The notes under the pieces are model-generated. The model was not told the DNA's origin. It worked only from the letters and a program-made list of their open reading frames with translations, and did no database searches. From NCBI RefSeq assembly GCF_012027395.1, contig NZ_SNUJ01000001.1, positions 1 through 64,000 of the forward strand: 64,000 nt of DNA, read 5' to 3'. This document shows, piece after piece, positions 1 through 64,000 of the stretch (position 1 is its first letter; every line of letters begins with the position of its first letter). Both the position numbers and the translations under genes were made by a program. This DNA is from Thermococcus sp. LS1. GTDB taxonomy: Archaea; Methanobacteriota_B; Thermococci; Thermococcales; Thermococcaceae.

Positions 1-99
1 CCCCTCTCGGAGGGCAGTACACCCGGGATCGCTGGCGGGCTTAACTTCCGGGGTCGAAACGAGACCGGGTGTAACCCCGCCGCTATGACCGCCGTACCG
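1..99 (-). rRNA. rrf: 5S ribosomal RNA, 3' part cut by window edge
   Basis: Read on the minus strand from about position 99, the sequence starts GGTACGGCGGTCATAGCGGC and continues through the conserved archaeal 5S segment with CACCCGGTCTCGTTTCGA, AAGTTAAGCCC and GGTGTACTGCC. This is the large-subunit 5S rRNA. The 3' part lies off the left edge. A TATA element at 121-128 sits about 25 nt upstream of the predicted 5' end. No 16S or 23S gene is visible in the window, so this is either an unlinked 5S copy or the start of an operon outside it; I cannot tell which. Confidence 0.92.
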
Positions 100-118
100 A
101 TACATACCTCCCGCGGTG

Positions 119-130
119 CATTTATAAATC
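119..130. promoter_or_regulatory. TATA box for 5S rRNA, possibly shared with the divergent gene
   Basis: The symmetric element TTTATAAA (121-128) is 25 nt from the 5S start on the minus strand. Read the other way, it is also about 25 nt from the ATG at 150. If it is used in both directions, the plus-strand gene would be nearly leaderless. The positions are seen directly; bidirectional use is inferred. Confidence 0.65.
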
Positions 131-149
131 TTACGGTCGATGAAGACGG

Positions 150-1688
150 ATGATGGAGAAGGAGATACTCGAACTACTGAGACTGGAGCGGATGAGGGAG
201 CCGCTGAGCCCTAGCAGAAGGGTTAGGGAGTTCCAGATGAGACTTCAGAGAATAAAAAACGGCGAAGAGACAGAGGTAGCAGGTTTCCTGCTCGCGAGGA
301 AGCCTCCCCACGCCCCAAGGGATGCCGCCTATTACCTCCTCTCCCCGCTCTCTCCATCGGAGCTGGAGGGTCTGGGGGAGGACGAGTTCAGGACGTACCT
401 GATCGTTCGAGCCACAGAGAACACCAGGGTAAGCGGGGAAGTCAGGCCCGGGAGTTACGTGCTTGTCAGAGGTATCATCGACGCTTATCCCCTCGGCAAC
501 CTAAGGATGATCCACGCGAGCTCCATTGAGGGAAAAGACTACTCGGACTACTGGAAGGACTACCGCGAGTTCGCCCTCAGCAAGCGCGAGGTCGTTGAGC
601 TTTTTGAAAGGACGATCTACGTCCGTGACGACATGAGGAAGGCCCTCATATACTCCCTCTACGGTGTCCCCTACATCCTCTGGGGAAGCGAGGCGTCCCA
701 GTGGGGCGAGGGCTTTGAGTACACGGTCTACAAGCACAGGGAGAACATGGGACTCCTGGCCCTCTGGAAGGCCCTCAAGTACCTCCAGTCGAGCCTGCCC
801 TGGGAGCTCAGGCTCGGAAAAGAAACCTCCCTCGAGATAATCGACCCCATGCTGGACATAGACTTTCGAACCCGCAACCCCAACAGGAGCGATATGAAAT
901 ACTACACTCCCCCATCGAAGAGGGGCCTGGTTAGGATTCCGAAGTGGACTGAGAAGTACCTTATGAACAAGAGGGCGATCGGTCTCCTCCCCCAGGACGT
1001 GGAGGCAGACCCCACCGACGCACTGGCCAAGATCTCCGAGACGCCTTTTGTCCTCATGCCCTGGGAGGAGAAGCCGTACTTCGAAGAGAACAGGGAGTTC
1101 AGGCAGCTGATCCCCAACCTGCTCGTGACGATCTTCATCAACAGGGAGCGCTTTCGCTCCATGAGCCACGATGAGCTCGGCAGGCTGAGGGAGGAGCACC
1201 TAAAATGGCGTCGGTGGGGCAGGGAGGAGTACAGCGAGACTTTTGGAAAGCTGACGACGCCGAGAGGGGTGTTCCACCTCGGAATGAGGTTCTACCTCGA
1301 CGCCAGGCTCTTCGGGGCCATCACAAGGTTCTACGGAAAAATCACAGACAAGGCTGCAAAGGACGTTAGGGAGATCGACGACACCATACTGAACGAATGG
1401 AACGTGGTTCTCGACGAGATTATCAGGAAACGGCCTGAAGTCATAATGAAGCTTGAGAAAGAGTACGAGCGCTACATCCCCCGTGACGTCAGGGCCCAAA
1501 AGGCCCTCCAGATTTTCCATGACCTGGCATCAACAAGCCCGAGCGGCGAGGTTACCAGGGAGGAGTTCCTGAGGGAGATGGTGAGGGGCGGCTTCAACGA
1601 GCGGGACGCCCTCGACATGATTGAAAGGTTTATAGCCACCGGCTACATTTACGAGCCATTTCCCGGAAAGCTGAGGCTGGTACGGTGA
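150..1688 (+). CDS. MCM-like protein lacking ATPase motifs (Thermococcales-conserved)
   Basis: This 512-residue cytosolic protein has no signal peptide or membrane segment. Residues about 95-120 (GSYVLVRGIIDAY region) look like an OB-fold strand pattern. The stretch after it, with LSKREVVELFERTIYVRDD and ALIYSLYGVP, recalls the part of archaeal MCM that precedes the ATPase domain. The last about 60 residues, ending in GYIYEPFPGKLRLV, resemble the winged helix at the C terminus of MCM. I see no Walker A or Walker B motif, so it could not act as a helicase alone. A degenerate MCM paralog or replication accessory factor is my inference; it may simply be an OB/winged-helix protein of unknown role. 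ATG 150 and ATG 153 are both possible starts. The rnp4 gene follows 4 bp downstream and is probably cotranscribed. Confidence 0.6.
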   Translation: MMEKEILELLRLERMREPLSPSRRVREFQMRLQRIKNGEETEVAGFLLARKPPHAPRDAAYYLLSPLSPSELEGLGEDEFRTYLIVRATENTRVSGEVRPGSYVLVRGIIDAYPLGNLRMIHASSIEGKDYSDYWKDYREFALSKREVVELFERTIYVRDDMRKALIYSLYGVPYILWGSEASQWGEGFEYTVYKHRENMGLLALWKALKYLQSSLPWELRLGKETSLEIIDPMLDIDFRTRNPNRSDMKYYTPPSKRGLVRIPKWTEKYLMNKRAIGLLPQDVEADPTDALAKISETPFVLMPWEEKPYFEENREFRQLIPNLLVTIFINRERFRSMSHDELGRLREEHLKWRRWGREEYSETFGKLTTPRGVFHLGMRFYLDARLFGAITRFYGKITDKAAKDVREIDDTILNEWNVVLDEIIRKRPEVIMKLEKEYERYIPRDVRAQKALQIFHDLASTSPSGEVTREEFLREMVRGGFNERDALDMIERFIATGYIYEPFPGKLRLVR

Positions 1689-1692
1689 TACC

Positions 1693-2073
1693 ATGTCAAA
1701 AAAGAAGTTCATACGCCAGAGAGAGCAGCGGGAGAAGAAGAGAATAGCGAGGGAGAGAGTCGAGATTCTCTTCACACTCGCCGAGCGCGTCTTTCCCTAC
1801 GAGCCTGAATTAGCCAACCGCTACGTCGAAATAGCCCTGGCCGTCCAGCAGAAGGCCAAGATAAGGATGCCAAAGAAATGGAAGAGGCGCTACTGCAAGA
1901 GATGCCACTCGTTCCTCGTTCCCGGCGTGAACGCCAGGGTTAGGCTGAGGAACAAGCGGATACCCCACGTGGTAATCAAGTGCCTCAACTGCGGGCACAT
2001 CATGAGGTATCCCTACCTAAAGGAGCAGAAGGAAAAACGAAGGAAAAATGCCGAGAAAAGGGAAAGGGACTGA
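1693..2073 (+). CDS. rnp4: Ribonuclease P protein component 4 (Rpp21 family)
   Basis: This is a subunit of archaeal RNase P, the ribonucleoprotein that removes the 5' leader of pre-tRNAs. In this family it pairs with Rpp29 and binds the specificity domain of the RNA. The 126-residue protein has a very basic N-terminal helical part and a zinc ribbon with Cys68, Cys71, Cys97 and Cys100 (CKRC and CLNC). The basic C-terminal tail is typical, and the length matches the family. It starts 4 bp after the MCM-like gene and probably shares its transcript. Confidence 0.93.
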   Translation: MSKKKFIRQREQREKKRIARERVEILFTLAERVFPYEPELANRYVEIALAVQQKAKIRMPKKWKRRYCKRCHSFLVPGVNARVRLRNKRIPHVVIKCLNCGHIMRYPYLKEQKEKRRKNAEKRERD

Positions 2074-2146
2074 TTTGAGCATCTGATTTAAACTCCACGT
2101 ATCGAGAGTTCGTTGATGGTGGTGCCCAACGTTAAACAATGAAAGT

Positions 2147-3295
2147 TCAAGGCCTTCGAGGCCTCTCTCTCGGGACACTCCTTATGGCGTCCCTGCCGTT
2201 CCTGTAGGCTTCCTGGATCATACTCTTTATCTGGTTCATAAGCTGCTTTGCAACGTCGTACTGGCCGTTCTGGATGGCAACCCTGAGCTGCTCCATGAGG
2301 GCGTTGATCTGGCTTACATCAATGCCCGCCTTCTCCATAACCCGTATCTGAGCTTCAAGCTTCACAAGCTCCCTCTCGAGGGCCATCTTCTCGCTGTTCT
2401 TTATTGCTATCCTCATCTCGCCATTCGCTGCCTTGAGGCTGAACTGGGTCCTGACCTGGAGCTCGAGCATGAGCTGGTAGGCGTAGGTGTAGTTGCCAGC
2501 CTGAAGGGCCTGGTTGGCCTTCTCCATGGTCATCTCCATGACGCGAACCTGCTCCATGAGCTGAGTAGCGTTGGTGGCATTGGCTATCTCCTCAATGGCC
2601 CTGAGCCTCTCCCTGACCTGAATCATCAGCTGGAGCACGGTCTCCTTGGTAACGTTGACCTGGACTTCCTTCGCGGTGCAGTTGCACTCCTTGAGCTGCT
2701 TCCTAACCAGCTCCATGATCATTTCAGAGGCATGGGTGTGAACCATGGTCATGTTCCTTATCTGGAACCTCTCCATCAGCAGGGTGATGTTCGTGGTCTT
2801 GTTAACGTAGAGTATTATAGCCCTGTTCTGAACCGCTATCCTGAGGGCGTTCTGAATTGCCAGGCTGTCGTTTCCAGCTACCACAACGCTTCCATTGAAC
2901 TTAAGGCCGAACTTGACCTGGGCTTGAGTCATGACCATGAGGTTTGTCTCGTACCTGTTCTGACCGCCCCAGCGCTCCACTGTAATACCCAGCTCCTGCA
3001 GGTCCGTAACGTACTCTTCCACCACCGCGTCGGGACCGCCTATTATTATGACCTCGTCCGGAGCGTAGCTCATTATCTCAGCAGTGACGTTCGGGTCGTA
3101 AACACCCCACGTAGTCGTCACAATGATCGCACCTGTCTCGTTGGCCAAGTACTCTGCTATACACTTATCTGCAGCGTTGTCGCTGACGAGTATCACTGTG
3201 ACGCTTTCGGTGGCCGCGCTGACGCCCGTGAAGCTTACCGGCATTGCTAACATCAGCAATCCGAACAGGATTGCTAGGACTTTCTTTCCTATCAT
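2147..3295 (-). CDS. Secreted protein with cell-wall-binding-repeat-2-like domain and coiled-coil tail
   Basis: Residues 1 to about 27 form a Sec signal peptide (basic MIGKK, a hydrophobic core, and a cut near GVSA). The N-terminal half contains the pattern EVIIIGGPDAVVEE...ITVERWGGQNRYETN, characteristic of the cell-wall-binding repeat 2 (CWB2) family. The C-terminal half is rich in Gln, Met, Leu, Glu and Lys, has heptad-like spacing, and is probably a coiled coil. Several NxT/NxS sequons (NVT, NKT, NIT, NAT) suggest N-glycosylation. It probably sits in or on the S-layer. The RBS GAGGTGA lies just before ATG 3295 and a TATA box lies at 3329-3341. The exact binding partner is unknown. Confidence 0.7.
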   Translation of the reverse strand: MIGKKVLAILFGLLMLAMPVSFTGVSAATESVTVILVSDNAADKCIAEYLANETGAIIVTTTWGVYDPNVTAEIMSYAPDEVIIIGGPDAVVEEYVTDLQELGITVERWGGQNRYETNLMVMTQAQVKFGLKFNGSVVVAGNDSLAIQNALRIAVQNRAIILYVNKTTNITLLMERFQIRNMTMVHTHASEMIMELVRKQLKECNCTAKEVQVNVTKETVLQLMIQVRERLRAIEEIANATNATQLMEQVRVMEMTMEKANQALQAGNYTYAYQLMLELQVRTQFSLKAANGEMRIAIKNSEKMALERELVKLEAQIRVMEKAGIDVSQINALMEQLRVAIQNGQYDVAKQLMNQIKSMIQEAYRNGRDAIRSVPRERPRRP

Positions 3296-3328
3296 AGCAC
3301 CTCACCTCAGTTATCCTTATGAAAAAAG

Positions 3329-3341
3329 ACATATTTAAGCT
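3329..3341 (-). promoter_or_regulatory. TATA box of the secreted CWB2-like gene
   Basis: On the minus strand AGCTTAAATATG lies about 35-45 nt upstream of the ATG at 3295. It is followed by a GAGGTGA ribosome binding site directly before the start, the normal layout in this genome. The rest of the gap, 3350-3525, is AT-rich with scattered TATA-like words and no ORF I can support. Confidence 0.55.
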
Positions 3342-3525
3342 TTTTTCAGGAAATCGTCCAGTTGTGTTACCCATTGTTTAGAAAAAAGCGTTGAGAGCGG
3401 GTTTTTATCCAGTAACTGTTAATAAAGGTTTCTCAATGTTTAGCTGCGTTTAAAAATCGAGGATTCACCGCCAAATCTAGAAAACGGCTGAGATGTAATA
3501 GTACCAAACCCATACTGACACAGGC

Positions 3526-4095
3526 TTATTTGGTTATAGCAACTGCTCGGACTGGACTGCCCGAACCTCCCCTAACCTTCAGTGGAAATGCTATGAATGT
3601 GAACTCTCTCCCCACCAAAAGCTCGAGGTTGGTAAGGTTCTCGAAGATCGGTACCTCCTCACTGAGGAGTATCCTGTGCACGGCATCATCCCCTATGCTC
3701 ATGGCATCTGTTCCAACAGCTCTGGCCCCCTCCGCGACAAGGAACAGGGCAACCTCTGGTGATAGCTCCCTCCCTCCGGTGAGGAACAGAACAACCCTCC
3801 CCAGGAATCCGGAGTCAGGCACCTCTTCAAGCCCTACTAGTCCTTCACCGCTTCGGACATCGATAACGAGGCCGGGACCCATAAACTTCTCAAGGGGAAG
3901 CTCGTCAACTGTTTTCCCTCCAGGTATAAAGTGTGCCGGCGCATCGACGTGGGTTCCGCTGTGCTCACCCAGCTTTAAGACGTTCATGTAGTAGCCGTCG
4001 CGTTCTATAACTGCCCAGGGCTTTATCCGTACCTCCGGGTCTCCGGGATAAACCCGGGTCTCCTCGGAGAGGGAAAGGGACAGGTCGATTATCAT
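3526..4095 (-). CDS. Cyclase family metal-dependent hydrolase (kynurenine-formamidase-like)
   Basis: The 189-residue protein has the cyclase-family signature HSGTHVDAPAHF at residues 45-56, whose His and Asp residues bind metal. A typical N-terminal DLSLSLSEETRVYPGDP segment precedes it. Family members include kynurenine formamidase and isatin hydrolase, which cleave amide bonds. No tryptophan-catabolism genes lie nearby, so the substrate is open. GGTGG precedes ATG 4095. The gene is divergent from ahcY, with only 54 bp between the two starts. Confidence 0.82.
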   Translation of the reverse strand: MIIDLSLSLSEETRVYPGDPEVRIKPWAVIERDGYYMNVLKLGEHSGTHVDAPAHFIPGGKTVDELPLEKFMGPGLVIDVRSGEGLVGLEEVPDSGFLGRVVLFLTGGRELSPEVALFLVAEGARAVGTDAMSIGDDAVHRILLSEEVPIFENLTNLELLVGREFTFIAFPLKVRGGSGSPVRAVAITK

Positions 4096-4149
4096 GGAAC
4101 CACCAATGAGCTTTTAACGTTCAAGGATTAAAACCCTGCGGTGATAACG

Positions 4150-5415
4150 ATGGACTGCACGAAGGATTACTGCGTCAAGGACATCAACCTGGCACCCAGC
4201 GGGGAGAAGAAGATAGACTGGGTATCTCGCTTTATGCCAGTTCTCCAGAGCATAAGGGAGGATTTCGAGAAGAAGCAGCCCTTCAAGGGGGTTAGGATCG
4301 CGGCAACACTCCACCTCGAAATGAAGACGGCATTTTTACTGCTCACCCTTAAGGCAGCCGGTGCAGAGGTTTCGGCGGCAGCGAGCAACCCACTTTCAAC
4401 CCAGGACGACGTTGTTGCGGCTCTGGCCAAGGCCGGCGTTAAGGTCTACGCGGTGAGGGGCGAGAGCCTGGAGGAGTACTACGAGAACATGCATAGGGCG
4501 CTGGATATTAGGCCGAACATAATAATAGACGATGGGGCAGACATGATAAGCGTCGTCCACCGCGAAAGGACGGAGCTGATAGACGAGGTTTGGGGTGCCA
4601 GTGAAGAGACTACGACCGGCGTTATAAGACTCCGCGCAATGGAGAAGGACGGCGTGCTGAGGTTCCCGATAATAGCTGTGAACGATAGCTACACCAAATA
4701 TCTCTTCGACAACCGCTACGGAACGGGCCAGTCCACGTGGGATGGCATACTAAGAACTACCAACCTGCTTATAGCCGGGAAAAATGTCGTCGTTGTCGGC
4801 TACGGCTGGTGCGGAAGAGGCATAGCTATGAGAGCCCGGGGACTCGGAGCAACCGTTATCGTTGTCGAAGTTGACCCGATCAGGGTTCTCGAGGCAAGAA
4901 TGGACGGCTTCATGGTCACGAACATGCTCGAGGCTGCAAAAATTGGTGACATCTTCATCACAGCAACCGGAGACATCAACTGCATTCGCAAAGAGCACTT
5001 CGAGCTCATGAAGGACGGTGTTATCCTTGCCAACGCCGGCCATTTCGACGTTGAGATAAGCAAACCCGACCTAGAGGCACTGGCTGTAGAGATAAACCAG
5101 CCGAGGCCAAATATCACCGAGTACAAGCTCGCCGATGGAAGAAGGCTCTATCTCCTCGCGGAGGGCAGACTCGTCAATCTGGCTGCAGCAGATGGCCATC
5201 CCGCTGAGATAATGGACATGAGCTTTGCTCTGCAGGCTAAGGCGGCCGAATATATCAGAAACAACCATGAGAAGCTTGAGCCTAAAGTCTATGTGCTCCC
5301 AAGAGAGATAGATGAGATGGTGGCGAGGATTAAGCTCAAGGCAATGGGCATCGAGATTGAAAAACTCACGGAGGAGCAACGTAGGTATCTCCAAAGCTGG
5401 GAGCATGGCACATAA
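4150..5415 (+). CDS. ahcY: S-adenosylhomocysteine hydrolase
   Basis: The enzyme cleaves S-adenosylhomocysteine to adenosine and homocysteine with bound NAD, removing the inhibitor of methyltransferases. Visible features are HLEMKTA, the ETTTG and [18 protein letters not shown] substrate-binding and catalytic segments, and the Rossmann motif GYGWCGRG at residues 217-224. A GTG exists at 4141, but ATG 4150 has the ribosome binding site GGTGAT at 4140-4145, so I start there (421 residues). The C-terminal K/Y tail of eukaryotic enzymes is replaced by a shorter archaeal end. It stands alone on its strand, divergent from the cyclase gene. Confidence 0.95.
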
Positions 5416-5580
5416 TGAAAACGTTGATTTTTGTCCATAAGACAACACAGGAGTCCTACCAATTTTTATTCATTTTTGAAAACTCTTCTGTTGTTACTTG
5501 TAACGATAAGGGCTGCTATCAATGTAAAACACGAAGAAAATCTTTTATCCATAAATCCATATCCAGTTGCGGTGATCCAC

Positions 5581-6519
5581 ATGAAGAAACTTTCAGCTAT
5601 ATTTGTGGTGTTAGTAGTCCTGCTGAGTCTACCAATGGTCGCCTCTGTTCAGCAGAGGCATGGCATAGATTACTCCAAGCCCCTGTACGCAGAGGACGTG
5701 AAGATAGGGCACAAGATAACCGTAGACTACATTCCAAAGGCCGGAGGATTCCGCGGCGGAAGAGGTGGAGGAACAAGCACCACAACCGCGGCAACGGGTA
5801 TCCTCGGGGCCCCAGTCGAAGGAGAGAAGTACGCGATAGTTATCGGTATCGCCGATTATCCAGGAACATCGAGCGACCTTCAGTACACGGACGATGACGC
5901 CCAGCTAGTCTACGATACGCTGATTAACGTCTACGGCTTCAAGCCAGAGAACATAATCTTCCTCCTCAACATGGACGCGAGTTTCTACAACATATACAAC
6001 GCCGTTATGGAGCTCAAGTCGAAGGTTCAGCCGGGAGATGAGGTTGTGTTCTACTTCAGCGGTCACGGTTCAACCGGAAGGGCCGATGATGGAGACGACG
6101 AGGTAATTGACGAAGCGATAGTCACTCACGACGGCAACCCTGACGGAAGCTTTATCCTTATATGGGACGGCCAGCTCAGAGCATGGTTCGAGGACTTCCC
6201 AACTGACAGGATAATATTCATCTTTGACAGCTGCTACTCCGGTGGAATGACTGATTTGGCCGCTGAGGGCAGGATAGTTGTCATGGCCTCTGGAGAACGG
6301 GAATTCTCACTCGAGAGCGCCGAGTGGGAGCACGGCCAGTTTACGTACTACTTCTTCCTTGAGGGCATAAACTACGGCTACGCCGATGTCTACGACCACG
6401 ATGGAGACCCATCTACTCCTGACGTCACCGTCGAGGAGGCCTTTGACTATACCCTGGCCAACTGCGAGCAGCAAACACCCGTTATAGCGGACGGCTTCAC
6501 CAACGATCTCCTTCCGTAA
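5581..6519 (+). CDS. Secreted caspase-like (clan CD, C14) cysteine peptidase
   Basis: ATG 5581 with upstream GGTGATC gives 312 residues; upstream in-frame codons lack a signal peptide and a ribosome binding site. Residues 1 to about 22 are a Sec signal (MKKLSAIFVVLVVLLSLPM). A Gly-Arg-rich linker (GGFRGGRGGG) and a Thr run follow. The caspase fold begins at KYAIVIGIADYPG. The catalytic dyad is His162 in YFSGHGS and Cys218 in FDSCYSGG. A late acidic stretch (YDHDGDPSTPDVTVEEAF) could bind calcium. It is probably an extracellular or pseudoperiplasmic protease, perhaps activated by cleavage of the N-terminal part; substrates are unknown. It is monocistronic. Confidence 0.88.
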   Translation: MKKLSAIFVVLVVLLSLPMVASVQQRHGIDYSKPLYAEDVKIGHKITVDYIPKAGGFRGGRGGGTSTTTAATGILGAPVEGEKYAIVIGIADYPGTSSDLQYTDDDAQLVYDTLINVYGFKPENIIFLLNMDASFYNIYNAVMELKSKVQPGDEVVFYFSGHGSTGRADDGDDEVIDEAIVTHDGNPDGSFILIWDGQLRAWFEDFPTDRIIFIFDSCYSGGMTDLAAEGRIVVMASGEREFSLESAEWEHGQFTYYFFLEGINYGYADVYDHDGDPSTPDVTVEEAFDYTLANCEQQTPVIADGFTNDLLP

Positions 6520-6560
6520 AGCGTTTTAACTCTCTCTTCTTTTCTTCTTCTGGTGATGTT

Positions 6561-7220
6561 ATGGACTTTGAGTCCTTCAAGATTATCCCTGTTGGCAGAG
6601 TCAGGAAAGAAAACGAGAAAACTTGGCTTGAAATCTATCCCGAGTTCAGCGAAGCCGTAGAAGGGCTTCGAGAGGGAGATTGGATAAAGCTCATCCTCTG
6701 GTTCCATGAAAGTGACACCCCGGAGAAGCGAAATATTCTGAGGGTGCACCCCTACAACAATCCAGAGAACCCACTGACGGGCGTCTTTGCCACGCGCTCT
6801 CCCGTTAGGCCTAACCCCTTGGCAATTTATGCGGTCAAAATCCACAGAATAAAGGGAAACAGGTTGTACATAGACTGGATTGACGCCCACGACGGAACGC
6901 CAATAGCCGACATCAAGATACTCGTCGAGAGGCTCGATTGCCCACAGGAAATACCCATCGAGGAGTGGGAGCTCGACATCGGGAAATCTCGGCAGGTTGG
7001 AGAGGTCAACCTGATACCGAGGAAAAGCGAACACCTCGACGAGCTGGAGGAGGTTTTGCCGGAGGAGTACGACGCGCTGGTTCTTGAAATCGGGCCAAAG
7101 ACCACCGTACTGACAGCGGAAGAACTCGTTGAGCTTATAGAGGCCCTAAAGGAAATTTACGAAAACCTGCCCGTGGAGATAAAGGACAGATTCAGAAGAC
7201 GTGAAGGGCGCTCGCCTTGA
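6561..7220 (+). CDS. trmO: TrmO/TsaA-type tRNA (t6A37) methyltransferase with C-terminal extension
   Basis: The first about 140 residues carry the UPF0066/TrmO pattern: IPVGRVRKE at the start, then [14 protein letters not shown] and [16 protein letters not shown]. In bacteria TrmO is a single-sheet beta-barrel enzyme that N6-methylates t6A at position 37 of ANN-decoding tRNAs using SAM. The remaining about 80 residues are an extra, acidic, helical part of unknown role. The last 29 bases overlap the 3' end of wtpC, which runs the opposite way. Function in an archaeon is inferred from the family. Confidence 0.82.
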
Positions 7221-8226
7221 AGCTCACATAGACTTCTTTCCCTTTCCCTATCCCCATCTCAAGCATAGAGGAACGGGTTATGAATGCCCTGAGATAAAGC
7301 TCGCCTGCCTTGAGGTGCACCCTCACGAGCGGGCCGAGCTCTTCCACCGAATCAACCACCGCTTTGAACTCGTTCCTGGCAGAGGTTCTTATCGGCTCGA
7401 TGGAGAGGATTATGTCCTCTGGCCTTAAACCGACGCGTATCTTCCCGCTCGCCTCCACCGGAAGCTCAATCTCGATGCCGTTCGCCCTGAGAACCCTTCC
7501 CTCGGCCGTTCCCTCAATGATGTTCTCGAAACCGAGGAAGCGCGCAACTTCTTCGCTCGCTGGCCTTGAGAAGACCTCCCTCACGGGACCGACCTGGACA
7601 AGCCTCCCGTCGAGCATAACCCCAACCCTATCACCCAAACTTACGGCTTCCTCGAAGGAGTGGGTGACATGCAAAGCTGTGAAGCCCAGTTCTTTCTTCC
7701 AGCGCTTCATCTCCCCTATCAGCCTGGCCCTCGTCTGGACGTCGAGGTTGGCGAAGGGCTCGTCAAGGAGGAGAAGCTTGGGCTCGACCACCAACGCCCT
7801 CGCTATAGCCACCCTCTGGCTCTCGCCGCCACTAAGGGTCTTCGGCTTCCTGTGGAGGAGGTGGTCTATGCCAAGAACTTCAGCTATCCCCTTGACCTTC
7901 TTCTCGATTTCGGGCTTTGGAATCCTCCTGAGCTTCAAACCAAAGGCAATGTTATCGTAAACGCTCATGTGAGGGAAGAGGGCGTAGTTCTGAGGGATAT
8001 AAGCTAAGCCCCTTCTCTCCGGCGGCCAGTTAGTTACATCGCTCCCCTCTAGGATTACCTGACCGGAATCGGGCTCTATTATGCCTGCTATGATTTCCAG
8101 CAGAACGGTCTTTCCCGCGCCGCTCGGGCCGAGGATTATGAAGTACTCCCCTGCCTTAACGTCGAAGGTTACCCCCCGGAGCTTGAACTCCTTCCAGTCT
8201 TTAGATATGGATTTAATTTCCAGCAT
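7192..8226 (-). CDS. wtpC: Tungstate/molybdate ABC transporter ATP-binding protein
   Basis: ATPase of the Wtp oxyanion importer. Walker A GPSGAGKT is at residues 33-40, followed by the signature [15 protein letters not shown] and Walker [11 protein letters not shown]-terminal regulatory domain (about residues 240-344) contains the GLRPEDI motif of TOBE/MOP-type domains, which in homologs sense oxyanion. GGAGG precedes ATG 8226. The gene overlaps the end of wtpB by 14 bp, indicating translational coupling. Tungstate is the likely substrate because Thermococcales depend on tungsto-pterin ferredoxin oxidoreductases, but the sequence alone does not separate it from molybdate. Confidence 0.9.
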
Positions 8227-8965
8227 CCGCCCTCCTCCCCACGAGCCATCTAAGTATCACGAATATAGTGAGGCTCATTACTATGAGTATGACCGAAATG
8301 GGCCTCGATGCCCTCAGCCCGTAGTTGTTAAAGTACTCCATGACCAGAACCTGGGCGGTCTTGGGGTAGTAGGCGACTATCAAAATCGCTCCGACCTCGC
8401 TTATCGCCCTCGCCCAGGTCATTATCGCGCCGCTCGCTATGGCTGGAAACGCCATTGGGAGGGCTATTGAGAAGAAGGCCCTCAGGCGGGAGGCGCCAAG
8501 GGTTCTCGCGACGTGCTCCAGCTCTTCATCCACTGCCAAAAACCCGTCGCGCGCAGCGTTTATCGCGAAGGGAGCTGAAACGAAGAGCATCGCCGCTATT
8601 ATTCCGGCGTAGCTGTCAAGAATGGCGCTCGAGAAGGTTACCAGAAGCATTATACCGACGACAGAATGGGGGATAACGATTGGAACATCAACTATGGCCT
8701 GAACGAGGCTTTTACCTTTGAAGTCCTTTCTAGCCAAGACGTAGCCGAGGGGAACGCCGAAGAGGAGTGATATTAACGCGGTCGCGGTTGCCGTTAGCAG
8801 GGAGTTCTTGAGGGCCTTTATGACAAGCTCGTCATGGAGCGTCTTTACGAGCATCCCCCAGTCGGAGGCCTGCTTGAGGAAAATCACGATTAGGGGAATT
8901 GCAATGTAGAGCACTATGAAGCTCCCCATGAGGGCAAAGAACGCCACCGTGTAGTCGCGCTTCAT
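8213..8965 (-). CDS. wtpB: Tungstate/molybdate ABC transporter permease
   Basis: This 250-residue protein has about six membrane helices and the cytoplasmic EAA-type loop ([19 protein letters not shown]). That loop docks onto WtpC in MetI-family permeases. ATG 8965 (MKRDYTV) is preceded by GGGGGGC. An upstream ATG at 9016 lies inside wtpA and would add 17 residues without a ribosome binding site, so I reject it. The gene is the second of the wtpABC operon. Confidence 0.9.
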
Positions 8966-9005
8966 TTTCGCCCCCCAGAAAATTTTGAAGAGGGAAATAA
9001 AAATA

Positions 9006-10115
<1,110 letters not shown>

Positions 10116-10670
10116 TTAACGTTTCTGTTTACGTCGGGTGACGAGTTCTTCGACCAAGTCCCGGAAATGTTGATAGAACTCGCTCTCCCTCAACTTTTCA
10201 AGAGCGCTCCAGAACTCGTCGAGATTCTTAAAGCCCGCCCGCTCGTATTCCAGTGCCTGAATCAACATTTCCAGCTTGTCGGCGAACTTAACGAGTCTGC
10301 CCTCAAGGCTGAGCCCTTCCTCGTACTCGCGCCAGAACCTGAAGTACTCCTTTGCCAGGGGTCCGGCCTTAATGAACATCTCCATTGCAGCCTTCTTCTC
10401 GGCTTTCTCCTTATCGAGGTAGTACTGGGCAGTTAGAGGAATGTCCGTTATTCTTGCCTCTGCCAGATCGTGGAGTATCGCTATCTTGAGGGCCCGCTCA
10501 ACGTCTATCTCAATCCCCTTTTCCCTCAAAGAATCGGCCAAAAAAAGGGTTATCAGAGCCACGCGGTAGCTATGGTCGGCTATGCTCTCCGGATTTGAAA
10601 CGCCCCTCAGAAGCCAGCCTGTTCTCGGCAGCTTCTTGAGGTTCCCGGCTTCAAAAAATAGATCAAGCAT
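10116..10670 (-). CDS. HD-domain hydrolase (HDDC2/YfbR-like nucleotidase)
   Basis: The 184-residue cytosolic protein has the metal-binding HD motif set: His in ADHSYRVA, HD in AILHDLAEA, and Asp in KFADKLEM. This arrangement matches the YfbR/HDDC2 group, which removes phosphate from deoxynucleoside monophosphates. ATG 10670 follows GGAGG and lies directly after the stop of the upstream OB-like gene, so the two form an operon. Longer starts would run into that gene. The nucleotidase activity is inferred from the family. Confidence 0.82.
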   Translation of the reverse strand: MLDLFFEAGNLKKLPRTGWLLRGVSNPESIADHSYRVALITLFLADSLREKGIEIDVERALKIAILHDLAEARITDIPLTAQYYLDKEKAEKKAAMEMFIKAGPLAKEYFRFWREYEEGLSLEGRLVKFADKLEMLIQALEYERAGFKNLDEFWSALEKLRESEFYQHFRDLVEELVTRRKQKR

Positions 10671-10672
10671 GC

Positions 10673-10987
10673 TCACTCCTCCGTGGTGAAAACGGCTTTT
10701 TCGGTCTCTATCGCGCTCGCCATTATGCAGTCGCCCAAGAACCTTCCGTAAACCCTCACCCACTCCCCCTTGCCCAGACATGGGCTTCCGGAGAACTCGA
10801 CCCTGATGCCGGAAACTTTAAACGTGGTTCTGTATCCAGGAAGTTCCATGGGGAGGAACTCAATCAGAGGCTTGTCCTCAATAGTGCCCTCGATGACAAC
10901 GTTCTTGCCCCTGAAACCGCCGGCATGGAGCTCATCAACCGTAACGATGTAATAATAATGATGACCGAGCTTGATCCTCTTGGGCAT
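10673..10987 (-). CDS. Small beta-rich protein, possible OB fold
   Basis: This is a 104-residue protein I do not recognise by name. It is mostly alternating hydrophobic strands (YYYIVTVDEL, KNVVIEGTIEDK, TTFKVSGIRVEF, EWVRVYGRFLGDC), the rhythm of an OB-fold nucleic-acid-binding domain, and it has no membrane segment. GGTGATG precedes ATG 10987. The HD hydrolase starts 3 bp after its stop, so they are cotranscribed. A role in binding nucleic acid or nucleotides is a guess from fold and neighbour. Confidence 0.65.
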   Translation of the reverse strand: MPKRIKLGHHYYYIVTVDELHAGGFRGKNVVIEGTIEDKPLIEFLPMELPGYRTTFKVSGIRVEFSGSPCLGKGEWVRVYGRFLGDCIMASAIETEKAVFTTEE

Positions 10988-11038
10988 ACTTCATCACCTT
11001 TATAGCCCGACTTCGAGTACTATCTGTGGGGTGAGGGT

Positions 11039-11596
11039 ATGATAAAGGTTGCGATTATAGGGGCCGAGAACGTCGGCAAATCAACGCTCATGAACGCCCT
11101 CATTGGGGGCAAAATTTCAGAGGTGGAGAACCTTCCAGGAACCACGAAGGGAACCATAAGGCGGCGCTTCGGCAAGCTGAAGATACCGAAGAGCATGAAG
11201 AACCCGATGGGTGGGGCAGATGAGTTCGTCCTCATAGACACGGCCGGACTCTTTGATCCACAGAGGGAGTTCAGGGGGAAAGTCCTCAGTGAGGAGAAGT
11301 TCAGGGAGATCCTAGAGGAGATAATATCATCGGACATCGTCATCCACATGGTCGATGCGACGGTCGGCCTCCACAGGGGTATGGAGAAGCTCCACCACAT
11401 GCTCAAGTTCAGATACGAGAAGCCGATAATAGTGGTCATCAATAAGATAGACCTTGTTCCAAGGGAGAGGGTCGAGGAGCTGAGGAGGATAATAAAGAAG
11501 CGTCTTGAGCAGGAGGCCATCCCCCTCTCGCTGGTCACCTACGAAGGCTTCAACGACCTGCTGAAGGCGTTAGCCTATTACGCCCAGTACGTCTGA
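11039..11596 (+). CDS. Era-like small GTPase
   Basis: This is a single-domain TRAFAC GTPase of 185 residues. G1 is GAENVGKST (residues 8-16), G3 is DTAG, and G4 is NKID. An Era/EngA-like PGTTKGT switch I segment follows G1. It lacks the KH domain of bacterial Era, so it is not a simple Era ortholog. A role in ribosome assembly or membrane traffic would be speculative. The start has GGGGTGAGGGT upstream and a TATA-like CTTTATAG near 10998. It is convergent with yjbQ, whose stop codon is directly adjacent. Confidence 0.83.
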   Translation: MIKVAIIGAENVGKSTLMNALIGGKISEVENLPGTTKGTIRRRFGKLKIPKSMKNPMGGADEFVLIDTAGLFDPQREFRGKVLSEEKFREILEEIISSDIVIHMVDATVGLHRGMEKLHHMLKFRYEKPIIVVINKIDLVPRERVEELRRIIKKRLEQEAIPLSLVTYEGFNDLLKALAYYAQYV

Positions 11597-12001
11597 TCAG
11601 CACTTGCATATCTTTACCAGAACTTTTCTGTGCCTCGGCCCATCGAGTTCGACGAAGAGTATCCTCTGCCAAGTTCCAAGCAGGAGTTCTCCTTCGTCTA
11701 TTGGCACGACGACCTCGGGGCTGAGGAAGAGGCTTGCCCTTATATGGGAGTGGGCGTTGCTGTCTATTGAGTCATGACCGTAGCCGGCCCCTTTGGGAAC
11801 AAGTTCCTTCATCTTGGCCTTTATATCCTGGAGGAGCCTCTCCTCATTCTCATTTATGAAGAGGCCCGTCGTCGTGTGCTTAGTAAAAACAACGACGATG
11901 CCGCTCGTGACGTCGCTCCTCCAGACGAGGTGCTGAACCTCCCTTGTTATATCCACTATCTGAAACCGCTCCTTTGTAGGTACCTCGATTTCGAAGAGCA
12001 T
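11597..12001 (-). CDS. YjbQ/UPF0047 family protein
   Basis: The 134-residue protein has the family pattern VVVFTKHTTTGLFINENE, then GYGHDSIDSNAHSHIRASL and GTWQRILFVELDGPRHR. The conserved His and Asp residues form a metal site in solved structures. Bacterial members have been reported to make thiamine phosphate from small precursors as a side activity; the physiological role is unsettled. GGTGAGGTGA precedes ATG 12001. It directly follows the short gene at 12002-12295 with no gap, suggesting an operon. Confidence 0.85.
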   Translation of the reverse strand: MLFEIEVPTKERFQIVDITREVQHLVWRSDVTSGIVVVFTKHTTTGLFINENEERLLQDIKAKMKELVPKGAGYGHDSIDSNAHSHIRASLFLSPEVVVPIDEGELLLGTWQRILFVELDGPRHRKVLVKICKC

Positions 12002-12295
12002 TCACCTCACCATGTGGAGGTTCTTCCGGATATCAATAAGGACTTCCTCCGGACTTTTAATATCCCCAGAGACTATGGCCCTTAAAAGGACTGCCTTCTC
12101 ATAAGCCCCAACGAGTTCGCTTCTGCCTTTATCAATAACCTCCGAGCGCAGCGTGTTGTATATCTCCTCGATGGCGTCCCTGAACAGAACTTCGTCTGCG
12201 TAAACATCCTTGTCGGTTAAGAGAAGGGTTATCAGGTCGCCTATGAACTCGACTTTACTCTCCTTCCATCCGATCAGTGCTTTGAGCCGTTCCAT
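12002..12295 (-). CDS. Hypothetical helical protein (97 aa)
   Basis: I do not recognise this gene. It encodes an all-helical, charged protein without signal or membrane segment. Its start (ATG 12295) lies 22 bp inside the end of the alpha-solenoid gene, and its stop abuts yjbQ, so the three are read as one transcript. The overlap and lack of a clear ribosome binding site suggest translation coupled to the upstream gene. A small partner of the solenoid protein is possible but unproven. Confidence 0.65.
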   Translation of the reverse strand: MERLKALIGWKESKVEFIGDLITLLLTDKDVYADEVLFRDAIEEIYNTLRSEVIDKGRSELVGAYEKAVLLRAIVSGDIKSPEEVLIDIRKNLHMVR

Positions 12296-13557
12296 GGCTT
12301 AACCCTCCTCGGAAGCTCACGCTCAAGCGCTTTGATGAGTATCTCCGAGACGAGTATCGAAGAGAACCTTGGATCCCTGACTTCAACGGCGGCGTCAATG
12401 GCCTTATCAACCTCACCCTTCTTGACCAGATGATGGGCTATGTCCCCCATCACTATTGAGCGAAGCCTTCTGTCCTGGATGAGTGTTCCAACTTTCATTG
12501 CCCCCTCGAGCTCCCCAACGAGGACGTAGTAGCGGGCTATCTTGGCCCAGACTTCTTCGCTTGGTGTGCTTTTCCCTATTGCCTTAACGATCTCCCAGCT
12601 CCCCTTCTCCGGCCTCTCAAGAATTCTGTTCATCATGACCTTACCAACAACCTCTGCTTCCTCTTCATTCAGGGCAGATATGAACTTGGGGAGAACATCG
12701 TGGTCTCTTTCCAGAAGTTCCAGAGCCATCTTCACGAGAAGCGACTCACTGTCTTCGAGACGTCTGATGAGCTCTACGGCCGGAACACCCTCCCCAGTGA
12801 GGGCAAAGGCGAGGGCGAGCTCCACAGTGAACTCCTCTCCAAAGCGGTCTATGAGCTCGTTGGCCACCTCCTCGAGGGAATCTATGTAATGGCCGAGAAC
12901 TTCCTTGTCCTTCAGGTAGAAGGCGACCTCCTTAAAGGCCTGCCTGGCCCACTCTTTAACGCCGATTGCTCTGATGAGGGCTATCCCGTTCTCGTAGCTT
13001 CCAAGAATCATGTAGGCCTTAATCAGCTCGAGAAGGGCCTTGGAGCGGTAGGGTTCAGAATCAATATACTCCAGGGCAAGCTTACTTCTCCTGAGGCGGT
13101 AGGCGACTTTCAGCTGCTCCTTTCCAATCATCCGGGTGTTAGTGCGTATTATTTCGAGTAAAACCTCATTCCTAAGCTTCCTGTTGCTGATTTCAAGGGC
13201 ATACGTCACGGCCTCACCTATTTCGCCGAGGGCAAGCATGTAAGTGGCAGCGCTCTGCATTATTAAATCCCGCTGAGGAGCCGAAAGAACGCGGGAATCC
13301 TCGAGAACCTCTTGGTATATCCTCTTGGCCGATTTGAGGCCAGCCTTGCTGAGGGAGTAGCCAACCGAGAGAAGTGCCCGGAACATTTTAACAGGCTCGT
13401 CGATTTCCTTTGCAGTCTCCATGGCCATCAAAAAGGCGGTCCTGTAGTTGTTATCCTTCGCCTTTGCCAACCTCTCGCCTATTTTAGCATAGGTAACCGA
13501 TTTGATATATGGGTCTTGAATTATTTCAACAGAGGCTAGTATCTCCTTAACTAGCAT
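12274..13557 (-). CDS. TPR-like alpha-solenoid protein
   Basis: About 427 residues, almost entirely helical, with repeated pairs of about 35 residues (for example AKIGERLAKAKDNNYRTAF, KALLELIKAYMILGSYENG, VKKGEVDKAIDAAVEVRDP). These resemble TPR/solenoid repeats used as protein-binding scaffolds. No enzymatic motif or membrane segment is visible. ATG 13557 has GGGTGAAGG just upstream; a GTG three codons earlier is less likely. It heads a three-gene run with the small helical protein and yjbQ. Partner proteins are unknown. Confidence 0.65.
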   Translation of the reverse strand: MLVKEILASVEIIQDPYIKSVTYAKIGERLAKAKDNNYRTAFLMAMETAKEIDEPVKMFRALLSVGYSLSKAGLKSAKRIYQEVLEDSRVLSAPQRDLIMQSAATYMLALGEIGEAVTYALEISNRKLRNEVLLEIIRTNTRMIGKEQLKVAYRLRRSKLALEYIDSEPYRSKALLELIKAYMILGSYENGIALIRAIGVKEWARQAFKEVAFYLKDKEVLGHYIDSLEEVANELIDRFGEEFTVELALAFALTGEGVPAVELIRRLEDSESLLVKMALELLERDHDVLPKFISALNEEEAEVVGKVMMNRILERPEKGSWEIVKAIGKSTPSEEVWAKIARYYVLVGELEGAMKVGTLIQDRRLRSIVMGDIAHHLVKKGEVDKAIDAAVEVRDPRFSSILVSEILIKALERELPRRVKPWNGSKH

Positions 13558-13672
13558 ATCCTTCACCCATGAGAGTAAATTACTCAGGGCTCATTTCACT
13601 AAAAATACGCGTTTGATGTTATTAAACCTAACCCTCGGAACTTTTTTAAGAGTTTGACTCCATGGAGAGACC

Positions 13673-14767
13673 ATGTACGCAGTGATATTCGGTAAGAATC
13701 CCCGCCTCAGCGAGGCAGAGTTTCACACCTTTGCGAGGAGGTTTCATCTAAGGATTAGGTCCGTCGAGAGCGGGAGGGACTGGCTGGTCTTCGAGGCTGA
13801 TCCCAACGTGGAAAGGTATTTCAGGTGGCTTGGGGGCTCGCTGAAGCTGGTTAAGATACTCGGCGAGGGAGAGGGAACTATACGGGAGTTTGAATACTCA
13901 AAGCTCTTCACGGTGAGCCTCTACGGGAAGAGCGACTGGAAGCTCTGGCGGAAGATTGGGAGCGAGATAAAGAAGGAATTCAAAGTCGAGGGTCCCTCAA
14001 AGTTCTTCAAACCTGCCAAAGTTTACGCCATGCCGGCCGAGCTCATCCTCAAGGGCTTTCCAGAAACTAAGGACTTTGTATTCCTCTTCGGCGAGAGTCT
14101 CTGGGTCGGAGAGACGATTAAGGTCACCGACCCCTTTGAGCTGAAAAAGCTTGACGTCGAGAGGCCGGTTCAGAGGCCGATACTCTCTATTCCGCCCAGA
14201 CTGGCGAGGATAATGGTGAACCTGAGTGAGGTGAGAAAAGGCAACTTCCTCGACCCCTTCTGCGGCATAGGAACGATAGTCCAAGAGTTCGTCCTCCAGG
14301 GGCTTTCAGCTTACGGAAGCGACAGGGACGAGAAAGCCATTAGAGACGCCAAGAAAAACTTAGCGTGGCTGAGGAAGGAGTTCCACCTTAAGAACTCGGC
14401 CCATCTTGAAGTCTGCGATGCTAGGAAGCTGAAGAGGTGCTTCAGGACAAGGTTCGATGCCATAGTCACGGAACCCTACCTCGGCAAGCCCCTCAAGAGG
14501 AACCCGAGCAGAGGGGAGGCGATAAAGCTCGCCAACGAGCTGGACAGATTTTATTATTCGGTTTTCGAGAGCTTCAGTGAGGTTCTCAAGAGGAACGGAA
14601 GGGTTGTCTTCGTCTTCCCAGCCTACAGGCTTTCCAGCGGTGGAATATATAGAAAAGACAGGAAGTGGCTCGGGAAACTCGGCTTTGAGGTCCTGGGCAA
14701 ATACACCGACTACGAGGAGAGGCACAAGCTGGTGAGGGACATCCACGTGCTGAGGTATCGGGGCTAA
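13673..14767 (+). CDS. Trm11/TrmG10-like tRNA guanosine N2-methyltransferase
   Basis: The N-terminal about 160 residues fit a ferredoxin-like/THUMP RNA-binding part. The C-terminal half is a class I SAM methyltransferase: motif I FLDPFCGIGTIVQE, an acidic pocket SDRDEKAIRDAKKN, and catalytic-loop TEPYLGKPL in the position of the N/DPPY motif. Archaeal members methylate N2 of guanosine in tRNA (position 10 in TrmG10). The TEPYLG variant differs from the DPPYG of classical TrmG10, so position and target are uncertain. The gene overlaps the convergent CoA-binding gene by 4 bp. Confidence 0.78.
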   Translation: MYAVIFGKNPRLSEAEFHTFARRFHLRIRSVESGRDWLVFEADPNVERYFRWLGGSLKLVKILGEGEGTIREFEYSKLFTVSLYGKSDWKLWRKIGSEIKKEFKVEGPSKFFKPAKVYAMPAELILKGFPETKDFVFLFGESLWVGETIKVTDPFELKKLDVERPVQRPILSIPPRLARIMVNLSEVRKGNFLDPFCGIGTIVQEFVLQGLSAYGSDRDEKAIRDAKKNLAWLRKEFHLKNSAHLEVCDARKLKRCFRTRFDAIVTEPYLGKPLKRNPSRGEAIKLANELDRFYYSVFESFSEVLKRNGRVVFVFPAYRLSSGGIYRKDRKWLGKLGFEVLGKYTDYEERHKLVRDIHVLRYRG

Positions 14768-15192
14768 CCGATAAGCCTCGCGTGCTCCTGCTTTATGCAG
14801 CGGTGGGCAACTGCTATAAGTCCCGCTTCTTTCGCCTTTTTGAAGGCATCCCTGTTGTAGGTTCTGAACTGGAACCAGATGACCTTGGCACCCTTCTCTA
14901 TCGCCTGCTCGACGTAGTCCATCGTGAACTCCGGTCTGACGAAGAGGTCAACGATTTCAATATCATCGGGGATGTCAAGAACGCTCGGATAGCACTTCCT
15001 GCCGAGGACCTCCTCGTAGTGCGGATTCACCGGATAGACCTCGTAGCCATGTTCAAGCAGATAGCGCATGACGTCGTTCGCATCGCGCTCTGGCTTCGGG
15101 GAAGCCCCAACGAGGGCTATCTTCCGGTACTTGGCAAGTATCTCCTTAATGTCATCATCAGTCAGTCTGTCGACGGGCATTACCCTTACCAT
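14764..15192 (-). CDS. CoA-binding domain protein (YccU family)
   Basis: The 142-residue Rossmann-fold protein has the CoA-binding pattern IALVGASPKPERDANDVMRYLLEHGYEV and then VNPHYEEVLGRKCYPSV. This is the stand-alone CoA-binding domain related to succinyl-CoA synthetase alpha. It probably binds CoA or an acyl-CoA; no catalytic His is evident. GGTGAT lies seven bases before ATG 15192. Monocistronic. Confidence 0.85.
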   Translation of the reverse strand: MVRVMPVDRLTDDDIKEILAKYRKIALVGASPKPERDANDVMRYLLEHGYEVYPVNPHYEEVLGRKCYPSVLDIPDDIEIVDLFVRPEFTMDYVEQAIEKGAKVIWFQFRTYNRDAFKKAKEAGLIAVAHRCIKQEHARLIG

Positions 15193-15261
15193 ACCATCAC
15201 CATAGGAAGTTTGGAAGCCAAACTTTAAAGGGATAGTGGGGGACTTTTCTCTGGTGAGAGA

Positions 15262-15699
15262 ATGGCACTCTACGAAGAGACGGTTTCAAACAGAGCTTTT
15301 CAGCTCATCATGCTAGCTCCAATCGTCGGCATGCTCGCTGGACTCTATGGGACATACTTGGCAGGTGAAGGGTTTGAGATAATGCTGATCTCGACTCTGG
15401 CAGTGGTGATAATCCTTCTTGACGTCATGGTGCTGAGGATAGAGATAGATGAGCGCGAGATAAGGCTGCGCGGAGTAATAGGGCTCATCGTCAGAAAAAC
15501 GATACCGGTTGAGAACATCGCCAGCTTCAGGGTTGGTGGAGGGTGGACGAGCTGTTATGGAATGATACACTTCAACCTCCCCGCCAAAGGCTGCGTCACG
15601 ATACGCCAGAAACATGGCTGGAGCGTTTCCTTCACAACGAACCGGCCAGAGGACGTCGCGATGGTTCTCTCTACTCTGGGCATTCCACGAGAACCTTAG
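15262..15699 (+). CDS. Membrane protein with two helices and a PH-like domain
   Basis: Hydrophobic segments at about residues 13-33 and 38-57 form a helical hairpin. They are followed by a beta-rich cytosolic domain (IEIDEREIRLRG, TIPVENIASFRVGGGW, GCVTIRQKHGW) whose pattern recalls bacterial PH domains. The function is unknown. The 3' end overlaps the convergent nfeD-like gene by 29 bp. GGTGAGAG precedes ATG 15262. Confidence 0.65.
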   Translation: MALYEETVSNRAFQLIMLAPIVGMLAGLYGTYLAGEGFEIMLISTLAVVIILLDVMVLRIEIDEREIRLRGVIGLIVRKTIPVENIASFRVGGGWTSCYGMIHFNLPAKGCVTIRQKHGWSVSFTTNRPEDVAMVLSTLGIPREP

Positions 15700-16054
15700 T
15701 GCCCTCAACGGCAACGATTTTCACTTCCTCACCTCTCCTGGCAGTTCCATTTATGCATTCTGCCTTCCAGAGCTCGCCTTCGAGCTTGACAAGACCTTCG
15801 GACGTTAAATCCTCAACAACCACCGCAGTCCTGCCTATCAACGCCTCAACGCCGACTTCCACCTTTCTGTCGAAGGTCTTGAGGAGGAACGGGGCAATGG
15901 CTATGTCCTTGATCAGGAGCACGCCCAAGATTACCAGCACGCCCCTGATGGGAACGTTTATGCCCATTGCGGGGAGGACGATTAAAAGCAGAACAGCCAC
16001 GATAAGTTCGTCTACCATCAACGCGAGAAGCTTGAGAATATTTCCCTTCTTCAT
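15671..16054 (-). CDS. NfeD-like membrane protein
   Basis: The 127-residue protein has two membrane helices (VDELIVAVLLLIVLPAMGI and the GVLVILGVLLIKDIAIA stretch). A C-terminal OB-fold domain (ALIGRTAVVVEDL, GLVKLEGELWKAE, VKIVAVEGTKVLVE) is typical of short NfeD proteins. NfeD partners stomatin-type proteins in membrane microdomains, but no stomatin gene is adjacent here. It overlaps the upstream peptidase gene by 4 bp, so the two are cotranscribed. Confidence 0.8.
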   Translation of the reverse strand: MKKGNILKLLALMVDELIVAVLLLIVLPAMGINVPIRGVLVILGVLLIKDIAIAPFLLKTFDRKVEVGVEALIGRTAVVVEDLTSEGLVKLEGELWKAECINGTARRGEEVKIVAVEGTKVLVECPE

Positions 16055-16698
16055 GTCCTTCCCTCCAGCCAGCGCCAGTATTCGTTCAGCTCAACCACGC
16101 GCCACCAGTGTTTGAGCTCCCTTCTGGCGGTTTTGTAGTCGGGATAAAACCTTCCGACGAGCTCCCAGAAGGCCTTTGAGTGGTTGAGATACCTCAGGTG
16201 AGCAAGCTCGTGAACAACAACATATCGCTTCAGATTTTCCGGAACGACTATGAGACGGAGGTTGAAGCTCAGGTTTTTCCTCGAAGAGCAGCTTCCCCAC
16301 TTGCTCCTGCCGAGCCTCACGTAGATCTTTCCGGGTTCGACGCCCATCTTCCGGGAGTACTCACCGATAAGTTCGTGGAGTTCCCTCCTGAGGCGCTCCC
16401 TAAGGAGCGAGACCATCGGTTCAGGCATCGGAGGGAGAACGACCGTCTCGAACCGGTCGTGTATCTTCGGCTTTCTACCATGGATGACGTGGTAGAACCT
16501 GCCGTTGATCGGAAAGCCCTTCTCCGTTTCTTTCCTGGCTTTTTCAACCTCAGCAAGTTTTTCCTCAAGCCACTTCCTGTGATTCTCAATAAAGGAATCA
16601 ACGTCAAAGCCGGACGGGGCCGTAACAACTACCTTTCCATCCGGCCTGACCTCAAGCCGGGCGTACTTCACCGGCCTCACGCGGAGCTCGTAGTCCAT
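16051..16698 (-). CDS. YgjP/DUF45 family zinc metallopeptidase-like protein
   Basis: The signature HELAHLRYLNHSKAFW gives the HExxH zinc site with a third His eight residues on, as in the DUF45/YgjP (WLM-clan) family. The core SKWGSCSSRKNLSFNLRL, just before it, is also diagnostic. Predicted cytosolic. ATG 16698 is chosen because AGGTGAG lies five bases upstream; a GTG nine bases earlier overlaps that ribosome binding site. Substrates are not known. It forms an operon with the NfeD-like gene. Confidence 0.86.
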   Translation of the reverse strand: MDYELRVRPVKYARLEVRPDGKVVVTAPSGFDVDSFIENHRKWLEEKLAEVEKARKETEKGFPINGRFYHVIHGRKPKIHDRFETVVLPPMPEPMVSLLRERLRRELHELIGEYSRKMGVEPGKIYVRLGRSKWGSCSSRKNLSFNLRLIVVPENLKRYVVVHELAHLRYLNHSKAFWELVGRFYPDYKTARRELKHWWRVVELNEYWRWLEGRT

Positions 16699-16736
16699 CC
16701 CGCTCACCTTTTAAGGAAAAGTAAGAAGCTGAGCTT

Positions 16737-17537
16737 ATGAAAGTTGAGGTCCTCGAGAGAAAAGCCAAAAGCATCTACACCCGCTCGAAGATTCCAGGAG
16801 TTAACTGGACGGTGAACCAGTACGTCGGCTGTGCCTTCGCCTGCAGGTACTGCTACGCCAAGTTTCTGTGCCGGTGGAGGGACTATGGGAAGTGGGGAAG
16901 CTGGGTGGAGGTAAAGACCAACGCACCGGAGCTCGCCAGGAAGCGGGTGCGAGGGAGCGTTGTGATGTCAACCGTCAGCGACCCCTACCAGCCGATAGAG
17001 GCCGAACTGAAGCTAACTAGGCGGGTTCTCAGCTACATGGACAAGAGAAACGAGCTGTCCATATTGACGAGGTCTCCGCTGGTCACACGCGACATAGACT
17101 TATTCCGGGAGTTCCGCTCGATAGAGGTCGGCCTGACGATTAACGGCTTTGAGGGGAGGGAAAAGAGGCTCTTTGAACCGCTTGCGCCCGTTCAGAAGGC
17201 CCGGATCACCGCGCTCCAGAGGCTTTACGATGAGGGCGTAAGAACCTACGTCTTCGTCAGCCCCATAATCCCAGGAGTTACCGATGTCAGAACCATCGTA
17301 GAGGAGACCCGGGGCTTCGCGGACCGCTACTTTTTCGAGGTGCTGAACCTCAGGGCCTCCGGAAAGGAGTTCCAATGGGTTCTGCGGGAGAACTACCCAG
17401 AGAGCTACGTGATTCTAACGGACGACGAGAAGTTCACGCGCTTCATTTCGAAGCTGAGGGAAGAAATTAAAGGGCTCGACATAAAAACGGAGGGGGTAGA
17501 GACCCACAGGGAGGGGTGGGAGTTCGTCCCGCTCTGA
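16737..17537 (+). CDS. Radical SAM protein of the SplB-related family
   Basis: The cluster motif CAFACRYCY (Cys32, Cys36, Cys39) is the radical-SAM CxxxCxxC that binds a 4Fe-4S cluster. The downstream pattern STVSDPYQPIEAELKLTRR and VSPIIPGVTD is typical of the spore-photoproduct-lyase-like group (COG1533) found in many archaea. These are not proven to repair DNA in archaea, so the reaction is unknown. 266 residues, divergent from the peptidase/NfeD operon. Confidence 0.83.
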   Translation: MKVEVLERKAKSIYTRSKIPGVNWTVNQYVGCAFACRYCYAKFLCRWRDYGKWGSWVEVKTNAPELARKRVRGSVVMSTVSDPYQPIEAELKLTRRVLSYMDKRNELSILTRSPLVTRDIDLFREFRSIEVGLTINGFEGREKRLFEPLAPVQKARITALQRLYDEGVRTYVFVSPIIPGVTDVRTIVEETRGFADRYFFEVLNLRASGKEFQWVLRENYPESYVILTDDEKFTRFISKLREEIKGLDIKTEGVETHREGWEFVPL

Positions 17538-18170
17538 TCACCACGTCACACCAAGCAGTTCTCCACCATAGGCGAGCCATATCAGGAGGGCAGTTGCAAA
17601 TGGAACTGTGAACTCGTCGTAGGCCGACGGGATGGGGAGGCTCTCCAGAAATACCGCAATCATGGCCACCAGTCCCAGGAACGGGAGGGAATACTGCATA
17701 CCAAGGACTCTGTGGGCAAAAATCAGCATGACCAGAGAGACCACGAACATGGTGACACTTCCAATGATGGTCTTTCTACCATTCCACGGGATTCTCGGCC
17801 CGCCCACGGCTCGGCCTACTATCGCATTGAAGCAGTCGCCGAAGGTCGAGACCCACAGCGCCGAGAGGGCGGCTATCTTCGGAAAGATTGAACATATCAT
17901 CGCCATCGTAACCCAGAAAAGGAAGCTCCCCAGGTAGTTGTCGGCTTCGTCCTCCCTCGCCATCTGGCGGTAGCTCAGGTCTGCTACAGGGATGGTGAAG
18001 CGCCAGCCCCTCCTGAGCTTGAGATGCTGGAGAGTGTAGAGGAATGCGAAACCCCACACCACCAAGAGCGTTACCCACCTTGGCGTGAAGACGATTATCG
18101 GAGCCCCCAGTATTCCCGGTGAGATATGCCAAGCCTTTCTTATCAGCTCCCTTCGAGATATACGGTTCAT
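17538..18170 (-). CDS. Polyprenol/diacylglycerol kinase-like membrane protein
   Basis: The 210-residue protein has six to seven hydrophobic segments. Family marks are RKAWHISPGILGAP at the N terminus and ALSALWVSTFGDCFNAIVGR with WNGRKTIIGS later. This is the pattern of the CTP-dependent SEC59/DGK1/phytol-kinase family. In an archaeon it could phosphorylate dolichol or geranylgeraniol-type alcohols for glycan carriers or lipid recycling. Substrate and donor are inferred. GGGTGAAATC precedes ATG 18170. Confidence 0.8.
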   Translation of the reverse strand: MNRISRRELIRKAWHISPGILGAPIIVFTPRWVTLLVVWGFAFLYTLQHLKLRRGWRFTIPVADLSYRQMAREDEADNYLGSFLFWVTMAMICSIFPKIAALSALWVSTFGDCFNAIVGRAVGGPRIPWNGRKTIIGSVTMFVVSLVMLIFAHRVLGMQYSLPFLGLVAMIAVFLESLPIPSAYDEFTVPFATALLIWLAYGGELLGVTW

Positions 18171-18210
18171 GATTTCACCCTCTAGAGTTCAGCGGAAGGA
18201 TTTATATCTT

Positions 18211-19554
18211 CTACGGAATCACTGCTATCACCAGCGAGTTGACGTTCGTCCCGGTCGGGCCGGTTTTGAGGAGCGCACCTACTTTTTCGAGGGCCCTGTA
18301 GGCGTCGTGTTTCTTAAGGACTTCCTCCACATCTATTCCAGCCGTTTTGAGATTTTCAAGGGTGGATCCGTCAACAATTCCCCCGGCGGCATCGGTGGGA
18401 CCGTCGGTTCCGTCGGTGTCAAGGGCCAAAACTACGGCGTTTAAGCCAGCTATCTTCCTCGCTATGCTCAGCGCGAACTCCTGGTTTGGGCCGCCGAGAC
18501 CAGCTTCCCCTTCAATCGTGACTGTCCACTCACCGCCGGCTATCAGAACAGCGGGCCTCTCAAAGGGCCGGTTTCTCGAGGCTATCTCCTGAATCAGCGA
18601 GCCGATTGCGAGCGCTACCTCCCTTGCCTCGCCTTCAAGGGTGGTCGTCAGGATGTGGGCATTAAAGCCGAGCTCTTCGGCCTTTCTCTTTGCGGCCTCA
18701 CACGCTATCGCCCCACTCCCCACTATGAAGTTGTGAACGTTGGGCAGATCTTCTTTGAGGGTCTCCTCTGCTTCCCCCAGGAGGCCTTTTTCTACGTGCT
18801 CCCTAACACTCTCCGGGAGCTTGTCCCACACGCCGTAGAGCCTCAGAACCCTGTGAGCATCTTCAAAGGTGGTGGGGTCGCTCACAGTTGGTCCAGAGGC
18901 GATGGCCTCCAAGGGGTCACCGACGACATCCGAGAGGATTAAACTTACAACCGTCCCCTTCACGAGCTTTGCCAGTTTTCCGCCCTTCACCTTTGAGATG
19001 TGCTTCCTGACGGTGTTTATTTCATAAATCTTCGCCCCGCTCTTCAAAAGAAGCTCGTTCGTCTGTATCTTGTCGTCGAGGCTTATGCCGTCCTCGGGGA
19101 GAGTAAAGAGAGCCGAACCTCCACCTGAAATCAGGACGAGAAGTAAATCATCTTCCCCAACTTTTTCCGCGAGCTCAACGCCAGCCAGCGCGCCCCTCAT
19201 AGAGTTCTCATCGGGGACTGGGTGGCCCGCCTCGATTACCGTGATTTTCGGGTCGTCCACGCAGTTTGCAGCATATCCGTATTTTGTGACGATGAGGCCT
19301 TCCGCTATCCTCTCACCGAGAACCTCGTGGGCGGCCTTCGCCATCGCACAGGCAGCCTTGCCGAAAGCGAGGAGGTAGACCCTGCCTGGAACATTGAAGG
19401 ACTTTCCATTCACATAGAGCCTATCCTCGCGGTACTCGAGCGCCCTTTTAACAGCCAAGTAGGGATCGGCCGCCTTAAGTGCGGCGTTCATTATTTCGAG
19501 GGCCGCTCTCTGGAGATCACCTTTAGGAAATAGGGATAAGCCAGTACCCATCAT
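18211..19554 (-). CDS. Glycerate 2-kinase (MOFRL family)
   Basis: The cytosolic enzyme of about 447 residues phosphorylates D-glycerate to 2-phosphoglycerate. Family marks are LLAFGKAACAMAKAA, VLISGGGSALF, the KGGKLAKLV segment, ILSDVVGDPLEAIASGPT and the C-terminal ALDTDGTDGPTDAAGGIVDG of the MOFRL domain. Two consecutive ATG codons (19554, 19551) follow GAGGTGGT. The GntP permease gene lies 40 bp upstream on the same strand, so the pair probably imports and phosphorylates glycerate or a related hydroxy acid. Confidence 0.9.
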   Translation of the reverse strand: MMGTGLSLFPKGDLQRAALEIMNAALKAADPYLAVKRALEYREDRLYVNGKSFNVPGRVYLLAFGKAACAMAKAAHEVLGERIAEGLIVTKYGYAANCVDDPKITVIEAGHPVPDENSMRGALAGVELAEKVGEDDLLLVLISGGGSALFTLPEDGISLDDKIQTNELLLKSGAKIYEINTVRKHISKVKGGKLAKLVKGTVVSLILSDVVGDPLEAIASGPTVSDPTTFEDAHRVLRLYGVWDKLPESVREHVEKGLLGEAEETLKEDLPNVHNFIVGSGAIACEAAKRKAEELGFNAHILTTTLEGEAREVALAIGSLIQEIASRNRPFERPAVLIAGGEWTVTIEGEAGLGGPNQEFALSIARKIAGLNAVVLALDTDGTDGPTDAAGGIVDGSTLENLKTAGIDVEEVLKKHDAYRALEKVGALLKTGPTGTNVNSLVIAVIP

Positions 19555-19594
19555 ACCACCTCTCCCCCTCAGTTAAAAAATAAAGAAGGCCAGC

Positions 19595-20944
19595 TCAAAG
19601 AAGAATCGCGCCCATGATTAAAATCACTATGGCCGCTACGACACCCTCAACGAAGGTTGCTATTGTCTGGAGCCTGTAGCCCTGGGTGACGTCCATGTTG
19701 GAGAACTGCGTAACCACCCAGAAGTAGCTATCGTTCGCGTGGCTTACGACCATGGAACCGGCACCGATCGCTAAAACTGCCAGCGCTCTGCCGTAGGGAG
19801 ATCCAAGTCCCAGTGAGTCCATCATTGGAGACAGAAGCGCTGAGGTCGTGATTATTGCAACTGTTGAGGATCCCTGAGCGGTCTTAAGGAGCGCAGCTAT
19901 AACAAACGGCAGCAGAAGTCCGAGATTGTATGCGGCCAGAGTGCTTCCGATGTAGTCACCTATTCCAGTCTCCCTCAGAACATACCCAAAGGAGCCACCA
20001 GCGCCGGTGATCAAGATGATGATTGCAGCGTTCTTTAGACCTTCTCCGACCCAGCCATTGGGCCCGTAGATGCTCTCGTCGAGTTTTTCAACCAGCTTAA
20101 ACGACAGAAGGACACCGATCAGCAGTGCAGTTATTGGGTGACCAATGAAATCAAGGAAGTTCTTGAGCGTCTCCGTTCCGAAGGGATGAGATGGGAAGTC
20201 AGCTATCGACTTGAGAACGATGAGAAGTATTGGAACAACCAGGGGGGCAAACGCCCACTTGGCTGGTGGCAGCTTGCCGTACTTCTGCATGAGATCCTCA
20301 TAGCTCTCCTCTATGTCGGGCTCGATTTGTATCTTGCTTCCCACCTTCATTGCATAGTAGAGGCCAGCGATGGCAGCAGGTATCGAGGCAATAAGTCCCA
20401 GCACGATTACAAGTCCGAGATCCGCGTTAAGATTCTCAGCGGCTGCAATTGGACCCGGCGTTGGTGGCACCAGGGTGTGGGTAGCGTATAAACCCGTGCT
20501 CAGTGCAATGGCAGTAACCGCCATGGAAAGGCCCGCACGCTTGGTCAGGGTCTTGTTGAGTGGGGATAAGATAACGAATCCCGAGTCACAGAACACGGGC
20601 ACTGAGACTATGTATCCGATTATACTCATCGCATGTGGGACCCTGTTCTTCCCAATAACCTTGAGAACGGCCTCTGCCATGGACAGTGCTCCACCGGACT
20701 TTTCGAGAATATATCCAATTATTGTTCCAGCTGCAATAACTATGCCTATCGACTTCAGGGTTCCTCCAAAGCCCGTGGCTATTGCATTTACTGTCTCTGA
20801 AAGTCCGAGGCCCGAGAATATCCCCACAAAGTATGCTGCTCCTAGAAGCACCAGAAATGCATGCACTTTGTACTTCCCTGTAAACAAAACAATTAGACCA
20901 ACCGATATAGCCAGCAATAGCAGCAGTATCTGCCCCGAAACCAT
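19595..20944 (-). CDS. GntP-family hydroxy-acid permease
   Basis: About 449 residues with 12 or more hydrophobic segments. The GntP pattern includes GFGGTLKSIGIVIAAGTIIGY, ALSTGLYATHTLVPPTPGPIAAA and AAGS/SHANDSYFWVV. GntP carriers take up gluconate and similar hydroxy acids with protons or sodium. ATG 20944 has GGAGGGT six bases upstream; the earlier ATG at 20971 does not. Its partner is glycerate 2-kinase, so glycerate rather than gluconate is the likely substrate here. No gluconate kinase is visible. Confidence 0.88.
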   Translation of the reverse strand: MVSGQILLLLLAISVGLIVLFTGKYKVHAFLVLLGAAYFVGIFSGLGLSETVNAIATGFGGTLKSIGIVIAAGTIIGYILEKSGGALSMAEAVLKVIGKNRVPHAMSIIGYIVSVPVFCDSGFVILSPLNKTLTKRAGLSMAVTAIALSTGLYATHTLVPPTPGPIAAAENLNADLGLVIVLGLIASIPAAIAGLYYAMKVGSKIQIEPDIEESYEDLMQKYGKLPPAKWAFAPLVVPILLIVLKSIADFPSHPFGTETLKNFLDFIGHPITALLIGVLLSFKLVEKLDESIYGPNGWVGEGLKNAAIIILITGAGGSFGYVLRETGIGDYIGSTLAAYNLGLLLPFVIAALLKTAQGSSTVAIITTSALLSPMMDSLGLGSPYGRALAVLAIGAGSMVVSHANDSYFWVVTQFSNMDVTQGYRLQTIATFVEGVVAAIVILIMGAILL

Positions 20945-21232
20945 GGGATACCCTCCTGCCCGAAAGGGCAAAAATTCTATTGCTTAAATACCAAATAAAT
21001 CTTTCCATACAGACAATAAAAGCCGTCATTACTTTTGGTCTTATGATAAATTTCCACTTTCCAAAACGCCAAATTATTAACAATACATTGTGTTACAAAA
21101 ATAGTGCTTGAGGCGACTTTATTAACTACAGAAAATTAACGTTCAAATTACATTGGGTTCCCAGAAGACAGAATCTCTCGTAGATCTAACCTTTGCCGTT
21201 GGATGGATAATAGGGGAAGAAAATAAACTGAA
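20945..21232. other. 288-bp gap upstream of the GntP operon
   Basis: AT-rich intergenic DNA. Minus-strand TATA-like words (GGTATTTAAGC near 20980-20990 and several farther up) could serve the GntP promoter. Read on plus, CAATACATTGTGTTAC (21082-21097) contains a partly symmetric stretch. I find no supported ORF or RNA. Confidence 0.4.
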
Positions 21233-21901
21233 TCAGTCCAGCATAGCTAGAACCTTGTCCACCTCGTTGGCCACCTCGACGTCAAAGAGGTGTATCGTGG
21301 GCAGGAGCCACCAGAGGCGGTAGCTGTGGGCCTTACCTTCCTCGCCGTAGTACTGGAAGACGAACCTTCCGAAGCCGGTCATGTCGCGGTGGAGGTCTCT
21401 GACTTCTCTCAGGACACGCCTGACCTTGGGTGGGTACTCCTCGTAGGGCAGCGGGAGACTCTTAACAAAAACCCTGTCCTTGAAGAAGTCGGTGGTCAGT
21501 CCCACTGACCAGACGTATTTCTCAAGCTGCTTGAAGCCCTTTCCAGTCCAGAAGCGGTGGAGGATTATCCTGGGGTCTTCCTTAGCCAATGGAAAGATCT
21601 GCTCTTCCTCTTCTAACCAAAACTCGAGATAGGGCTGACCCTTTCCAATTACTATTCTGGCCAGAAGCCTTGCGTTCTTCGGTATTGCCTTCTGGGTCTC
21701 GTCAATGTGGTACTCCTTGCCCCTAACAGTGTAGGTCTCGCCCTCCTGCCTCTCACCAGCCTTTGAGACAAAGTAGGCCCTTTCACCTTCTATCGTTCCG
21801 AGGTGAAGGTCATAGCCCCAGGCCTTGAGATCCTTAAAGCGGAACCTCCTCTCGGCAGGGACAACGCCAGAGTTTTCAACTATGTAATACCCTTCGAGCA
21901 T
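21233..21901 (-). CDS. Hypothetical Thermococcales protein (beta-rich, 222 aa)
   Basis: I do not recognise this gene. It encodes a soluble protein rich in aromatic and charged residues with no signal or membrane segment. The first half reads as strands (EGYYIVENSGVVPAERRF, RAYFVSKAGE, YTVRGKEYHIDE, PYLEFWLEEEEQIFPL). The C-terminal part is helical with a late RLWWLLPTIHLFDVE segment. ATG 21901 is chosen because GGTGAT lies four bases upstream. A TATA element (CTTTAAATACT on the minus strand, about 21936-21947) precedes it. Confidence 0.7.
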   Translation of the reverse strand: MLEGYYIVENSGVVPAERRFRFKDLKAWGYDLHLGTIEGERAYFVSKAGERQEGETYTVRGKEYHIDETQKAIPKNARLLARIVIGKGQPYLEFWLEEEEQIFPLAKEDPRIILHRFWTGKGFKQLEKYVWSVGLTTDFFKDRVFVKSLPLPYEEYPPKVRRVLREVRDLHRDMTGFGRFVFQYYGEEGKAHSYRLWWLLPTIHLFDVEVANEVDKVLAMLD

Positions 21902-21989
21902 TTTCATCACCAAAGGTTAATAAAATAGCGAGAGTATTTAAAGGTTTCTTCCCAGCGTTAGGGGATGGAGAAAGAAGCACAGAGTACAC

Positions 21990-22409
21990 TCACTCGAGGA
22001 TAATCAGCTCTATCTCAGCAACAGTTTTTGGGTTCTTCAGAAGCTCAACGATGCGCCTGTCTATGTCTTTAGCGGCTTTGTTCGCTTTTATCGCAAGGGT
22101 TCTTCCATCGATGTAGTCGCTCTTCCTGACGACCATGGAGTAGGGATGTTCGAGAATCAGCCTGGGGCTTCCCTCGGCGAGGACTTCGTCCGTGAGGTCA
22201 GCGACTTTTATCCTTATGAGGAGCCTCTTTCCTTCTTTCAGCGCCCGCTTAAACTCCTCGCTCAGGTCGTTTATTCCTTTGTCAGCTTCAATACAGAGTA
22301 TGCAATCCCCCTTCGGAGTTAGGTAGTCCTCCTTTGTGAACTCAAGCGTGGACTTGTGCGTGGCCCTAACGTTCTCGTGACCCCGGCAGCGGATGATTTC
22401 CCTGAGCAT
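21990..22409 (-). CDS. DUF371 family archaeal protein
   Basis: The 139-residue protein matches the DUF371 pattern: REIIRCRGHENVRATHKSTLEFTKE at the start (given here only as a location, residues 3-27), a CxxC-like GDCILCIEADKG, and DGRTLAIKANKAAKDIDR near the end. The family is found only in archaea and its function is unknown. A TATA element (GCTTATAAACCC on minus, about 22426-22437) lies shortly upstream, and the gene is divergent from rps17e. Confidence 0.8.
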   Translation of the reverse strand: MLREIIRCRGHENVRATHKSTLEFTKEDYLTPKGDCILCIEADKGINDLSEEFKRALKEGKRLLIRIKVADLTDEVLAEGSPRLILEHPYSMVVRKSDYIDGRTLAIKANKAAKDIDRRIVELLKNPKTVAEIELIILE

Positions 22410-22519
22410 GGTTCAGGTTTTGAGAGAGGGTTTATAAGCCTGAGCCGGGGAAAAGTTTTAAAACGGCTTTCGAGATTGGGCATATGGTTGTCAAACTCAA
22501 GCTAACGGGGGGATTGATG

Positions 22520-22723
22520 ATGGGAAACATCAAGCAGACGTTCATTAAGAGGGTTGCAAGGGAGCTCTTTGACCGCTATCCAGACCAGTTCACCAGGGAC
22601 TTCGAGCACAACAAGAAGAAGGTCGAGGAGCTGACCAACGTTACCAGTAAGACCATCAGGAACAGGATAGCGGGCTACATCACCAGGCTCGTGAGAATGA
22701 AGGAAGAGGGCAAGATGCTCTGA
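22520..22723 (+). CDS. rps17e: 30S ribosomal protein S17e
   Basis: The 67-residue protein [16 protein letters not shown]...[13 protein letters not shown]...[13 protein letters not shown] is a clear archaeal S17e, a basic small-subunit protein of the ribosome. ATG 22520 matches the conserved family start MGN, although an ORF opens at 22484; GGGGG lies just before. A TATA box (AAGTTTTAAAACGG near 22453) precedes it. Monocistronic. Confidence 0.93.
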
Positions 22724-22777
22724 ATGCCCTATCCCTCGTTTTTCTGAGCTTTAACTTTCTCCTTCTCCAGCCGCTTT

Positions 22778-23374
22778 CTAAAAGTCGTCGAGGTCTTCCA
22801 GTATCTTCCTGGGGAGCCTTGGGCCAAACTCGCGCATGAGCCTCTCGAATTCGCGCTCGTTCTCCTGGGCTATTCTCCGCAGGAGATTCTCTATGTAGGT
22901 CTCGGTGAGAAGGCGGACCTCTTCAAGCTCCTGCTTTGTCCTTATGATCTCCTCAATCCTCTCCCGGATCTCGGCGAGGAACGTCACGAGCTCTCTAATT
23001 TTGTCCTCCACAGGCTCGGTGGACTTTATTAGCGCCCTCGCCTGGGCGTACTCACGGGTGGGTCTTGGCGCCTTGGGCTCGTACATCTCGGTTCCAAAGG
23101 CATATGGAGTCAGGAGAACCTCTAAACGGAAGCCGCGCTTTATCGTGTAGTACTTCCTCGGCCTGCCGCGCGGGATCTTCTCTACCCTACCCTCAATCAG
23201 TCCTGCACTCTCAAGTATCCTGAGGTGCTCCAGAACGGCCTTCTGGCCGACACCAAGCTCCTGACTAAGCTCGCTCACAAAGTACGGCCTCTTGGTGAGC
23301 AGGATGAGTATCCTTCTTCGCGTCTCGTTTCCCAGTATGTCAAGCAATCGTCCCATGTTCTTATTTGACTCCAT
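22778..23374 (-). CDS. ArsR-type winged-helix transcription regulator with coiled-coil C terminus
   Basis: Residues about 8-85 are an ArsR winged helix: LGNETRRRILILLTKRPYFVSELSQ, then recognition helix VGQKAVLEHLRILESAGLIEG and a wing with RGRPRKYYTI. The C-terminal about 90 residues are Glu/Arg-rich helix suited to dimerisation. I see no metal-binding Cys, so it is not a metal sensor. Target genes are unknown; the divergent neighbour thrC, about 110 bp away, is one candidate. GGGGGTGAG precedes ATG 23374. Confidence 0.83.
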   Translation of the reverse strand: MESNKNMGRLLDILGNETRRRILILLTKRPYFVSELSQELGVGQKAVLEHLRILESAGLIEGRVEKIPRGRPRKYYTIKRGFRLEVLLTPYAFGTEMYEPKAPRPTREYAQARALIKSTEPVEDKIRELVTFLAEIRERIEEIIRTKQELEEVRLLTETYIENLLRRIAQENEREFERLMREFGPRLPRKILEDLDDF

Positions 23375-23487
23375 AATCTCACCCCCTTATCTTTCCCTAA
23401 CTTAATGTAAGAAAAGGCCACTTTAAGCTTTTCGGTTAGGACGCCCAGGTTTAAAAAGCATCGGCAGAAGTAACTTCGGTGATCCCA

Positions 23488-24657
23488 ATGTTCGCGGCAA
23501 ATCTGGTCTGCACCAAATGTGGTGAACCTTACCCCCTCGCCTCCGGCATCTACAAGTGCACCAAATGCGGCTCACCCCTGGATGTTTGCTATCATTACGA
23601 CGACATAGCCGACCTCATCCAGGACAACGACCCCTGGTTCCGGGAGCATCCGCACGTCTGGAAGTACTGGATGTTCCTGCCAGTTTCCAATCTTAAAAAA
23701 GCGGTTACGCTCAATGAAGGCGGTACAAGACTCTACAGGGCAAAGAGGCTCGAGGAAAAAATAGGTATCTCGAGGCTGTACATCAAGAACGAAGGCGAAA
23801 ACCCGACTGGAGCTTTTAAGGACAGAGGCTCAAGTGTCGAAATTACAAAAGCCCTCGAGTTTCACGCGCAGAAAGTGATAGTAGCTTCAACCGGCAACAT
23901 GGCGGCGTCAATAAGTGCATACGGGGCAAAAGCTGGCCTCAAAGTCACTATAGTAGTTCCTGAGGGAACCCCAGAGGGCAAGCTCGTCCAGGCCAAGATG
24001 TATGGAGCAAACGTTGAGGTTTTCGGAAAGACGTACGATGAAGCGCTGGCAGAGGCAGAGAGAAGGGCGCTTGAGGAGGGCTACTACCTGACCGGCAACT
24101 ATCACTATCGCGTCGAGGGACAGAAGACGACGGGCTTCGAAATCATCGATCAGCTCCACTTCAACGTCCCGGACTGGATAGTAGTGCCCATCGGAGCCGG
24201 AACACACCTCAGGGCAATCTGGAAGGGCCTAAAAGAGTTTTATCGGGTTGGCCTCATCAGTGAGCTTCCAAGGATAGCGGGCGTCCAAATTGAGGGCTAC
24301 GACGCAATAGTTAGGGCCTGGAAGACCGGCAAACCCATTGAGAAGATAACAAAAAAGGTTCCAACCATCGCCAGTGCAATAGCCGTCAAGGCCCCAGTTG
24401 ATGGAGAAAACGTTCTCAAGGCAGTAAAGGAGAGCAACGGATACCTTGATACAGTTACCAATGAAGAAACAGCCGAGGCTGGCCTTCTCCTCGGAAAGGA
24501 GGGCCTCTTTGTTGAGCCATCATCCGCAACCTCCCTGGCCCTTGCTCAGAAAATGAGGGAAGAGGGAATAATAGACAAAGGCGAAAGCGTAGTCATCATC
24601 GCAACCGGCCACGGACTCAAAGACATCAACACCTGGAGCAAAGTGCTGACGAGCTAA
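23488..24657 (+). CDS. thrC: Threonine synthase
   Basis: The PLP enzyme converts O-phosphohomoserine to threonine. A zinc ribbon (Cys8, Cys11, Cys24, Cys27) opens the protein. The PLP lysine is in NPTGAFKDRGS, and the substrate loop ASTGNMAAS and the phosphate-binding glycine run follow. ATG 23488 has GGTGAT upstream; the GTG at 23479 overlaps that site. The 3' end overlaps the convergent tdk gene by 4 bp. Confidence 0.93.
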   Translation: MFAANLVCTKCGEPYPLASGIYKCTKCGSPLDVCYHYDDIADLIQDNDPWFREHPHVWKYWMFLPVSNLKKAVTLNEGGTRLYRAKRLEEKIGISRLYIKNEGENPTGAFKDRGSSVEITKALEFHAQKVIVASTGNMAASISAYGAKAGLKVTIVVPEGTPEGKLVQAKMYGANVEVFGKTYDEALAEAERRALEEGYYLTGNYHYRVEGQKTTGFEIIDQLHFNVPDWIVVPIGAGTHLRAIWKGLKEFYRVGLISELPRIAGVQIEGYDAIVRAWKTGKPIEKITKKVPTIASAIAVKAPVDGENVLKAVKESNGYLDTVTNEETAEAGLLLGKEGLFVEPSSATSLALAQKMREEGIIDKGESVVIIATGHGLKDINTWSKVLTS

Positions 24658-25232
24658 GGCACCTCGTGATGGAGCCTGCACCTCGCCTCGTAGCTCTCCC
24701 TTCCTCCAACGAGGATTACCGGGGAATCCCTGGGGGCAGGCTTTCCATCGATGAGCCTCTGACTCCGGGTTGCAGGTCTTCCACAGACGGTGCAGACTGC
24801 GGTGAGGTAGATTATGTTGTCAGCCCTGACGAGAAGCTCCCGGGTTACGGGGAACGGGTCTCCTTTGAAGTCCAGGTTCAGGCCGCTCGCTATGACGTAA
24901 ACACCATCGTCGGCAAGCCTGTTGAGTGTTTCAACGATGCCCATCGGAAAGAACTGCACCTCGTCGATTCCTATGACCTCAAAGCCCTCCCTCTTAGTTA
25001 TTTCCTCTATCTTCCTCACACCCTCCTCGTCCGTCGGTATGACAAAGGCCTCGTAGCGCAGCCCGTTGTGGGCAACGATCTCATCCTCGCTGTACCTGTT
25101 GTCTATGGCAGGTTTGAAGAGCGCCGCCTTTCTTTTTGCAAACATCTGGCGTTCTATGCGCTTAATCAGCTCCGTTGTCTTGCCCGCAAACATCGGTCCA
25201 GTGATGACCTCGAGAAATCCCTCCGGATGCAT
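24654..25232 (-). CDS. tdk: Thymidine kinase (type II)
   Basis: Salvage enzyme that phosphorylates thymidine. Walker A GPMFAGKT is at residues 12-19, the lid Asp-Glu is in IGIDEVQFF, and a zinc site is suggested by CTVCGRPA plus the late CRLHH. 192 residues, the normal size for type II enzymes. GGTGGG precedes ATG 25232. It sits alone between thrC and rbcL. Confidence 0.93.
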   Translation of the reverse strand: MHPEGFLEVITGPMFAGKTTELIKRIERQMFAKRKAALFKPAIDNRYSEDEIVAHNGLRYEAFVIPTDEEGVRKIEEITKREGFEVIGIDEVQFFPMGIVETLNRLADDGVYVIASGLNLDFKGDPFPVTRELLVRADNIIYLTAVCTVCGRPATRSQRLIDGKPAPRDSPVILVGGRESYEARCRLHHEVP

Positions 25233-25322
25233 GTGGTCCCACCGAATATTGGATACCCTCAGAGGTTAAATGACCTCCGGCAGAAAAGTTGAACGGAAGA
25301 CGAAAAGGAGAAGAGAAAGCCG

Positions 25323-26654
25323 TCAGACTGGGGTAACGTGACCCCACTTCTCGAGGGCCCTCGCGAGCTCCTTGTGGGTCTTGGCATACTCGTCGAGCGG
25401 TATGCCTTCCATGATGGCATCCAGCGCCTGCCTGACGGCCATTGCTCCAGCCCTCGGTCCGTCCGGATGTCCGAGGGTTCCGCCGCCTATCTGGAGGACG
25501 ATGTCCTTTCCAAGGGCCTCTATAACAGGCTCGAGGTTGCCCGGGTGCAGTCCGCCGGAGCTGGTCGGCATGGCCGGCTTGATGTGGTAGAACTTCTGCT
25601 CCAGGTGGAAGACGTCGTTCTCGTCCGGGACGTAGTGCTCCTCCCTGAATATCCTGGCGTACTGTATGACCTCCCACTTGCCACCCTCGAGCTTTCCTGC
25701 TCCGGCGGTACCGACGTGGAGCTGATCGATACCTATAACACGGTAGAGCTTTGCCAGGACGAACATTGAAATGCCATGGTAGGGGTTTCTCGTGAAGGTA
25801 GCGTGCATCGCCCTGTGGCCGTGGACGGCTATGCCGTAATCGGCGGCCAAATCTCTGATGTACTCGAGAGCTCCCCAGCCGGTAACGACGACGTCAACCA
25901 TGGCGTGCGGGTTGCCGTAGTCCGCGAGTATCTCAAGCCTCCTCTCCATCTCACGCACGTCGGCGGTGATGTTGGCGAACCAGCTCTTGGTCTCGCCGGT
26001 CTCGTTCTCAACACGGTCGATGACGTTCATGACCACCTCAGCCCTCTTATCGAAGCGGTTGTACCACAGGCTGGTGAGGTTCTCGTCGTCCTTTATGTAG
26101 TCCATTCCACCGCTAAGGAGGTCGTAGGCAAGCTTCTCAAGCTCCTCCGGGGAGTAACCGACCTTGGGCTTGGGAACGGTTCCAACGATGGGCCTGTCCT
26201 TCACATCGAATATCCTCTTAACGCCCTCCTTACCGAAGGCGGGTCCATCGAACTCCCTGAGGAACCTCTCCGGGAGGTAGAGGTCCTCCAGACGGAGTCC
26301 CTTAACACGCTTCATACCGAAGACGTTGCCGGCAACCGAAGCCAGCATTCCCGGCATGTTCCACTCTTCGAACAGGTGAACCGGATAGGCTATGCGAACT
26401 ATCCAGCTGCCGTCACCCATGTCGTGGAAGTGGTAGGCCTTAGCCGACATGTCGTCCCAGCGCTCCTTCTCGTACCACTGGTAGAGGCTCGTCCAGGTTC
26501 CGGTCGAGCTCTCGGCGGCAACGGCTCCAGCGGCATCCTCAATGCTGAAGCCCTCGGCGGGGGTTATTCTGAAAACTGCTATCAAATCCCTTTTGGGGTT
26601 CGGCTCGTACTCCTTGTCTACATATATGTCGTATATCTCAAACTTCTCTACCAT
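25323..26654 (-). CDS. rbcL: Type III ribulose-1,5-bisphosphate carboxylase/oxygenase
   Basis: The enzyme fixes CO2 onto ribulose 1,5-bisphosphate to give two 3-phosphoglycerates. In Thermococcales this serves AMP/nucleoside degradation rather than a Calvin cycle. Active-site features are present: KPKVGYSP, the carbamylated Lys in DYIKDDEN, HGHRAMHA, GAGKLEGG, PTSSGGLHPG and GGGTLGHPDG. 443 residues from ATG 26654, which has GGAGGTGA upstream; an upstream in-frame start is rejected. A TATA element (CATTTTTATAGGG on minus, 26691-26703) precedes it. AMP phosphorylase and ribose-bisphosphate isomerase, the expected partners, are not in the window. Confidence 0.96.
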   Translation of the reverse strand: MVEKFEIYDIYVDKEYEPNPKRDLIAVFRITPAEGFSIEDAAGAVAAESSTGTWTSLYQWYEKERWDDMSAKAYHFHDMGDGSWIVRIAYPVHLFEEWNMPGMLASVAGNVFGMKRVKGLRLEDLYLPERFLREFDGPAFGKEGVKRIFDVKDRPIVGTVPKPKVGYSPEELEKLAYDLLSGGMDYIKDDENLTSLWYNRFDKRAEVVMNVIDRVENETGETKSWFANITADVREMERRLEILADYGNPHAMVDVVVTGWGALEYIRDLAADYGIAVHGHRAMHATFTRNPYHGISMFVLAKLYRVIGIDQLHVGTAGAGKLEGGKWEVIQYARIFREEHYVPDENDVFHLEQKFYHIKPAMPTSSGGLHPGNLEPVIEALGKDIVLQIGGGTLGHPDGPRAGAMAVRQALDAIMEGIPLDEYAKTHKELARALEKWGHVTPV

Positions 26655-26690
26655 ACTTTCACCTCCTCGGTAACCCAGAGATTGCACCAA

Positions 26691-26703
26691 TCCCTATAAA
26701 AAT
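26691..26703 (-). promoter_or_regulatory. TATA box of rbcL
   Basis: On the minus strand CATTTTTATAGGG lies about 40 nt upstream of the rbcL ATG, predicting a start site near 26672 and a short leader that holds GAGGAGGTGA. Confidence 0.6.
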
Positions 26704-26969
26704 GCTATGGTTCAATTTTGGGACATTGCTGCCTCCATGTGCGTATTAAGGGCGCTTTTCCTTCGCCAGCGACCCAAACTCCCGCTCCCCTTTGGGAAAT
26801 AAGAACCACAAGCAGCTGATAAACCTGATTTAAAGGCCTAAAATCGCTTTTCGAAACTTCGCCCTGAAGTTAGTATTGAGCCGTTCATAAGTCACAAACC
26901 CAATGATGTCCAATTTCTCAACACCCCACTGAAAAATGGCCGAGTATTGCCTTCAGAGTGCCCCATTTC

Positions 26970-26985
26970 CGAAAAGTTTATATAG
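26970..26985 (+). promoter_or_regulatory. Strong BRE/TATA promoter of the histone gene
   Basis: CGAAAAGTTTATATAG has a purine-rich BRE directly before TTTATATA (26977-26984). The predicted start site is near 27005, giving a leader of about 40 nt with GGAGGT before the ATG. This is the best-matched TATA in the window, as expected for an abundant protein. Confidence 0.75.
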
Positions 26986-27045
26986 CTCTTTGTTCTTAGA
27001 ATAAAACGCAGATACCTGCAAAACAACGTTTAGGAGGTTGGGAAA

Positions 27046-27249
27046 ATGGCTGAGTTGCCAATTGCCCCAGTTGACAGGTTGATAAGGAAGGCTGGCGCTG
27101 CCCGCGTTAGCGAGGACGCTGCCAAGCTTCTCGCCGAGCACCTTGAGGAGAAGGCCCTTGAGATCGCCAAGAAGGCGGTCGACCTTGCCCACCACGCCGG
27201 CAGGAAGACCGTCAAGGCCGAGGACATCAAGCTCGCCATCAAGGCCTGA
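27046..27249 (+). CDS. Archaeal histone
   Basis: The 67-residue histone-fold protein [17 protein letters not shown]...[15 protein letters not shown]...[17 protein letters not shown] forms the dimers that wrap archaeal DNA into hypernucleosomes. Three helices without tails are visible. Recalled gene order suggests it corresponds to histone B of T. kodakarensis, next to RuBisCO; that is memory, not comparison. It is monocistronic with a strong promoter and a T-rich stretch right after the stop. Confidence 0.96.
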
Positions 27250-27281
27250 AGGCCTTTCTTTCTTCTTGCTTTTCGACTTTT

Positions 27282-27782
27282 CTACCAGAACTTAACGCGC
27301 TCCACCGAGACTTTCTCACCTTCCACTTTGACAAAAGCAAAACCTGCCGAGTCCATTCTTGGGAAGGTCGGCGAACCGGGGTTGAGAAGGACGACCCTCT
27401 GACCGTGGATCGAGTAGGTGTCATAATAATACATATGAGTATGGCCAAAAACAAGCACATCGACCTCCATATCGAGGGCCTTAAGGGTCAAAAACTGCGC
27501 ATTGAGGCTGAAGAATTGATGGCCATGCAGAAGGCCGATTCTAACGTCCTCTGCATCAACGACCTGCTCCTCAGGCAGTTTCAGGTGGTCGGCATTTCCT
27601 CTGACTGCAATTACAGAGGCAAACTCCTCCAGTCTTTCGAGGAGCCCCGGAGAAGTAACGTCACCGGCGTGAAGAATAAGGTCTGGCCCTCTCTTCTCAA
27701 GCTCCTGGAAAAGAAGGGAAGGAAAATTCTTTGTCTTGTCGCCGTGGTGTGTGTCGCTCGTCACCGCTATCAGCAAGGCCAT
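27282..27782 (-). CDS. YfcE/MJ0936-type metallophosphoesterase
   Basis: Calcineurin-like phosphoesterase of 166 residues. Metal motifs are SDTHHGD, LHAGDVTS, RGNAD(H), LLHGHQF and FGHTHMYY. Members cleave phosphodiester model substrates or cyclic nucleotides; the natural substrate is unknown. It lies three bases after tfb and six bases separate tfb from gar1, so all three form one operon. Confidence 0.9.
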   Translation of the reverse strand: MALLIAVTSDTHHGDKTKNFPSLLFQELEKRGPDLILHAGDVTSPGLLERLEEFASVIAVRGNADHLKLPEEQVVDAEDVRIGLLHGHQFFSLNAQFLTLKALDMEVDVLVFGHTHMYYYDTYSIHGQRVVLLNPGSPTFPRMDSAGFAFVKVEGEKVSVERVKFW

Positions 27783-27785
27783 CCC

Positions 27786-28697
27786 TCAGATCGGGACGTT
27801 TATGCCGAGCTTCTCGACGAGCTCCTTGTAGCGGTTCCTGACAGTAACCTCGGTCACGTGAGCTACCTCGGCTACCTCACGCTGGGTCTTCTTCTCCCCC
27901 TCAAGGAGCGAGGCAACGTACAGGGCCGCGGCGGCCAAGCCAGTTGGTCCTTTTCCGCTCGTTATTCCCCTCTTGATGGCTTCCTGAAGTATCTCCTTGG
28001 CGCGCTTCTTGGTTCTCTGGCTCACGCCGAGGGCATCGCCAAAGCGGTCGACGTACTCGATCGGACTCGTCGGCCTAAGGTTCAGCCCGAGACCTCTAGC
28101 TAAGAAGCGGTAGCTCCTTCCTATCTCCTTCTTGGTAACCTTCGAAACTGCAGCAATCTCGTCGAGCGTCCTTGGAATGCCCTCCATCCTGCAGGCGGCG
28201 TAGAGGGCAGCCGAGACCATTCCCTCGATTGACCTTCCGCGGATGAGCTTCTTCATGACGGCCTTCCTGTAGAGCGAGGCGGCGACCTCCTTAACGCGCC
28301 TCGGCAGCATCATCTGGGCCGCCATCCTGTCAAGCTCGCTCAGGGCAAATGCCAGGTTACGCTCGGCGGCGTCGTTTATCCTCATCCTGCGCTGCCACAT
28401 CCTGAGCCTGCGCATCTTGGTGCGGTACATTCCCGTAATCTGGTTGCCGTGAATGTCCCTATCGCGCCAGTCTATATCGGTGGAGAGGCCCTTATCGTGG
28501 ATCATCAATGTCATGGGAGCACCGGTTCTGGCGCGCTTTGCCCTCTGATCGGGGTCAAAGGCGCGCCATTCGGGACCCTCATCGATGACATTCTGCTGAA
28601 CGACGTAACCGCAGACAGAACAGACGATCTCGCCCCTCCGCGGATCGTAAAACAGCTTATCTGAACCACAAACCGGACAAACATTCTTATCGGCCAA
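27786..28697 (-). CDS. tfb: Transcription initiation factor B (TFB)
   Basis: Archaeal TFIIB homolog that bridges TBP-bound promoter DNA and RNA polymerase. The zinc ribbon has Cys7, Cys10, Cys26 and Cys29. The B-reader/linker holds [19 protein letters not shown]. Two cyclin repeats follow, ending in a BRE-recognising helix-turn-helix near [20 protein letters not shown]. The 303-residue length is normal. Gene order suggests it is the TFB2-type paralog of T. kodakarensis (recalled). It lies between gar1 and a phosphoesterase. Confidence 0.96.
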
Positions 28698-28703
28698 AAG
28701 TTC

Positions 28704-29015
28704 TCACCCCCTCTTTCTGGGGGCAGGGCGTCTACCCTTTCCGCCCTTAGCTCTTCTTTTCTTCCCGTGATTCGGCTTGACCTTTTTGCGCTTGGTATCG
28801 ACGTAGAGCAAAGCCCCGACGTACTCCTCGGGGTTCTTGACGCGCGGCTTAATGGCCACGTAGGGCCTTTTAACCGGCCCGAAAACATCCTTAACTACCC
28901 CGACCATGGTGAGCTTCTTATCCACCACCGGTTCGTTGAGCGATGGAACCCAGTCCGTACGCAGAATTAGGAACCCCTGCTTTGCATAGTGAGAAACCTT
29001 GCCCAGGCGCTTCAT
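28704..29015 (-). CDS. gar1: H/ACA RNP protein GAR1
   Basis: GAR1 is the beta-barrel protein of H/ACA ribonucleoproteins that guide pseudouridine formation, contacting the catalytic Cbf5. Visible pattern: GKVSHYAKQGFLILRTD, then VVDKKLTMVGVVKDVFGPVKRPY. The very basic C-terminal tail (about residues 75-103) would bind RNA. First gene of a gar1-tfb-phosphoesterase operon. A TATA element, AGCTTAAAAGG on minus near 29040-29050, precedes it. Confidence 0.92.
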   Translation of the reverse strand: MKRLGKVSHYAKQGFLILRTDWVPSLNEPVVDKKLTMVGVVKDVFGPVKRPYVAIKPRVKNPEEYVGALLYVDTKRKKVKPNHGKKRRAKGGKGRRPAPRKRG

Positions 29016-29138
29016 AGCCCCACCCCAAAAGGATACATCCTTTTAAGCTTTTCGCTTTTGCACTTATAAACTTTTCGGCGAATTTCCAAAAGGTTTTTAT
29101 TTAAGGCACTCTCTATATTTGAAGTTAGGCGGGGTAAA

Positions 29139-29978
29139 ATGAAGTGCCTTCTCGTGGGTCACCTTGTCATTGACATCGTGGTCAGAGGCTCGAGGTCCGA
29201 AACCCGAATCGGGGGAGGAGCCTACTACTCAGCCCTCGCACTGGCGAAGTTCTGCGACGTTGAGATTCTCACGAGTGTGGGGGAAGACTTTCCAGAGAAA
29301 TGGATCAAGGAGCTCGAAGAGAGGGGAATAAAACTCAACATCATTCCCTCAAAAACCAGCACAGCCTACGAGCTCAGATACCTGGACGGAAACACGAGAA
29401 CGCTGAGGCTTCTCGCTAGGGCCGAGCAAATAACAGAAGTCCCAGATAAGCGCTATGATATGGTGATCCTCAACCCCGTTGCCAACGAGATTCCTCCCGA
29501 AACGGTCGAAGCGTTCAAGAGGAGAACAGACTTCCTGGCGGCCGACGTCCAGGGGTTCATCCGAAAGCCCCAGCCTGGAATGGTGGAACTTATCGAGAGG
29601 GAAACCTCTTTCCTCAAGGGCGTCAAGGTGCTCCACGCTGACCTATTGGAGCTTCCGTACCTCAAGAACCTTCAGCCCGAGGACGTTGAGGTTCTCCTCG
29701 CTTCCAACGGACCGGAACCGGGAAGGGCGTATCTAAGAGGCAGGGAGTACATCTACCGGCCGGTTAGGGTTGAGGTCGAGGAATCCACCGGTGCGGGGGA
29801 CGTTTTTCTCGCCGCGTTCAGCTACTTCTACAAGAGCTGTCCGTTCATTCAGGCGCTCAAGAGGGCAAATGCATTCACTGGGCTGTTCCTAGAGAGGAGG
29901 AGCTTTGACTTCTCAATGGAAGATGTGGACGAGCTGGCGATGAGGGTGAAAGTCGAAAGGAGCGAGGACGCTTCTTAA
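29139..29978 (+). CDS. PfkB-family sugar kinase, probable myo-inositol 3-kinase
   Basis: The ribokinase/PfkB fold of 279 residues has [14 protein letters not shown] near the start and the catalytic [14 protein letters not shown] near the end. The gene follows gar1 as in T. kodakarensis, where the ortholog at this place (TK2285 as I recall) was reported to phosphorylate myo-inositol. The presence of inositol-phosphate synthase and DIPP synthase genes 7-14 kb away fits that role. Nucleoside or ribose kinase activity remains possible. GGGGTAAA precedes ATG 29139, and a TATA box lies near 29095-29103. Confidence 0.82.
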
Positions 29979-29987
29979 CATTGAAAA

Positions 29988-29996
29988 CTATAAAAG
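29988..29996 (+). promoter_or_regulatory. TATA box of the C/D sRNA and/or Nudix gene
   Basis: CTATAAAAG is centred at 29992. Initiation about 22-26 nt downstream would begin at 30014-30018, at the foot of the predicted sRNA stem. Confidence 0.55.
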
Positions 29997-30010
29997 CCCC
30001 AGCGGGAACT

Positions 30011-30078
30011 ATTATCGACCGATGATGAAACGTCAGCATGCTGAAGATGATGAGAAGGGACTTCCCTGAGGTGATGAT
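30011..30078 (+). ncRNA. Box C/D guide sRNA in the leader of the Nudix gene
   Basis: All four boxes are present in order: C ATGATGA (30022-30028), D' CTGA (30041-30044), C' ATGATGA (30047-30053) and D CTGA (30066-30069). Both guide intervals are exactly 12 nt (30029-30040 and 30054-30065), the canonical archaeal length. Flanks 30011-30020 and 30070-30078 pair as a nine-pair terminal stem with one bulged G. In archaea such RNAs, with L7Ae, Nop5 and fibrillarin, direct 2'-O-methylation five bases from D or D'. Targets should lie in rRNA or tRNA complementary to AACGTCAGCATG and GAAGGGACTTCC. The 3' end touches the Nudix ATG. Confidence 0.85.
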
Positions 30079-30588
30079 ATGGACAGGTACGTTCTCCTCG
30101 TTAAAGCTCCAAAGGGAATGGATATCTCCCCCGTAAGGGAGGAGCTGAAGGAGTTCCTCAGCGAGAGGCATCCTGAACTCAAGGTCGAGCTTCACAGATG
30201 CATAGGCCTAACCGTTGATTTGGTAATTCTCTACCGCGAGGGTGTTGTGCTCATTAAGAGGAAGCATGAGCCGTTTAAGGACCACTTTGCCCTGCCTGGG
30301 GGCTTCGTCGAGTACGGAGAGACCGTTGAGGATGCTGCAGTAAGAGAAGCGAAGGAGGAAACGGGGCTCGACGTCAGACTATTGCGGCTGATTGGAGTTT
30401 ACTCAGACCCCAACAGGGACCCGAGAGGACACACGGTAACTGTGGCGTTTCTTGCTCTGGGAACCGGTGAGCTGAAGGCAGGAGACGACGCCAAGGACGT
30501 TATGGTAGTCCCGATAGATGAGATTAATGAAATTCCATTGGCGTTTGATCATGGTAAAATCTTGAGAGACGCCCTGGAACTGAGGTGA
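30079..30588 (+). CDS. Nudix hydrolase (ADP-ribose pyrophosphatase type)
   Basis: A 169-residue protein with a complete Nudix box in the segment GGFVEYGETVEDAAVREAKE followed by ETGL, which binds Mg and cleaves nucleoside diphosphates linked to another group. An N-terminal about 45-residue extension (VLLVKAPKGMDISPVREEL) precedes the fold. The HTVTVAFLALG segment after the box is common in ADP-ribose pyrophosphatases; the substrate is inferred. The ribosome binding site GGTGATGAT overlaps the end of the C/D sRNA. Confidence 0.88.
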   Translation: MDRYVLLVKAPKGMDISPVREELKEFLSERHPELKVELHRCIGLTVDLVILYREGVVLIKRKHEPFKDHFALPGGFVEYGETVEDAAVREAKEETGLDVRLLRLIGVYSDPNRDPRGHTVTVAFLALGTGELKAGDDAKDVMVVPIDEINEIPLAFDHGKILRDALELR

Positions 30589-30592
30589 AGAT

Positions 30593-30946
30593 ATGATAGA
30601 AGTTCCCGAGTTCGGTCGGATAATCGTCGATGGAAAGGAGTATGCCCACGACATCGTGATATATCCCAGTGGAAGGATAGAGACGAGAAAGAAGTGGATA
30701 AGCAAGGAGAAGCACGGGACAAGCCACAAGCTCGATCCAGAGGAGCTGAGGGAGTACCTGAGAGAGGACTTTGACGTTCTCGTTGTTGGGACCGGCCTCT
30801 GGGGCATGCTCTCCCTTCTGCCGGAGAGCAAGGAGCTGGTCAAGGACAAAGAAATCATCGAAATACCAACGCCAGAGGCGGCCGAGCTCTTCGAGAAGCT
30901 AAGAAAGGAGAAAAGAGTCCTTGGGATATTCCACGTCACCTGCTAA
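30593..30946 (+). CDS. Mth938-like (DUF498/COG1504) protein
   Basis: A 117-residue single-domain protein with the family pattern FGRIIVDGKEYAHDIVIYPSG, KKWISKEKHGTSHKL, then VLVVGTGLWGML. Distant relatives assist assembly of respiratory complex I in eukaryotes (NDUFAF3), but the archaeal function is unknown. It starts 4 bp after the Nudix gene and is probably cotranscribed. Its last 11 bases overlap the convergent ABC permease gene. Confidence 0.83.
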   Translation: MIEVPEFGRIIVDGKEYAHDIVIYPSGRIETRKKWISKEKHGTSHKLDPEELREYLREDFDVLVVGTGLWGMLSLLPESKELVKDKEIIEIPTPEAAELFEKLRKEKRVLGIFHVTC

Positions 30947-32399
30947 CCGCTTTCAGGAAAACAAAAACTCCTAAAATAGAAAGCCCTATGGCGTAGGGAT
31001 ACCCCACAAGGAACCAGACTCCTGCAACGATTCCGAGGGTTATTCCGTTGAGTATCATCAGGGCTATGACGTGCCCAAAGTTCGTCTCCGGGAGGGATAG
31101 CTCTTTTTCCCCGTGATAGAAGAAGGTCATCGCCAGTGATGACGTCAGAAGAGGCAGAACTATTGCAGCGGGAACTAGTTTCAGGAGGTAGGGGTTGAGA
31201 TAGGAAGCAACGAGCACGAGGACTACTCCAGCGGATATTGGAACTGCGTTCATAGTTATCAGCTTCCCCCTCACGAACTGACCAAGGGTTATCGGCAGGC
31301 TTCTTAGGAACTCGAACTCCAAGCCGTCTATTTTGAGAACAGTGTCAATTCCGACGGAGGCCATCCATGCTATCATAAAGAGAACCGACATCACAGCCCC
31401 TTCACTGACCTTTCTCGAACTCAGTACACTGATGGCTGTCGGAAGGACAATAAAGAGGGGAAGTAAAAGCCCAACGAGCAGGGAGCTCTTCCTGAAAATT
31501 ATCCTGAGGTCCTTCATTGTTAGCGCCAGCACCGGGGACAGGATTTTGGCCCTGAACTTGGAAACGACAGTGCGGGAGGCCTTGAGGTTCTCACCCATCC
31601 TTTCCCACAGCCTACGAATAACTACCAGGTATAAGGGAGCAAGGATGGCAATGTAGCCGAGCAGTATTAAAACCGAGGTAATGGGTTCGAGTATTGACGT
31701 CACAGAGAACGGGTATGCTATGGAATAGCGCGAAAAAACCGGGATAAGCTCCTCATAGTGTTCAGAAACGTAGGCCTGGATGTAGTTGAGGGCGTAAAAC
31801 ATGCTGATGAATAGCAGTACCCCAATCGTTCTCGCAAGGGTCTTCAGGCCAGAGAACCTTCCGCCGACACTGGCGGAGCCGAAGAATGTGAATATCACCA
31901 GGCCCAGAACGTGGCCGAGAAACGCACCAACGATTATCCAGAGGAGTCCCAGGAGGCCTATGAGGCCGTAGTTGAGAGCCAAAACCCCGACTGACGGAAG
32001 CATAGCGACCAGGGCCGGAACGTTGTCAATCATGAGAAGCAGGCTGAGGTATTTGGCCCCGGTTTTTATTGGGAGCGGCTTCAACGGCTCAAAAATTCCC
32101 ATAGAGGTAGCGTAAGAGGCGTTGACTGCAGTTGTGTAGAGAGCCATCACAAAGGGAAGCATCGCGTATGTTGAGAACATTATAACTGCCTTGGTCTTGT
32201 CTCCGGTGGATTTTATGGCCATCGCCATCATGAAACCGAAGAAGAGGAACGCGATGGACTGGAAAAGAATACCCCTGATTATGTCCCCGCTAGTTTTGAG
32301 CTGCTTCTCGAACTTTTTGGGATCGCTTGCTATCTGAGGGTTGCTTTTGAGCCGTCTGTAGTGCAGCTCCAGGTAGAGTATCCTCACAACCTCAAACAT
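30936..32399 (-). CDS. ABC-2-type transporter permease
   Basis: A 487-residue integral membrane protein with about twelve hydrophobic segments and no ATPase motif. It pairs with the ATPase gene ending 8 bp upstream, so the two make an ABC-2-type exporter. Substrate is unknown; lipids, drugs or peptides are all possible. GGTGGGAG precedes ATG 32399. Confidence 0.82.
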   Translation of the reverse strand: MFEVVRILYLELHYRRLKSNPQIASDPKKFEKQLKTSGDIIRGILFQSIAFLFFGFMMAMAIKSTGDKTKAVIMFSTYAMLPFVMALYTTAVNASYATSMGIFEPLKPLPIKTGAKYLSLLLMIDNVPALVAMLPSVGVLALNYGLIGLLGLLWIIVGAFLGHVLGLVIFTFFGSASVGGRFSGLKTLARTIGVLLFISMFYALNYIQAYVSEHYEELIPVFSRYSIAYPFSVTSILEPITSVLILLGYIAILAPLYLVVIRRLWERMGENLKASRTVVSKFRAKILSPVLALTMKDLRIIFRKSSLLVGLLLPLFIVLPTAISVLSSRKVSEGAVMSVLFMIAWMASVGIDTVLKIDGLEFEFLRSLPITLGQFVRGKLITMNAVPISAGVVLVLVASYLNPYLLKLVPAAIVLPLLTSSLAMTFFYHGEKELSLPETNFGHVIALMILNGITLGIVAGVWFLVGYPYAIGLSILGVFVFLKAVSR

Positions 32400-32407
32400 G
32401 CTCCCAC

Positions 32408-33169
32408 CTAAAGCCTCTCCTTGAGTGCCTGAACTACGGCAAAAATCTCGTCCTGGCTCTCGGTCAGTTTGAGGAAGACATCCTCCAGGCTCTCCTCATG
32501 GGCGAACTTCTTGAGTTCGTCAACCGTTCCCTCGGCAATTATTTCGCCGTTGTAGATAACACCAACACGGTCGCAGATCATCTCCGCCAGCTGGAGCACG
32601 TGGGTGGAGAATACAATGCTCCTGCCCTCCCCTTTGAACTGAAGGAGAAGTTCCCTGAGAATGCGAGCGCTTTTAGGATCGAGGCCGTTCATGGCCTCAT
32701 CAAGGATAAGGACTTTTGGATCATGGAGGAGGGCGCTTATGAGGGAAACCTTCTGCTTGGTTCCGAAGCTGAGGGAGCCTATCAGCTCATCGAGGTATTT
32801 CTCTACCCCAAAGGCCTTCACAAGGGTCTCGGCCATCTCATTGAGCCTCTCTCCTGGAATCCGTCTCACACTCCCGATGAAGTTGAAGAACTCGATTGGG
32901 GTAAGACTCTCATAGAGGACTGGAGTTTCGGGGACGTAGCCGACTATTTCCTTCACTTTGATTGGATTTTCCGATACATTAACACCATCAACGAGAACCC
33001 TCCCGGAGGTGGGTCTCAAGATCCCCGCAAGGATTTTCATCGTTGTTGACTTTCCACTACCGTTGGGACCAAGAAGGCCGTATATCTCGCCATTTTTTAC
33101 CGTGAAGCTGATTCCCCTAAGGGCGTGAGTGGAACCAAAGGTCTTGACGAGGTTCTCGGCTTCAATCAC
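32408..33169 (-). CDS. ABC-2-type transporter ATP-binding protein
   Basis: ATPase of 253 residues with Walker A GPNGSGKST, signature LSFGTKQKVSL (a common variation of LSGG in this subgroup), Walker B VLILDEAMNGLD and a switch His in VFSTHVLQ. The Glu after Walker B Asp is present, so it should hydrolyse ATP. It starts at GTG 33169 with GGGTGGTAG upstream. First gene of a two-gene exporter operon next to the tnpB element. Confidence 0.88.
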   Translation of the reverse strand: MIEAENLVKTFGSTHALRGISFTVKNGEIYGLLGPNGSGKSTTMKILAGILRPTSGRVLVDGVNVSENPIKVKEIVGYVPETPVLYESLTPIEFFNFIGSVRRIPGERLNEMAETLVKAFGVEKYLDELIGSLSFGTKQKVSLISALLHDPKVLILDEAMNGLDPKSARILRELLLQFKGEGRSIVFSTHVLQLAEMICDRVGVIYNGEIIAEGTVDELKKFAHEESLEDVFLKLTESQDEIFAVVQALKERL

Positions 33170-33224
33170 CCTACCACCCGGGATAAAATTTCACCCACCG
33201 CTAATAAGTCTTGTCCATTGACTG

Positions 33225-33300
33225 ACCTCCCTCCCTGCATTGAAGGGCGAGGATTAACCCCTCGCCAGTGACAGGGAGGTTTGAGGGGCTTCATTCAAAC
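33225..33300 (-). ncRNA. Possible TnpB guide-RNA (omega/reRNA) scaffold end
   Basis: In IS605-type elements the guide RNA comes from the 3' end of the tnpB transcript, with the guide taken from flanking DNA. Here a 7-bp stem spans the tnpB stop codon, then a second small stem ends in GGGAGGTCAG at about 33225. The flank TCAATGGACAAGACTT would be the guide. Its location and structures fit, but no promoter or transcript evidence exists in the sequence. Confidence 0.35.
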
Positions 33301-34564
33301 CCACTAAAAAGTGGGTTTTCAACCCCTCGGGGAGAGCCTTCCCCCCATTACCCCTCACCCTGAAGGCTCTCAAACCCTCAAGGCTCGGGGTTATCGTTTT
33401 TACCTTCTTCAAAATATTAAATGCCCCAACCAAGTCGGCATTAAACACAAGCCCCGTTGTGGGACACGAATAAAGACCACGAACAAATCTCGCCCCTTTA
33501 TGAGGCTTCCCGCAAACGGGGCAGGTTTTAGAAGTAAAAGCCTCATCAACGACCTCAACAAGGATACCATACTCTTCGGCAACTTCCTTAAGACGTTTGA
33601 TAACGTAATTAAACCGCCAGACGTGAGAGAGGAGAAAATTTTGCTTCCTTCTCTTCTCAGAGTTTCTTGCTATTCCCTTTGGGTAACCAACGACGATTTT
33701 AGAAACACCCAAATCGTAAAGCCTCCTAACTGTTTGTCTTACCACCGTGTTAATGTAGTGCTTCGCCTGAAGTTTGGCCTTTTCATGCATTCTTTTGAGT
33801 TTCCTGCTCTTTTTAGCCCCGCTTTTGCTGAGTTTCGACTGATAATCCGCAATCCTCCTCTGCCAGTAGAAGGCTATTGATTTTAGTGGTTTTCCATTCA
33901 CCAAGAAGCTTTCCCCGTTCTCGACATAAACGGCCATTAAGTTGTTCACTCCTAAGTCAATCCCTGCTGTGAGTCTTCCTTTTGGTGTTCTTGGAACGCT
34001 GATCCATTCGTTTTTGATTAGCTTTTTCTCAACGGTGAAGCTGACATGAGCATACCATTTTTGCTTAGCATTATCATAGATGATTTCTAATCTTCCCTGC
34101 TTGCCCCTCAAGTGTATTCTCCCCTTAAACTGTATTTCGAGGCGTTTGAATTTGCCGAGACCCATTAAAATAAGCTTATTTCCTTCAATGCGGTATTGAG
34201 TGTTTCTCAGAACGATGAAGAGCTTTCTCTTCCCGTTTTCTTTGAGGTAGTTTGGTGGTTTTGGTTTTAACCAAGTGGGGAGTTCTCCGTTCCTCTTCTT
34301 CCTGAGGAGGGAGAAGAAGCCCCGCCAAGCTTCAGCGTTTTTCCTCGCTATTGTTTGGACGGTTGCAGAACCGATTTCTTTCTTGAACTCTTCGTAAACG
34401 ATTTTCTGAGTTTTCAAAAAGTCTATTGGTTTTCCTTGGAAGTATTCCTGCCGTCTAAGGTAGTTTACTCTATTCCATGCTCTGGAACTTAGGTCAGCCA
34501 ACTGAAAGAGAGCCTTTTCTTGCTCTTTTGAGGGCTGGAGTTTGAGTGTCAATGTTCTCTTCAT
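33254..34564 (-). CDS. tnpB: TnpB RNA-guided nuclease (OrfB of IS605)
   Basis: The 436-residue TnpB has an intact RuvC triad: Asp in AGIDLGVNN, Glu in VVDEAFTSK, and Asp in NADLVGAFNI. The zinc finger has CPVC, but the second half reads CPTTG, so the fourth Cys is missing. Homologs are RNA-guided DNA endonucleases that keep the insertion at its site. ATG 34564 overlaps the stop of an upstream 48-residue gene (ATGA). There is no tnpA, so movement would need a transposase in trans. The reading frame is full length. Confidence 0.93.
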   Translation of the reverse strand: MKRTLTLKLQPSKEQEKALFQLADLSSRAWNRVNYLRRQEYFQGKPIDFLKTQKIVYEEFKKEIGSATVQTIARKNAEAWRGFFSLLRKKRNGELPTWLKPKPPNYLKENGKRKLFIVLRNTQYRIEGNKLILMGLGKFKRLEIQFKGRIHLRGKQGRLEIIYDNAKQKWYAHVSFTVEKKLIKNEWISVPRTPKGRLTAGIDLGVNNLMAVYVENGESFLVNGKPLKSIAFYWQRRIADYQSKLSKSGAKKSRKLKRMHEKAKLQAKHYINTVVRQTVRRLYDLGVSKIVVGYPKGIARNSEKRRKQNFLLSHVWRFNYVIKRLKEVAEEYGILVEVVDEAFTSKTCPVCGKPHKGARFVRGLYSCPTTGLVFNADLVGAFNILKKVKTITPSLEGLRAFRVRGNGGKALPEGLKTHFLVGLNEAPQTSLSLARG

Positions 34565-34707
34565 TTTTCCTCGCTTTCTACTTTTTTAATCCAGAGTTTC
34601 ATGGCTTCAGTTACTGCAACGCCTAAAGCTCCCCTGATTTTCCCGTATTTCTTTTCCACGAGTTCCCTGAATTTTCTTTCGACTTCATCATCAACGGAAA
34701 TTGTCAT
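34561..34707 (-). CDS. Small RHH-like protein overlapping tnpB (48 aa)
   Basis: An ORF of 48 codons plus stop: MTISVDDEVERKF, then RELVEKKYGKIRGALGVAV and TEAMKLWIKKVESEEK. A beta-strand (TISVDD) followed by two helices is the ribbon-helix-helix pattern of small DNA-binding antitoxin-like proteins. GGGGGT precedes ATG 34707. The last four bases (ATGA) overlap the tnpB start, so translation is coupled. A TATA element AGCTTAAATACT on minus lies at about 34746-34757. It may repress the tnpB transcript; that role is inferred. Confidence 0.75.
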   Translation of the reverse strand: MTISVDDEVERKFRELVEKKYGKIRGALGVAVTEAMKLWIKKVESEEK

Positions 34708-34891
34708 GACCCCCAAGCTCTCACCATTAATTATTAGCATTGCTTAGTATTTAAGCTTTTCTTTGAGTGCTTTCTCGGTATGAGGGTCATTGGGTGGTTT
34801 ATTGAATCCTCGCCCTAAGGAGCGAAGTTTTCAAAAGAAAAAAGATAAACCATCCAGAAACTCTTAAATATGAAGAGGGCCAAATTATAAA

Positions 34892-34949
34892 AAATCCAAA
34901 CCCTTGTATGGGACCTAATTTCGTTTCTTGCCTCCAAGGGTTTGGATTT
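34892..34949. repeat. 15-bp perfect inverted repeat before the lipoprotein pseudogene
   Basis: AAATCCAAACCCTTG (34892-34906) is repeated inverted as CAAGGGTTTGGATTT (34935-34949) with a 28-nt loop. It lies between the likely TATA (TCTTAAATATG, 34862-34872) and the ribosome binding site GGAGGCG (34950-34956). In RNA it would make a strong hairpin ending at that site. Confidence 0.85.
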
Positions 34950-34961
34950 GGAGGCGCCTTC

Positions 34962-35394
34962 ATGAGAGAGACATCAAAGGTTCTAATTTTTGTATTCCTA
35001 ACGTTATTAGTCATTATCAGCGGATGTGCGAGTAATACCCCCACATCAACATCAACGGGAACGAGTCGAGGCGAACGACCACAGCAGGCTTTTGTATCAC
35101 GACGATAGGACGATAAGCGTGAACTGGTCCTACATCAACGGCTATCCTGTCTTTGTGATGCCGCTCGACGAGGCCCGGAAGTACAGGAGAATTCTGATCA
35201 AAACCACCGGGTGGAACAACGACGACCCGGTGGGCATCGTGGGGATAACGATCCTGCTCGACGACGACTACTTCGACTGGCACGTTTTCTCCGGAATCCC
35301 GACCAAGGAGTGGGTCCTGGATTTCAACGTCTGCGGCGTCAGCGGAGGCTGCAGTAAGGTTTGGCTGTGGGTAAGGGTGAAGCCAGAGGGCTGA
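34962..35394 (+). pseudogene. Lipoprotein gene split by a frameshift
   Basis: ATG 34962 begins a signal peptide with lipobox (MRETSKVLIFVFLTLLVIIS, then GCAS) and a Thr/Ser-rich linker. That frame stops at 35108. From about 35060 a different frame carries the rest: LYHDDRTISVNWSYINGYPV, ..., VWLWVRVKPEG, ending at 35394. A one-base change near 35055-35070 would join them. It is either a decayed gene, a sequencing error, or (least likely) a programmed frameshift. The mature part would be a small beta-rich surface domain of unknown function. Confidence 0.72.
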
Positions 35395-35432
35395 GGCTTT
35401 CCCTTCTTTTCCAAATTTTAAAAGGTGAAGAA

Positions 35433-36110
35433 TCACTCTTTTGGCTCCAGATGCGCCCTTTTAACCTCAAGAACGCCGGAATAGCTGCACTCGTCCCACC
35501 GCTTTTCTACCTCATCGAAGACTATCCTGGCTTTGAAGAAGGGCGCATCGCGAACGAAGGTCTCAAACTCGCCACCCTCGCCAGCGACGTGAATGCTGTA
35601 CTTTTCGTGAATTTTGATAAGCTCTTCTAAAGCTTTCTCGTCTATCCTCCTTCCGAGCCACTTCTGGTCGAGGCCGTAAGCGGAAACGCCGACCATCACG
35701 ATGTCAAAGATGTTTATCAGCTCGCGCATGTAGTCAACCGGATCGCGATGCCAGGCGGGAGCGAAGCTCTCAAGTCCGAGCTCTTCTGCAACCCTATCAA
35801 CCCTCTTCTTCTGGTACTCGCTCGCTAAAGCTCCAGCAACGATGCCGTCTACCTTCAGCCCCTCAAGGACGGCCTTCATGTCCTCGACTTCCTTCTCCTT
35901 CTCGCCGCTGGTGAAGCCCTTAATGAGGGGTATCCCAATCGCTTTGGCCTGAAGCTCGGTTAGGTGAATGTTCGGCACGTGGTACATGTAGCTCTCGTCG
36001 CTCTCGCTAACCATGCTGACAAGATATTTGACCTCAAAGCCCTGCTTCAGAGCCCAGTATAGGGCATAGTTCGAATCCTTACCGCCGGAGTAGAGCACCG
36101 CAACGCGCAT
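35433..36110 (-). CDS. dph6: Diphthine-ammonia ligase (Dph6, ATP-PPase)
   Basis: The enzyme performs the last step of diphthamide synthesis on elongation factor 2, amidating diphthine with ATP. An N-type ATP pyrophosphatase loop [11 protein letters not shown] opens the protein. [16 protein letters not shown] is the diagnostic DUF71 segment. 225 residues from ATG 36110, which has GGGTGAG upstream; GTG 36119 overlaps that site. Monocistronic and divergent from the IPCT/DIPPS gene. Confidence 0.88.
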
Positions 36111-36203
36111 CTCTCTCACCCGAAAGCTTTAAATCACCTTCAGTTAATTTAATTTCAGACTTCTAATCCAACGCACTTGAAATGCCTTAAAAAGGTGATG
36201 CCC

Positions 36204-37478
36204 ATGGTTCCAACTACGGCAGTGATTCTAGCAGCTGGCCTCGGGACAAGGATCGGCAGAAGGCCCAAGGGACTGCTCAAGGTGGCAGGAAGAGAAATAC
36301 TCTACCGCACCATGAAGCTTCTGAGCAATGAGGGAGTCAAGAGGTTCGTTATAATCACCAACGAGCACTATGTCGAGCTTTACAGAGAGTTCATCGAAAA
36401 ACACGGCTTCAATGCAGAGTTCGTGACAAACCCCGCCCCTGAGCGAGGAAACGGTTACTCCCTTCACCTCGCGAGGGGAAAGGTTAGTGGAAGGTTTGTT
36501 CTCGTAATGAGCGACCACGTATATTCGGAAGCCTTCGTCAGGGAAGCAGTGAAGGGTAAAGGGCTCATAGCGGACAGGAAACCGGGATGGGCCGACGTTG
36601 GAGAGGCCACCAAGGTAAAGGTCGAGAACGGGAAAGTGGCAAGAATCGGGAAGGATCTTGAGGAGTGGGATGCCGTAGATACCGGCTTTTTCGTCCTCGA
36701 GGAGGATATCTTTGAAGTCACGTCCTCACTGGTCGCAGAGAAGGGTAGCTTCGAGCTTAGGGAGGTCGTTGAAAGGGCAAAGCTGAAAGTTACCTTCGTT
36801 GACGGCCTTCCATGGGTCGATGTGGACACGCCAAAGGACGTCAAGCGCGCCAGGAGGATGCTCATTAAGAGCGCCGTTAAAGGAACCGGTGATGGCTTCA
36901 TCAGCAGGCATCTGAACAGGAAGATTTCAACCGAGATGAGCATACTGCTGGTCGAGCACGTCAGCCCAAACGCAATGACCGTCGTTACGTTCCTCTTTGG
37001 CCTGCTCTCGGCACTGCTAAACCTCTGGAATCCAGCGGTAGCCGGCATCCTTTACCAGCTCAGTTCAATCCTTGACGGGGTGGACGGTGAACTGGCTCGA
37101 GCGAGACTGCAGACGAGCCGCTTTGGAGGCTATGTTGATTCCCTCCTCGACCGCTACGTGGATGGAGCATTTTTGGCCCTGCTCGTATACTCAACGCTAA
37201 GCGAACCAGTTTGGTGGCTTGTAGCTCTGCTGGCCTTGTTAGGCTCAGTTATGGTGAGCTACTCCACAGAGCGCTTCAAAGCGGCCTACTGCAAGGATGC
37301 TTACAGAGTCGTTCCAGCGCTTCGATATCTGCCGGGCAAGAGGGATGAGAGGATATTTTTAACGATGATCCTGCTCCTTCCTGGCCAGGTTAAGGCTCTC
37401 TTTGCCCTCCTGGCAGTTTTGACGAACCTCCGGGTTGGTCTCACGGCCTATCTCATATGGAGAAAAGAGGGAAGCTAA
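36204..37478 (+). CDS. Bifunctional inositol-1-phosphate cytidylyltransferase / DIPP synthase
   Basis: The N-terminal about 225 residues are a nucleotidyltransferase (ILAAGLGTRIGRRPKGLLKV) that makes CDP-inositol from CTP and inositol 1-phosphate. The C-terminal half is a CDP-alcohol phosphatidyltransferase with DGVDGELARA...GGYVDSLLDR and several membrane helices. It condenses CDP-inositol with inositol 1-phosphate to di-myo-inositol phosphate phosphate, precursor of the heat-stress solute DIP. ATG 36204 has GGTGATG upstream. The partner inositol-phosphate synthase lies at 42266, and an ABC transporter lies in between. Confidence 0.92.
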   Translation: MVPTTAVILAAGLGTRIGRRPKGLLKVAGREILYRTMKLLSNEGVKRFVIITNEHYVELYREFIEKHGFNAEFVTNPAPERGNGYSLHLARGKVSGRFVLVMSDHVYSEAFVREAVKGKGLIADRKPGWADVGEATKVKVENGKVARIGKDLEEWDAVDTGFFVLEEDIFEVTSSLVAEKGSFELREVVERAKLKVTFVDGLPWVDVDTPKDVKRARRMLIKSAVKGTGDGFISRHLNRKISTEMSILLVEHVSPNAMTVVTFLFGLLSALLNLWNPAVAGILYQLSSILDGVDGELARARLQTSRFGGYVDSLLDRYVDGAFLALLVYSTLSEPVWWLVALLALLGSVMVSYSTERFKAAYCKDAYRVVPALRYLPGKRDERIFLTMILLLPGQVKALFALLAVLTNLRVGLTAYLIWRKEGS

Positions 37479-38560
37479 GATTCAAGGAATTCCAGGGCTT
37501 TCTCCGTCTTTCTATCGAAAAGGACAATTCTATCCTCCATGATCCTGACCGTTACCTCCTCCCCAAAGCGGAAGTGCTCTCCCTCCGGTGCGAATACCTT
37601 AACGTGGGCCCCGTTGAATGAAACCGTAACTATCTGCTCCCTACCCAAGGGTTCAAAGGAGTAAACGGCACCTTTTAATCCCTCGGCCTCTCCCCTAACG
37701 ACCTCGGCATCATGGGGCCTGAAGCCGAGTATAACCTCCTCAACGTTGATCCTTTTCACAAGCTCCCGGTACTGCGCCGGAACCGGAATTCTATTACCGT
37801 AAACATTGAGGTGCTCATTCTCAACCTCAGCATCGAGGAAGTTCATGGGTGGGCTTCCAAGAAAACCGCCGACGAAGCGGTACTTGGGACGGTAATAAAC
37901 GTCGTCCGGGTCCCCGACCTGTAGTATCTTTCCCTCCCTTATCACGGCTATCCTGTCGGCCATGGCCAGAGCCTCGGCCTGGTCGTGGGTTACGTAGACG
38001 GCCGTTATGCCCAGCTCCTTCTGGAGCCTCTTGAGCTCTGCTCTCACCTCCAGCCTGAGGAGAGCATCGAGGTTGCTGAGGGGCTCATCGAGGAGGAGGA
38101 CGTCCGGTTCCTTGACAAGGGCCCTCGCTATTGCCACGCGTTGCTGCTGGCCGCCGCTCAGCTGCCAGGGATACCTATCGAGGAGCTTCTCTATGCGGAG
38201 CATCTCGGCTACTTCTCTCACCTTCCGCTCGATCTCGTCCTTCGGAGCCTTTCTCAGCTCAAGGGGGAAGGCGATGTTGTCGAAGACCTTCATGTGGGGA
38301 TAGAGCGCCCAGTTCTGGAAGACGAGTCCGACGTTCCTGTCCTTCGGGGGGACGTCAGTTATGTCGCGTCCGTCAAAGTATATCCTCCCGCTCGTTGGTT
38401 TATAGATTCCAGCTATCGTGTAGAGGAGCGTCGACTTCCCGCTTCCGCTCGGCCCGAGGAGGGCCATGAACTCCTTGTCCTCTATCTCAAGGCTTATGCC
38501 CCTAAGGGCTGTGAAATCACCGAACTTCTTCGTGATGTTTTCCAGGGTTATCCTGACCAT
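37475..38560 (-). CDS. Sugar-type ABC importer ATP-binding protein (MalK/UgpC family)
   Basis: 362 residues with Walker A GPSGSGKST, signature [15 protein letters not shown], Walker B LLLDEPLSNLD, and a C-terminal TOBE-type regulatory domain (GFRPHDAEV). This ATPase class drives carbohydrate importers. ATG 38560 has GAGGTGG upstream. It is the last gene of a binding-protein/permease/permease/ATPase operon, and its 3' end overlaps the end of the convergent IPCT/DIPPS gene by 4 bp. Confidence 0.92.
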   Translation of the reverse strand: MVRITLENITKKFGDFTALRGISLEIEDKEFMALLGPSGSGKSTLLYTIAGIYKPTSGRIYFDGRDITDVPPKDRNVGLVFQNWALYPHMKVFDNIAFPLELRKAPKDEIERKVREVAEMLRIEKLLDRYPWQLSGGQQQRVAIARALVKEPDVLLLDEPLSNLDALLRLEVRAELKRLQKELGITAVYVTHDQAEALAMADRIAVIREGKILQVGDPDDVYYRPKYRFVGGFLGSPPMNFLDAEVENEHLNVYGNRIPVPAQYRELVKRINVEEVILGFRPHDAEVVRGEAEGLKGAVYSFEPLGREQIVTVSFNGAHVKVFAPEGEHFRFGEEVTVRIMEDRIVLFDRKTEKALEFLES

Positions 38561-38570
38561 ATCCACCACC

Positions 38571-39440
38571 TCATCCCTTAATTCCACCCGAATAGCCCTG
38601 GAGGAGGAGCTTCTGGGCCGTCAGGAAGAATATTATGGTAGGAAGAAGGTAGAACGTCCCGGCGGCGGCAATGAGGGGCATGTGCGAGTACTCCGCCTCT
38701 ATGTTGGCCTCTATGAACGTCGCGAGCGTCTGGTATATCAGGAAAGTCCTGACGTAGATTATGTCCTGCCAGCCGGCGAGGAAGGCAAAGAGGGCCACCG
38801 AAAGAATTCCCGGCTTTATCAGGGGGAGCATAATCTTTCTCCAGACGGTTATCCTAGATGCCCCGTCGATTATCCCCGACCACTCAAACTCCCAGGGGAC
38901 TGTGTCGAAGAAGCCCTTCATCAGCCATATTGACATCGGGATTTCAAGGGCCGCGCGGGCGAGAATAACGTAGAGGAAGGAGTAAAGCCCGACGAAGCCC
39001 GTTGACTCCGGAAAAGTAAGGCGGTATAGGAGGTAGACTCCGACTATGAGGGCAACACCCGGAAAGGCGTGGAGAACCAGGAGGAGAACCATCATGGTCT
39101 TCCTTCCCTTAAAGTCTATCCTCGACAGTGAGTAGCCCGCCATCGTGCTCGTCAGCGTGACTACCCCAGCAACCCCTAGGGCCACAATGAGGGTGTTGAG
39201 GGTTATCCTCCAGATGTTGACCCTTATCCCGCCGGTTGTGGCTATCTTCCCCTGGAAGAGGTTTATCCAGTTTTCAAGGGTGAAGTGAAAGGAACCCGGG
39301 TCGAGGTTTGTGACCATCTCGGTGCTGAAGCTCGACAGCATGAGGAGGGAAAAGCCGACGAGGAGGGGAAGGCTTGCAAGGAGGAGGGCGAGGAGGATTA
39401 GCCACTCGTACCTCTTGGGTCTAGCCTCAACGTCCCTCAT
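38571..39440 (-). CDS. ABC sugar permease (MalG type)
   Basis: 289 residues, six membrane helices, and the EAA loop (EFEWSGIIDGASRITVWRKIMLPL) that contacts the ATPase. ATG 39440 shares one base with the stop of the upstream permease gene (TGATG). Third gene of the operon. The pair of permeases is the MalF/MalG arrangement. Confidence 0.9.
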   Translation of the reverse strand: MRDVEARPKRYEWLILLALLLASLPLLVGFSLLMLSSFSTEMVTNLDPGSFHFTLENWINLFQGKIATTGGIRVNIWRITLNTLIVALGVAGVVTLTSTMAGYSLSRIDFKGRKTMMVLLLVLHAFPGVALIVGVYLLYRLTFPESTGFVGLYSFLYVILARAALEIPMSIWLMKGFFDTVPWEFEWSGIIDGASRITVWRKIMLPLIKPGILSVALFAFLAGWQDIIYVRTFLIYQTLATFIEANIEAEYSHMPLIAAAGTFYLLPTIIFFLTAQKLLLQGYSGGIKG

Positions 39441-40375
39441 CAGAAGTCCCCCCTTGGCCTTCTCATCATCCTCTCGAACTTGAGCACCTTAAGAGTCACA
39501 AAGCCACCTATTATGCCTATTATTGAGAGAATCACCGCTGCCGCCGCTGCCAGCCCCTGGTCCTGCTCACCCCTGCCGAAGGCAGTATTGAATACGTACA
39601 GCGCCAGCGTTGTTCCGTAGTCCCTGTTAACGAGATCCCACTGAACGAGCAGGAAGAGGTGGGGATATGTGGTGAGCAGGCTGAGGAACTGCCAGGTGAG
39701 GACGTAGAGCAGGTGCCACTTGATCATGGGAATTAGTATCCTCCTTGATATCTGCCACGAGGAAGCGCCGTCAACCCTCGCCGCAACGACCAGCTCCCGG
39801 GGTATCTGGTTCAGCGCTGAGGTGAAGACTATCATTCCGAAGCTTACCCCCACGAGGCCGTTAACGAAGATTATTATGCTCCACGCCCCCCAGGGTATGA
39901 CCTGTCCCCAGGGGATGGGTTCGGAAATGAGGCCGAGGTGCATCAGAACGGAGTTCAGAGTTCCGATTTCACTCCCGTGAAAGAAGTAGTACCAGACAAG
40001 GCTGTAAACCGCTATCGGCGACATCCTGGGGAGGAGCCAGAGCAGACGGTATGAAGAGGCGGATTTTTCGTTAATGAAGAATGTCGCCAGGGCGAGGGCA
40101 AGGCCCCCAAAGACGTTTATCATGAGCGTGATTCCGACGAAGACGAGGGTGGTCAGAACAACGGCCTTGAAGGTCGGGTCGTGCTGGAACATGTAGAAAA
40201 GCCTATCGTAGTTGTAGAGGCCCACAAACTCGGTAAGATACCTGTCAACGTTCCAGTTCCTCATCCGGGTCATGCTAATATAGACGGTCATGACTAGGGG
40301 TATCAGGTAGAACAGGAACACCATAATTATCATAGGGGACAGAAAGAAGGAAAGATCCCTAACTTTTCCCCTCAT
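39440..40375 (-). CDS. ABC sugar permease (MalF type)
   Basis: 311 residues with six membrane helices and the EAA loop (IPRELVVAARVDGASSWQISRRI). GAGGTGATTTC precedes ATG 40375. Second gene of the operon, downstream of the binding protein by 9 bp. Confidence 0.9.
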   Translation of the reverse strand: MRGKVRDLSFFLSPMIIMVFLFYLIPLVMTVYISMTRMRNWNVDRYLTEFVGLYNYDRLFYMFQHDPTFKAVVLTTLVFVGITLMINVFGGLALALATFFINEKSASSYRLLWLLPRMSPIAVYSLVWYYFFHGSEIGTLNSVLMHLGLISEPIPWGQVIPWGAWSIIIFVNGLVGVSFGMIVFTSALNQIPRELVVAARVDGASSWQISRRILIPMIKWHLLYVLTWQFLSLLTTYPHLFLLVQWDLVNRDYGTTLALYVFNTAFGRGEQDQGLAAAAAVILSIIGIIGGFVTLKVLKFERMMRRPRGDF

Positions 40376-40384
40376 GAAATCACC

Positions 40385-42019
40385 TCATCCCTGGGGGAAC
40401 TTCCAGTCTTTGGGTATCTCTCCCTGTATCTCGACGGCATCTTTAAGCTCGGGATCGGCATTGACCTTCTGAATTATGTAATTAACGGCTTCGTCCGGCT
40501 TCATCTCGCCCCTGAGGACCTTGTCAACCGCCTCCTTGAAGATGTCGGCCAGGGCAGGATACTTCGGGTGAGCAGGAGCCAGGTGGGTGTACTCCAGCAT
40601 GTAGCTAACATCTGCCAGGAACTGGGCGTTTATCGGGTTGACCGTCGCCTGAACGATGTCCCGGATGTTGTTCTTCACCTCATCGCTCAGGTCGAGGTTG
40701 AGCGACTTGAGGTCGTTGAGCCACTTTTCGTCCTTGATGAGCTCTGCAGCAGCTTTTCTCACGGGCAGGTGAGCGGAGATGACGCTGTGTATCGCGTTTA
40801 TGTCCGGGTCGCTGGCCTTGATGAGCATCAGGAAGGCGAGCTTGTGGTAGACATCTTTGAGCTCATCGTACTTCGGGTTCAGCTGGCCGGCCTTGGAGTT
40901 TATCATCCAGACGAACGGCTGGCTCAGCGTTACCGGCTTCTCGCCCTTCTCACCCGCCGGGAAGAGCGTGTAGTAGAACCACTCCTTCACTTCCTCGGGC
41001 TTGAGGCCCCTCGGAGTTCCGCCCTTGGCGTAGTACTGCTTGGTCTGCCACTCGGTCCAGTACCACGTTCCGCCTATGTCAAAGAGCGTTCTCCCCTCGA
41101 CCACCGTTGGATGTATCTGCTTGGCCCAGTCCCAGCTCATTATGTCCTCAGGAAGGAGGCCATCGCGGGCAAACTTCCACTCAACGTAGAGCCACTTGTA
41201 AACGGCCGGAACATCAACGACCAGCTTTCCGGTGTTTGGGTCATAGAGCCTGCCCCCGAAGGCGAAGATGAACTGTATCAGGTCAGGGTGGGCTGAACCC
41301 TTTCTGTGGATGAGGCCCCACTCGGCGGCTCCCTCATCCTTGGCCTTCTTGGCCCAGTAGTAGATGTCGCTCCATGTGAACTCACCGTTCTTAACCTTCT
41401 CGTCCAGACCGTTAAGGTCGAAGCCTATCTTCGCCGCGACGTCCTTCCTTATGTAGAGGGGCCTCGCCTCGGTATCCTGAGGCAGGCCGTAGAGCTTTCC
41501 GTTGTACTTTGAGGCCTCAATCAGGGACGGATAGAAGTCGTCGATAACGCTCTGGTAGGCCTTCGCATAGTCTGTTATGTCAAGGATGTAGCCCTCATCG
41601 GCCAGGGTCGGCAGGAAGGCGTAGCTGTTGACGAAGAAGTCCCCGGCCTGTCCAAGGGGCTGCTTGCTTAGGTACTCTTTGTAAGCGTCTTGGAAGGAGG
41701 CGACGTAGTGAGTGTCGGTTATCACGATTTTGACGTTGATACCGTTGTCGGCCCAGATTTTGTTTATCCTCCTCGCCGCTTCAACTATGCCATAAACCCT
41801 CATCACGCTGTTGGGGTCGCCGGAACCCCATGCGGAGAACTTGACCTCCTTAACTCCATTCTGCTCTAGAATCTTGCCTATCTCAACGGCGTCCTTTGTA
41901 AAGTCCCCCGTAAGCTGAACCTCCGCAGAAGAAGTCTTCGTTTCTTCTCCTCCTATGCAGCCGCTGGCAATCACTCCGAAAACCACCAATGCGACCAGCC
42001 AGAGTGCCGCGGCCCTCAT
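40385..42019 (-). CDS. ABC-transporter substrate-binding lipoprotein (sugar/polyol)
   Basis: 544 residues, longer than typical maltose-binding proteins. Residues 1-22 are a signal ending in the lipobox ASGC. The body has family-1 features: SAWGSGDPNSVMRVY, a GLPQDTEARPLYIRKDVA hinge-like strand, and a late HLPVRKAAAELI. ATG 42019 has GGGGGTGGT upstream. The operon sits inside the inositol-phosphate locus, so inositol or a heteroside is possible; a sugar is equally so. A TATA element (TTTTATAAATAAC on minus, about 42114-42126) precedes it. Confidence 0.86.
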   Translation of the reverse strand: MRAAALWLVALVVFGVIASGCIGGEETKTSSAEVQLTGDFTKDAVEIGKILEQNGVKEVKFSAWGSGDPNSVMRVYGIVEAARRINKIWADNGINVKIVITDTHYVASFQDAYKEYLSKQPLGQAGDFFVNSYAFLPTLADEGYILDITDYAKAYQSVIDDFYPSLIEASKYNGKLYGLPQDTEARPLYIRKDVAAKIGFDLNGLDEKVKNGEFTWSDIYYWAKKAKDEGAAEWGLIHRKGSAHPDLIQFIFAFGGRLYDPNTGKLVVDVPAVYKWLYVEWKFARDGLLPEDIMSWDWAKQIHPTVVEGRTLFDIGGTWYWTEWQTKQYYAKGGTPRGLKPEEVKEWFYYTLFPAGEKGEKPVTLSQPFVWMINSKAGQLNPKYDELKDVYHKLAFLMLIKASDPDINAIHSVISAHLPVRKAAAELIKDEKWLNDLKSLNLDLSDEVKNNIRDIVQATVNPINAQFLADVSYMLEYTHLAPAHPKYPALADIFKEAVDKVLRGEMKPDEAVNYIIQKVNADPELKDAVEIQGEIPKDWKFPQG

Positions 42020-42265
42020 GGCTACCACCCCCTAAGTCGTCAAAAGCGAGCCCAAAAAGGCCCGGAGGGAGTTATTTTAGAAAGCGGGCAAACGCCATCT
42101 TTTATTCAGGTTTTGTTATTTATAAAATTTTTGGAGGCGGTTCTCTGGATGGCAATCGGGCAAACTGGGAAGGAAGGAATGTTCAAAAATTCATAAAATC
42201 GTTTTTCCACCAAAAACTATTTAACTGCTGTAAAATATCCATAAACAAGTAAAGGAGGTGGGAAA
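42020..42265. promoter_or_regulatory. Divergent promoter region of the ABC operon and ino1
   Basis: 246 bp with a minus-strand TATA near 42114-42126 for the ABC operon. On plus, ACTATTTAACTG (42217-42228) and GTAAAATATCC are candidate TATA elements for ino1, followed by GGAGGTGGG at 42254-42262. No ORF seen. Confidence 0.5.
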
Positions 42266-43414
42266 ATGGTTAGGGTTGTAATCCTCGGACAGGGCTACGT
42301 TGCCAGCATCTTTGCGAGCGGTCTTGAGAAGATAAAAGCCGGAAAGCTTGAGCCCTACGGCGTTCCCCTGGCTGATGAGCTCCCAATCAAGATAAAGGAC
42401 ATCGAAATAGTTGGCTCCTACGACGTCGATGCCTCCAAGATCGGCAAGGATCTCTATGAGGTCGTCAAGGTCTACGATCCAGAGGCGCCAGAGAGCCTCA
42501 AAGGAATAACCGTGAGGAAGGGAATCCACCTGAGGAGCCTCAGGAACCTGCCGATTGAGGCCACTGGTTTGGAGGACGAGATGAGCCTTAAGGATGCCAT
42601 TGAACACCTCGTAAACGAGTGGAAGGAGATGAAGGCTGAGGTCTTCATCAACGTCTGCACCACCGAGGCCTTCCTTCCCTTCGAGAGCAGGGAGGAGCTT
42701 GAGAAGGCCATCGAGGAAGACAACAGGGACAGGCTCACGGCGACGCAGGTCTACGCCTACGCCATTGCCCAGTACGCCAAGGAGGTCGGCGGCGCTGCCT
42801 TCGTCAACGCTATTCCGACCCTCATCGCCAACGACCCGGTCTTTGTAGAACTCGCCAAGGAGAGCAACATGGTCATCTTTGGTGACGACGGTGCCACCGG
42901 TGCAACCCCGCTCACCGCCGACGTACTCAGCCACCTCGCCCAGAGGAACCGCTACGTCATCGATATAGCCCAGTTCAACATCGGTGGAAACAACGACTTC
43001 CTGGCTCTCACCGACAAGGAGAGGAACAAGAGCAAGGAGTTCACCAAGAGCTCCATCGTCAAGGACCTGCTCGGCTACGACACACCGCACTACATTAAGC
43101 CCACCGGCTTCCTCGAACCGCTCGGCGACAAGAAGTTCATAGCCATGCACATCGAGTACGTCAGCTTCAACGGCGCCCACGATGAGCTCGTCATAACCGG
43201 CAGGATAAACGACAGCCCTGCTCTGGCTGGCCTGCTCGTTGACCTCGCCAGGCTCGGCAAGATAGCCCTCGACAAGAAGGAGTACGGAACGGTTTACGAG
43301 GTCAACGCCTTCTACATGAAGAACCCGGGACCAAAGGAGAGAGGCAACATCCCAAGGATCATCGCCCACGAGAAGATGCGCATGTGGGCCGGTCTCGAAC
43401 CCAAGTGGCTCTGA
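42266..43414 (+). CDS. ino1: myo-Inositol-1-phosphate synthase
   Basis: The NAD-dependent enzyme isomerises glucose 6-phosphate to inositol 1-phosphate, first step toward di-myo-inositol phosphate. N-terminal Rossmann VVILGQGYVASIFASGLEK; core motifs NVCTTEA, GDDGATGATPLTADVL and FNIGGNNDF followed by SKEFTKSSIV are diagnostic. 382 residues. GGAGGTGGG precedes ATG 42266. Divergent from the ABC operon; expected to be induced by supraoptimal heat, though no specific operator was found. Confidence 0.95.
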   Translation: MVRVVILGQGYVASIFASGLEKIKAGKLEPYGVPLADELPIKIKDIEIVGSYDVDASKIGKDLYEVVKVYDPEAPESLKGITVRKGIHLRSLRNLPIEATGLEDEMSLKDAIEHLVNEWKEMKAEVFINVCTTEAFLPFESREELEKAIEEDNRDRLTATQVYAYAIAQYAKEVGGAAFVNAIPTLIANDPVFVELAKESNMVIFGDDGATGATPLTADVLSHLAQRNRYVIDIAQFNIGGNNDFLALTDKERNKSKEFTKSSIVKDLLGYDTPHYIKPTGFLEPLGDKKFIAMHIEYVSFNGAHDELVITGRINDSPALAGLLVDLARLGKIALDKKEYGTVYEVNAFYMKNPGPKERGNIPRIIAHEKMRMWAGLEPKWL

Positions 43415-43478
43415 GCCTTTCTCCCTTTTTCCAATAAAGTTTTAATCTCCTTGCCCTACTTTTCTCGGAGGGAAGCCG

Positions 43479-44081
43479 ATGAGCTGGAAGAGAGGAGCCT
43501 ATCCAGAGTTCACGCTTGAGGATGCCATTGCAGTTCTGTTTATGCTGAGAAATCCAACGGGTAGAAAAACTATTTCGGAGGTTCTCGACCTCGGTGAGGG
43601 GAGTGTTAGAACCCTTTTGAAGAAGCTCGCCGGTCTCGAGGTCATCGAGTCGACTCAGAGGGGGCACTCACTAAATGATAAGGGCCTGGAACTCCTCGAG
43701 AGAATCTCCGAGAGCTTCTCAGAGGTTCAGAAAGTAGGAGAAGTTGAAGGTTATCCAGCCTACGCTCTTATCGTGAAGAACCCGCCAGAGTTCAAGAGCA
43801 TAGAGCTCCGTGACGAGGCCATAAGGTTCTTCGCGAAAGGAGCGATGATACTCGTCGTCAAGAAGGGGGAGCCGGTCTTTCCAGAGGACAGCAGGCCGCT
43901 TAGCGACACCATGCCTGAACTGGCTGAAAAGCTCAAGAAAGCATTTCAACTGGAAGAGAGCGACCTTGTCATAGTTACCTGGGCCGAGAAGGAGTCCGAG
44001 GCCATGAAGAGCGCCTACCATGTCGCCCTGTTCCTGAAAGGAGAGGAACTGCCAGAGGAAATCAAGTCACTCGTGAGGTGA
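43479..44081 (+). CDS. DUF4443 winged-helix regulator
   Basis: The first about 75 residues are a winged helix (TISEVLDLGEGSVRTLLKKL, VIESTQRGHSLNDKG). The remainder (VEGYPAYALIVKNPPEFKSI, AKGAMILVVKKGEPVFPEDS) matches the DUF4443 ligand-domain pattern. A transcription regulator is likely, target unknown. It is 4 bp upstream of pyrF and so may be cotranscribed with it. GGAGGGAAG precedes ATG 43479. Confidence 0.8.
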   Translation: MSWKRGAYPEFTLEDAIAVLFMLRNPTGRKTISEVLDLGEGSVRTLLKKLAGLEVIESTQRGHSLNDKGLELLERISESFSEVQKVGEVEGYPAYALIVKNPPEFKSIELRDEAIRFFAKGAMILVVKKGEPVFPEDSRPLSDTMPELAEKLKKAFQLEESDLVIVTWAEKESEAMKSAYHVALFLKGEELPEEIKSLVR

Positions 44082-44085
44082 AGGC

Positions 44086-44733
44086 ATGACATCTCATGAA
44101 GAGCGCAGGCTTATACTGGCGTTAGACGTCTACGGACGGGACAGGGCGTTGGAGATAGCCGAATGCACAGCTGATTATCTCTGGGCTATCAAGGTAAACT
44201 GGCCGCTTATAATCGGCTCGGGTTTGAGTATCATCACAGAGCTGAAGCAGGTTACGGGTCTCCCCGTAATAGCGGATTTAAAGCTAGCGGACATTCCAAA
44301 CACGAACAGGCTCATAGCAAGCAGAGTTTTCGAAGCGGGGGCAGATTACATAATCGCCCATGGTTTTGTTGGCAAAGACAGCGTTAAGGCCCTCATGGAG
44401 CTCGGAAAGACGATAATCGTCGTCGAGATGAGCCACCCAGGGGCAAAAGAGTTCATTCAGCCTGTAGCAGACAAGCTCATCGAGATGGCAAACGAGCTCG
44501 AGCCCTTCGGTGTTATCGCCCCAGCAACGAGGCCCGAGCGCGTCGCTTACATCCGTGAGAGGCTCAAAAAGGAGGTTAAAATCCTGACCCCCGGTGTCGG
44601 GGCACAGGGAGGAAAGGCTTGGGAAGTTTTAAAGGCCGGCGCCGACTACATCATCGTCGGGAGGAGCATCTACGCAAGTGAGAACCCAAGGGAGAGTGCG
44701 AGAAAGCTCTACGATGAAATAATGGGGGTGTGA
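44086..44733 (+). CDS. pyrF: Orotidine-5'-phosphate decarboxylase
   Basis: The TIM-barrel enzyme makes UMP from OMP. Catalytic motif DLKLADIPNT and the C-terminal phosphate site VGRSIYAS are present, with the flexible PGVGAQGG loop before it. 215 residues. It overlaps the start region of the PUA gene. pyrD is also in this window, about 9 kb away, so it is not a single pyrimidine operon. Confidence 0.94.
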   Translation: MTSHEERRLILALDVYGRDRALEIAECTADYLWAIKVNWPLIIGSGLSIITELKQVTGLPVIADLKLADIPNTNRLIASRVFEAGADYIIAHGFVGKDSVKALMELGKTIIVVEMSHPGAKEFIQPVADKLIEMANELEPFGVIAPATRPERVAYIRERLKKEVKILTPGVGAQGGKAWEVLKAGADYIIVGRSIYASENPRESARKLYDEIMGV

Positions 44734-44735
44734 AG

Positions 44736-45254
44736 ATGGAGCTGAAAGTCAAGCACCCGCTCAGCAAGAAGGAGGTAAAAGAGATAATCCGTGAGATGAG
44801 CGAGATCTTTGGAGAGGAGGTCGCCCAAAAGCTCATCAAGAAAAAGGACAGAGTCGAGCTGGCCGAGTTCGACAAGACCACCGAGATAATCATCGTGAAC
44901 GGGAAACCGACATTCATAAGGCGGAAGGACCTAATCTTCCCGCTCGTCATAGCGCTCTACGAACTGTCCAATGAGGAAGACCTGAGAACCTTGAAGCGCA
45001 GGGTTGTTGTCGATGCCGGGGCGGTGCCCTTCATCCTTAAGGGCGCCGATGTGATGGCGGCTGGAATAACCGACGCCGATGAGGGAATTAAAGAAGGTGA
45101 TTTCGTCTTCGTCGTCGAGGAGGACTACGGCAGACCTCTCGCGATTGGGATAGCCCTAATGAGCGGAAAGGATATGAAGGAGAAGCCCAAAGGCAAAGCC
45201 GTCAAGGTCATACACCACGCAAAGGACAGGATCTGGGAGCTAACGGTGGGATGA
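44736..45254 (+). CDS. PUA-domain RNA-binding protein (MCT-1-like)
   Basis: 172 residues. An N-terminal alpha/beta part (DUF1947-like) and a C-terminal PUA domain ([24 protein letters not shown]) are seen. PUA binds structured RNA; relatives (MCT-1) act in translation initiation or recycling in eukaryotes. ATG 44736 has GGGGGTG upstream; a GTG six bases earlier is less good. Follows pyrF, precedes ribL by 1 bp. Confidence 0.85.
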
Positions 45255-45255
45255 T

Positions 45256-45708
45256 ATGGAAAAAAAGGAGAGAAAGAAGATTAGAGTCCTCGTCGGCGGA
45301 GTCTTTGACCTCCTCCACGTTGGTCACATCCACTTTTTGAGCCAGGCAAAGAGCCTTGGAGATGAGCTGGTGGTCATAGTCGCCCACGATGAGACGGTTA
45401 GAATGCAGAAGCGCCGTGAGCCGGTGAACCCCGCTGAGGACAGGGCCGAGCTTTTGAGGGCACTCAAGATGGTGGACGAGGTTTACATCGGTTCTCCAAG
45501 GACGATAGACTACGAGCTCGTCAGGAAAATAAACCCGGATATTGTTGCGATAGGGCCGGATCAGGCATTCAGCTGCGAGAGGCTGAAGGAGGAACTGAGA
45601 AAGCACGGAATAAACGCCGAGGTCATAAGGATTCCATACCTATACAAGGAGGATAGAGCAAAGACAAGCAAAATAATCCAGAGGATAGTGGAAACATACT
45701 GTGAGTGA
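45256..45708 (+). CDS. ribL: FAD synthetase (archaeal RibL)
   Basis: Archaeal FMN adenylyltransferase that makes FAD from FMN and ATP (CTP in some members). The nucleotidyltransferase signature [15 protein letters not shown] is at residues 14-28, and a C-terminal [13 protein letters not shown] segment fits the family's ISTSxI-like motif. 150 residues. Last gene of the DUF4443-pyrF-PUA-ribL run. Confidence 0.88.
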
Positions 45709-45717
45709 TTCCAGCTC

Positions 45718-45737
45718 TGATTTCAGCCCTTATTTCA
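45718..45737 (-). repeat. 20-bp repeat site 1 (partition/division element)
   Basis: Plus-strand TGATTTCAGCCCTTATTTCA. It differs from site 2 at three positions and matches variant sites 3 and 4 near ftsZ2 and cdrS. It lies downstream of the RHH partner gene, in the convergent gap with ribL. Confidence 0.8.
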
Positions 45738-45768
45738 TCGCAGATTCTTCCCAACGGGAGTTGGGGCC

Positions 45769-45788
45769 TGATTCTAGCACTTATTTCA
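45769..45788 (-). repeat. 20-bp repeat site 2 (partition/division element)
   Basis: Plus-strand TGATTCTAGCACTTATTTCA, 51 bp from site 1 in the same orientation. A 6-bp stem CCCAAC-GGGA-GTTGGG (45751-45766) lies between sites 1 and 2. Confidence 0.8.
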
Positions 45789-45805
45789 CTGGTCCTGGAT
45801 TAACG

Positions 45806-46156
45806 TCAGAGTTTAAACCGTCCCATGTACTCCCTCAGGAACTCCGGGTCTTCCCTCTTGACGGCGCTCATTAGCTCGTCGAACTTCTTTTCGCCCAGGG
45901 CTAGCTTGAGATAGTAGTAGAGGTTGACTGCATCCTCCACTATGGCGCTCTGCCTCCTGCCCTCCTCTCCGTAGAGCTCAATGAGCTTCCTGTTCATGTC
46001 GAGGCTTATGTAGAGGGTCTTCTGCTTCTTCTCCTTCTTCAGGTCTTTTGATTTCAATTTGACCTTCTCCTCCAGCTTCTTTAGCCTGGAAGGCTTGGTA
46101 AGCTCGTTAACGGAACCGTCAAAAAGTCTCGGGATTTTATCCTTCGACAATCTCAA
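45806..46156 (-). CDS. RHH DNA-binding partner of ParA (SegB/ParG-like)
   Basis: The 116-residue protein has a basic, flexible N-terminal half (KLKSKDLKKEKKQ) and a ribbon-helix-helix at about residues 46-85: strand KTLYISLDMN, helix KLIELYGEEG and helix SAIVEDAVNLYYYLKL. This matches partner proteins of ParA ATPases such as ParG of plasmid TP228 and archaeal SegB. It starts 20 bp inside the parA gene. Two 20-bp repeats lie directly downstream and are candidate binding sites. Name by analogy only. Confidence 0.75.
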   Translation of the reverse strand: MRLSKDKIPRLFDGSVNELTKPSRLKKLEEKVKLKSKDLKKEKKQKTLYISLDMNRKLIELYGEEGRRQSAIVEDAVNLYYYLKLALGEKKFDELMSAVKREDPEFLREYMGRFKL

Positions 46157-46907
46157 CCACCTCTCTGGCGAGCTTTAAGAGGGCCTTTGCGGCCCGTCCG
46201 TCACCCTCAAACTCGAATATGCTCAGCCCCTGGCTCTGGGCCTTCTCAAGTGCTATGGCCTTTGGGATCGTCGTCAGAATCGGCGCATCTGGATAGGTTT
46301 CCTTCAGCTCTCTAAGGCGCATCTTGGGAACCTTAGTCTGGCGCGTGAACTTGTTGGGAACTAAACCAAGCAGCTTGAGGTTCTCGTTGGTTTCATCTCT
46401 TATCATGCGCATCAGGTTGAACATGAGCTGCATTCCGATGACACCGAAGTAGCTGAGCTCGAGCGGGATTAGAACGTAATCTGATGCCGTGAGTGAGTTA
46501 ACCAAGAAGATTCCCATGCTCGGCGGGTTGTCTATAAGCACGTAGTCGTAATCTGGCAGTATCGGGGTTAAAGCCTTTTCAAGTCTTCTCTCGCGGTTGT
46601 AGGCGTTGATTATCTCTATTTCCTTGGCCGAGAGGTTGAGGTGGCTCGGTATCAGGTGGAGGTTCTTCCTGACCTCGACGATGGTTTCTTCGACACTGCT
46701 CTCTCTCGTCATCAGCGTTCCGACATTGTTTTCCCCATATTCGAGCACATCCATGCCGATCAGGCCGAAGGTGAGATTGAACTGAGGGTCAATGTCCACG
46801 AGCAGAACGCGCTTGCCCATCGAGGCCAGTGCGTGGCCGAGGTTCATAGTGAGCGTCGTCTTTCCAACTCCACCCTTTTGGTTGGCTACGCTAATCACCA
46901 CTGCCAT
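46137..46907 (-). CDS. parA: ParA/Soj-type ATPase (SegA-like)
   Basis: 256 residues with the deviant Walker A KGGVGKTT, typical of the ParA/MinD superfamily, then DIDPQFNLTFGL and switch II IDNPPSMG. It lacks the MinD amphipathic membrane-targeting tail, so it fits a DNA-segregation ParA rather than MinD. AGGTGAT precedes ATG 46907. Third gene of cdrS-ftsZ2-parA-RHH. Its likely role is to move or position DNA (chromosome origin or another cargo) with its RHH partner. Confidence 0.9.
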   Translation of the reverse strand: MAVVISVANQKGGVGKTTLTMNLGHALASMGKRVLLVDIDPQFNLTFGLIGMDVLEYGENNVGTLMTRESSVEETIVEVRKNLHLIPSHLNLSAKEIEIINAYNRERRLEKALTPILPDYDYVLIDNPPSMGIFLVNSLTASDYVLIPLELSYFGVIGMQLMFNLMRMIRDETNENLKLLGLVPNKFTRQTKVPKMRLRELKETYPDAPILTTIPKAIALEKAQSQGLSIFEFEGDGRAAKALLKLAREVVEIVEG

Positions 46908-46940
46908 AGAATCACCTGCTCAAAGTTAAAGATGAAGAAG

Positions 46941-48191
46941 TCAGGTAAAGTCGATAAAGTCGTCGAGAACCCTCTTCGCGTAGGGTGGAAGCTCCTTTTT
47001 GTTCTTCTTGTTCCCCGAGATAACCCTCCAGATTTTGTCCGCTCCATCGCCATCCGACTTGAAGGGCTTGATCGGCTCTGGGGCTATCAGGTTCTCCTTG
47101 AATGATGAGCCCATCTGGAGGGCGTGCTCCCCGCCGAGTATGTGCGGTGATTTAACCCCGGTCATGATTACCATCGCACGAACGACTTTACCCATGTCCT
47201 CGTCTATCCTGGCGCCCCACTTTATCTCCGACTTTTCACCGAGCTTCTCGTAGACAATGTCCATAGCGGCGTTTATCTCGCCGAGGCTGACGTCCGGACC
47301 AACGGTGAAGTGAACCAGAGCCTTGTCACCGCTGCCAAACTCGACTTCGAGCATCTTGTTCTCGAGGGCGTTCTTGACGGCATCCACTGCCCTGTTGCTG
47401 GAGTCGCTCTCGCCTATTCCGATGAGGGCAGCTCCACCGTTGTGCATGACGCTGTAAACGTCGGCGAAGTCAATGTTGACCATAGAGGGCAGCTTTATGG
47501 TCTCGGTGATTCCTTTGACCATCCTTGCTATTATCTCATCCGCAAAGCGGAAGGCAGCGTTGATGGGCAGCTTCGGGACGAGCTTGAGGAGCTTGTCGTT
47601 TTCGATGATTATGACTGTGTCCGAGTAGTACATAAGGGCTTTTATGCCCGCCCTGGCCTTCTCGATCCTTATCTTACCCTCGTTCCTGAACGGGAACGTG
47701 ACGACGCTGACAACGAGCGGCTCCCTAAAGCGGCCGTTGTGCCTCGCGCGCTCCTTAATGACCTTGGCCACAACAGGAGCGGCGCCCGTACCTGTGCCGT
47801 TACCCATACCTGCGGTTATGAAGACCAAATCAGCGTCACCTATGGTCTCGGCAATCTCGTGGGCGCTCGCCTCGGCTGCGCGGTAGCCTATCTCAGGGTT
47901 CCCGCCGGAACCCTTGCCGTGGGTTATCTCCCTACCAAGGAGGAGCTTCTTATGAGCCTTCGTCCTAGCAAGGTGCTGAGCATCGGTGTTCATGGCTATC
48001 AGCTCAGCACCCTGGACACCAAGTTCGTAGAGCCTGGTTATGGTGTTGTTTCCAGAACCGCCAACGCCGACTATTACAATCCTTATCAGGTCGTCTAAAT
48101 TCTCTTCTGAAAACCCATCGAGCTTTGCCGTCTTCGGCTCGTCGTCCAAATCGAGTTTAATTCCGGCCTGTTCTAAGAGCTTAAATACCAT
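46941..48191 (-). CDS. ftsZ2: Cell-division tubulin homolog FtsZ2
   Basis: 416 residues. GTP-binding tubulin signature [12 protein letters not shown] at residues 129-140 and the T7 loop [11 protein letters not shown] that activates GTP hydrolysis in the next subunit. It polymerises at midcell; in haloarchaea FtsZ2 drives constriction and is regulated by CdrS. Assignment to FtsZ2 rather than FtsZ1 rests on the adjacent cdrS. ATG 48191 has GGGGGTTGG upstream. A TATA element (ACGTTAAAATC on minus, about 48230-48242) lies near repeat site 3. Confidence 0.92.
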
Positions 48192-48243
48192 TGGCCCCAA
48201 CCCCCTCAGTCCATCAGATATTAGAGGATAGTGATTTTAACGT

Positions 48244-48264
48244 TGATTTTAGCGGCTTATTTCA
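48244..48264 (-). promoter_or_regulatory. Repeat site 3, upstream of the ftsZ2 promoter
   Basis: Plus-strand TGATTTTAGC followed by GGCTTATTTCA, one base longer than sites 1 and 2. It abuts the likely ftsZ2 TATA and contains the cdrS stop codon. It may be an operator for an RHH protein. Confidence 0.6.
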
Positions 48265-48448
48265 TGATGTAGTCGGGCGTTGAGCGTTCCTCAGTCTCAA
48301 ACTGATAGAGTTCCTTCTTCAGGAGCTCGCGAATGGCTTCTCTGATGATCTCACTTCTGTTGGGATAGACGCCCTTCCTAACGAGTTGATCCATGGCGTT
48401 AATCAGTCCCTGAGGGAGCTGTACACTGATGATACGCATCTTGCTCAT
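48257..48448 (-). CDS. cdrS: RHH cell-division regulator CdrS
   Basis: A 63-residue ribbon-helix-helix protein: strand MRIISVQLP, helix INAMDQLVRKG, and helix SEIIREAIRELLKKEL with a short acidic tail. In haloarchaea CdrS lies next to ftsZ2 and controls its transcription; the same adjacency here supports the call. It likely binds DNA as a dimer, possibly at repeat sites 3 and 4. Four bases of leader-proximal sequence GGGTGGTGCAGCA precede ATG 48448. The gene precedes ftsZ2 by 65 bp. Confidence 0.85.
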   Translation of the reverse strand: MSKMRIISVQLPQGLINAMDQLVRKGVYPNRSEIIREAIRELLKKELYQFETEERSTPDYIMK

Positions 48449-48476
48449 TGCTGCACCACCCAGTCCAGTAAGCCGC

Positions 48477-48499
48477 TGAAATAAGTAGTGCTTTAATTA
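48477..48499 (+). promoter_or_regulatory. Repeat site 4 at the cdrS promoter
   Basis: TGAAATAAG (48477-48485) and then TAGTGCTTTAATTA: the inverted-orientation form of the element with about three extra bases. It overlaps the predicted transcription start of cdrS (minus-strand TATA AAAGTATTTAACT, 48498-48510). A protein bound here would block initiation. Confidence 0.55.
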
Positions 48500-48657
48500 G
48501 TTAAATACTTTGCGCTTGCTTAATATTACTAGCATATGATGATTTTCAAAAAATTTTTAGAAAAATTCAAAAAAGCAAAAAATACCTCAACTCAAGGAAG
48601 ATTGGAGGGGAGAAAGGGTTTTAACGTCAGAGATTTCAGCTAACTCTGGGTGGCTCG

Positions 48658-49065
48658 ATGAGAAAAATACTAGAGAACCTTCACATCGCAAAGGTCCATG
48701 TAGACAATGCCGAGGAGCTCATCCCGAAGCTGGGTGGGAACTTTCAGATAGTGAACGTTGAATGCTGGGAGGCAGCGGCATTTGCAGCACTCTTAGCCCT
48801 TCGTTCCTTTGAGAGGAAAACCAACCATGCGAGAACCGTGGGCGGCGAACTGCTTCTCCGTCTCGCCGGGACACTTCAGATAAAAGATGCAATAGCCCAA
48901 CACGGAATAAGAAACGGAGAGAACTACCTGGTCGTCTTTGGAAGCCGTGAGAGAGCGGAATCGATACTTCAGGAACTCGGCCTCAAGGAGCTACCAATGA
49001 ACGACTGTGATAAGGAAAAAGTGAAAACTTTTTTTGAAAAGGCTGCCCTCGTTGAAGTTTTATAG
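48658..49065 (+). CDS. cgi121: KEOPS complex subunit Cgi121
   Basis: KEOPS makes N6-threonylcarbamoyladenosine at position 37 of tRNAs. Cgi121 binds the tRNA 3' CCA tail and the Bud32 kinase. The family pattern NVECWEAAAFAALLALRSFERKTNHA (residues 33-58) with LLLRLAGTLQIKDAI is present. 135 residues. A TATA-like GGGTTTTAACG (48617-48627) precedes it. Confidence 0.87.
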   Translation: MRKILENLHIAKVHVDNAEELIPKLGGNFQIVNVECWEAAAFAALLALRSFERKTNHARTVGGELLLRLAGTLQIKDAIAQHGIRNGENYLVVFGSRERAESILQELGLKELPMNDCDKEKVKTFFEKAALVEVL

Positions 49066-49150
49066 GCGTTAGATGCCCATTTCTGTACTTCCTTGAGGAT
49101 AGGTTTATAAAATCCCTTCCTCATTTTCGGACTGCTTGAGGTGATGCTCA

Positions 49151-50329
49151 ATGAGATATAAAAAGCGCAAGTACTTCCTTGCAGGGCGTATAAACCTCAT
49201 CCAGCGCTCAAAGATTAGGGAACTTTTTGAGAAAGCCAGAAAAATGGAGGGCGTCATTTCCCTTGGAATAGGTGAGCCCGACTTCGACACGCCCGATGTC
49301 GTTAAGGATGCCGCGAAAAGGGCTATTGACGAAGGCTACACCCATTACACGCCCAACGCAGGTATTCCCGAGTTCAGGGAGGCGATAGCCGAGTACTACA
49401 AGACCCACTACAAGGTGGACGTTTCTCCCAACGATATAATCGTCACTGCTGGCGCTTATGAGGCAACTTATCTCGCCTTCCAGACGCTCCTTGAGGAGGA
49501 TGACGACGTTATAATCCCCGACCCTGCTTTTGTCTGCTATGTTGAAGATGCCAAGATAGCCGAGGCGGGAATAATAAGGATTCCCCTCCGTGAGGAGAAC
49601 GAGTTCCAGATTGACCCCGATGAACTAGTCGAGGCTATAACCAAGCGCACCAGGATGCTCGTTCTCAACTACCCTAACAACCCCACGGGTGCAATCCTCA
49701 AGAAGAAAACTGTGAAAGCCATAGCGGACATAGCTGAGGACTACAACCTCTACATCCTCAGCGACGAACCCTACGAGCACTTCCTCTACGAGGGGGCCAA
49801 ACACTACCCCATGATCAAGTACGCCCCTGACAATACAATCCTCGCGAACAGCTTCTCGAAGACCTTCGCCATGACCGGCTGGCGTTTGGGCTTCGCCATA
49901 GCGCCGACCCAAGTAATCAGGGATATGATAAAGCTCCACGCCTATGTCGTTGGCAACGTTACCTCCTTCGTTCAGATAGCGGGAATAACGGCCCTGAGAG
50001 ACAAGCGCAGCTGGGAAGCCGTTGAAAGGATGCGCCAGACCTACGCTGAAAGGAGAAGGCTCGTTCTTAAGTACCTCAACAAGATGCCCCACATAACGCC
50101 GTTCAGACCGAAGGGCGCCTTCTATGTCTGGGCCAAAATTGACTCAGAGCTCGACATGAGCAGTGAGGATTTCGCCGAGTGGCTGCTCGAGAACGCGAGG
50201 GTTGTCGTTATTCCAGGAACCGCCTTCGGCAAGGCCGGTGAGGGATGGATAAGGATAAGCTACGCCACCAAGAAGAGCCAGCTCATCGAGGCTATGGAGA
50301 GAATGAATGAGGCACTATCAAAGCTCTAA
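49151..50329 (+). CDS. Class I aminotransferase (aspartate/aromatic type)
   Basis: 392 residues, PLP-dependent. Motifs: YPNNPTGA, the PLP Lys in NSFSKTFAMTGWRLG, and the substrate Arg in GEGWIRISYA. Thermococcales members of this subgroup act on aspartate, aromatic amino acids or 2-aminoadipate, so the substrate is open. GAGGTGATG precedes ATG 49151. The downstream Gdt1-like gene begins 13 bp after the stop. Confidence 0.87.
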   Translation: MRYKKRKYFLAGRINLIQRSKIRELFEKARKMEGVISLGIGEPDFDTPDVVKDAAKRAIDEGYTHYTPNAGIPEFREAIAEYYKTHYKVDVSPNDIIVTAGAYEATYLAFQTLLEEDDDVIIPDPAFVCYVEDAKIAEAGIIRIPLREENEFQIDPDELVEAITKRTRMLVLNYPNNPTGAILKKKTVKAIADIAEDYNLYILSDEPYEHFLYEGAKHYPMIKYAPDNTILANSFSKTFAMTGWRLGFAIAPTQVIRDMIKLHAYVVGNVTSFVQIAGITALRDKRSWEAVERMRQTYAERRRLVLKYLNKMPHITPFRPKGAFYVWAKIDSELDMSSEDFAEWLLENARVVVIPGTAFGKAGEGWIRISYATKKSQLIEAMERMNEALSKL

Positions 50330-50342
50330 CGGTGAACAAGAC

Positions 50343-50606
50343 ATGGATGGTATCCTCGCCATCTTCATTGCAATATTTCTTGCCGAGCTAGGAGATAAAA
50401 CCCAGCTCGCAACGATAGCCTTTGCTTCCAAATACGGCTGGAAGACAGCCTTCGTTGGAGCGATCTTGGGCCTGGCGGCGGTAAATCTTATCGGTGCATT
50501 TCTGGGAGACAAACTCGGCGACGTACTGCCCCTGGACGTTGTTCACAAGCTTGCTGGAGGACTTTTCATTATTTTCGGCGTGCTGATGATACTCGGAAAG
50601 CTTTAG
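50343..50606 (+). CDS. Gdt1/TMEM165-like (UPF0016) membrane protein, half-size
   Basis: 87 residues with three membrane helices and one copy of the family cation motif ELGDKTQLA. Full-length Gdt1 proteins have two such halves and carry Ca or Mn; short prokaryotic forms are thought to dimerise. ATG 50343 has CGGTGA upstream. It lies between the aminotransferase and MFS genes. Confidence 0.82.
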   Translation: MDGILAIFIAIFLAELGDKTQLATIAFASKYGWKTAFVGAILGLAAVNLIGAFLGDKLGDVLPLDVVHKLAGGLFIIFGVLMILGKL

Positions 50607-50618
50607 GGAGGAGATATC

Positions 50619-51824
50619 ATGGACAAGCGGTGGAGGTCAGTCCTGCTTGATACACTGGTTATGACTGCCGGTTTTGGAACTCTCACCATGATGGCCGTTG
50701 CGAAGCCCGATGTCATGGCGCACTTCGGAATTGACAGCGCCGCCTACGAGTGGCAACATATCGCTTATGTTTTCGGTCTCTTCATAGCCTTCCTTCTCGG
50801 CCATACTAAAATCTACGAGGGCAGCTTTAAGAGAAGCGTCGCCATAGCACTGAGCTGGGCGGCTGTTGCTCAGGCTTTAATCCCCCTCGCTCCCAACTGG
50901 CAGACCGTTGTCTTCCTGAGGTTCATTCAGGGATTCGTCGTCACGCTCGTTCCGCTCTTCAGCACCCAGATAGCCCACTTCTTCGTGGCTGAAAGGCCCT
51001 TCGCCAAGGGCATAATTCTCTCGGGCATTTTCTGGGGCGGCGTGTTCGGAAGCATAAGCGCCAAGTACGCTGTTGAGGCCTTCGGCTGGAAAGGCGGCTT
51101 CTGGAGCACCGTCGTTATCATGTACGCGGTTCTCGCTATCTGGTGGCTCTTCATAGAGGACTTCGAAATAATCCACATGAGTGAGGCCAGCGCAAAGATC
51201 AACGTCTGGAAAATGCCATTCACCTGGATCCTTGGCCTGACTTTCTTCCCAGCTCTGTGGATAATCTTCACCATCGTCGGCTTTTCCGCCTCGCTCGGCT
51301 ATGAGATTGGCTGGACTAAGGAGCATGTGGCAACCCTCAGCACCAGCCTGAACATATCGAAGGCTCTCTGGAGCATAGGCATGGGCTACGTCGGCTACCT
51401 GCTCTCAAGGAAGAACCCGACAGCCAGAGGACTCTTCAAGGCCATTGTCCAGGTCATGATATTCTCCTACGCGATTGCGTTCATCGGACTCGTCATATAC
51501 GCCAAGGCAATGCTAGCTGGCAACTACACGATGGCGCTCGCTTCAGTCGTCCTCATTGGCGCCCTCCAGGGAACGGGACCGGCGTTCTGGACCAGCGCTC
51601 CAGCCACCTACCCAAAGAGCATCTTCCCCAAGGCCAGCTTTGCCCTTGGACTCATCTCCAACTCTGCCAACATCATAGCCCCGGGCCTTACTGATGCGCT
51701 GGCAAGGCAGAGTACTGCCCTCGCCCTCGGGGAGCTGGCGATAATGCCCCTCCTCGGAATCCTGACGCTGGTGATTGTTTCGAGGATGAAACTCCCCGTG
51801 GAGGAACTCGGCGATGAGGTCTAA
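50619..51824 (+). CDS. MFS transporter
   Basis: 401 residues with about twelve hydrophobic helices and the short loop between helices 2 and 3 (LLGHTKIYEGSF) where the MFS motif normally lies. Helix 5 region LSGIFWGGVFGSI is Gly-rich as in drug/metabolite carriers. The substrate is unknown. GGGAGGAGATATC precedes ATG 50619. The 3' end overlaps the next gene by 11 bp, giving a Gdt1-MFS-membrane-protein operon. Confidence 0.83.
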   Translation: MDKRWRSVLLDTLVMTAGFGTLTMMAVAKPDVMAHFGIDSAAYEWQHIAYVFGLFIAFLLGHTKIYEGSFKRSVAIALSWAAVAQALIPLAPNWQTVVFLRFIQGFVVTLVPLFSTQIAHFFVAERPFAKGIILSGIFWGGVFGSISAKYAVEAFGWKGGFWSTVVIMYAVLAIWWLFIEDFEIIHMSEASAKINVWKMPFTWILGLTFFPALWIIFTIVGFSASLGYEIGWTKEHVATLSTSLNISKALWSIGMGYVGYLLSRKNPTARGLFKAIVQVMIFSYAIAFIGLVIYAKAMLAGNYTMALASVVLIGALQGTGPAFWTSAPATYPKSIFPKASFALGLISNSANIIAPGLTDALARQSTALALGELAIMPLLGILTLVIVSRMKLPVEELGDEV

Positions 51825-52140
51825 GCCCATCGTCATTTCCTTCTTTCTGCTTTTGGCGGCTTACTTCTACGGAATGGCAGCGATAAGCTTCGGAGATAGA
51901 TACACCTTCTGGGGCTTTATCGTAATAGCGACGATCCATCTCCTATTCGCCTATGGAATCAAAACCAGCCACGACCTTATAATTGACATCTCCCCTCACA
52001 TAGCTCTTCTTGACTTTCTCTTCGGCCTGCTGTGGGTTCTCATCGGCCTTTCAATTCCAGCGGTAAGCTTAACGCTATTTTCAGCACTGGCGCTTTTCAT
52101 ACTGCTGGATGAGGAAGTCAAAATGGAGCTGAAGAGCTGA
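51814..52140 (+). CDS. Small integral membrane protein (108 aa, about three helices)
   Basis: I do not recognise this gene. Hydrophobic stretches at residues about 5-25, 31-49 and 66-97 indicate three or four membrane helices, followed by a short acidic-basic tail. It overlaps the MFS gene, suggesting a partner or coupled expression. Function unknown. Confidence 0.65.
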   Translation: MRSKPIVISFFLLLAAYFYGMAAISFGDRYTFWGFIVIATIHLLFAYGIKTSHDLIIDISPHIALLDFLFGLLWVLIGLSIPAVSLTLFSALALFILLDEEVKMELKS

Positions 52141-52300
52141 ACAACACTTTGTCTGTGCATCCTGAGACTGTCGTTTCAGTCCCCCGGCTCTGCCGAAGGA
52201 AGTTTGATTAAAGAGTTAACTTCTCACTAAACTGGCTGGCACGCTTTCACGTCTTATCAAACTCGCGAGTTTAACACAGGTTTAACTCAAAAGCCAGCGA

Positions 52301-52438
52301 ATGAAGAGTCCTGCGAAGTTAGTATGTGAAGAAAAATACACGAACCCAATCAAATCCTCCAGCAAAGCAGACTTCACCTTAAATCGTTGGAATGAGTTTG
52401 CATGTCTTTTTCAAAAACAGCAATTTCCATGGGTTTAA
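52301..52438 (+). CDS. Possible 45-residue ORF in the gap
   Basis: MKSPAKLVCEEKYTNPIKSS and onward to CLFQKQQFPWV with no internal stop. No good ribosome binding site precedes ATG 52301. The KLV...TNP core also appears in a stop-interrupted copy near 26880-26910. It may be a decayed or repeated noncoding element rather than a gene. Low support. Confidence 0.2.
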   Translation: MKSPAKLVCEEKYTNPIKSSSKADFTLNRWNEFACLFQKQQFPWV

Positions 52439-52590
52439 CTTGAAAACCTGTGAATTGAAATGTTTCACTCTCCTCTTAACGCCCGAAGGGTGTTATTCCT
52501 GCAGCGAAACGCTATAAAACTGGCAAAATGTGAAGTAAACCACTCAAAAACTACCAGTTTGAGAAGACATGCGAGCCTTGATCAAACTCA

Positions 52591-52630
52591 ACGGGACGAT
52601 AGTCCCGTGCGTTGAAGCTTCGCTTCAACG
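52591..52630. repeat. Two tandem hairpins downstream of tRNA-Gly
   Basis: ACGGGAC-GATA-GTCCCGT (52591-52608) and CGTTGAAGC-TTC-GCTTCAACG (52610-52630). They lie 27-66 bp past the 3' end of tRNA-Gly on its strand. They could end or protect the tRNA transcript, or belong to another RNA. Confidence 0.6.
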
Positions 52631-52656
52631 TCGCGCAGGCGAAGTTTGTTAGAATG

Positions 52657-52734
52657 TGGTGCGGTGGCCGGGATTTGAACCCGGGTCACCGGCTTGGAAG
52701 GCCGGTGTCCTAGACCAGGCTAGACTACCACCGC
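52657..52734 (-). tRNA. tRNA-Gly (UCC)
   Basis: The minus-strand cloverleaf has acceptor GCGGTGG/CCACCGC, an anticodon loop CTTCCAA flanked by CCGGC/GCCGG (anticodon TCC), TpsiC GGTTCAAATCC, and an encoded CCA. 78 nt. It lies 12 bp after tRNA-Phe and is probably transcribed from the same promoter. Confidence 0.95.
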
Positions 52735-52746
52735 ATTGAGAGAAAG

Positions 52747-52823
52747 TGGTGGGGCGAGGGGGATTTGAACCCCCGACACCCGGATCTTCAGTCCGGCGCT
52801 CTCCCAGGCTGAGCTACCGCCCC
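52747..52823 (-). tRNA. tRNA-Phe (GAA)
   Basis: Minus-strand cloverleaf with acceptor GGGGCGG, D-arm GCTCAGCCTGGGAGAGC, anticodon loop CTGAAGA (anticodon GAA), TpsiC GGTTCAAATCC and encoded CCA. A TATA box TTTATAAAT at 52851-52860 predicts a start a few bases before it. Confidence 0.95.
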
Positions 52824-52850
52824 ATGCCCAATGGATAGGGTAGAGAGCGT

Positions 52851-52860
52851 ATTTATAAAT
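52851..52860 (-). promoter_or_regulatory. TATA box of the tRNA-Phe/tRNA-Gly unit
   Basis: ATTTATAAAT centred at 52855, about 32 nt upstream of the tRNA-Phe 5' end on the minus strand. Confidence 0.75.
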
Positions 52861-52915
52861 CTTGCGGTGGTGTGGCCAGAGGTCTTTCAAAACCTAAAGA
52901 AATGGAAAGAAACAG

Positions 52916-53635
52916 TCATATCTTCGGCTCAACGGCATAAACGGTTCTGTCCTCCCCAAGGGCTTCCATCAGACCGCGATGCCTCCTGACGCAGCTCTCG
53001 CACTCGCCGCAGTGTATAGGCTTGCCATCTTCCGTGAAGCCCTTGGGCATGTAGCAAGAGTTAGAGTACTCGTATTTGGCATCGAGCTCCTTCAAAAGCC
53101 TCGCTATTCCCTTCTTGTCGAGGTCGATGAGCGGTGCAACGACTTTTACTTCGGCCATAGTGCCGTACTTCAGCATTTCGTTCATCTTCTCGACGAACTC
53201 GGGCGTGTTGTCCGGGAACGTTGTTCCCTCTTCAGCGTTGAAGCCGACTATTATATCGCCCCCGCCGAGCGCATCGAGGAGCGAAGCGGCGACGCTGATG
53301 AGAACGACATTCCTTGCTGGAACCCAGACGCTTTTCGCAGTTTCCTGTGCAATGCTCATATCTTCGAGCTCTTCTGCGCTTACCTTCGGCGTCTCCCCGC
53401 CGACGAGGGTCGTCCCCCTGAGCTTCGAGAACTCCTCGAGAAAGTCAAGCCTAACTATTTTCAGCGGAACGTCCAGCTCCTTCGAGAAGAACTCCGCGAC
53501 CTTGTTAGTAACCTTCTCTTCGTTGCTGCCGTAGTTTACTGTCAGCATTATCACCTCGTCGTAGTTCCTCTTCGCCCAGTAGAGGCAGGCCGTCGAGTCG
53601 AGCCCCCCGGAAAATAATACCACTGCTCGCTTCAT
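52916..53635 (-). CDS. queC: 7-cyano-7-deazaguanine synthase
   Basis: QueC makes preQ0 from 7-carboxy-7-deazaguanine, ATP and ammonia; in archaea preQ0 is the base inserted into tRNA for archaeosine. PP-loop FSGGLDST is near the start, and the zinc Cys set is SCYMPKG and HCGECESC. 239 residues. GAGGTGATAAC precedes ATG 53635. Just downstream of pyrD and on the same strand. Confidence 0.94.
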
Positions 53636-53680
53636 GTTATCACCTCGCTTAGGTTAAAAAGAGGACTGAAGGTTAAAAAC

Positions 53681-54583
53681 CTACTCCAGCGCCAGTCCAA
53701 CTATGTCCTCAACACTCTCAAAGCCTTCCTCCTCGAGATACCTTGCTATTCCCTCGTTTATCTCCCTGAAGACCTTCCAGCCGCGTAGAGCCACCGCAGT
53801 TCCTATCTGGAGTGCTCTTGCTCCAGCTAGGAAAAACTCCAGGGCATCCTGCCACGTGGTTATGCCGCCTATTCCGATAACGGGGATATCAAGGGCCTTG
53901 GCCAAATCGTAGACCGCCCTCAAGGCAACGGGCTTGACCCCCGGACCCGAGTAGCCGCCGACCCTGTTGCTCAGTATCGGCCTCCTCGCGTAGACGTCTA
54001 TCGCTATCGCCTTCAGCGTGTTTATGGCTGCGACCGCATCTGCACCGGCCTTTTCAGCTGCCAGACCGAGCTTCGTTATGTCGTCTATGTTTGGCGTGAG
54101 CTTCGCTATAACGGGCTTGTCCGTCGCGTCCTTAACGGCTTTGACGACCTCATAGACCATCTCCTGTCTCTGGCCTATCTCCATGCCGTAGCCCTTCGCA
54201 TGGGGACAGCTGAGGTTGAGCTCAAAGGCATTGGCCACTTCGCTCAGCTTTTCAGCGAGAAAGGCAAACTCCTCCGGCGTTCCGCCGAATATCGAGACTA
54301 TCAGCGGAAAGTCAAAGGTGTAGCCTTCAACCATCTCCAGAAAGCCCTTCCAGCCGGGATTCGGAAGGCCCATCGCGTTTATCAGCCCGTAAGGAAGCTC
54401 TACGATGGTCGGATTGTCGTATCCATCCCTCGGCTCAATTCCGATGGACTTGGTAACGACGCCGCCAGCACCTTCCTCATGAGCGCGTATCCACTGTTCA
54501 GGGGTCTTATCGTTTACCCCCGAGGCGAGAATAAGCGGATTTTCAAGTTTAAGACCGGCGACCTCAACGGAAAGCCTCACCAC
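53681..54583 (-). CDS. pyrD: Dihydroorotate dehydrogenase (PyrD, class 1B type)
   Basis: FMN enzyme of pyrimidine synthesis. Motifs: NPLILASGV, ELNLSCPHAKGYG with the catalytic Cys region, VIAKLTPN, and the FMN phosphate site GIGGI...GARALQIGTA. Start GTG 54583 has GGGGTG upstream; a GTG at 54592 overlaps that site. 300 residues. A separate PyrK electron-transfer subunit is not adjacent, so the partner lies elsewhere. Confidence 0.92.
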   Translation of the reverse strand: MVRLSVEVAGLKLENPLILASGVNDKTPEQWIRAHEEGAGGVVTKSIGIEPRDGYDNPTIVELPYGLINAMGLPNPGWKGFLEMVEGYTFDFPLIVSIFGGTPEEFAFLAEKLSEVANAFELNLSCPHAKGYGMEIGQRQEMVYEVVKAVKDATDKPVIAKLTPNIDDITKLGLAAEKAGADAVAAINTLKAIAIDVYARRPILSNRVGGYSGPGVKPVALRAVYDLAKALDIPVIGIGGITTWQDALEFFLAGARALQIGTAVALRGWKVFREINEGIARYLEEEGFESVEDIVGLALE

Positions 54584-54643
54584 ATTTAACACCCCGAAGG
54601 CAAAAGAGGTGGTTTGCTATTAAGGTTTTTGCCAGAATTTTAA

Positions 54644-54962
54644 CGGCGGCGGGCGGGCCCGGGGGTGGGAACCCTCCACCGTCCGCTTCCACCGGGGCTC
54701 GCTCACCCCCGCTACCCCACGAGCGCCGAACGTCCCGCCTACCGCTGCTCCCTTCCGGGCCTGGCGGGGTTCGGCGGGTAAAGGGCGTTAGTCCGGCCCT
54801 CCAGCCGGACCCCGCCCACCGCCGGCCCCGTGGGACGAGGGATCACCGTTGTGCCCCGGCTTCCGCGGGCGGCTTTGGGAACCGCCCCCCGGGCTTCGGC
54901 CCCGGCATATCGACGGTTTCCGGTTACAGGGGACGCCGAACCCCCCGGCCTAGCCCGCCGCC
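54644..54962 (-). ncRNA. ffs: Signal recognition particle (7S) RNA
   Basis: Minus-strand GC-rich RNA. The helix 8 SRP54-binding segment reads CCAGGCCCGGAAGGGAGCAG at about 54750-54769. The ends pair as GGCGGCGGGCTAGGCC with GGGCCCGCCCGCCGCC. About 319 nt, normal for archaea. A TATA box TTTATATA at 54984-54993 is about 26 nt from the predicted 5' end. Confidence 0.95.
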
Positions 54963-54983
54963 AGGTTAAGTTACCAGAGCTGG

Positions 54984-54993
54984 ATATATAAAG
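54984..54993 (-). promoter_or_regulatory. TATA box of SRP RNA
   Basis: TTTATATATC read on the minus strand, centred about 26 nt from the RNA start at 54962. Confidence 0.75.
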
Positions 54994-55083
54994 GTTTGGT
55001 AACGCTGAAACCAAAGGTGAAGAACCTTCGGATTGAAAAATTTTCATAAGCCAATGCGCAGATAAGTGCTTGGGTGATATATC

Positions 55084-56520
55084 GTGCGCCTAACTGAACA
55101 TCCTGTTCTACATTTTAAGCGTGGAAGAGAGGTAACAATCTACTTCGAAGGACAACCAATCAAAGCCTATGAGGGAGAAACAATAGCAACGGCGCTCCAC
55201 GCCGCGGGAATACGGGTTCTCAATTATTCTCAGAACTCCAAACGTCCGCGGGGGCTCTTCTGCGCCATAGGGAAGTGCTCCTCCTGTTTGATGGTTGTTA
55301 ACGGAATCCCCAACGTCAGGACGTGCATAACCCTCGTCGAGGACGGCATGACCATAGAGCGTCAGAGAGGGAAGGCCGAGCTCCCGAGGGGCGCCAAGCC
55401 GCCGGAGTGGAAGGACGCCAAGGTCGTGAAGGCAGATATTGTCATCATTGGAGGTGGGCCCGCCGGACTGATGGCGGCAATCCATGCGGCCGACGCCGGA
55501 GCAAAGATCGTTCTTCTCGACGAGAATCCGATGCTCGGCGGTCAGCTCGTCAAGCAGACCCACAAGTTCTTTGGCAAACGCGAGCAGTTCGCTGGAGTGA
55601 GGGGCGTCGAGATAGCGAGGATTCTGGAGGATGAAGTCAGAAAAAGGGAGAACGTCGAGGTCTTCCTCGAAACTTCAGCGGTGGGAATATTCCAAGATGG
55701 AGATGAGAAGCTCGTTCTGGCCGTCAAAAACAACCGCGAACTCATAGAGTTCCGTGGAAGGGCCGTCATTGTCGCCACCGGTGCGATGGAGAAGATGATT
55801 CCCTTTGAGAACAACGATCTGCCCGGAATCTACGGCGCCGGAGCCATTCAGACCCTCATGAACACCTACGGGGTGAAGCCAGGCGACAAGGTTCTAATCG
55901 TTGGTGCGGGCAACGTGGGACTTATTCTGGCGTATCAGCTCATCCAGGCTGGAGTTGAAGTCAAGGCTATAGTCGAGGCGATGCCAAAGGTGGGAGGCTA
56001 CTTCGTTCACGCGGCCAAGGTTAGGCGCTTGGGCGTTCCGATACTGACCAGGCACACTATTCTTCGCGCTGAAGGAAAGGAGAGGGTCGAGAGGGCCGTC
56101 GTTGCTCAGCTCGACGAGAACTGGAATGTTATTCCCGGAACGGAGAAGGTCTTCGAGGTCGATGTGATAGCCCTTGCCGTTGGCCTGAGGCCAAGCATAG
56201 AGCTCCTCCACCAGGTAGGCTGCCAGATAAAGTACATCCGAGAGCTCAGCGGCCACGTGGCAGTTCGCGACGAGTGGATGGAGACCACCGTGAGAGGCAT
56301 CTTCGTGGCCGGCGATTCTGCCGGAATAGAGGAGGCTACCACTGCGATGCTGGAGGGCAAGATAGCAGGAATAGCCGCTGCCCTGAGGCTCGGCATAGCC
56401 GACGAAAGCTGGGTCAAAGAGATAGAGAAGGCACGGAGAGACTTGGACGAGTTCCGCTCCGGGCCCTTCGGCAGGCACGCTATGGAAGGTGTTAAGAAAG
56501 CTCTGGTGGTGAGAGAATGA
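55084..56520 (+). CDS. pdhA: Dye-linked L-proline dehydrogenase, alpha subunit
   Basis: 478 residues. The N-terminal about 100 residues hold a 2Fe-2S domain with CAIGKCSSC and a later Cys in VRTC. Then an FAD site IIGGGPAGLMAA and an NAD(P)H-type site VLIVGAGNVGL follow, as in the PDH1 complex alpha subunit of Thermococcus and Pyrococcus. In that complex the alpha subunit receives electrons from the proline-oxidising beta subunit. Start GTG 55084 has GGGTGAT upstream. First of pdhAFXB; overlaps the next gene by 4 bp. Confidence 0.88.
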   Translation: MRLTEHPVLHFKRGREVTIYFEGQPIKAYEGETIATALHAAGIRVLNYSQNSKRPRGLFCAIGKCSSCLMVVNGIPNVRTCITLVEDGMTIERQRGKAELPRGAKPPEWKDAKVVKADIVIIGGGPAGLMAAIHAADAGAKIVLLDENPMLGGQLVKQTHKFFGKREQFAGVRGVEIARILEDEVRKRENVEVFLETSAVGIFQDGDEKLVLAVKNNRELIEFRGRAVIVATGAMEKMIPFENNDLPGIYGAGAIQTLMNTYGVKPGDKVLIVGAGNVGLILAYQLIQAGVEVKAIVEAMPKVGGYFVHAAKVRRLGVPILTRHTILRAEGKERVERAVVAQLDENWNVIPGTEKVFEVDVIALAVGLRPSIELLHQVGCQIKYIRELSGHVAVRDEWMETTVRGIFVAGDSAGIEEATTAMLEGKIAGIAAALRLGIADESWVKEIEKARRDLDEFRSGPFGRHAMEGVKKALVVRE

Positions 56521-57023
56521 GCGAGATTCCCGAGTACCTGAGAACCGGCTACATAACGCCCGAGGAGCTTCAGAGGTTCATCCCGCTTCCGAGCGAGGAG
56601 AGATTGAGGAAAAGGCCAGTGGCGATTCCAGAGTGTCCGCAGGAGATACCCTGCGCCCCCTGTAGGGAGATATGCCCAACTGGGGCGATAAGCATGCCGA
56701 CTCCAAACGATTTGCCGGTCGTTGACTATGACAAGTGCATAGGCTGCTCTCTCTGCGTCCAGATATGCCCCGGTCTAGCGTTCTTCATGATGCACTACGT
56801 TGGAGACAAGGCGAGGATAACGATGCCCCACGAGCTTCTGCCGGTTCCGGAGAGGGGCGAGGAGGTCGTTCTCCTTAATCGCGTCGGGGAGCCCCTTGGT
56901 AAGGGAAAAGTACTCACCGTAGTCCCGAGGGAGAAGAGCAAGGGTGACACGCCGATAATCACTGTGGAGGTTCCAATAGAACTCGCCTGGGAGGTCAGGG
57001 CGGTTAAGGTGGTGAGAGAATGA
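56517..57023 (+). CDS. pdhF: L-proline dehydrogenase gamma subunit, ferredoxin-like
   Basis: 168 residues with two 4Fe-4S sites: Cys40, 46, 49, 53 (CPQEIPCAPCREIC) and Cys74, 77, 80, 84 (CIGCSLCVQIC). It transfers electrons inside the PDH1 complex. It overlaps both pdhA and pdhX by 4 bp, showing translational coupling. The first site has an unusual five-residue spacing between Cys40 and Cys46. Confidence 0.86.
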   Translation: MSEIPEYLRTGYITPEELQRFIPLPSEERLRKRPVAIPECPQEIPCAPCREICPTGAISMPTPNDLPVVDYDKCIGCSLCVQICPGLAFFMMHYVGDKARITMPHELLPVPERGEEVVLLNRVGEPLGKGKVLTVVPREKSKGDTPIITVEVPIELAWEVRAVKVVRE

Positions 57024-57292
57024 GCGGGAAGAAAATTGTCTGCCGCTGCAACGACGTCACGGTTGAAGACATCGAGAGGCTCATCGACTCGGGCATCACG
57101 GACATCGAGGAAATCAAGAGGCTCCTCAGGATAGGCATGGGGCCCTGCCAGGGAAGGACGTGCATCCCGATTGTAATCTCAATCCTCGCGAGGAAGACAG
57201 GAAAGAGGCATGAGGATATACCGCTCCCGAAGTCGAGGGTTCCGATAATGCCCGTCCGCGTCGAGGTTCTGGTGGGTGGTGCCGATGAGTAA
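57020..57292 (+). CDS. pdhX: L-proline dehydrogenase delta subunit, BFD-like 2Fe-2S protein
   Basis: 90 residues. Cys8, Cys10, Cys43 and Cys48 (CRC and GPCQGRTC) form a BFD-type 2Fe-2S site. It corresponds to the smallest subunit of PDH1. Its end overlaps pdhB by 8 bp. Confidence 0.86.
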   Translation: MSGKKIVCRCNDVTVEDIERLIDSGITDIEEIKRLLRIGMGPCQGRTCIPIVISILARKTGKRHEDIPLPKSRVPIMPVRVEVLVGGADE

Positions 57293-58451
57293 GATAGCGA
57301 TCATCGGCGGCGGAATAATAGGCGTCGCGACGGCCTATGAGCTGGCAAAGCTCGGAGAAGAGGTAATTCTCTTCGAGAAGAACTACTTCGGCTCGGGTTC
57401 GACCTTCCGCTGTGCAACGGGAATACGGGCGCAGTTCACGGACGAGGCCAACATCAGGCTCATGAAGTACTCCATCGAGCGCTGGGAGAGACTTGAAGAG
57501 GAGCTCGGGGCCGAGATAGGCTTCCGGCACTCCGGTTACCTCTTCCTGGCGACGAGCGAGGAGGAGGTTGAAGCCTTTAAAAACAACATAAAGCTCCAGA
57601 ACAGCTTTGGCGTTCCCACAAGGCTCATAGATATGGACGAGGCAAAGGAAATAGTCCCGCCTCTCAACACGGAACCGTTCTTGGCCGGGGCCTGGAACCC
57701 GATGGACGGAAAGGCCAACCCCTTCAAGACGCTCTTTGCATATCTCACGAAAGCCAAGGAGATGGGCGTTGACGCGAGGGAGCACACCGAAGTTGTGGCT
57801 CTGGAGCGCGAGGGAGACGAGATAACCGCGGTGAAGTTCAGAAGCAACGAAAAGGTGGAGAGCGTTAAGGTTGACGCCCTTCTCAACGCGGCCAACGCAT
57901 GGGCACCGCTGATTAACGAGATGGCAGGCCTGAGCAGGGAACTCGTTCCAATAACCGCGTACAAGCACCAACTCGTGAAGACGGAGCCCCTCAAGCCTGG
58001 TCAGGTCGAGCCCCTCGTCTGTCCGCCGAGCTGGAACGACAGCTACGTCATTCAGGACGGCGAGGACGGTGGAATAATCTGCGGCTCGGGAATAGAGTAC
58101 AAAGCCAAAAGCCTCGACGACTACGAGCCGACCTACGACTTCCTGAGGGGTGTGCTGAGATACGCCGTTCAGATAATTCCCGCCATCAGACATGCCCACA
58201 TCGTCCGCCAGTGGGCCGGCTTCTACGCTAAAACTCCTGACAAGAACCCTGCCATAGGAAAGCTCCTCGACAACTTCTACATTGCGGCAGGCTTCAGCGG
58301 TCACGGCTTCATGATGGCGCCAGCGGTTGCCCAAGCGATGGCGGAGTTCATGACCAAAGGAAGAAGCAAAGTGCCCCTCGACTGGGAGTGGTACGACCCG
58401 TACAGATTCGAGCGCGGCGAACTGAGGAGCTCGGCCTTCCAGATAGGCTGA
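57285..58451 (+). CDS. pdhB: L-proline dehydrogenase beta subunit (FAD-dependent)
   Basis: 388 residues of the glycine/sarcosine/D-amino-acid oxidase fold: FAD motif IAIIGGGIIGVATAYELA, then FRCATGIRA and the late AGFSGHGFMMAPAVAQ. This is the subunit that oxidises L-proline in PDH1. ATG 57285 has GGTGGTG upstream; GTG codons earlier are rejected. Last gene of pdhAFXB. Opine or sarcosine oxidation is a possible alternative. Confidence 0.86.
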   Translation: MSKIAIIGGGIIGVATAYELAKLGEEVILFEKNYFGSGSTFRCATGIRAQFTDEANIRLMKYSIERWERLEEELGAEIGFRHSGYLFLATSEEEVEAFKNNIKLQNSFGVPTRLIDMDEAKEIVPPLNTEPFLAGAWNPMDGKANPFKTLFAYLTKAKEMGVDAREHTEVVALEREGDEITAVKFRSNEKVESVKVDALLNAANAWAPLINEMAGLSRELVPITAYKHQLVKTEPLKPGQVEPLVCPPSWNDSYVIQDGEDGGIICGSGIEYKAKSLDDYEPTYDFLRGVLRYAVQIIPAIRHAHIVRQWAGFYAKTPDKNPAIGKLLDNFYIAAGFSGHGFMMAPAVAQAMAEFMTKGRSKVPLDWEWYDPYRFERGELRSSAFQIG

Positions 58452-58524
58452 TATATCCCAAAAGTTTGCCAAATATTCTTTTGTTTTTTACACTATGTGA
58501 CGCAGGTTATTCGAGAATAGGGGC

Positions 58525-58541
58525 AAAATTTAAATAGGTCT
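58525..58541 (+). promoter_or_regulatory. TATA region of the KamA-like gene
   Basis: CAAAATTTAAATAGG lies about 75 nt before the GTG start, with GGAGGTGGTC at 58601-58610 as ribosome binding site. Confidence 0.5.
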
Positions 58542-58613
58542 TCTCAGAATTAATGCACGCATACGTACTTCCACGCCTCTTTCTGTCCTCTTCAAGGTCC
58601 GGAGGTGGTCACC

Positions 58614-60524
58614 GTGATTAGGGTTGATAGTGCCCTTTCAGCCTTTGGAGTTGAGGAGTCCCCATGGGGCCTTGAGCAGGGGGTGGGACACGGAGAATTC
58701 ATGGAAATCTTCGAGCCACTGCCAGAAATAGGCGAAATTCTCCAGAAAAGCGAGAGCCTTGAGGAGGCAAGGGAGAAGCTCCTGGAATTCACGAGAAACC
58801 TGAGGTGGAAGTTCAAAAGCGGCGGGATAGAGGTAAGCCCCATAGACAGGTGGCTCGCCGTCTACGCCTGCGACGTCTTTGAGAACATTCTCTCGCCATA
58901 CAGCGAAAAGGCAGCAGGTTTCTCAACGCTGGAATACCTCTGGAAGGCCGCCAAGGGCGACGAAAAGACCCTGAGCGTTCTCACTAAGGGCTTCCTCGAG
59001 GAGTTCAAACACCTCTTCCTTGCCATGTCCTGCAAGGCGAATTACTCCAAGGGCTGGCTCGGGCCAAAGCTGGAAAAAGCCGGCATAGTTTCACCCGACT
59101 TCAGTAAGGTTCACGGCAGGGAAGCGGGGAAGCTGCGCTCCGACTACCTAGACAAGGTCTACGAATACATAAAGACCTGGCTGAACCGCTATCCGAGTGG
59201 ACTCGACGAGAGGATAATCAGGAAGAGAGAGGAGCAGAGGAAGCAGCTCCAGGAGTACTGGGGCATAGGTGACGAGGAGTGGTTCGACTACAGGTGGCAG
59301 TTCAGCCACGTCCTCAAGGGCAGGAAGGGCCTCGAAACCCTCAGGGAGCTCAACGAGCTCGGCATCGTCAAGGTTCCGGAGGAGGACCTGGCAGAAGTCG
59401 AGAGGGCAGTCAAGTATCGCATCCCCTGGGGAATAACACCTTACTACCTCCACCTCTGGGACTTCAAGGAGCCCTACAAGGAGGACAGGCACGTCAGAAG
59501 GCAGGTGATGCCGCCCAAGTGGTACATGGACAACATGATACTCCACCGCGAGGACAGGGAGTACGCCTTCGACTTCATGGGTGAGCACGACACCTCTCCG
59601 ATAGACCTCGTCACGAGGAGGTACGTGATGATAGCGATCCTCAAGGCCTTCGACACCTGCCCACAGATATGCGTCTACTGCCAGAGGAACTGGGAGGTCC
59701 TTGAGCCATTCATGGCCGGCTCCTTCCCGGGCTGGGACAAGATAGAGAAGGCTATAGAGTGGTTCGGCGAGCGCGAGTCGATGATAGACGTGCTCATAAC
59801 CGGAGGAGACCCCTTCGCCCTGAGCAACAAGATTATAGACAAGATAATGTCCCGCCTGAGCGAGTTCGACCACGTCATTAACATCCGCTGGGGAACAAGG
59901 ATTCCAGTGACCGTCCCAATGCGCATAACTGAGGAGCTGGCCGAGATACTCGGATCGTACATCGAACCAGGCAAGAGGAACGTGGCCGTCTCGACCCATG
60001 TAGAAACGGCCTACGAGGTGACCCCAGAGATGGCCAGGGCAGCCTACAACCTCCGGAGGCAGGGCATCTACATCTACAACCAGCTGGTCTACCAGAGGAA
60101 CGTCAGCAGGCGCTTCGAGAACGTCGCGCTGAGGATAGCCCTCAAGAAGATTGGCATCGACCCCTACTACACCTTCTATCCAAAGGGCAAAACCGAGCAG
60201 AGGGACTACCTCGTGCCGATAGCGAGGGTCGTCCAAGAGAGGAAGGAGGAGGCGAGGCTCTTACCGGGCCAGTTCAGGACGGACGAGCCGATATTCAACG
60301 TGCCGAGGATGGGCAAGAACCACCTGAGGGCCTGGCAGGACAGGGAGCTCATAGCCATAAAGCCCGACGGAAGCAGAGTGTACCTCTTCCACCCGTGGGA
60401 GAAGGGCATCAGCGAGACAAAGCTCTACACATACACAGACGTCCCGATAGAGGAGTACCTCCGCTACCTGGAAAGCATCGGGGAGAAGAGGGAGGACTAC
60501 GAGACCATCTGGTACTACTACTGA
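58614..60524 (+). CDS. Divergent KamA-family radical SAM aminomutase-like protein
   Basis: 636 residues. The cluster motif is Cys349, Cys353, Cys356 (CPQICVYC). The core (ITGGDPFALSNKIIDKI, then STHVETAYEVTPEMARAAYN) matches lysine/glutamate 2,3-aminomutases, which use PLP and SAM. Two features differ: an N-terminal about 200-residue extension, and the usual Gly-rich GGGGK at the PLP Lys reads PRMGKN (Lys about 568). The substrate is therefore unclear. GTG 58614 has GGAGGTG upstream; GTG 58605 overlaps it. Alone between pdhB and pyrH. Confidence 0.8.
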   Translation: MIRVDSALSAFGVEESPWGLEQGVGHGEFMEIFEPLPEIGEILQKSESLEEAREKLLEFTRNLRWKFKSGGIEVSPIDRWLAVYACDVFENILSPYSEKAAGFSTLEYLWKAAKGDEKTLSVLTKGFLEEFKHLFLAMSCKANYSKGWLGPKLEKAGIVSPDFSKVHGREAGKLRSDYLDKVYEYIKTWLNRYPSGLDERIIRKREEQRKQLQEYWGIGDEEWFDYRWQFSHVLKGRKGLETLRELNELGIVKVPEEDLAEVERAVKYRIPWGITPYYLHLWDFKEPYKEDRHVRRQVMPPKWYMDNMILHREDREYAFDFMGEHDTSPIDLVTRRYVMIAILKAFDTCPQICVYCQRNWEVLEPFMAGSFPGWDKIEKAIEWFGERESMIDVLITGGDPFALSNKIIDKIMSRLSEFDHVINIRWGTRIPVTVPMRITEELAEILGSYIEPGKRNVAVSTHVETAYEVTPEMARAAYNLRRQGIYIYNQLVYQRNVSRRFENVALRIALKKIGIDPYYTFYPKGKTEQRDYLVPIARVVQERKEEARLLPGQFRTDEPIFNVPRMGKNHLRAWQDRELIAIKPDGSRVYLFHPWEKGISETKLYTYTDVPIEEYLRYLESIGEKREDYETIWYYY

Positions 60525-61280
<756 letters not shown>

Positions 61281-61346
61281 GGTTCCTTTCAATTTTGCTT
61301 CACAACGTTTATATATTCTGTCCGACTATTGTCCTACGGTGATGGC

Positions 61347-61613
61347 ATGTCTGCCACTGAGAAGGTTTCAGTCCGTTTTCCCCAGGGCATCATGAGGGAA
61401 ATTGATGAGCTCGTGGAGAGCGGCGAGTTCTCAAGCCGGAGCGAGCTTATCAAGGAAGCCGTGAGGTTCTTCCTGATGCACTACGAGTCCCCCGAGGATC
61501 TCTGGGAGACATATAAGCTCCTCGCGAGGGAGAGGAGGGTTCCATCCGAGAGGGAGATTGAAAAGCTCCTCGAGGAAGTGGACGAGGAATGGAAGCGTTC
61601 AAGGTCGTCTTAG
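61347..61613 (+). CDS. RHH antitoxin (VapB-like)
   Basis: 88 residues with an N-terminal ribbon-helix-helix (KVSVRFPQGIMREIDELVE, then FSSRSELIKEAVRFFL) and an acidic C-terminal tail that would bind the toxin. ATG 61347 has GGTGAT upstream. It overlaps the PIN gene by 25 bp, the normal antitoxin-first layout. A TATA (GTTTATATATTC, 61308-61319) precedes it and it probably represses its own promoter. Confidence 0.87.
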   Translation: MSATEKVSVRFPQGIMREIDELVESGEFSSRSELIKEAVRFFLMHYESPEDLWETYKLLARERRVPSEREIEKLLEEVDEEWKRSRSS

Positions 61614-62056
61614 ACACCAACGTCATCATAACGGCCGCGATAAACCCCCTTGGAAGTTCTGGAAAGGTCATGGACTTAGTCGTCGGGAAGAGGGTTCTTT
61701 CCTACACCTCGGAGGCGATACTTGAGGAGCTTCGCTTCAAGCTGACGAGCGAGAAGGTTCTGCGATACCTTGAGAGCAGGGTTTACGCCCTATGGATTTA
61801 CAGGATATTTCGAGCTTCGTCAATCCTCGTTGAGCCGGCTGAGCGCTTTGAGGTCTCGCCTGATCCAGACGACAACAAGTTGTTTGACGTGGTGTATTCG
61901 GCCAAAGCTGGCTTTCTGATAAGCCTAGACAAGAAGCACGTGCTGAAGCTGAGGGATGGGGAGAGAAGGTTTTCTCTTAAAGGGCATGAGTTTCTAATCT
62001 TAACCCCTGCCGAGTTCCTTGAGGTCGTCGAAAGGGATAAAAACTTCAAGGCGTAG
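61589..62056 (+). CDS. PIN-domain toxin (VapC-like ribonuclease, COG1569)
   Basis: 155 residues. PIN acidic residues: Asp in VVLDTNVIITA, Glu in ILEELRFK, and Asp in DDNKLFDVVYSA. Such toxins cleave tRNA or rRNA with Mg. It starts 25 bp inside the antitoxin gene. Intact by all visible residues. Confidence 0.87.
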   Translation: MEAFKVVLDTNVIITAAINPLGSSGKVMDLVVGKRVLSYTSEAILEELRFKLTSEKVLRYLESRVYALWIYRIFRASSILVEPAERFEVSPDPDDNKLFDVVYSAKAGFLISLDKKHVLKLRDGERRFSLKGHEFLILTPAEFLEVVERDKNFKA

Positions 62057-62074
62057 TTAAATTAGTGAGCACCT

Positions 62075-63592
62075 ATGTGCAAGATGGCACACTTCGGGAA
62101 CTGCGACCCCGAGACAGCCGACCAGGAGTACTGCATTTTCCACAAGCCGAACAAGAGCAAGGAAGAGGCTGTAGAGTTCTACAGGAAGTTTCTGGAGAGG
62201 TTTAAGCCGAGGGTCGAGGAGATTGAGGTTGATGGAAGGAAGACAAAGAGGCTGGTTTTCGAGGAACCAGTGGATGCGAGGGAGTATGTGTTTCCGAAAA
62301 TTCCAGATGAACCAATTGAGTACAAGGATAGGAATGGGAACAAATGGGAACAGAAGTTTTCGTTTAAATATGCAGTTTTCAAGAATACTGCAAACTTCAA
62401 TAAAGCCACGTTTAAAGAGGATGTATCCTTTGAGCAGGTTCATTTTGAAAAGGGGGTCGATTTTATTAAAAGCAATTTTTTAGGCTATGCAGACTTCTCA
62501 AATGCCGTTTTTCATAAAGATACACAATTTGCAGAGGCAACTTTTGAAGAAATAGAGTTTTTCGGAGCCACCTTCAAAGGTAGGGCAAAGTTCGTAAGTT
62601 GTATATTTAAGAAAGGTGCAGATTTCTGGTTTGCAAAGTTTAATGACGCTGCTGTATTCAGTATGAGCGAGTTTAAAGAACAGGCTTATTTTCATCAAAT
62701 AACATTTAGATCGAAGGTAGATTTCAGGGGCTGTAGATTTGAGGGTTACACTACATTCTCTCATTCCCAGATTGAGGATGCAGACTTCAAATATTGCAGG
62801 TTTCAGGACATAGCAGAATTCTGGAATACTTCATTTAACGGGAATGCATATTTTGACAACTCAAGCTTTGAATACGTTGTCTCATTTGAAGGCATAGATA
62901 GTAATCCCAACGTTAGATTTCATAAGATACTAAGCTTTTCTAACTGCGATTTTCGGCAAGGAATTAAATTTATCGGATCTCTCGATGAAGAAAAGTTCCA
63001 AAAGATGTTCAATCAAAAGTATCCTCAGTCTCTCCAAGAGGCCGCAAGAGTTCAACGCCTCAGTTATGAAAAAGAAGGCAAGCGCGACGAAGCCGATAGA
63101 ATGTTCGTTCTTGAACGTCGTGCTTATCGTAAAGTCTTGAAAAATCGTGCAAAAGAAAAATATTTTAACGCAAAAACGCCTTATCAAAAATTTGAAGCTA
63201 TCCTGTTTTTGATTTATGCATACATCTCAACAGCAATAGAAACAGTGTTAGCAGACTGGATATCACTCTATGGAACTAGTTGGGGGCGGATTATCCTAAG
63301 CTCTTTCTGGGTAATCACTGCAAATGCAATCCTGTACTGGACATTATCCCACTTCTCTTATGTAGAGGTCTATGGAATTCCCATTGGGACTATTTATACC
63401 AATGGAATCTCTCAAGGTGTTCCAGGCTTTTTAAACGCCCTCTACTACAGCCTCGTCACCTTCACCACCCTCGGCTACGGCGACATGCACCCGACCGGCT
63501 GGCTCAAAGCCCTGAGCGCAATCGAAGCCCTCACCGGGGCGGTCTTCATGGCTCTTATCGTCGCCGTCATAGCTCGCAAATGGATGCGCTAA
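62075..63592 (+). CDS. Pentapeptide-repeat protein fused to a two-helix potassium channel
   Basis: 505 residues. Residues about 90-300 hold many tandem A(D/N)F-type pentapeptide units (KNTANFNKATF, KGRAKFVSCIF, and others) forming a quadrilateral beta-helix. After a coiled linker, two membrane helices flank the pore with selectivity filter TTLGYGD, a K+ channel. The N-terminal end has a CxxxxxC...CxxH-like MAHFGNC...YCIFHKP piece. The middle is AT-rich compared with both ends. It starts 18 bp after the PIN toxin. Gating or a defence effector role is unproven. Confidence 0.82.
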   Translation: MCKMAHFGNCDPETADQEYCIFHKPNKSKEEAVEFYRKFLERFKPRVEEIEVDGRKTKRLVFEEPVDAREYVFPKIPDEPIEYKDRNGNKWEQKFSFKYAVFKNTANFNKATFKEDVSFEQVHFEKGVDFIKSNFLGYADFSNAVFHKDTQFAEATFEEIEFFGATFKGRAKFVSCIFKKGADFWFAKFNDAAVFSMSEFKEQAYFHQITFRSKVDFRGCRFEGYTTFSHSQIEDADFKYCRFQDIAEFWNTSFNGNAYFDNSSFEYVVSFEGIDSNPNVRFHKILSFSNCDFRQGIKFIGSLDEEKFQKMFNQKYPQSLQEAARVQRLSYEKEGKRDEADRMFVLERRAYRKVLKNRAKEKYFNAKTPYQKFEAILFLIYAYISTAIETVLADWISLYGTSWGRIILSSFWVITANAILYWTLSHFSYVEVYGIPIGTIYTNGISQGVPGFLNALYYSLVTFTTLGYGDMHPTGWLKALSAIEALTGAVFMALIVAVIARKWMR

Positions 63593-63653
63593 TCAACCTT
63601 CGGTTAAGGCCAACTTTTTATATCCCTCCTTCCTCTTTTCTCCGGTGGTGTCT

Positions 63654-64000
63654 ATGAAAATCGTCGTCATCGGTTCTGGAACTGCCGGAAGCAACTTCGC
63701 CCTCTTCATGAGGAAGCTCGACAGGAAAGCCGAGATAACCGTCATCGGAAAGGAACCAACGATGCAGTACTCCCCCTGCGCCCTGCCGCACGTGATAAGC
63801 GGCACGATAGAGAAGCCCGAGGACGTTATTGTCTTTCCGAACGAGTTCTACGAGAAGCAGAAAATAACCCTCATGCTCGACACTGAGGCCAAGGAGATAG
63901 ACAGGGAGCGGAAAGTTGTCATTACAGAAAAAGGTGAAGTTCCCTACGATAAGCTGGTTTTAGCAGTTGGATCCAAAGCTTTTATCCCACCGATCAAGGG
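63654..64000 (+). CDS. CoA-disulfide reductase/NADH oxidase-type flavoprotein (partial)
   Basis: The ORF runs to the right window edge; 115 residues are visible. FAD motif KIVVIGSGTAGSNFA, then the active-site Cys42 in YSPCALPHVISG and the second strand YDKLVLAVGS. This matches the single-Cys CoA-disulfide reductase/NADH oxidase/NSR family of Thermococcales. ATG 63654 has GGTGGTG upstream and a TATA (CTTTTTATATCC, 63614-63625). The exact member cannot be decided from this part. Confidence 0.85.
   Translation, partial: MKIVVIGSGTAGSNFALFMRKLDRKAEITVIGKEPTMQYSPCALPHVISGTIEKPEDVIVFPNEFYEKQKITLMLDTEAKEIDRERKVVITEKGEVPYDKLVLAVGSKAFIPPIK

Follow-up and report, generated by a model that had tools for sequence, protein, structure and literature searches.

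Genomic context and anatomy of the element

In the window analyzed here, a stretch of 64,000 nucleotides from Thermococcus sp. LS1, the gene for a Nudix hydrolase is directly preceded by a compact element whose features are collected in Table 1. The boxes that define archaeal C/D guide sRNAs (C, RUGAUGA; D', CUGA; C'; D) are all found in that order, and a guide of the usual kind, about 10-12 nt and complementary to rRNA or tRNA, adjoins both D' and D; the perfect boxes and two 12-nt guides named in the original prediction are read directly in the sequence. The TATA box is likewise present at the right distance. The upstream PfkB-family sugar kinase ORF stops 39 nt before the sRNA, the mature ends of which are transferred from the circular junction given for the Thermococcus kodakarensis orthologue sR61/Tko-sR67 in PMC9014305. 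On the 3' side, a DUF498 protein gene (PF04430), at 30593-30946 (+), adjoins the Nudix gene and is probably part of the same transcript. Other RNA loci in the window are the SRP RNA at 54647-54960 (-), two tRNAs at 52660-52823 (-), and a 5S rRNA at 1-96 (-), which is cut by the window edge and lies far from the 16S-23S operon (contig 177908-182673).

Table 1. Features of the sRNA-Nudix locus in the window, with the evidence or prediction attached to each.
Feature	Position	Strand	Remarks
Upstream PfkB-family sugar kinase ORF	29139-29978	+	Pfam PF00294, 41.6 bits
TATA box TATAAAA of sRNA-Nudix transcript	29989-29995	+	28 nt before expected sRNA 5' end
Predicted mature box C/D sRNA	30017-30077	+	about 61 nt, ends +/-5
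Terminal stem, 5' strand ACC	30018-30020	+	extendable to 30011 with bulged G at 30017
C box ATGATGA	30022-30028	+	read from sequence, conserved
D' guide AACGTCAGCATG	30029-30040	+	12 nt; predicted target 23S C862 (E. coli 743)
D' box CTGA	30041-30044	+	sequence
C' box ATGATGA	30047-30053	+	sequence, conserved
D guide GAAGGGACTTCC	30054-30065	+	12 nt; predicted target 23S G826 (E. coli G707)
D box CTGA	30066-30069	+	sequence, conserved
Shine-Dalgarno (SD) GAGGTGAT	30068-30075	+	overlaps D box GA and terminal stem 3' strand
Terminal stem, 3' strand GGT	30070-30072	+	pairs with ACC
Nudix hydrolase ORF, 169 aa	30079-30588	+	Pfam NUDIX PF00293, 93.4 bits; ATG at 30079

The short terminal stem that closes the C/D k-turn consists of three contiguous pairs (ACC/GGT) in the window. 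The nine-pair stem originally proposed requires a G-U pair as well as bulging of the G at 30017; only those three pairs are contiguous, and the extension is not conserved. All 49 of the 49 scored genomes of genus g1, to which the window genome belongs, have at least three contiguous pairs, the number in g1 relatives ranging from three to six. The ribosome binding site had been placed within the 3' strand of the stem, and the SD, all eight bases of which are complementary to the 16S 3' end AGGAGGTGATCGAG, does cover GGT.

Identity as a box C/D guide sRNA

Across the 64 kb, the strict C/D'/C'/D pattern has a single instance. No Rfam family calls the element at its gathering score. The best sub-threshold scores are 34.0 bits for sR52, 31.9 for sR20 and 30.0 for sR34, and nearly all plus-strand sub-threshold matches are to archaeal C/D families. 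Two specific assignments were tried and rejected: sR20 (RF01140) falls short of its 44-bit gathering cut-off and sR34 (RF01273) of its 40-bit cut-off, the true sR34 of the window genome lying elsewhere (G000:C2:75737-75791, 76 bits).

In T. kodakarensis (G024), the Nudix ORF lies at 2069552-2070052 on the minus strand, with the sRNA immediately upstream. Table 1 of PMC9014305 lists for this sRNA, sR61 (also Tko-sR67), a circular junction of 2070055-2070116, or 62 nt; the same source gives 100,212 small-RNA reads in the wild type, 92 circular reads in the wild type and zero in an RNA-ligase knockout, and a transcription start site (TSS) at 2070114 taken from Jager 2014, and assigns an uncertainty of +/-5 nt to circular junctions. 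Coordinates agree between our genome copy and that paper, with 23S rRNA at 2024590-2027618 against a circular 23S at 2024584-2027631; our sR34-model match at 1226844-1226898 compares with their sR41 at 1226838-1226899. The expectation of a small RNA of about 60-68 nt is thereby borne out by the 62-nt RNA of the orthologue. Expression, size, start and circularity are shown by this published work for the T. kodakarensis orthologue.

Near Thermococcus start codons, TGATGA-like words and the word GAGGTGAT are generally common, which counts in favor of a chance assembly of box-like sequences inside an ordinary SD-containing leader. That reading is already refuted, and its probability is negligible: none of 100 dinucleotide shuffles contains any instance of the strict pattern, conservation is deep, and the orthologue has been detected as an RNA. 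We consider it very likely that the element acts as a methylation guide of the box C/D class that starts the Nudix mRNA, guides 23S C862 and G826, and is orthologous to sR61/Tko-sR67 and, by position, to Pyrococcus sR20. It is a fresh copy of an already documented sRNA, below the Rfam cut-off yet known; the original description of it as unannotated, in the sense of unknown, is not supported, the T. kodakarensis orthologue being published.

Conservation across the Thermococcaceae

The Nudix protein was matched in 88 of 94 Thermococcaceae genomes. Ahead of its orthologues, boxes and guides are retained in most Thermococcaceae genomes; the order of the boxes is unchanged, and the D' guide reads ACGTCAGCAYG, in most g1 genomes and in many genomes of g4 and g5. 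A search with the C box plus D' guide returned eight database matches, all to Thermococcus or to Thermococcaceae metagenome-assembled genomes. The covariance model R1, built from 15 element sequences, matches the window at 30014-30075 with 84.8 bits, the window sequence itself being in the model; matches above 60 bits occur in about 60 genomes, nearly all of them at the Nudix locus. G035, G046, several g4 genomes, g2 and g6 lack the element or have it in decayed form, and it is degenerate in G016 and G039. This conservation of boxes and guides, together with the RNA detected for the orthologue, upholds the proposal of a box C/D sRNA as the 5' leader of the Nudix gene.

The D guide core GGGACTT is common to the window, Pyrococcus sR20, g4 and g5. 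In genus g3, which we take to be Pyrococcus, the same place is occupied by an element that scores 55-61 bits with the Rfam sR20 model and has a different D' guide. The Pyrococcus loci (L053, L062, L079 and other g3 loci) retain the D guide and carry another D' guide, a one-guide difference between sister lineages. The converse is found in a g1 subgroup (G015, G017, G027, G032, G058, G059, G061 and G064), where the D' guide is retained and the D guide lost. The replacement D guides there are unrelated sequences of 9-10 nt, for which no convincing target was found in the rRNAs of the window genome.

Predicted guide targets in 23S rRNA

Under the rule that methylation falls on the base paired five nucleotides ahead of the D or D' box, the rRNA target search suggested at the outset gave one predicted site for each guide. 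In the rRNAs of the window genome the D' guide matches best at 23S 859-868, with ten contiguous Watson-Crick pairs, equalled by 3 of 150 shuffled guides. For the D guide the best site is 23S 823-831, with nine contiguous pairs, equalled by 14 of 150; taken on its own, this match is not beyond chance. By alignment, C862 corresponds to E. coli 743 and G826 to E. coli 707. The predicted sites lie 36 nt apart near helix 35; an archaeal methylation hotspot has been reported for helices 35 and 35a (PMC4644070). Candidate tRNA targets were also sought, in tRNA-bearing loci scanned with their flanks, and yielded loose matches only, none clearly within a tRNA.

Base -2 of the D' guide is T in 20 of 20 genomes whose 23S has A at the facing position, and C in 27 of 27 whose 23S has G. 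This concordance, 47 of 47, overstates independence, because guide changes counted on the 23S tree number at least three and only one of them sits on well-supported branches; the 23S tree was used for these counts since the deep nodes of the Nudix-gene tree are not resolved. A further C-to-T change in the D' target of 23S occurs in Pyrococcus and in four g4 genomes without the guide, and in none of the guide-bearing genomes. Covariation between guide and rRNA lends independent support to the predicted assignment of the D' guide to C862. Most likely, the sRNA directs two 2'-O-methylations, at C862 and G826, in one region of 23S rRNA.

Promoter and overlap with the upstream gene

The C box is preceded by TATAA in 42 of 52 g1 genomes, at a distance of 18-45 nt that is mostly 30-33 nt, and 49 of 52 have a TATA-like motif once TTTAA and TTATA are counted too. 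None of 21 genomes from g3, g4 and g5 has TATAA before the C box. In these three genera the upstream ORF extends into the sRNA, and guide sequence doubles as codons of that ORF. The TGA of the D' box serves as its stop codon in seven of nine g3, six of six g4 and five of six g5 genomes, an arrangement not present in the window.

The Nudix leader: guide function or translational control

The SD overlaps both D box and stem, and a transcript fated to become sRNA therefore loses its SD. As judged from this overlap, intact sRNA and SD-led Nudix mRNA would compete. The original prediction offered two consequences, repression of translation through the stem and L7Ae, or processing of the sRNA from the mRNA. 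The second is probably correct, the circular RNA of T. kodakarensis ending 2 nt before the Nudix ATG (2070052).

The first can be put more generally: the C/D fold, with L7Ae or the whole sRNP bound, would hide the SD and repress Nudix translation, and this would be the main reason that the element is conserved. In the window, as in L7Ae-controlled translational leaders, the SD GAGGTGAT does overlap a k-turn element. Precedents include Sulfolobus L7Ae, a repressor of its own mRNA by way of an SD-masking k-turn (PMC5539422), and 11 potential snoRNAs placed by Jager 2014 in T. kodakarensis 5' UTRs, some of which may be cis elements (PMC4247193); a 2021 review also describes a drop in reporter output with 5' overlaps (PMC7994747). 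Across relatives, however, conservation of an SD-masking structure is not supported. The core stem of 3-4 bp that contains the SD is conserved in g1, but pairing in the extended stem does not rise above that of swapped partners in the g1 comparison. In most g5 genomes a second, separate SD follows the sRNA ahead of the Nudix ATG. The sRNA has no TATA box of its own in Pyrococcus, g4 and g5, where it shares sequence with the 3' end of the upstream gene. The strongest conservation is that of the guide tracking 23S changes.

Two metagenome assemblies that agree with each other, G050 and G055, bear on the same question. Each has a second intact sRNA copy directly 3' of LSm-rpl37e genes (L235, G050:C11:7477-7539; L236, G055:C25:43645-43707), at a distance from any leader; the C box of this relocated copy, ATGAAGA, resembles that of genus g5. 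The Nudix-linked copy has decayed, by a deletion in G050 and by guide and box mutations in G055. In both genomes the Nudix gene is still present with an SD, which goes against a leader retained for repression. G060, with a similar upstream gene, has an intact leader copy alone among strong matches.

From the decay in G050 and G055, the second SD of g5 and the lack of stem conservation, we conclude that guide function is what is kept: comparison of these loci suggests that the guide, not a translation switch, is what selection maintains. Repression through L7Ae and the stem as the reason for retention is not supported, and we judge the cis-regulatory explanation improbable. Loss of the SD seems to be a side effect of tight packing that is tolerated, not the function under selection, and a passive translation cost from the leader element is possible.

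A milder proposal is that one transcript has two fates, sRNP or mRNA, such that guide and Nudix output are coupled and the trimmed mRNA is near-leaderless. The 3' end of the T. kodakarensis sRNA, so close to the ATG that the SD is removed, is in its favor, as is the TSS located at the sRNA 5' end in PMC9014305, but coupling is absent from lineages with a separate SD or with an sRNA copy elsewhere. We regard this proposal as unlikely, though less so than conservation for repression. A regulated choice between sRNP and Nudix translation by way of the D box/stem/SD overlap, tying guide supply to Nudix output, is as improbable as the repression model. Overall, a regulatory reading of the Nudix leader is possible and weakly supported.

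Proposed pathway and significance

For the favored reading, a guide sRNA that starts the Nudix mRNA, the present analysis supplies the boxes, guides, conservation, covarying D' target and promoter motif. Transcription from its own promoter would place the sRNA as the first 62 nt or so of the Nudix mRNA. It would then be released and trimmed, protected by L7Ae, Nop5 and fibrillarin in a presumed sRNP, and often circularized. In 23S rRNA, C862 would receive a 2'-O-methyl group through the D' guide and G826, putatively, through the D guide. Release would leave at best a near-leaderless Nudix mRNA.

For a Thermococcales sRNA that was already documented, these results supply a firm target assignment backed by guide-rRNA covariation, and they describe one locus at which one guide is kept and the second differs in Pyrococcus and relatives. 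The leader arrangement offers a clean test case for the effects of 5'-overlapping sRNAs on the downstream gene, because natural decoupled and relocated versions exist.

Comparison with known systems

The k-turn in the Sulfolobus L7Ae 5' UTR (PMC5539422) resembles the window element in being placed where it could mask an SD, but it is simple and without guides, whereas both guides of the window element match rRNA. The C/D sRNA sR34 (RF01273) has a partly similar D' guide, and most g4 copies of the element exceed the sR34 cut-off; its guides are nevertheless others, and a separate true sR34 gene is found in nearly all genomes. Pyrococcus sR20 (RF01140) shares the place before the Nudix gene, the GGGACTT core, the predicted G826 target and the box layout, but differs in its D' guide, GCCTCGATTGG, with predicted target 23S U911 (E. 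coli 790), and in an upstream ORF that runs into the sRNA. T. kodakarensis sR61/Tko-sR67 matches the window in its locus before the Nudix orthologue, in its boxes and in an identical D guide. It belongs to another species, in which the 23S target base is G rather than the A of the window genome, and its D' guide is that of the window except at the very base that covaries with 23S.
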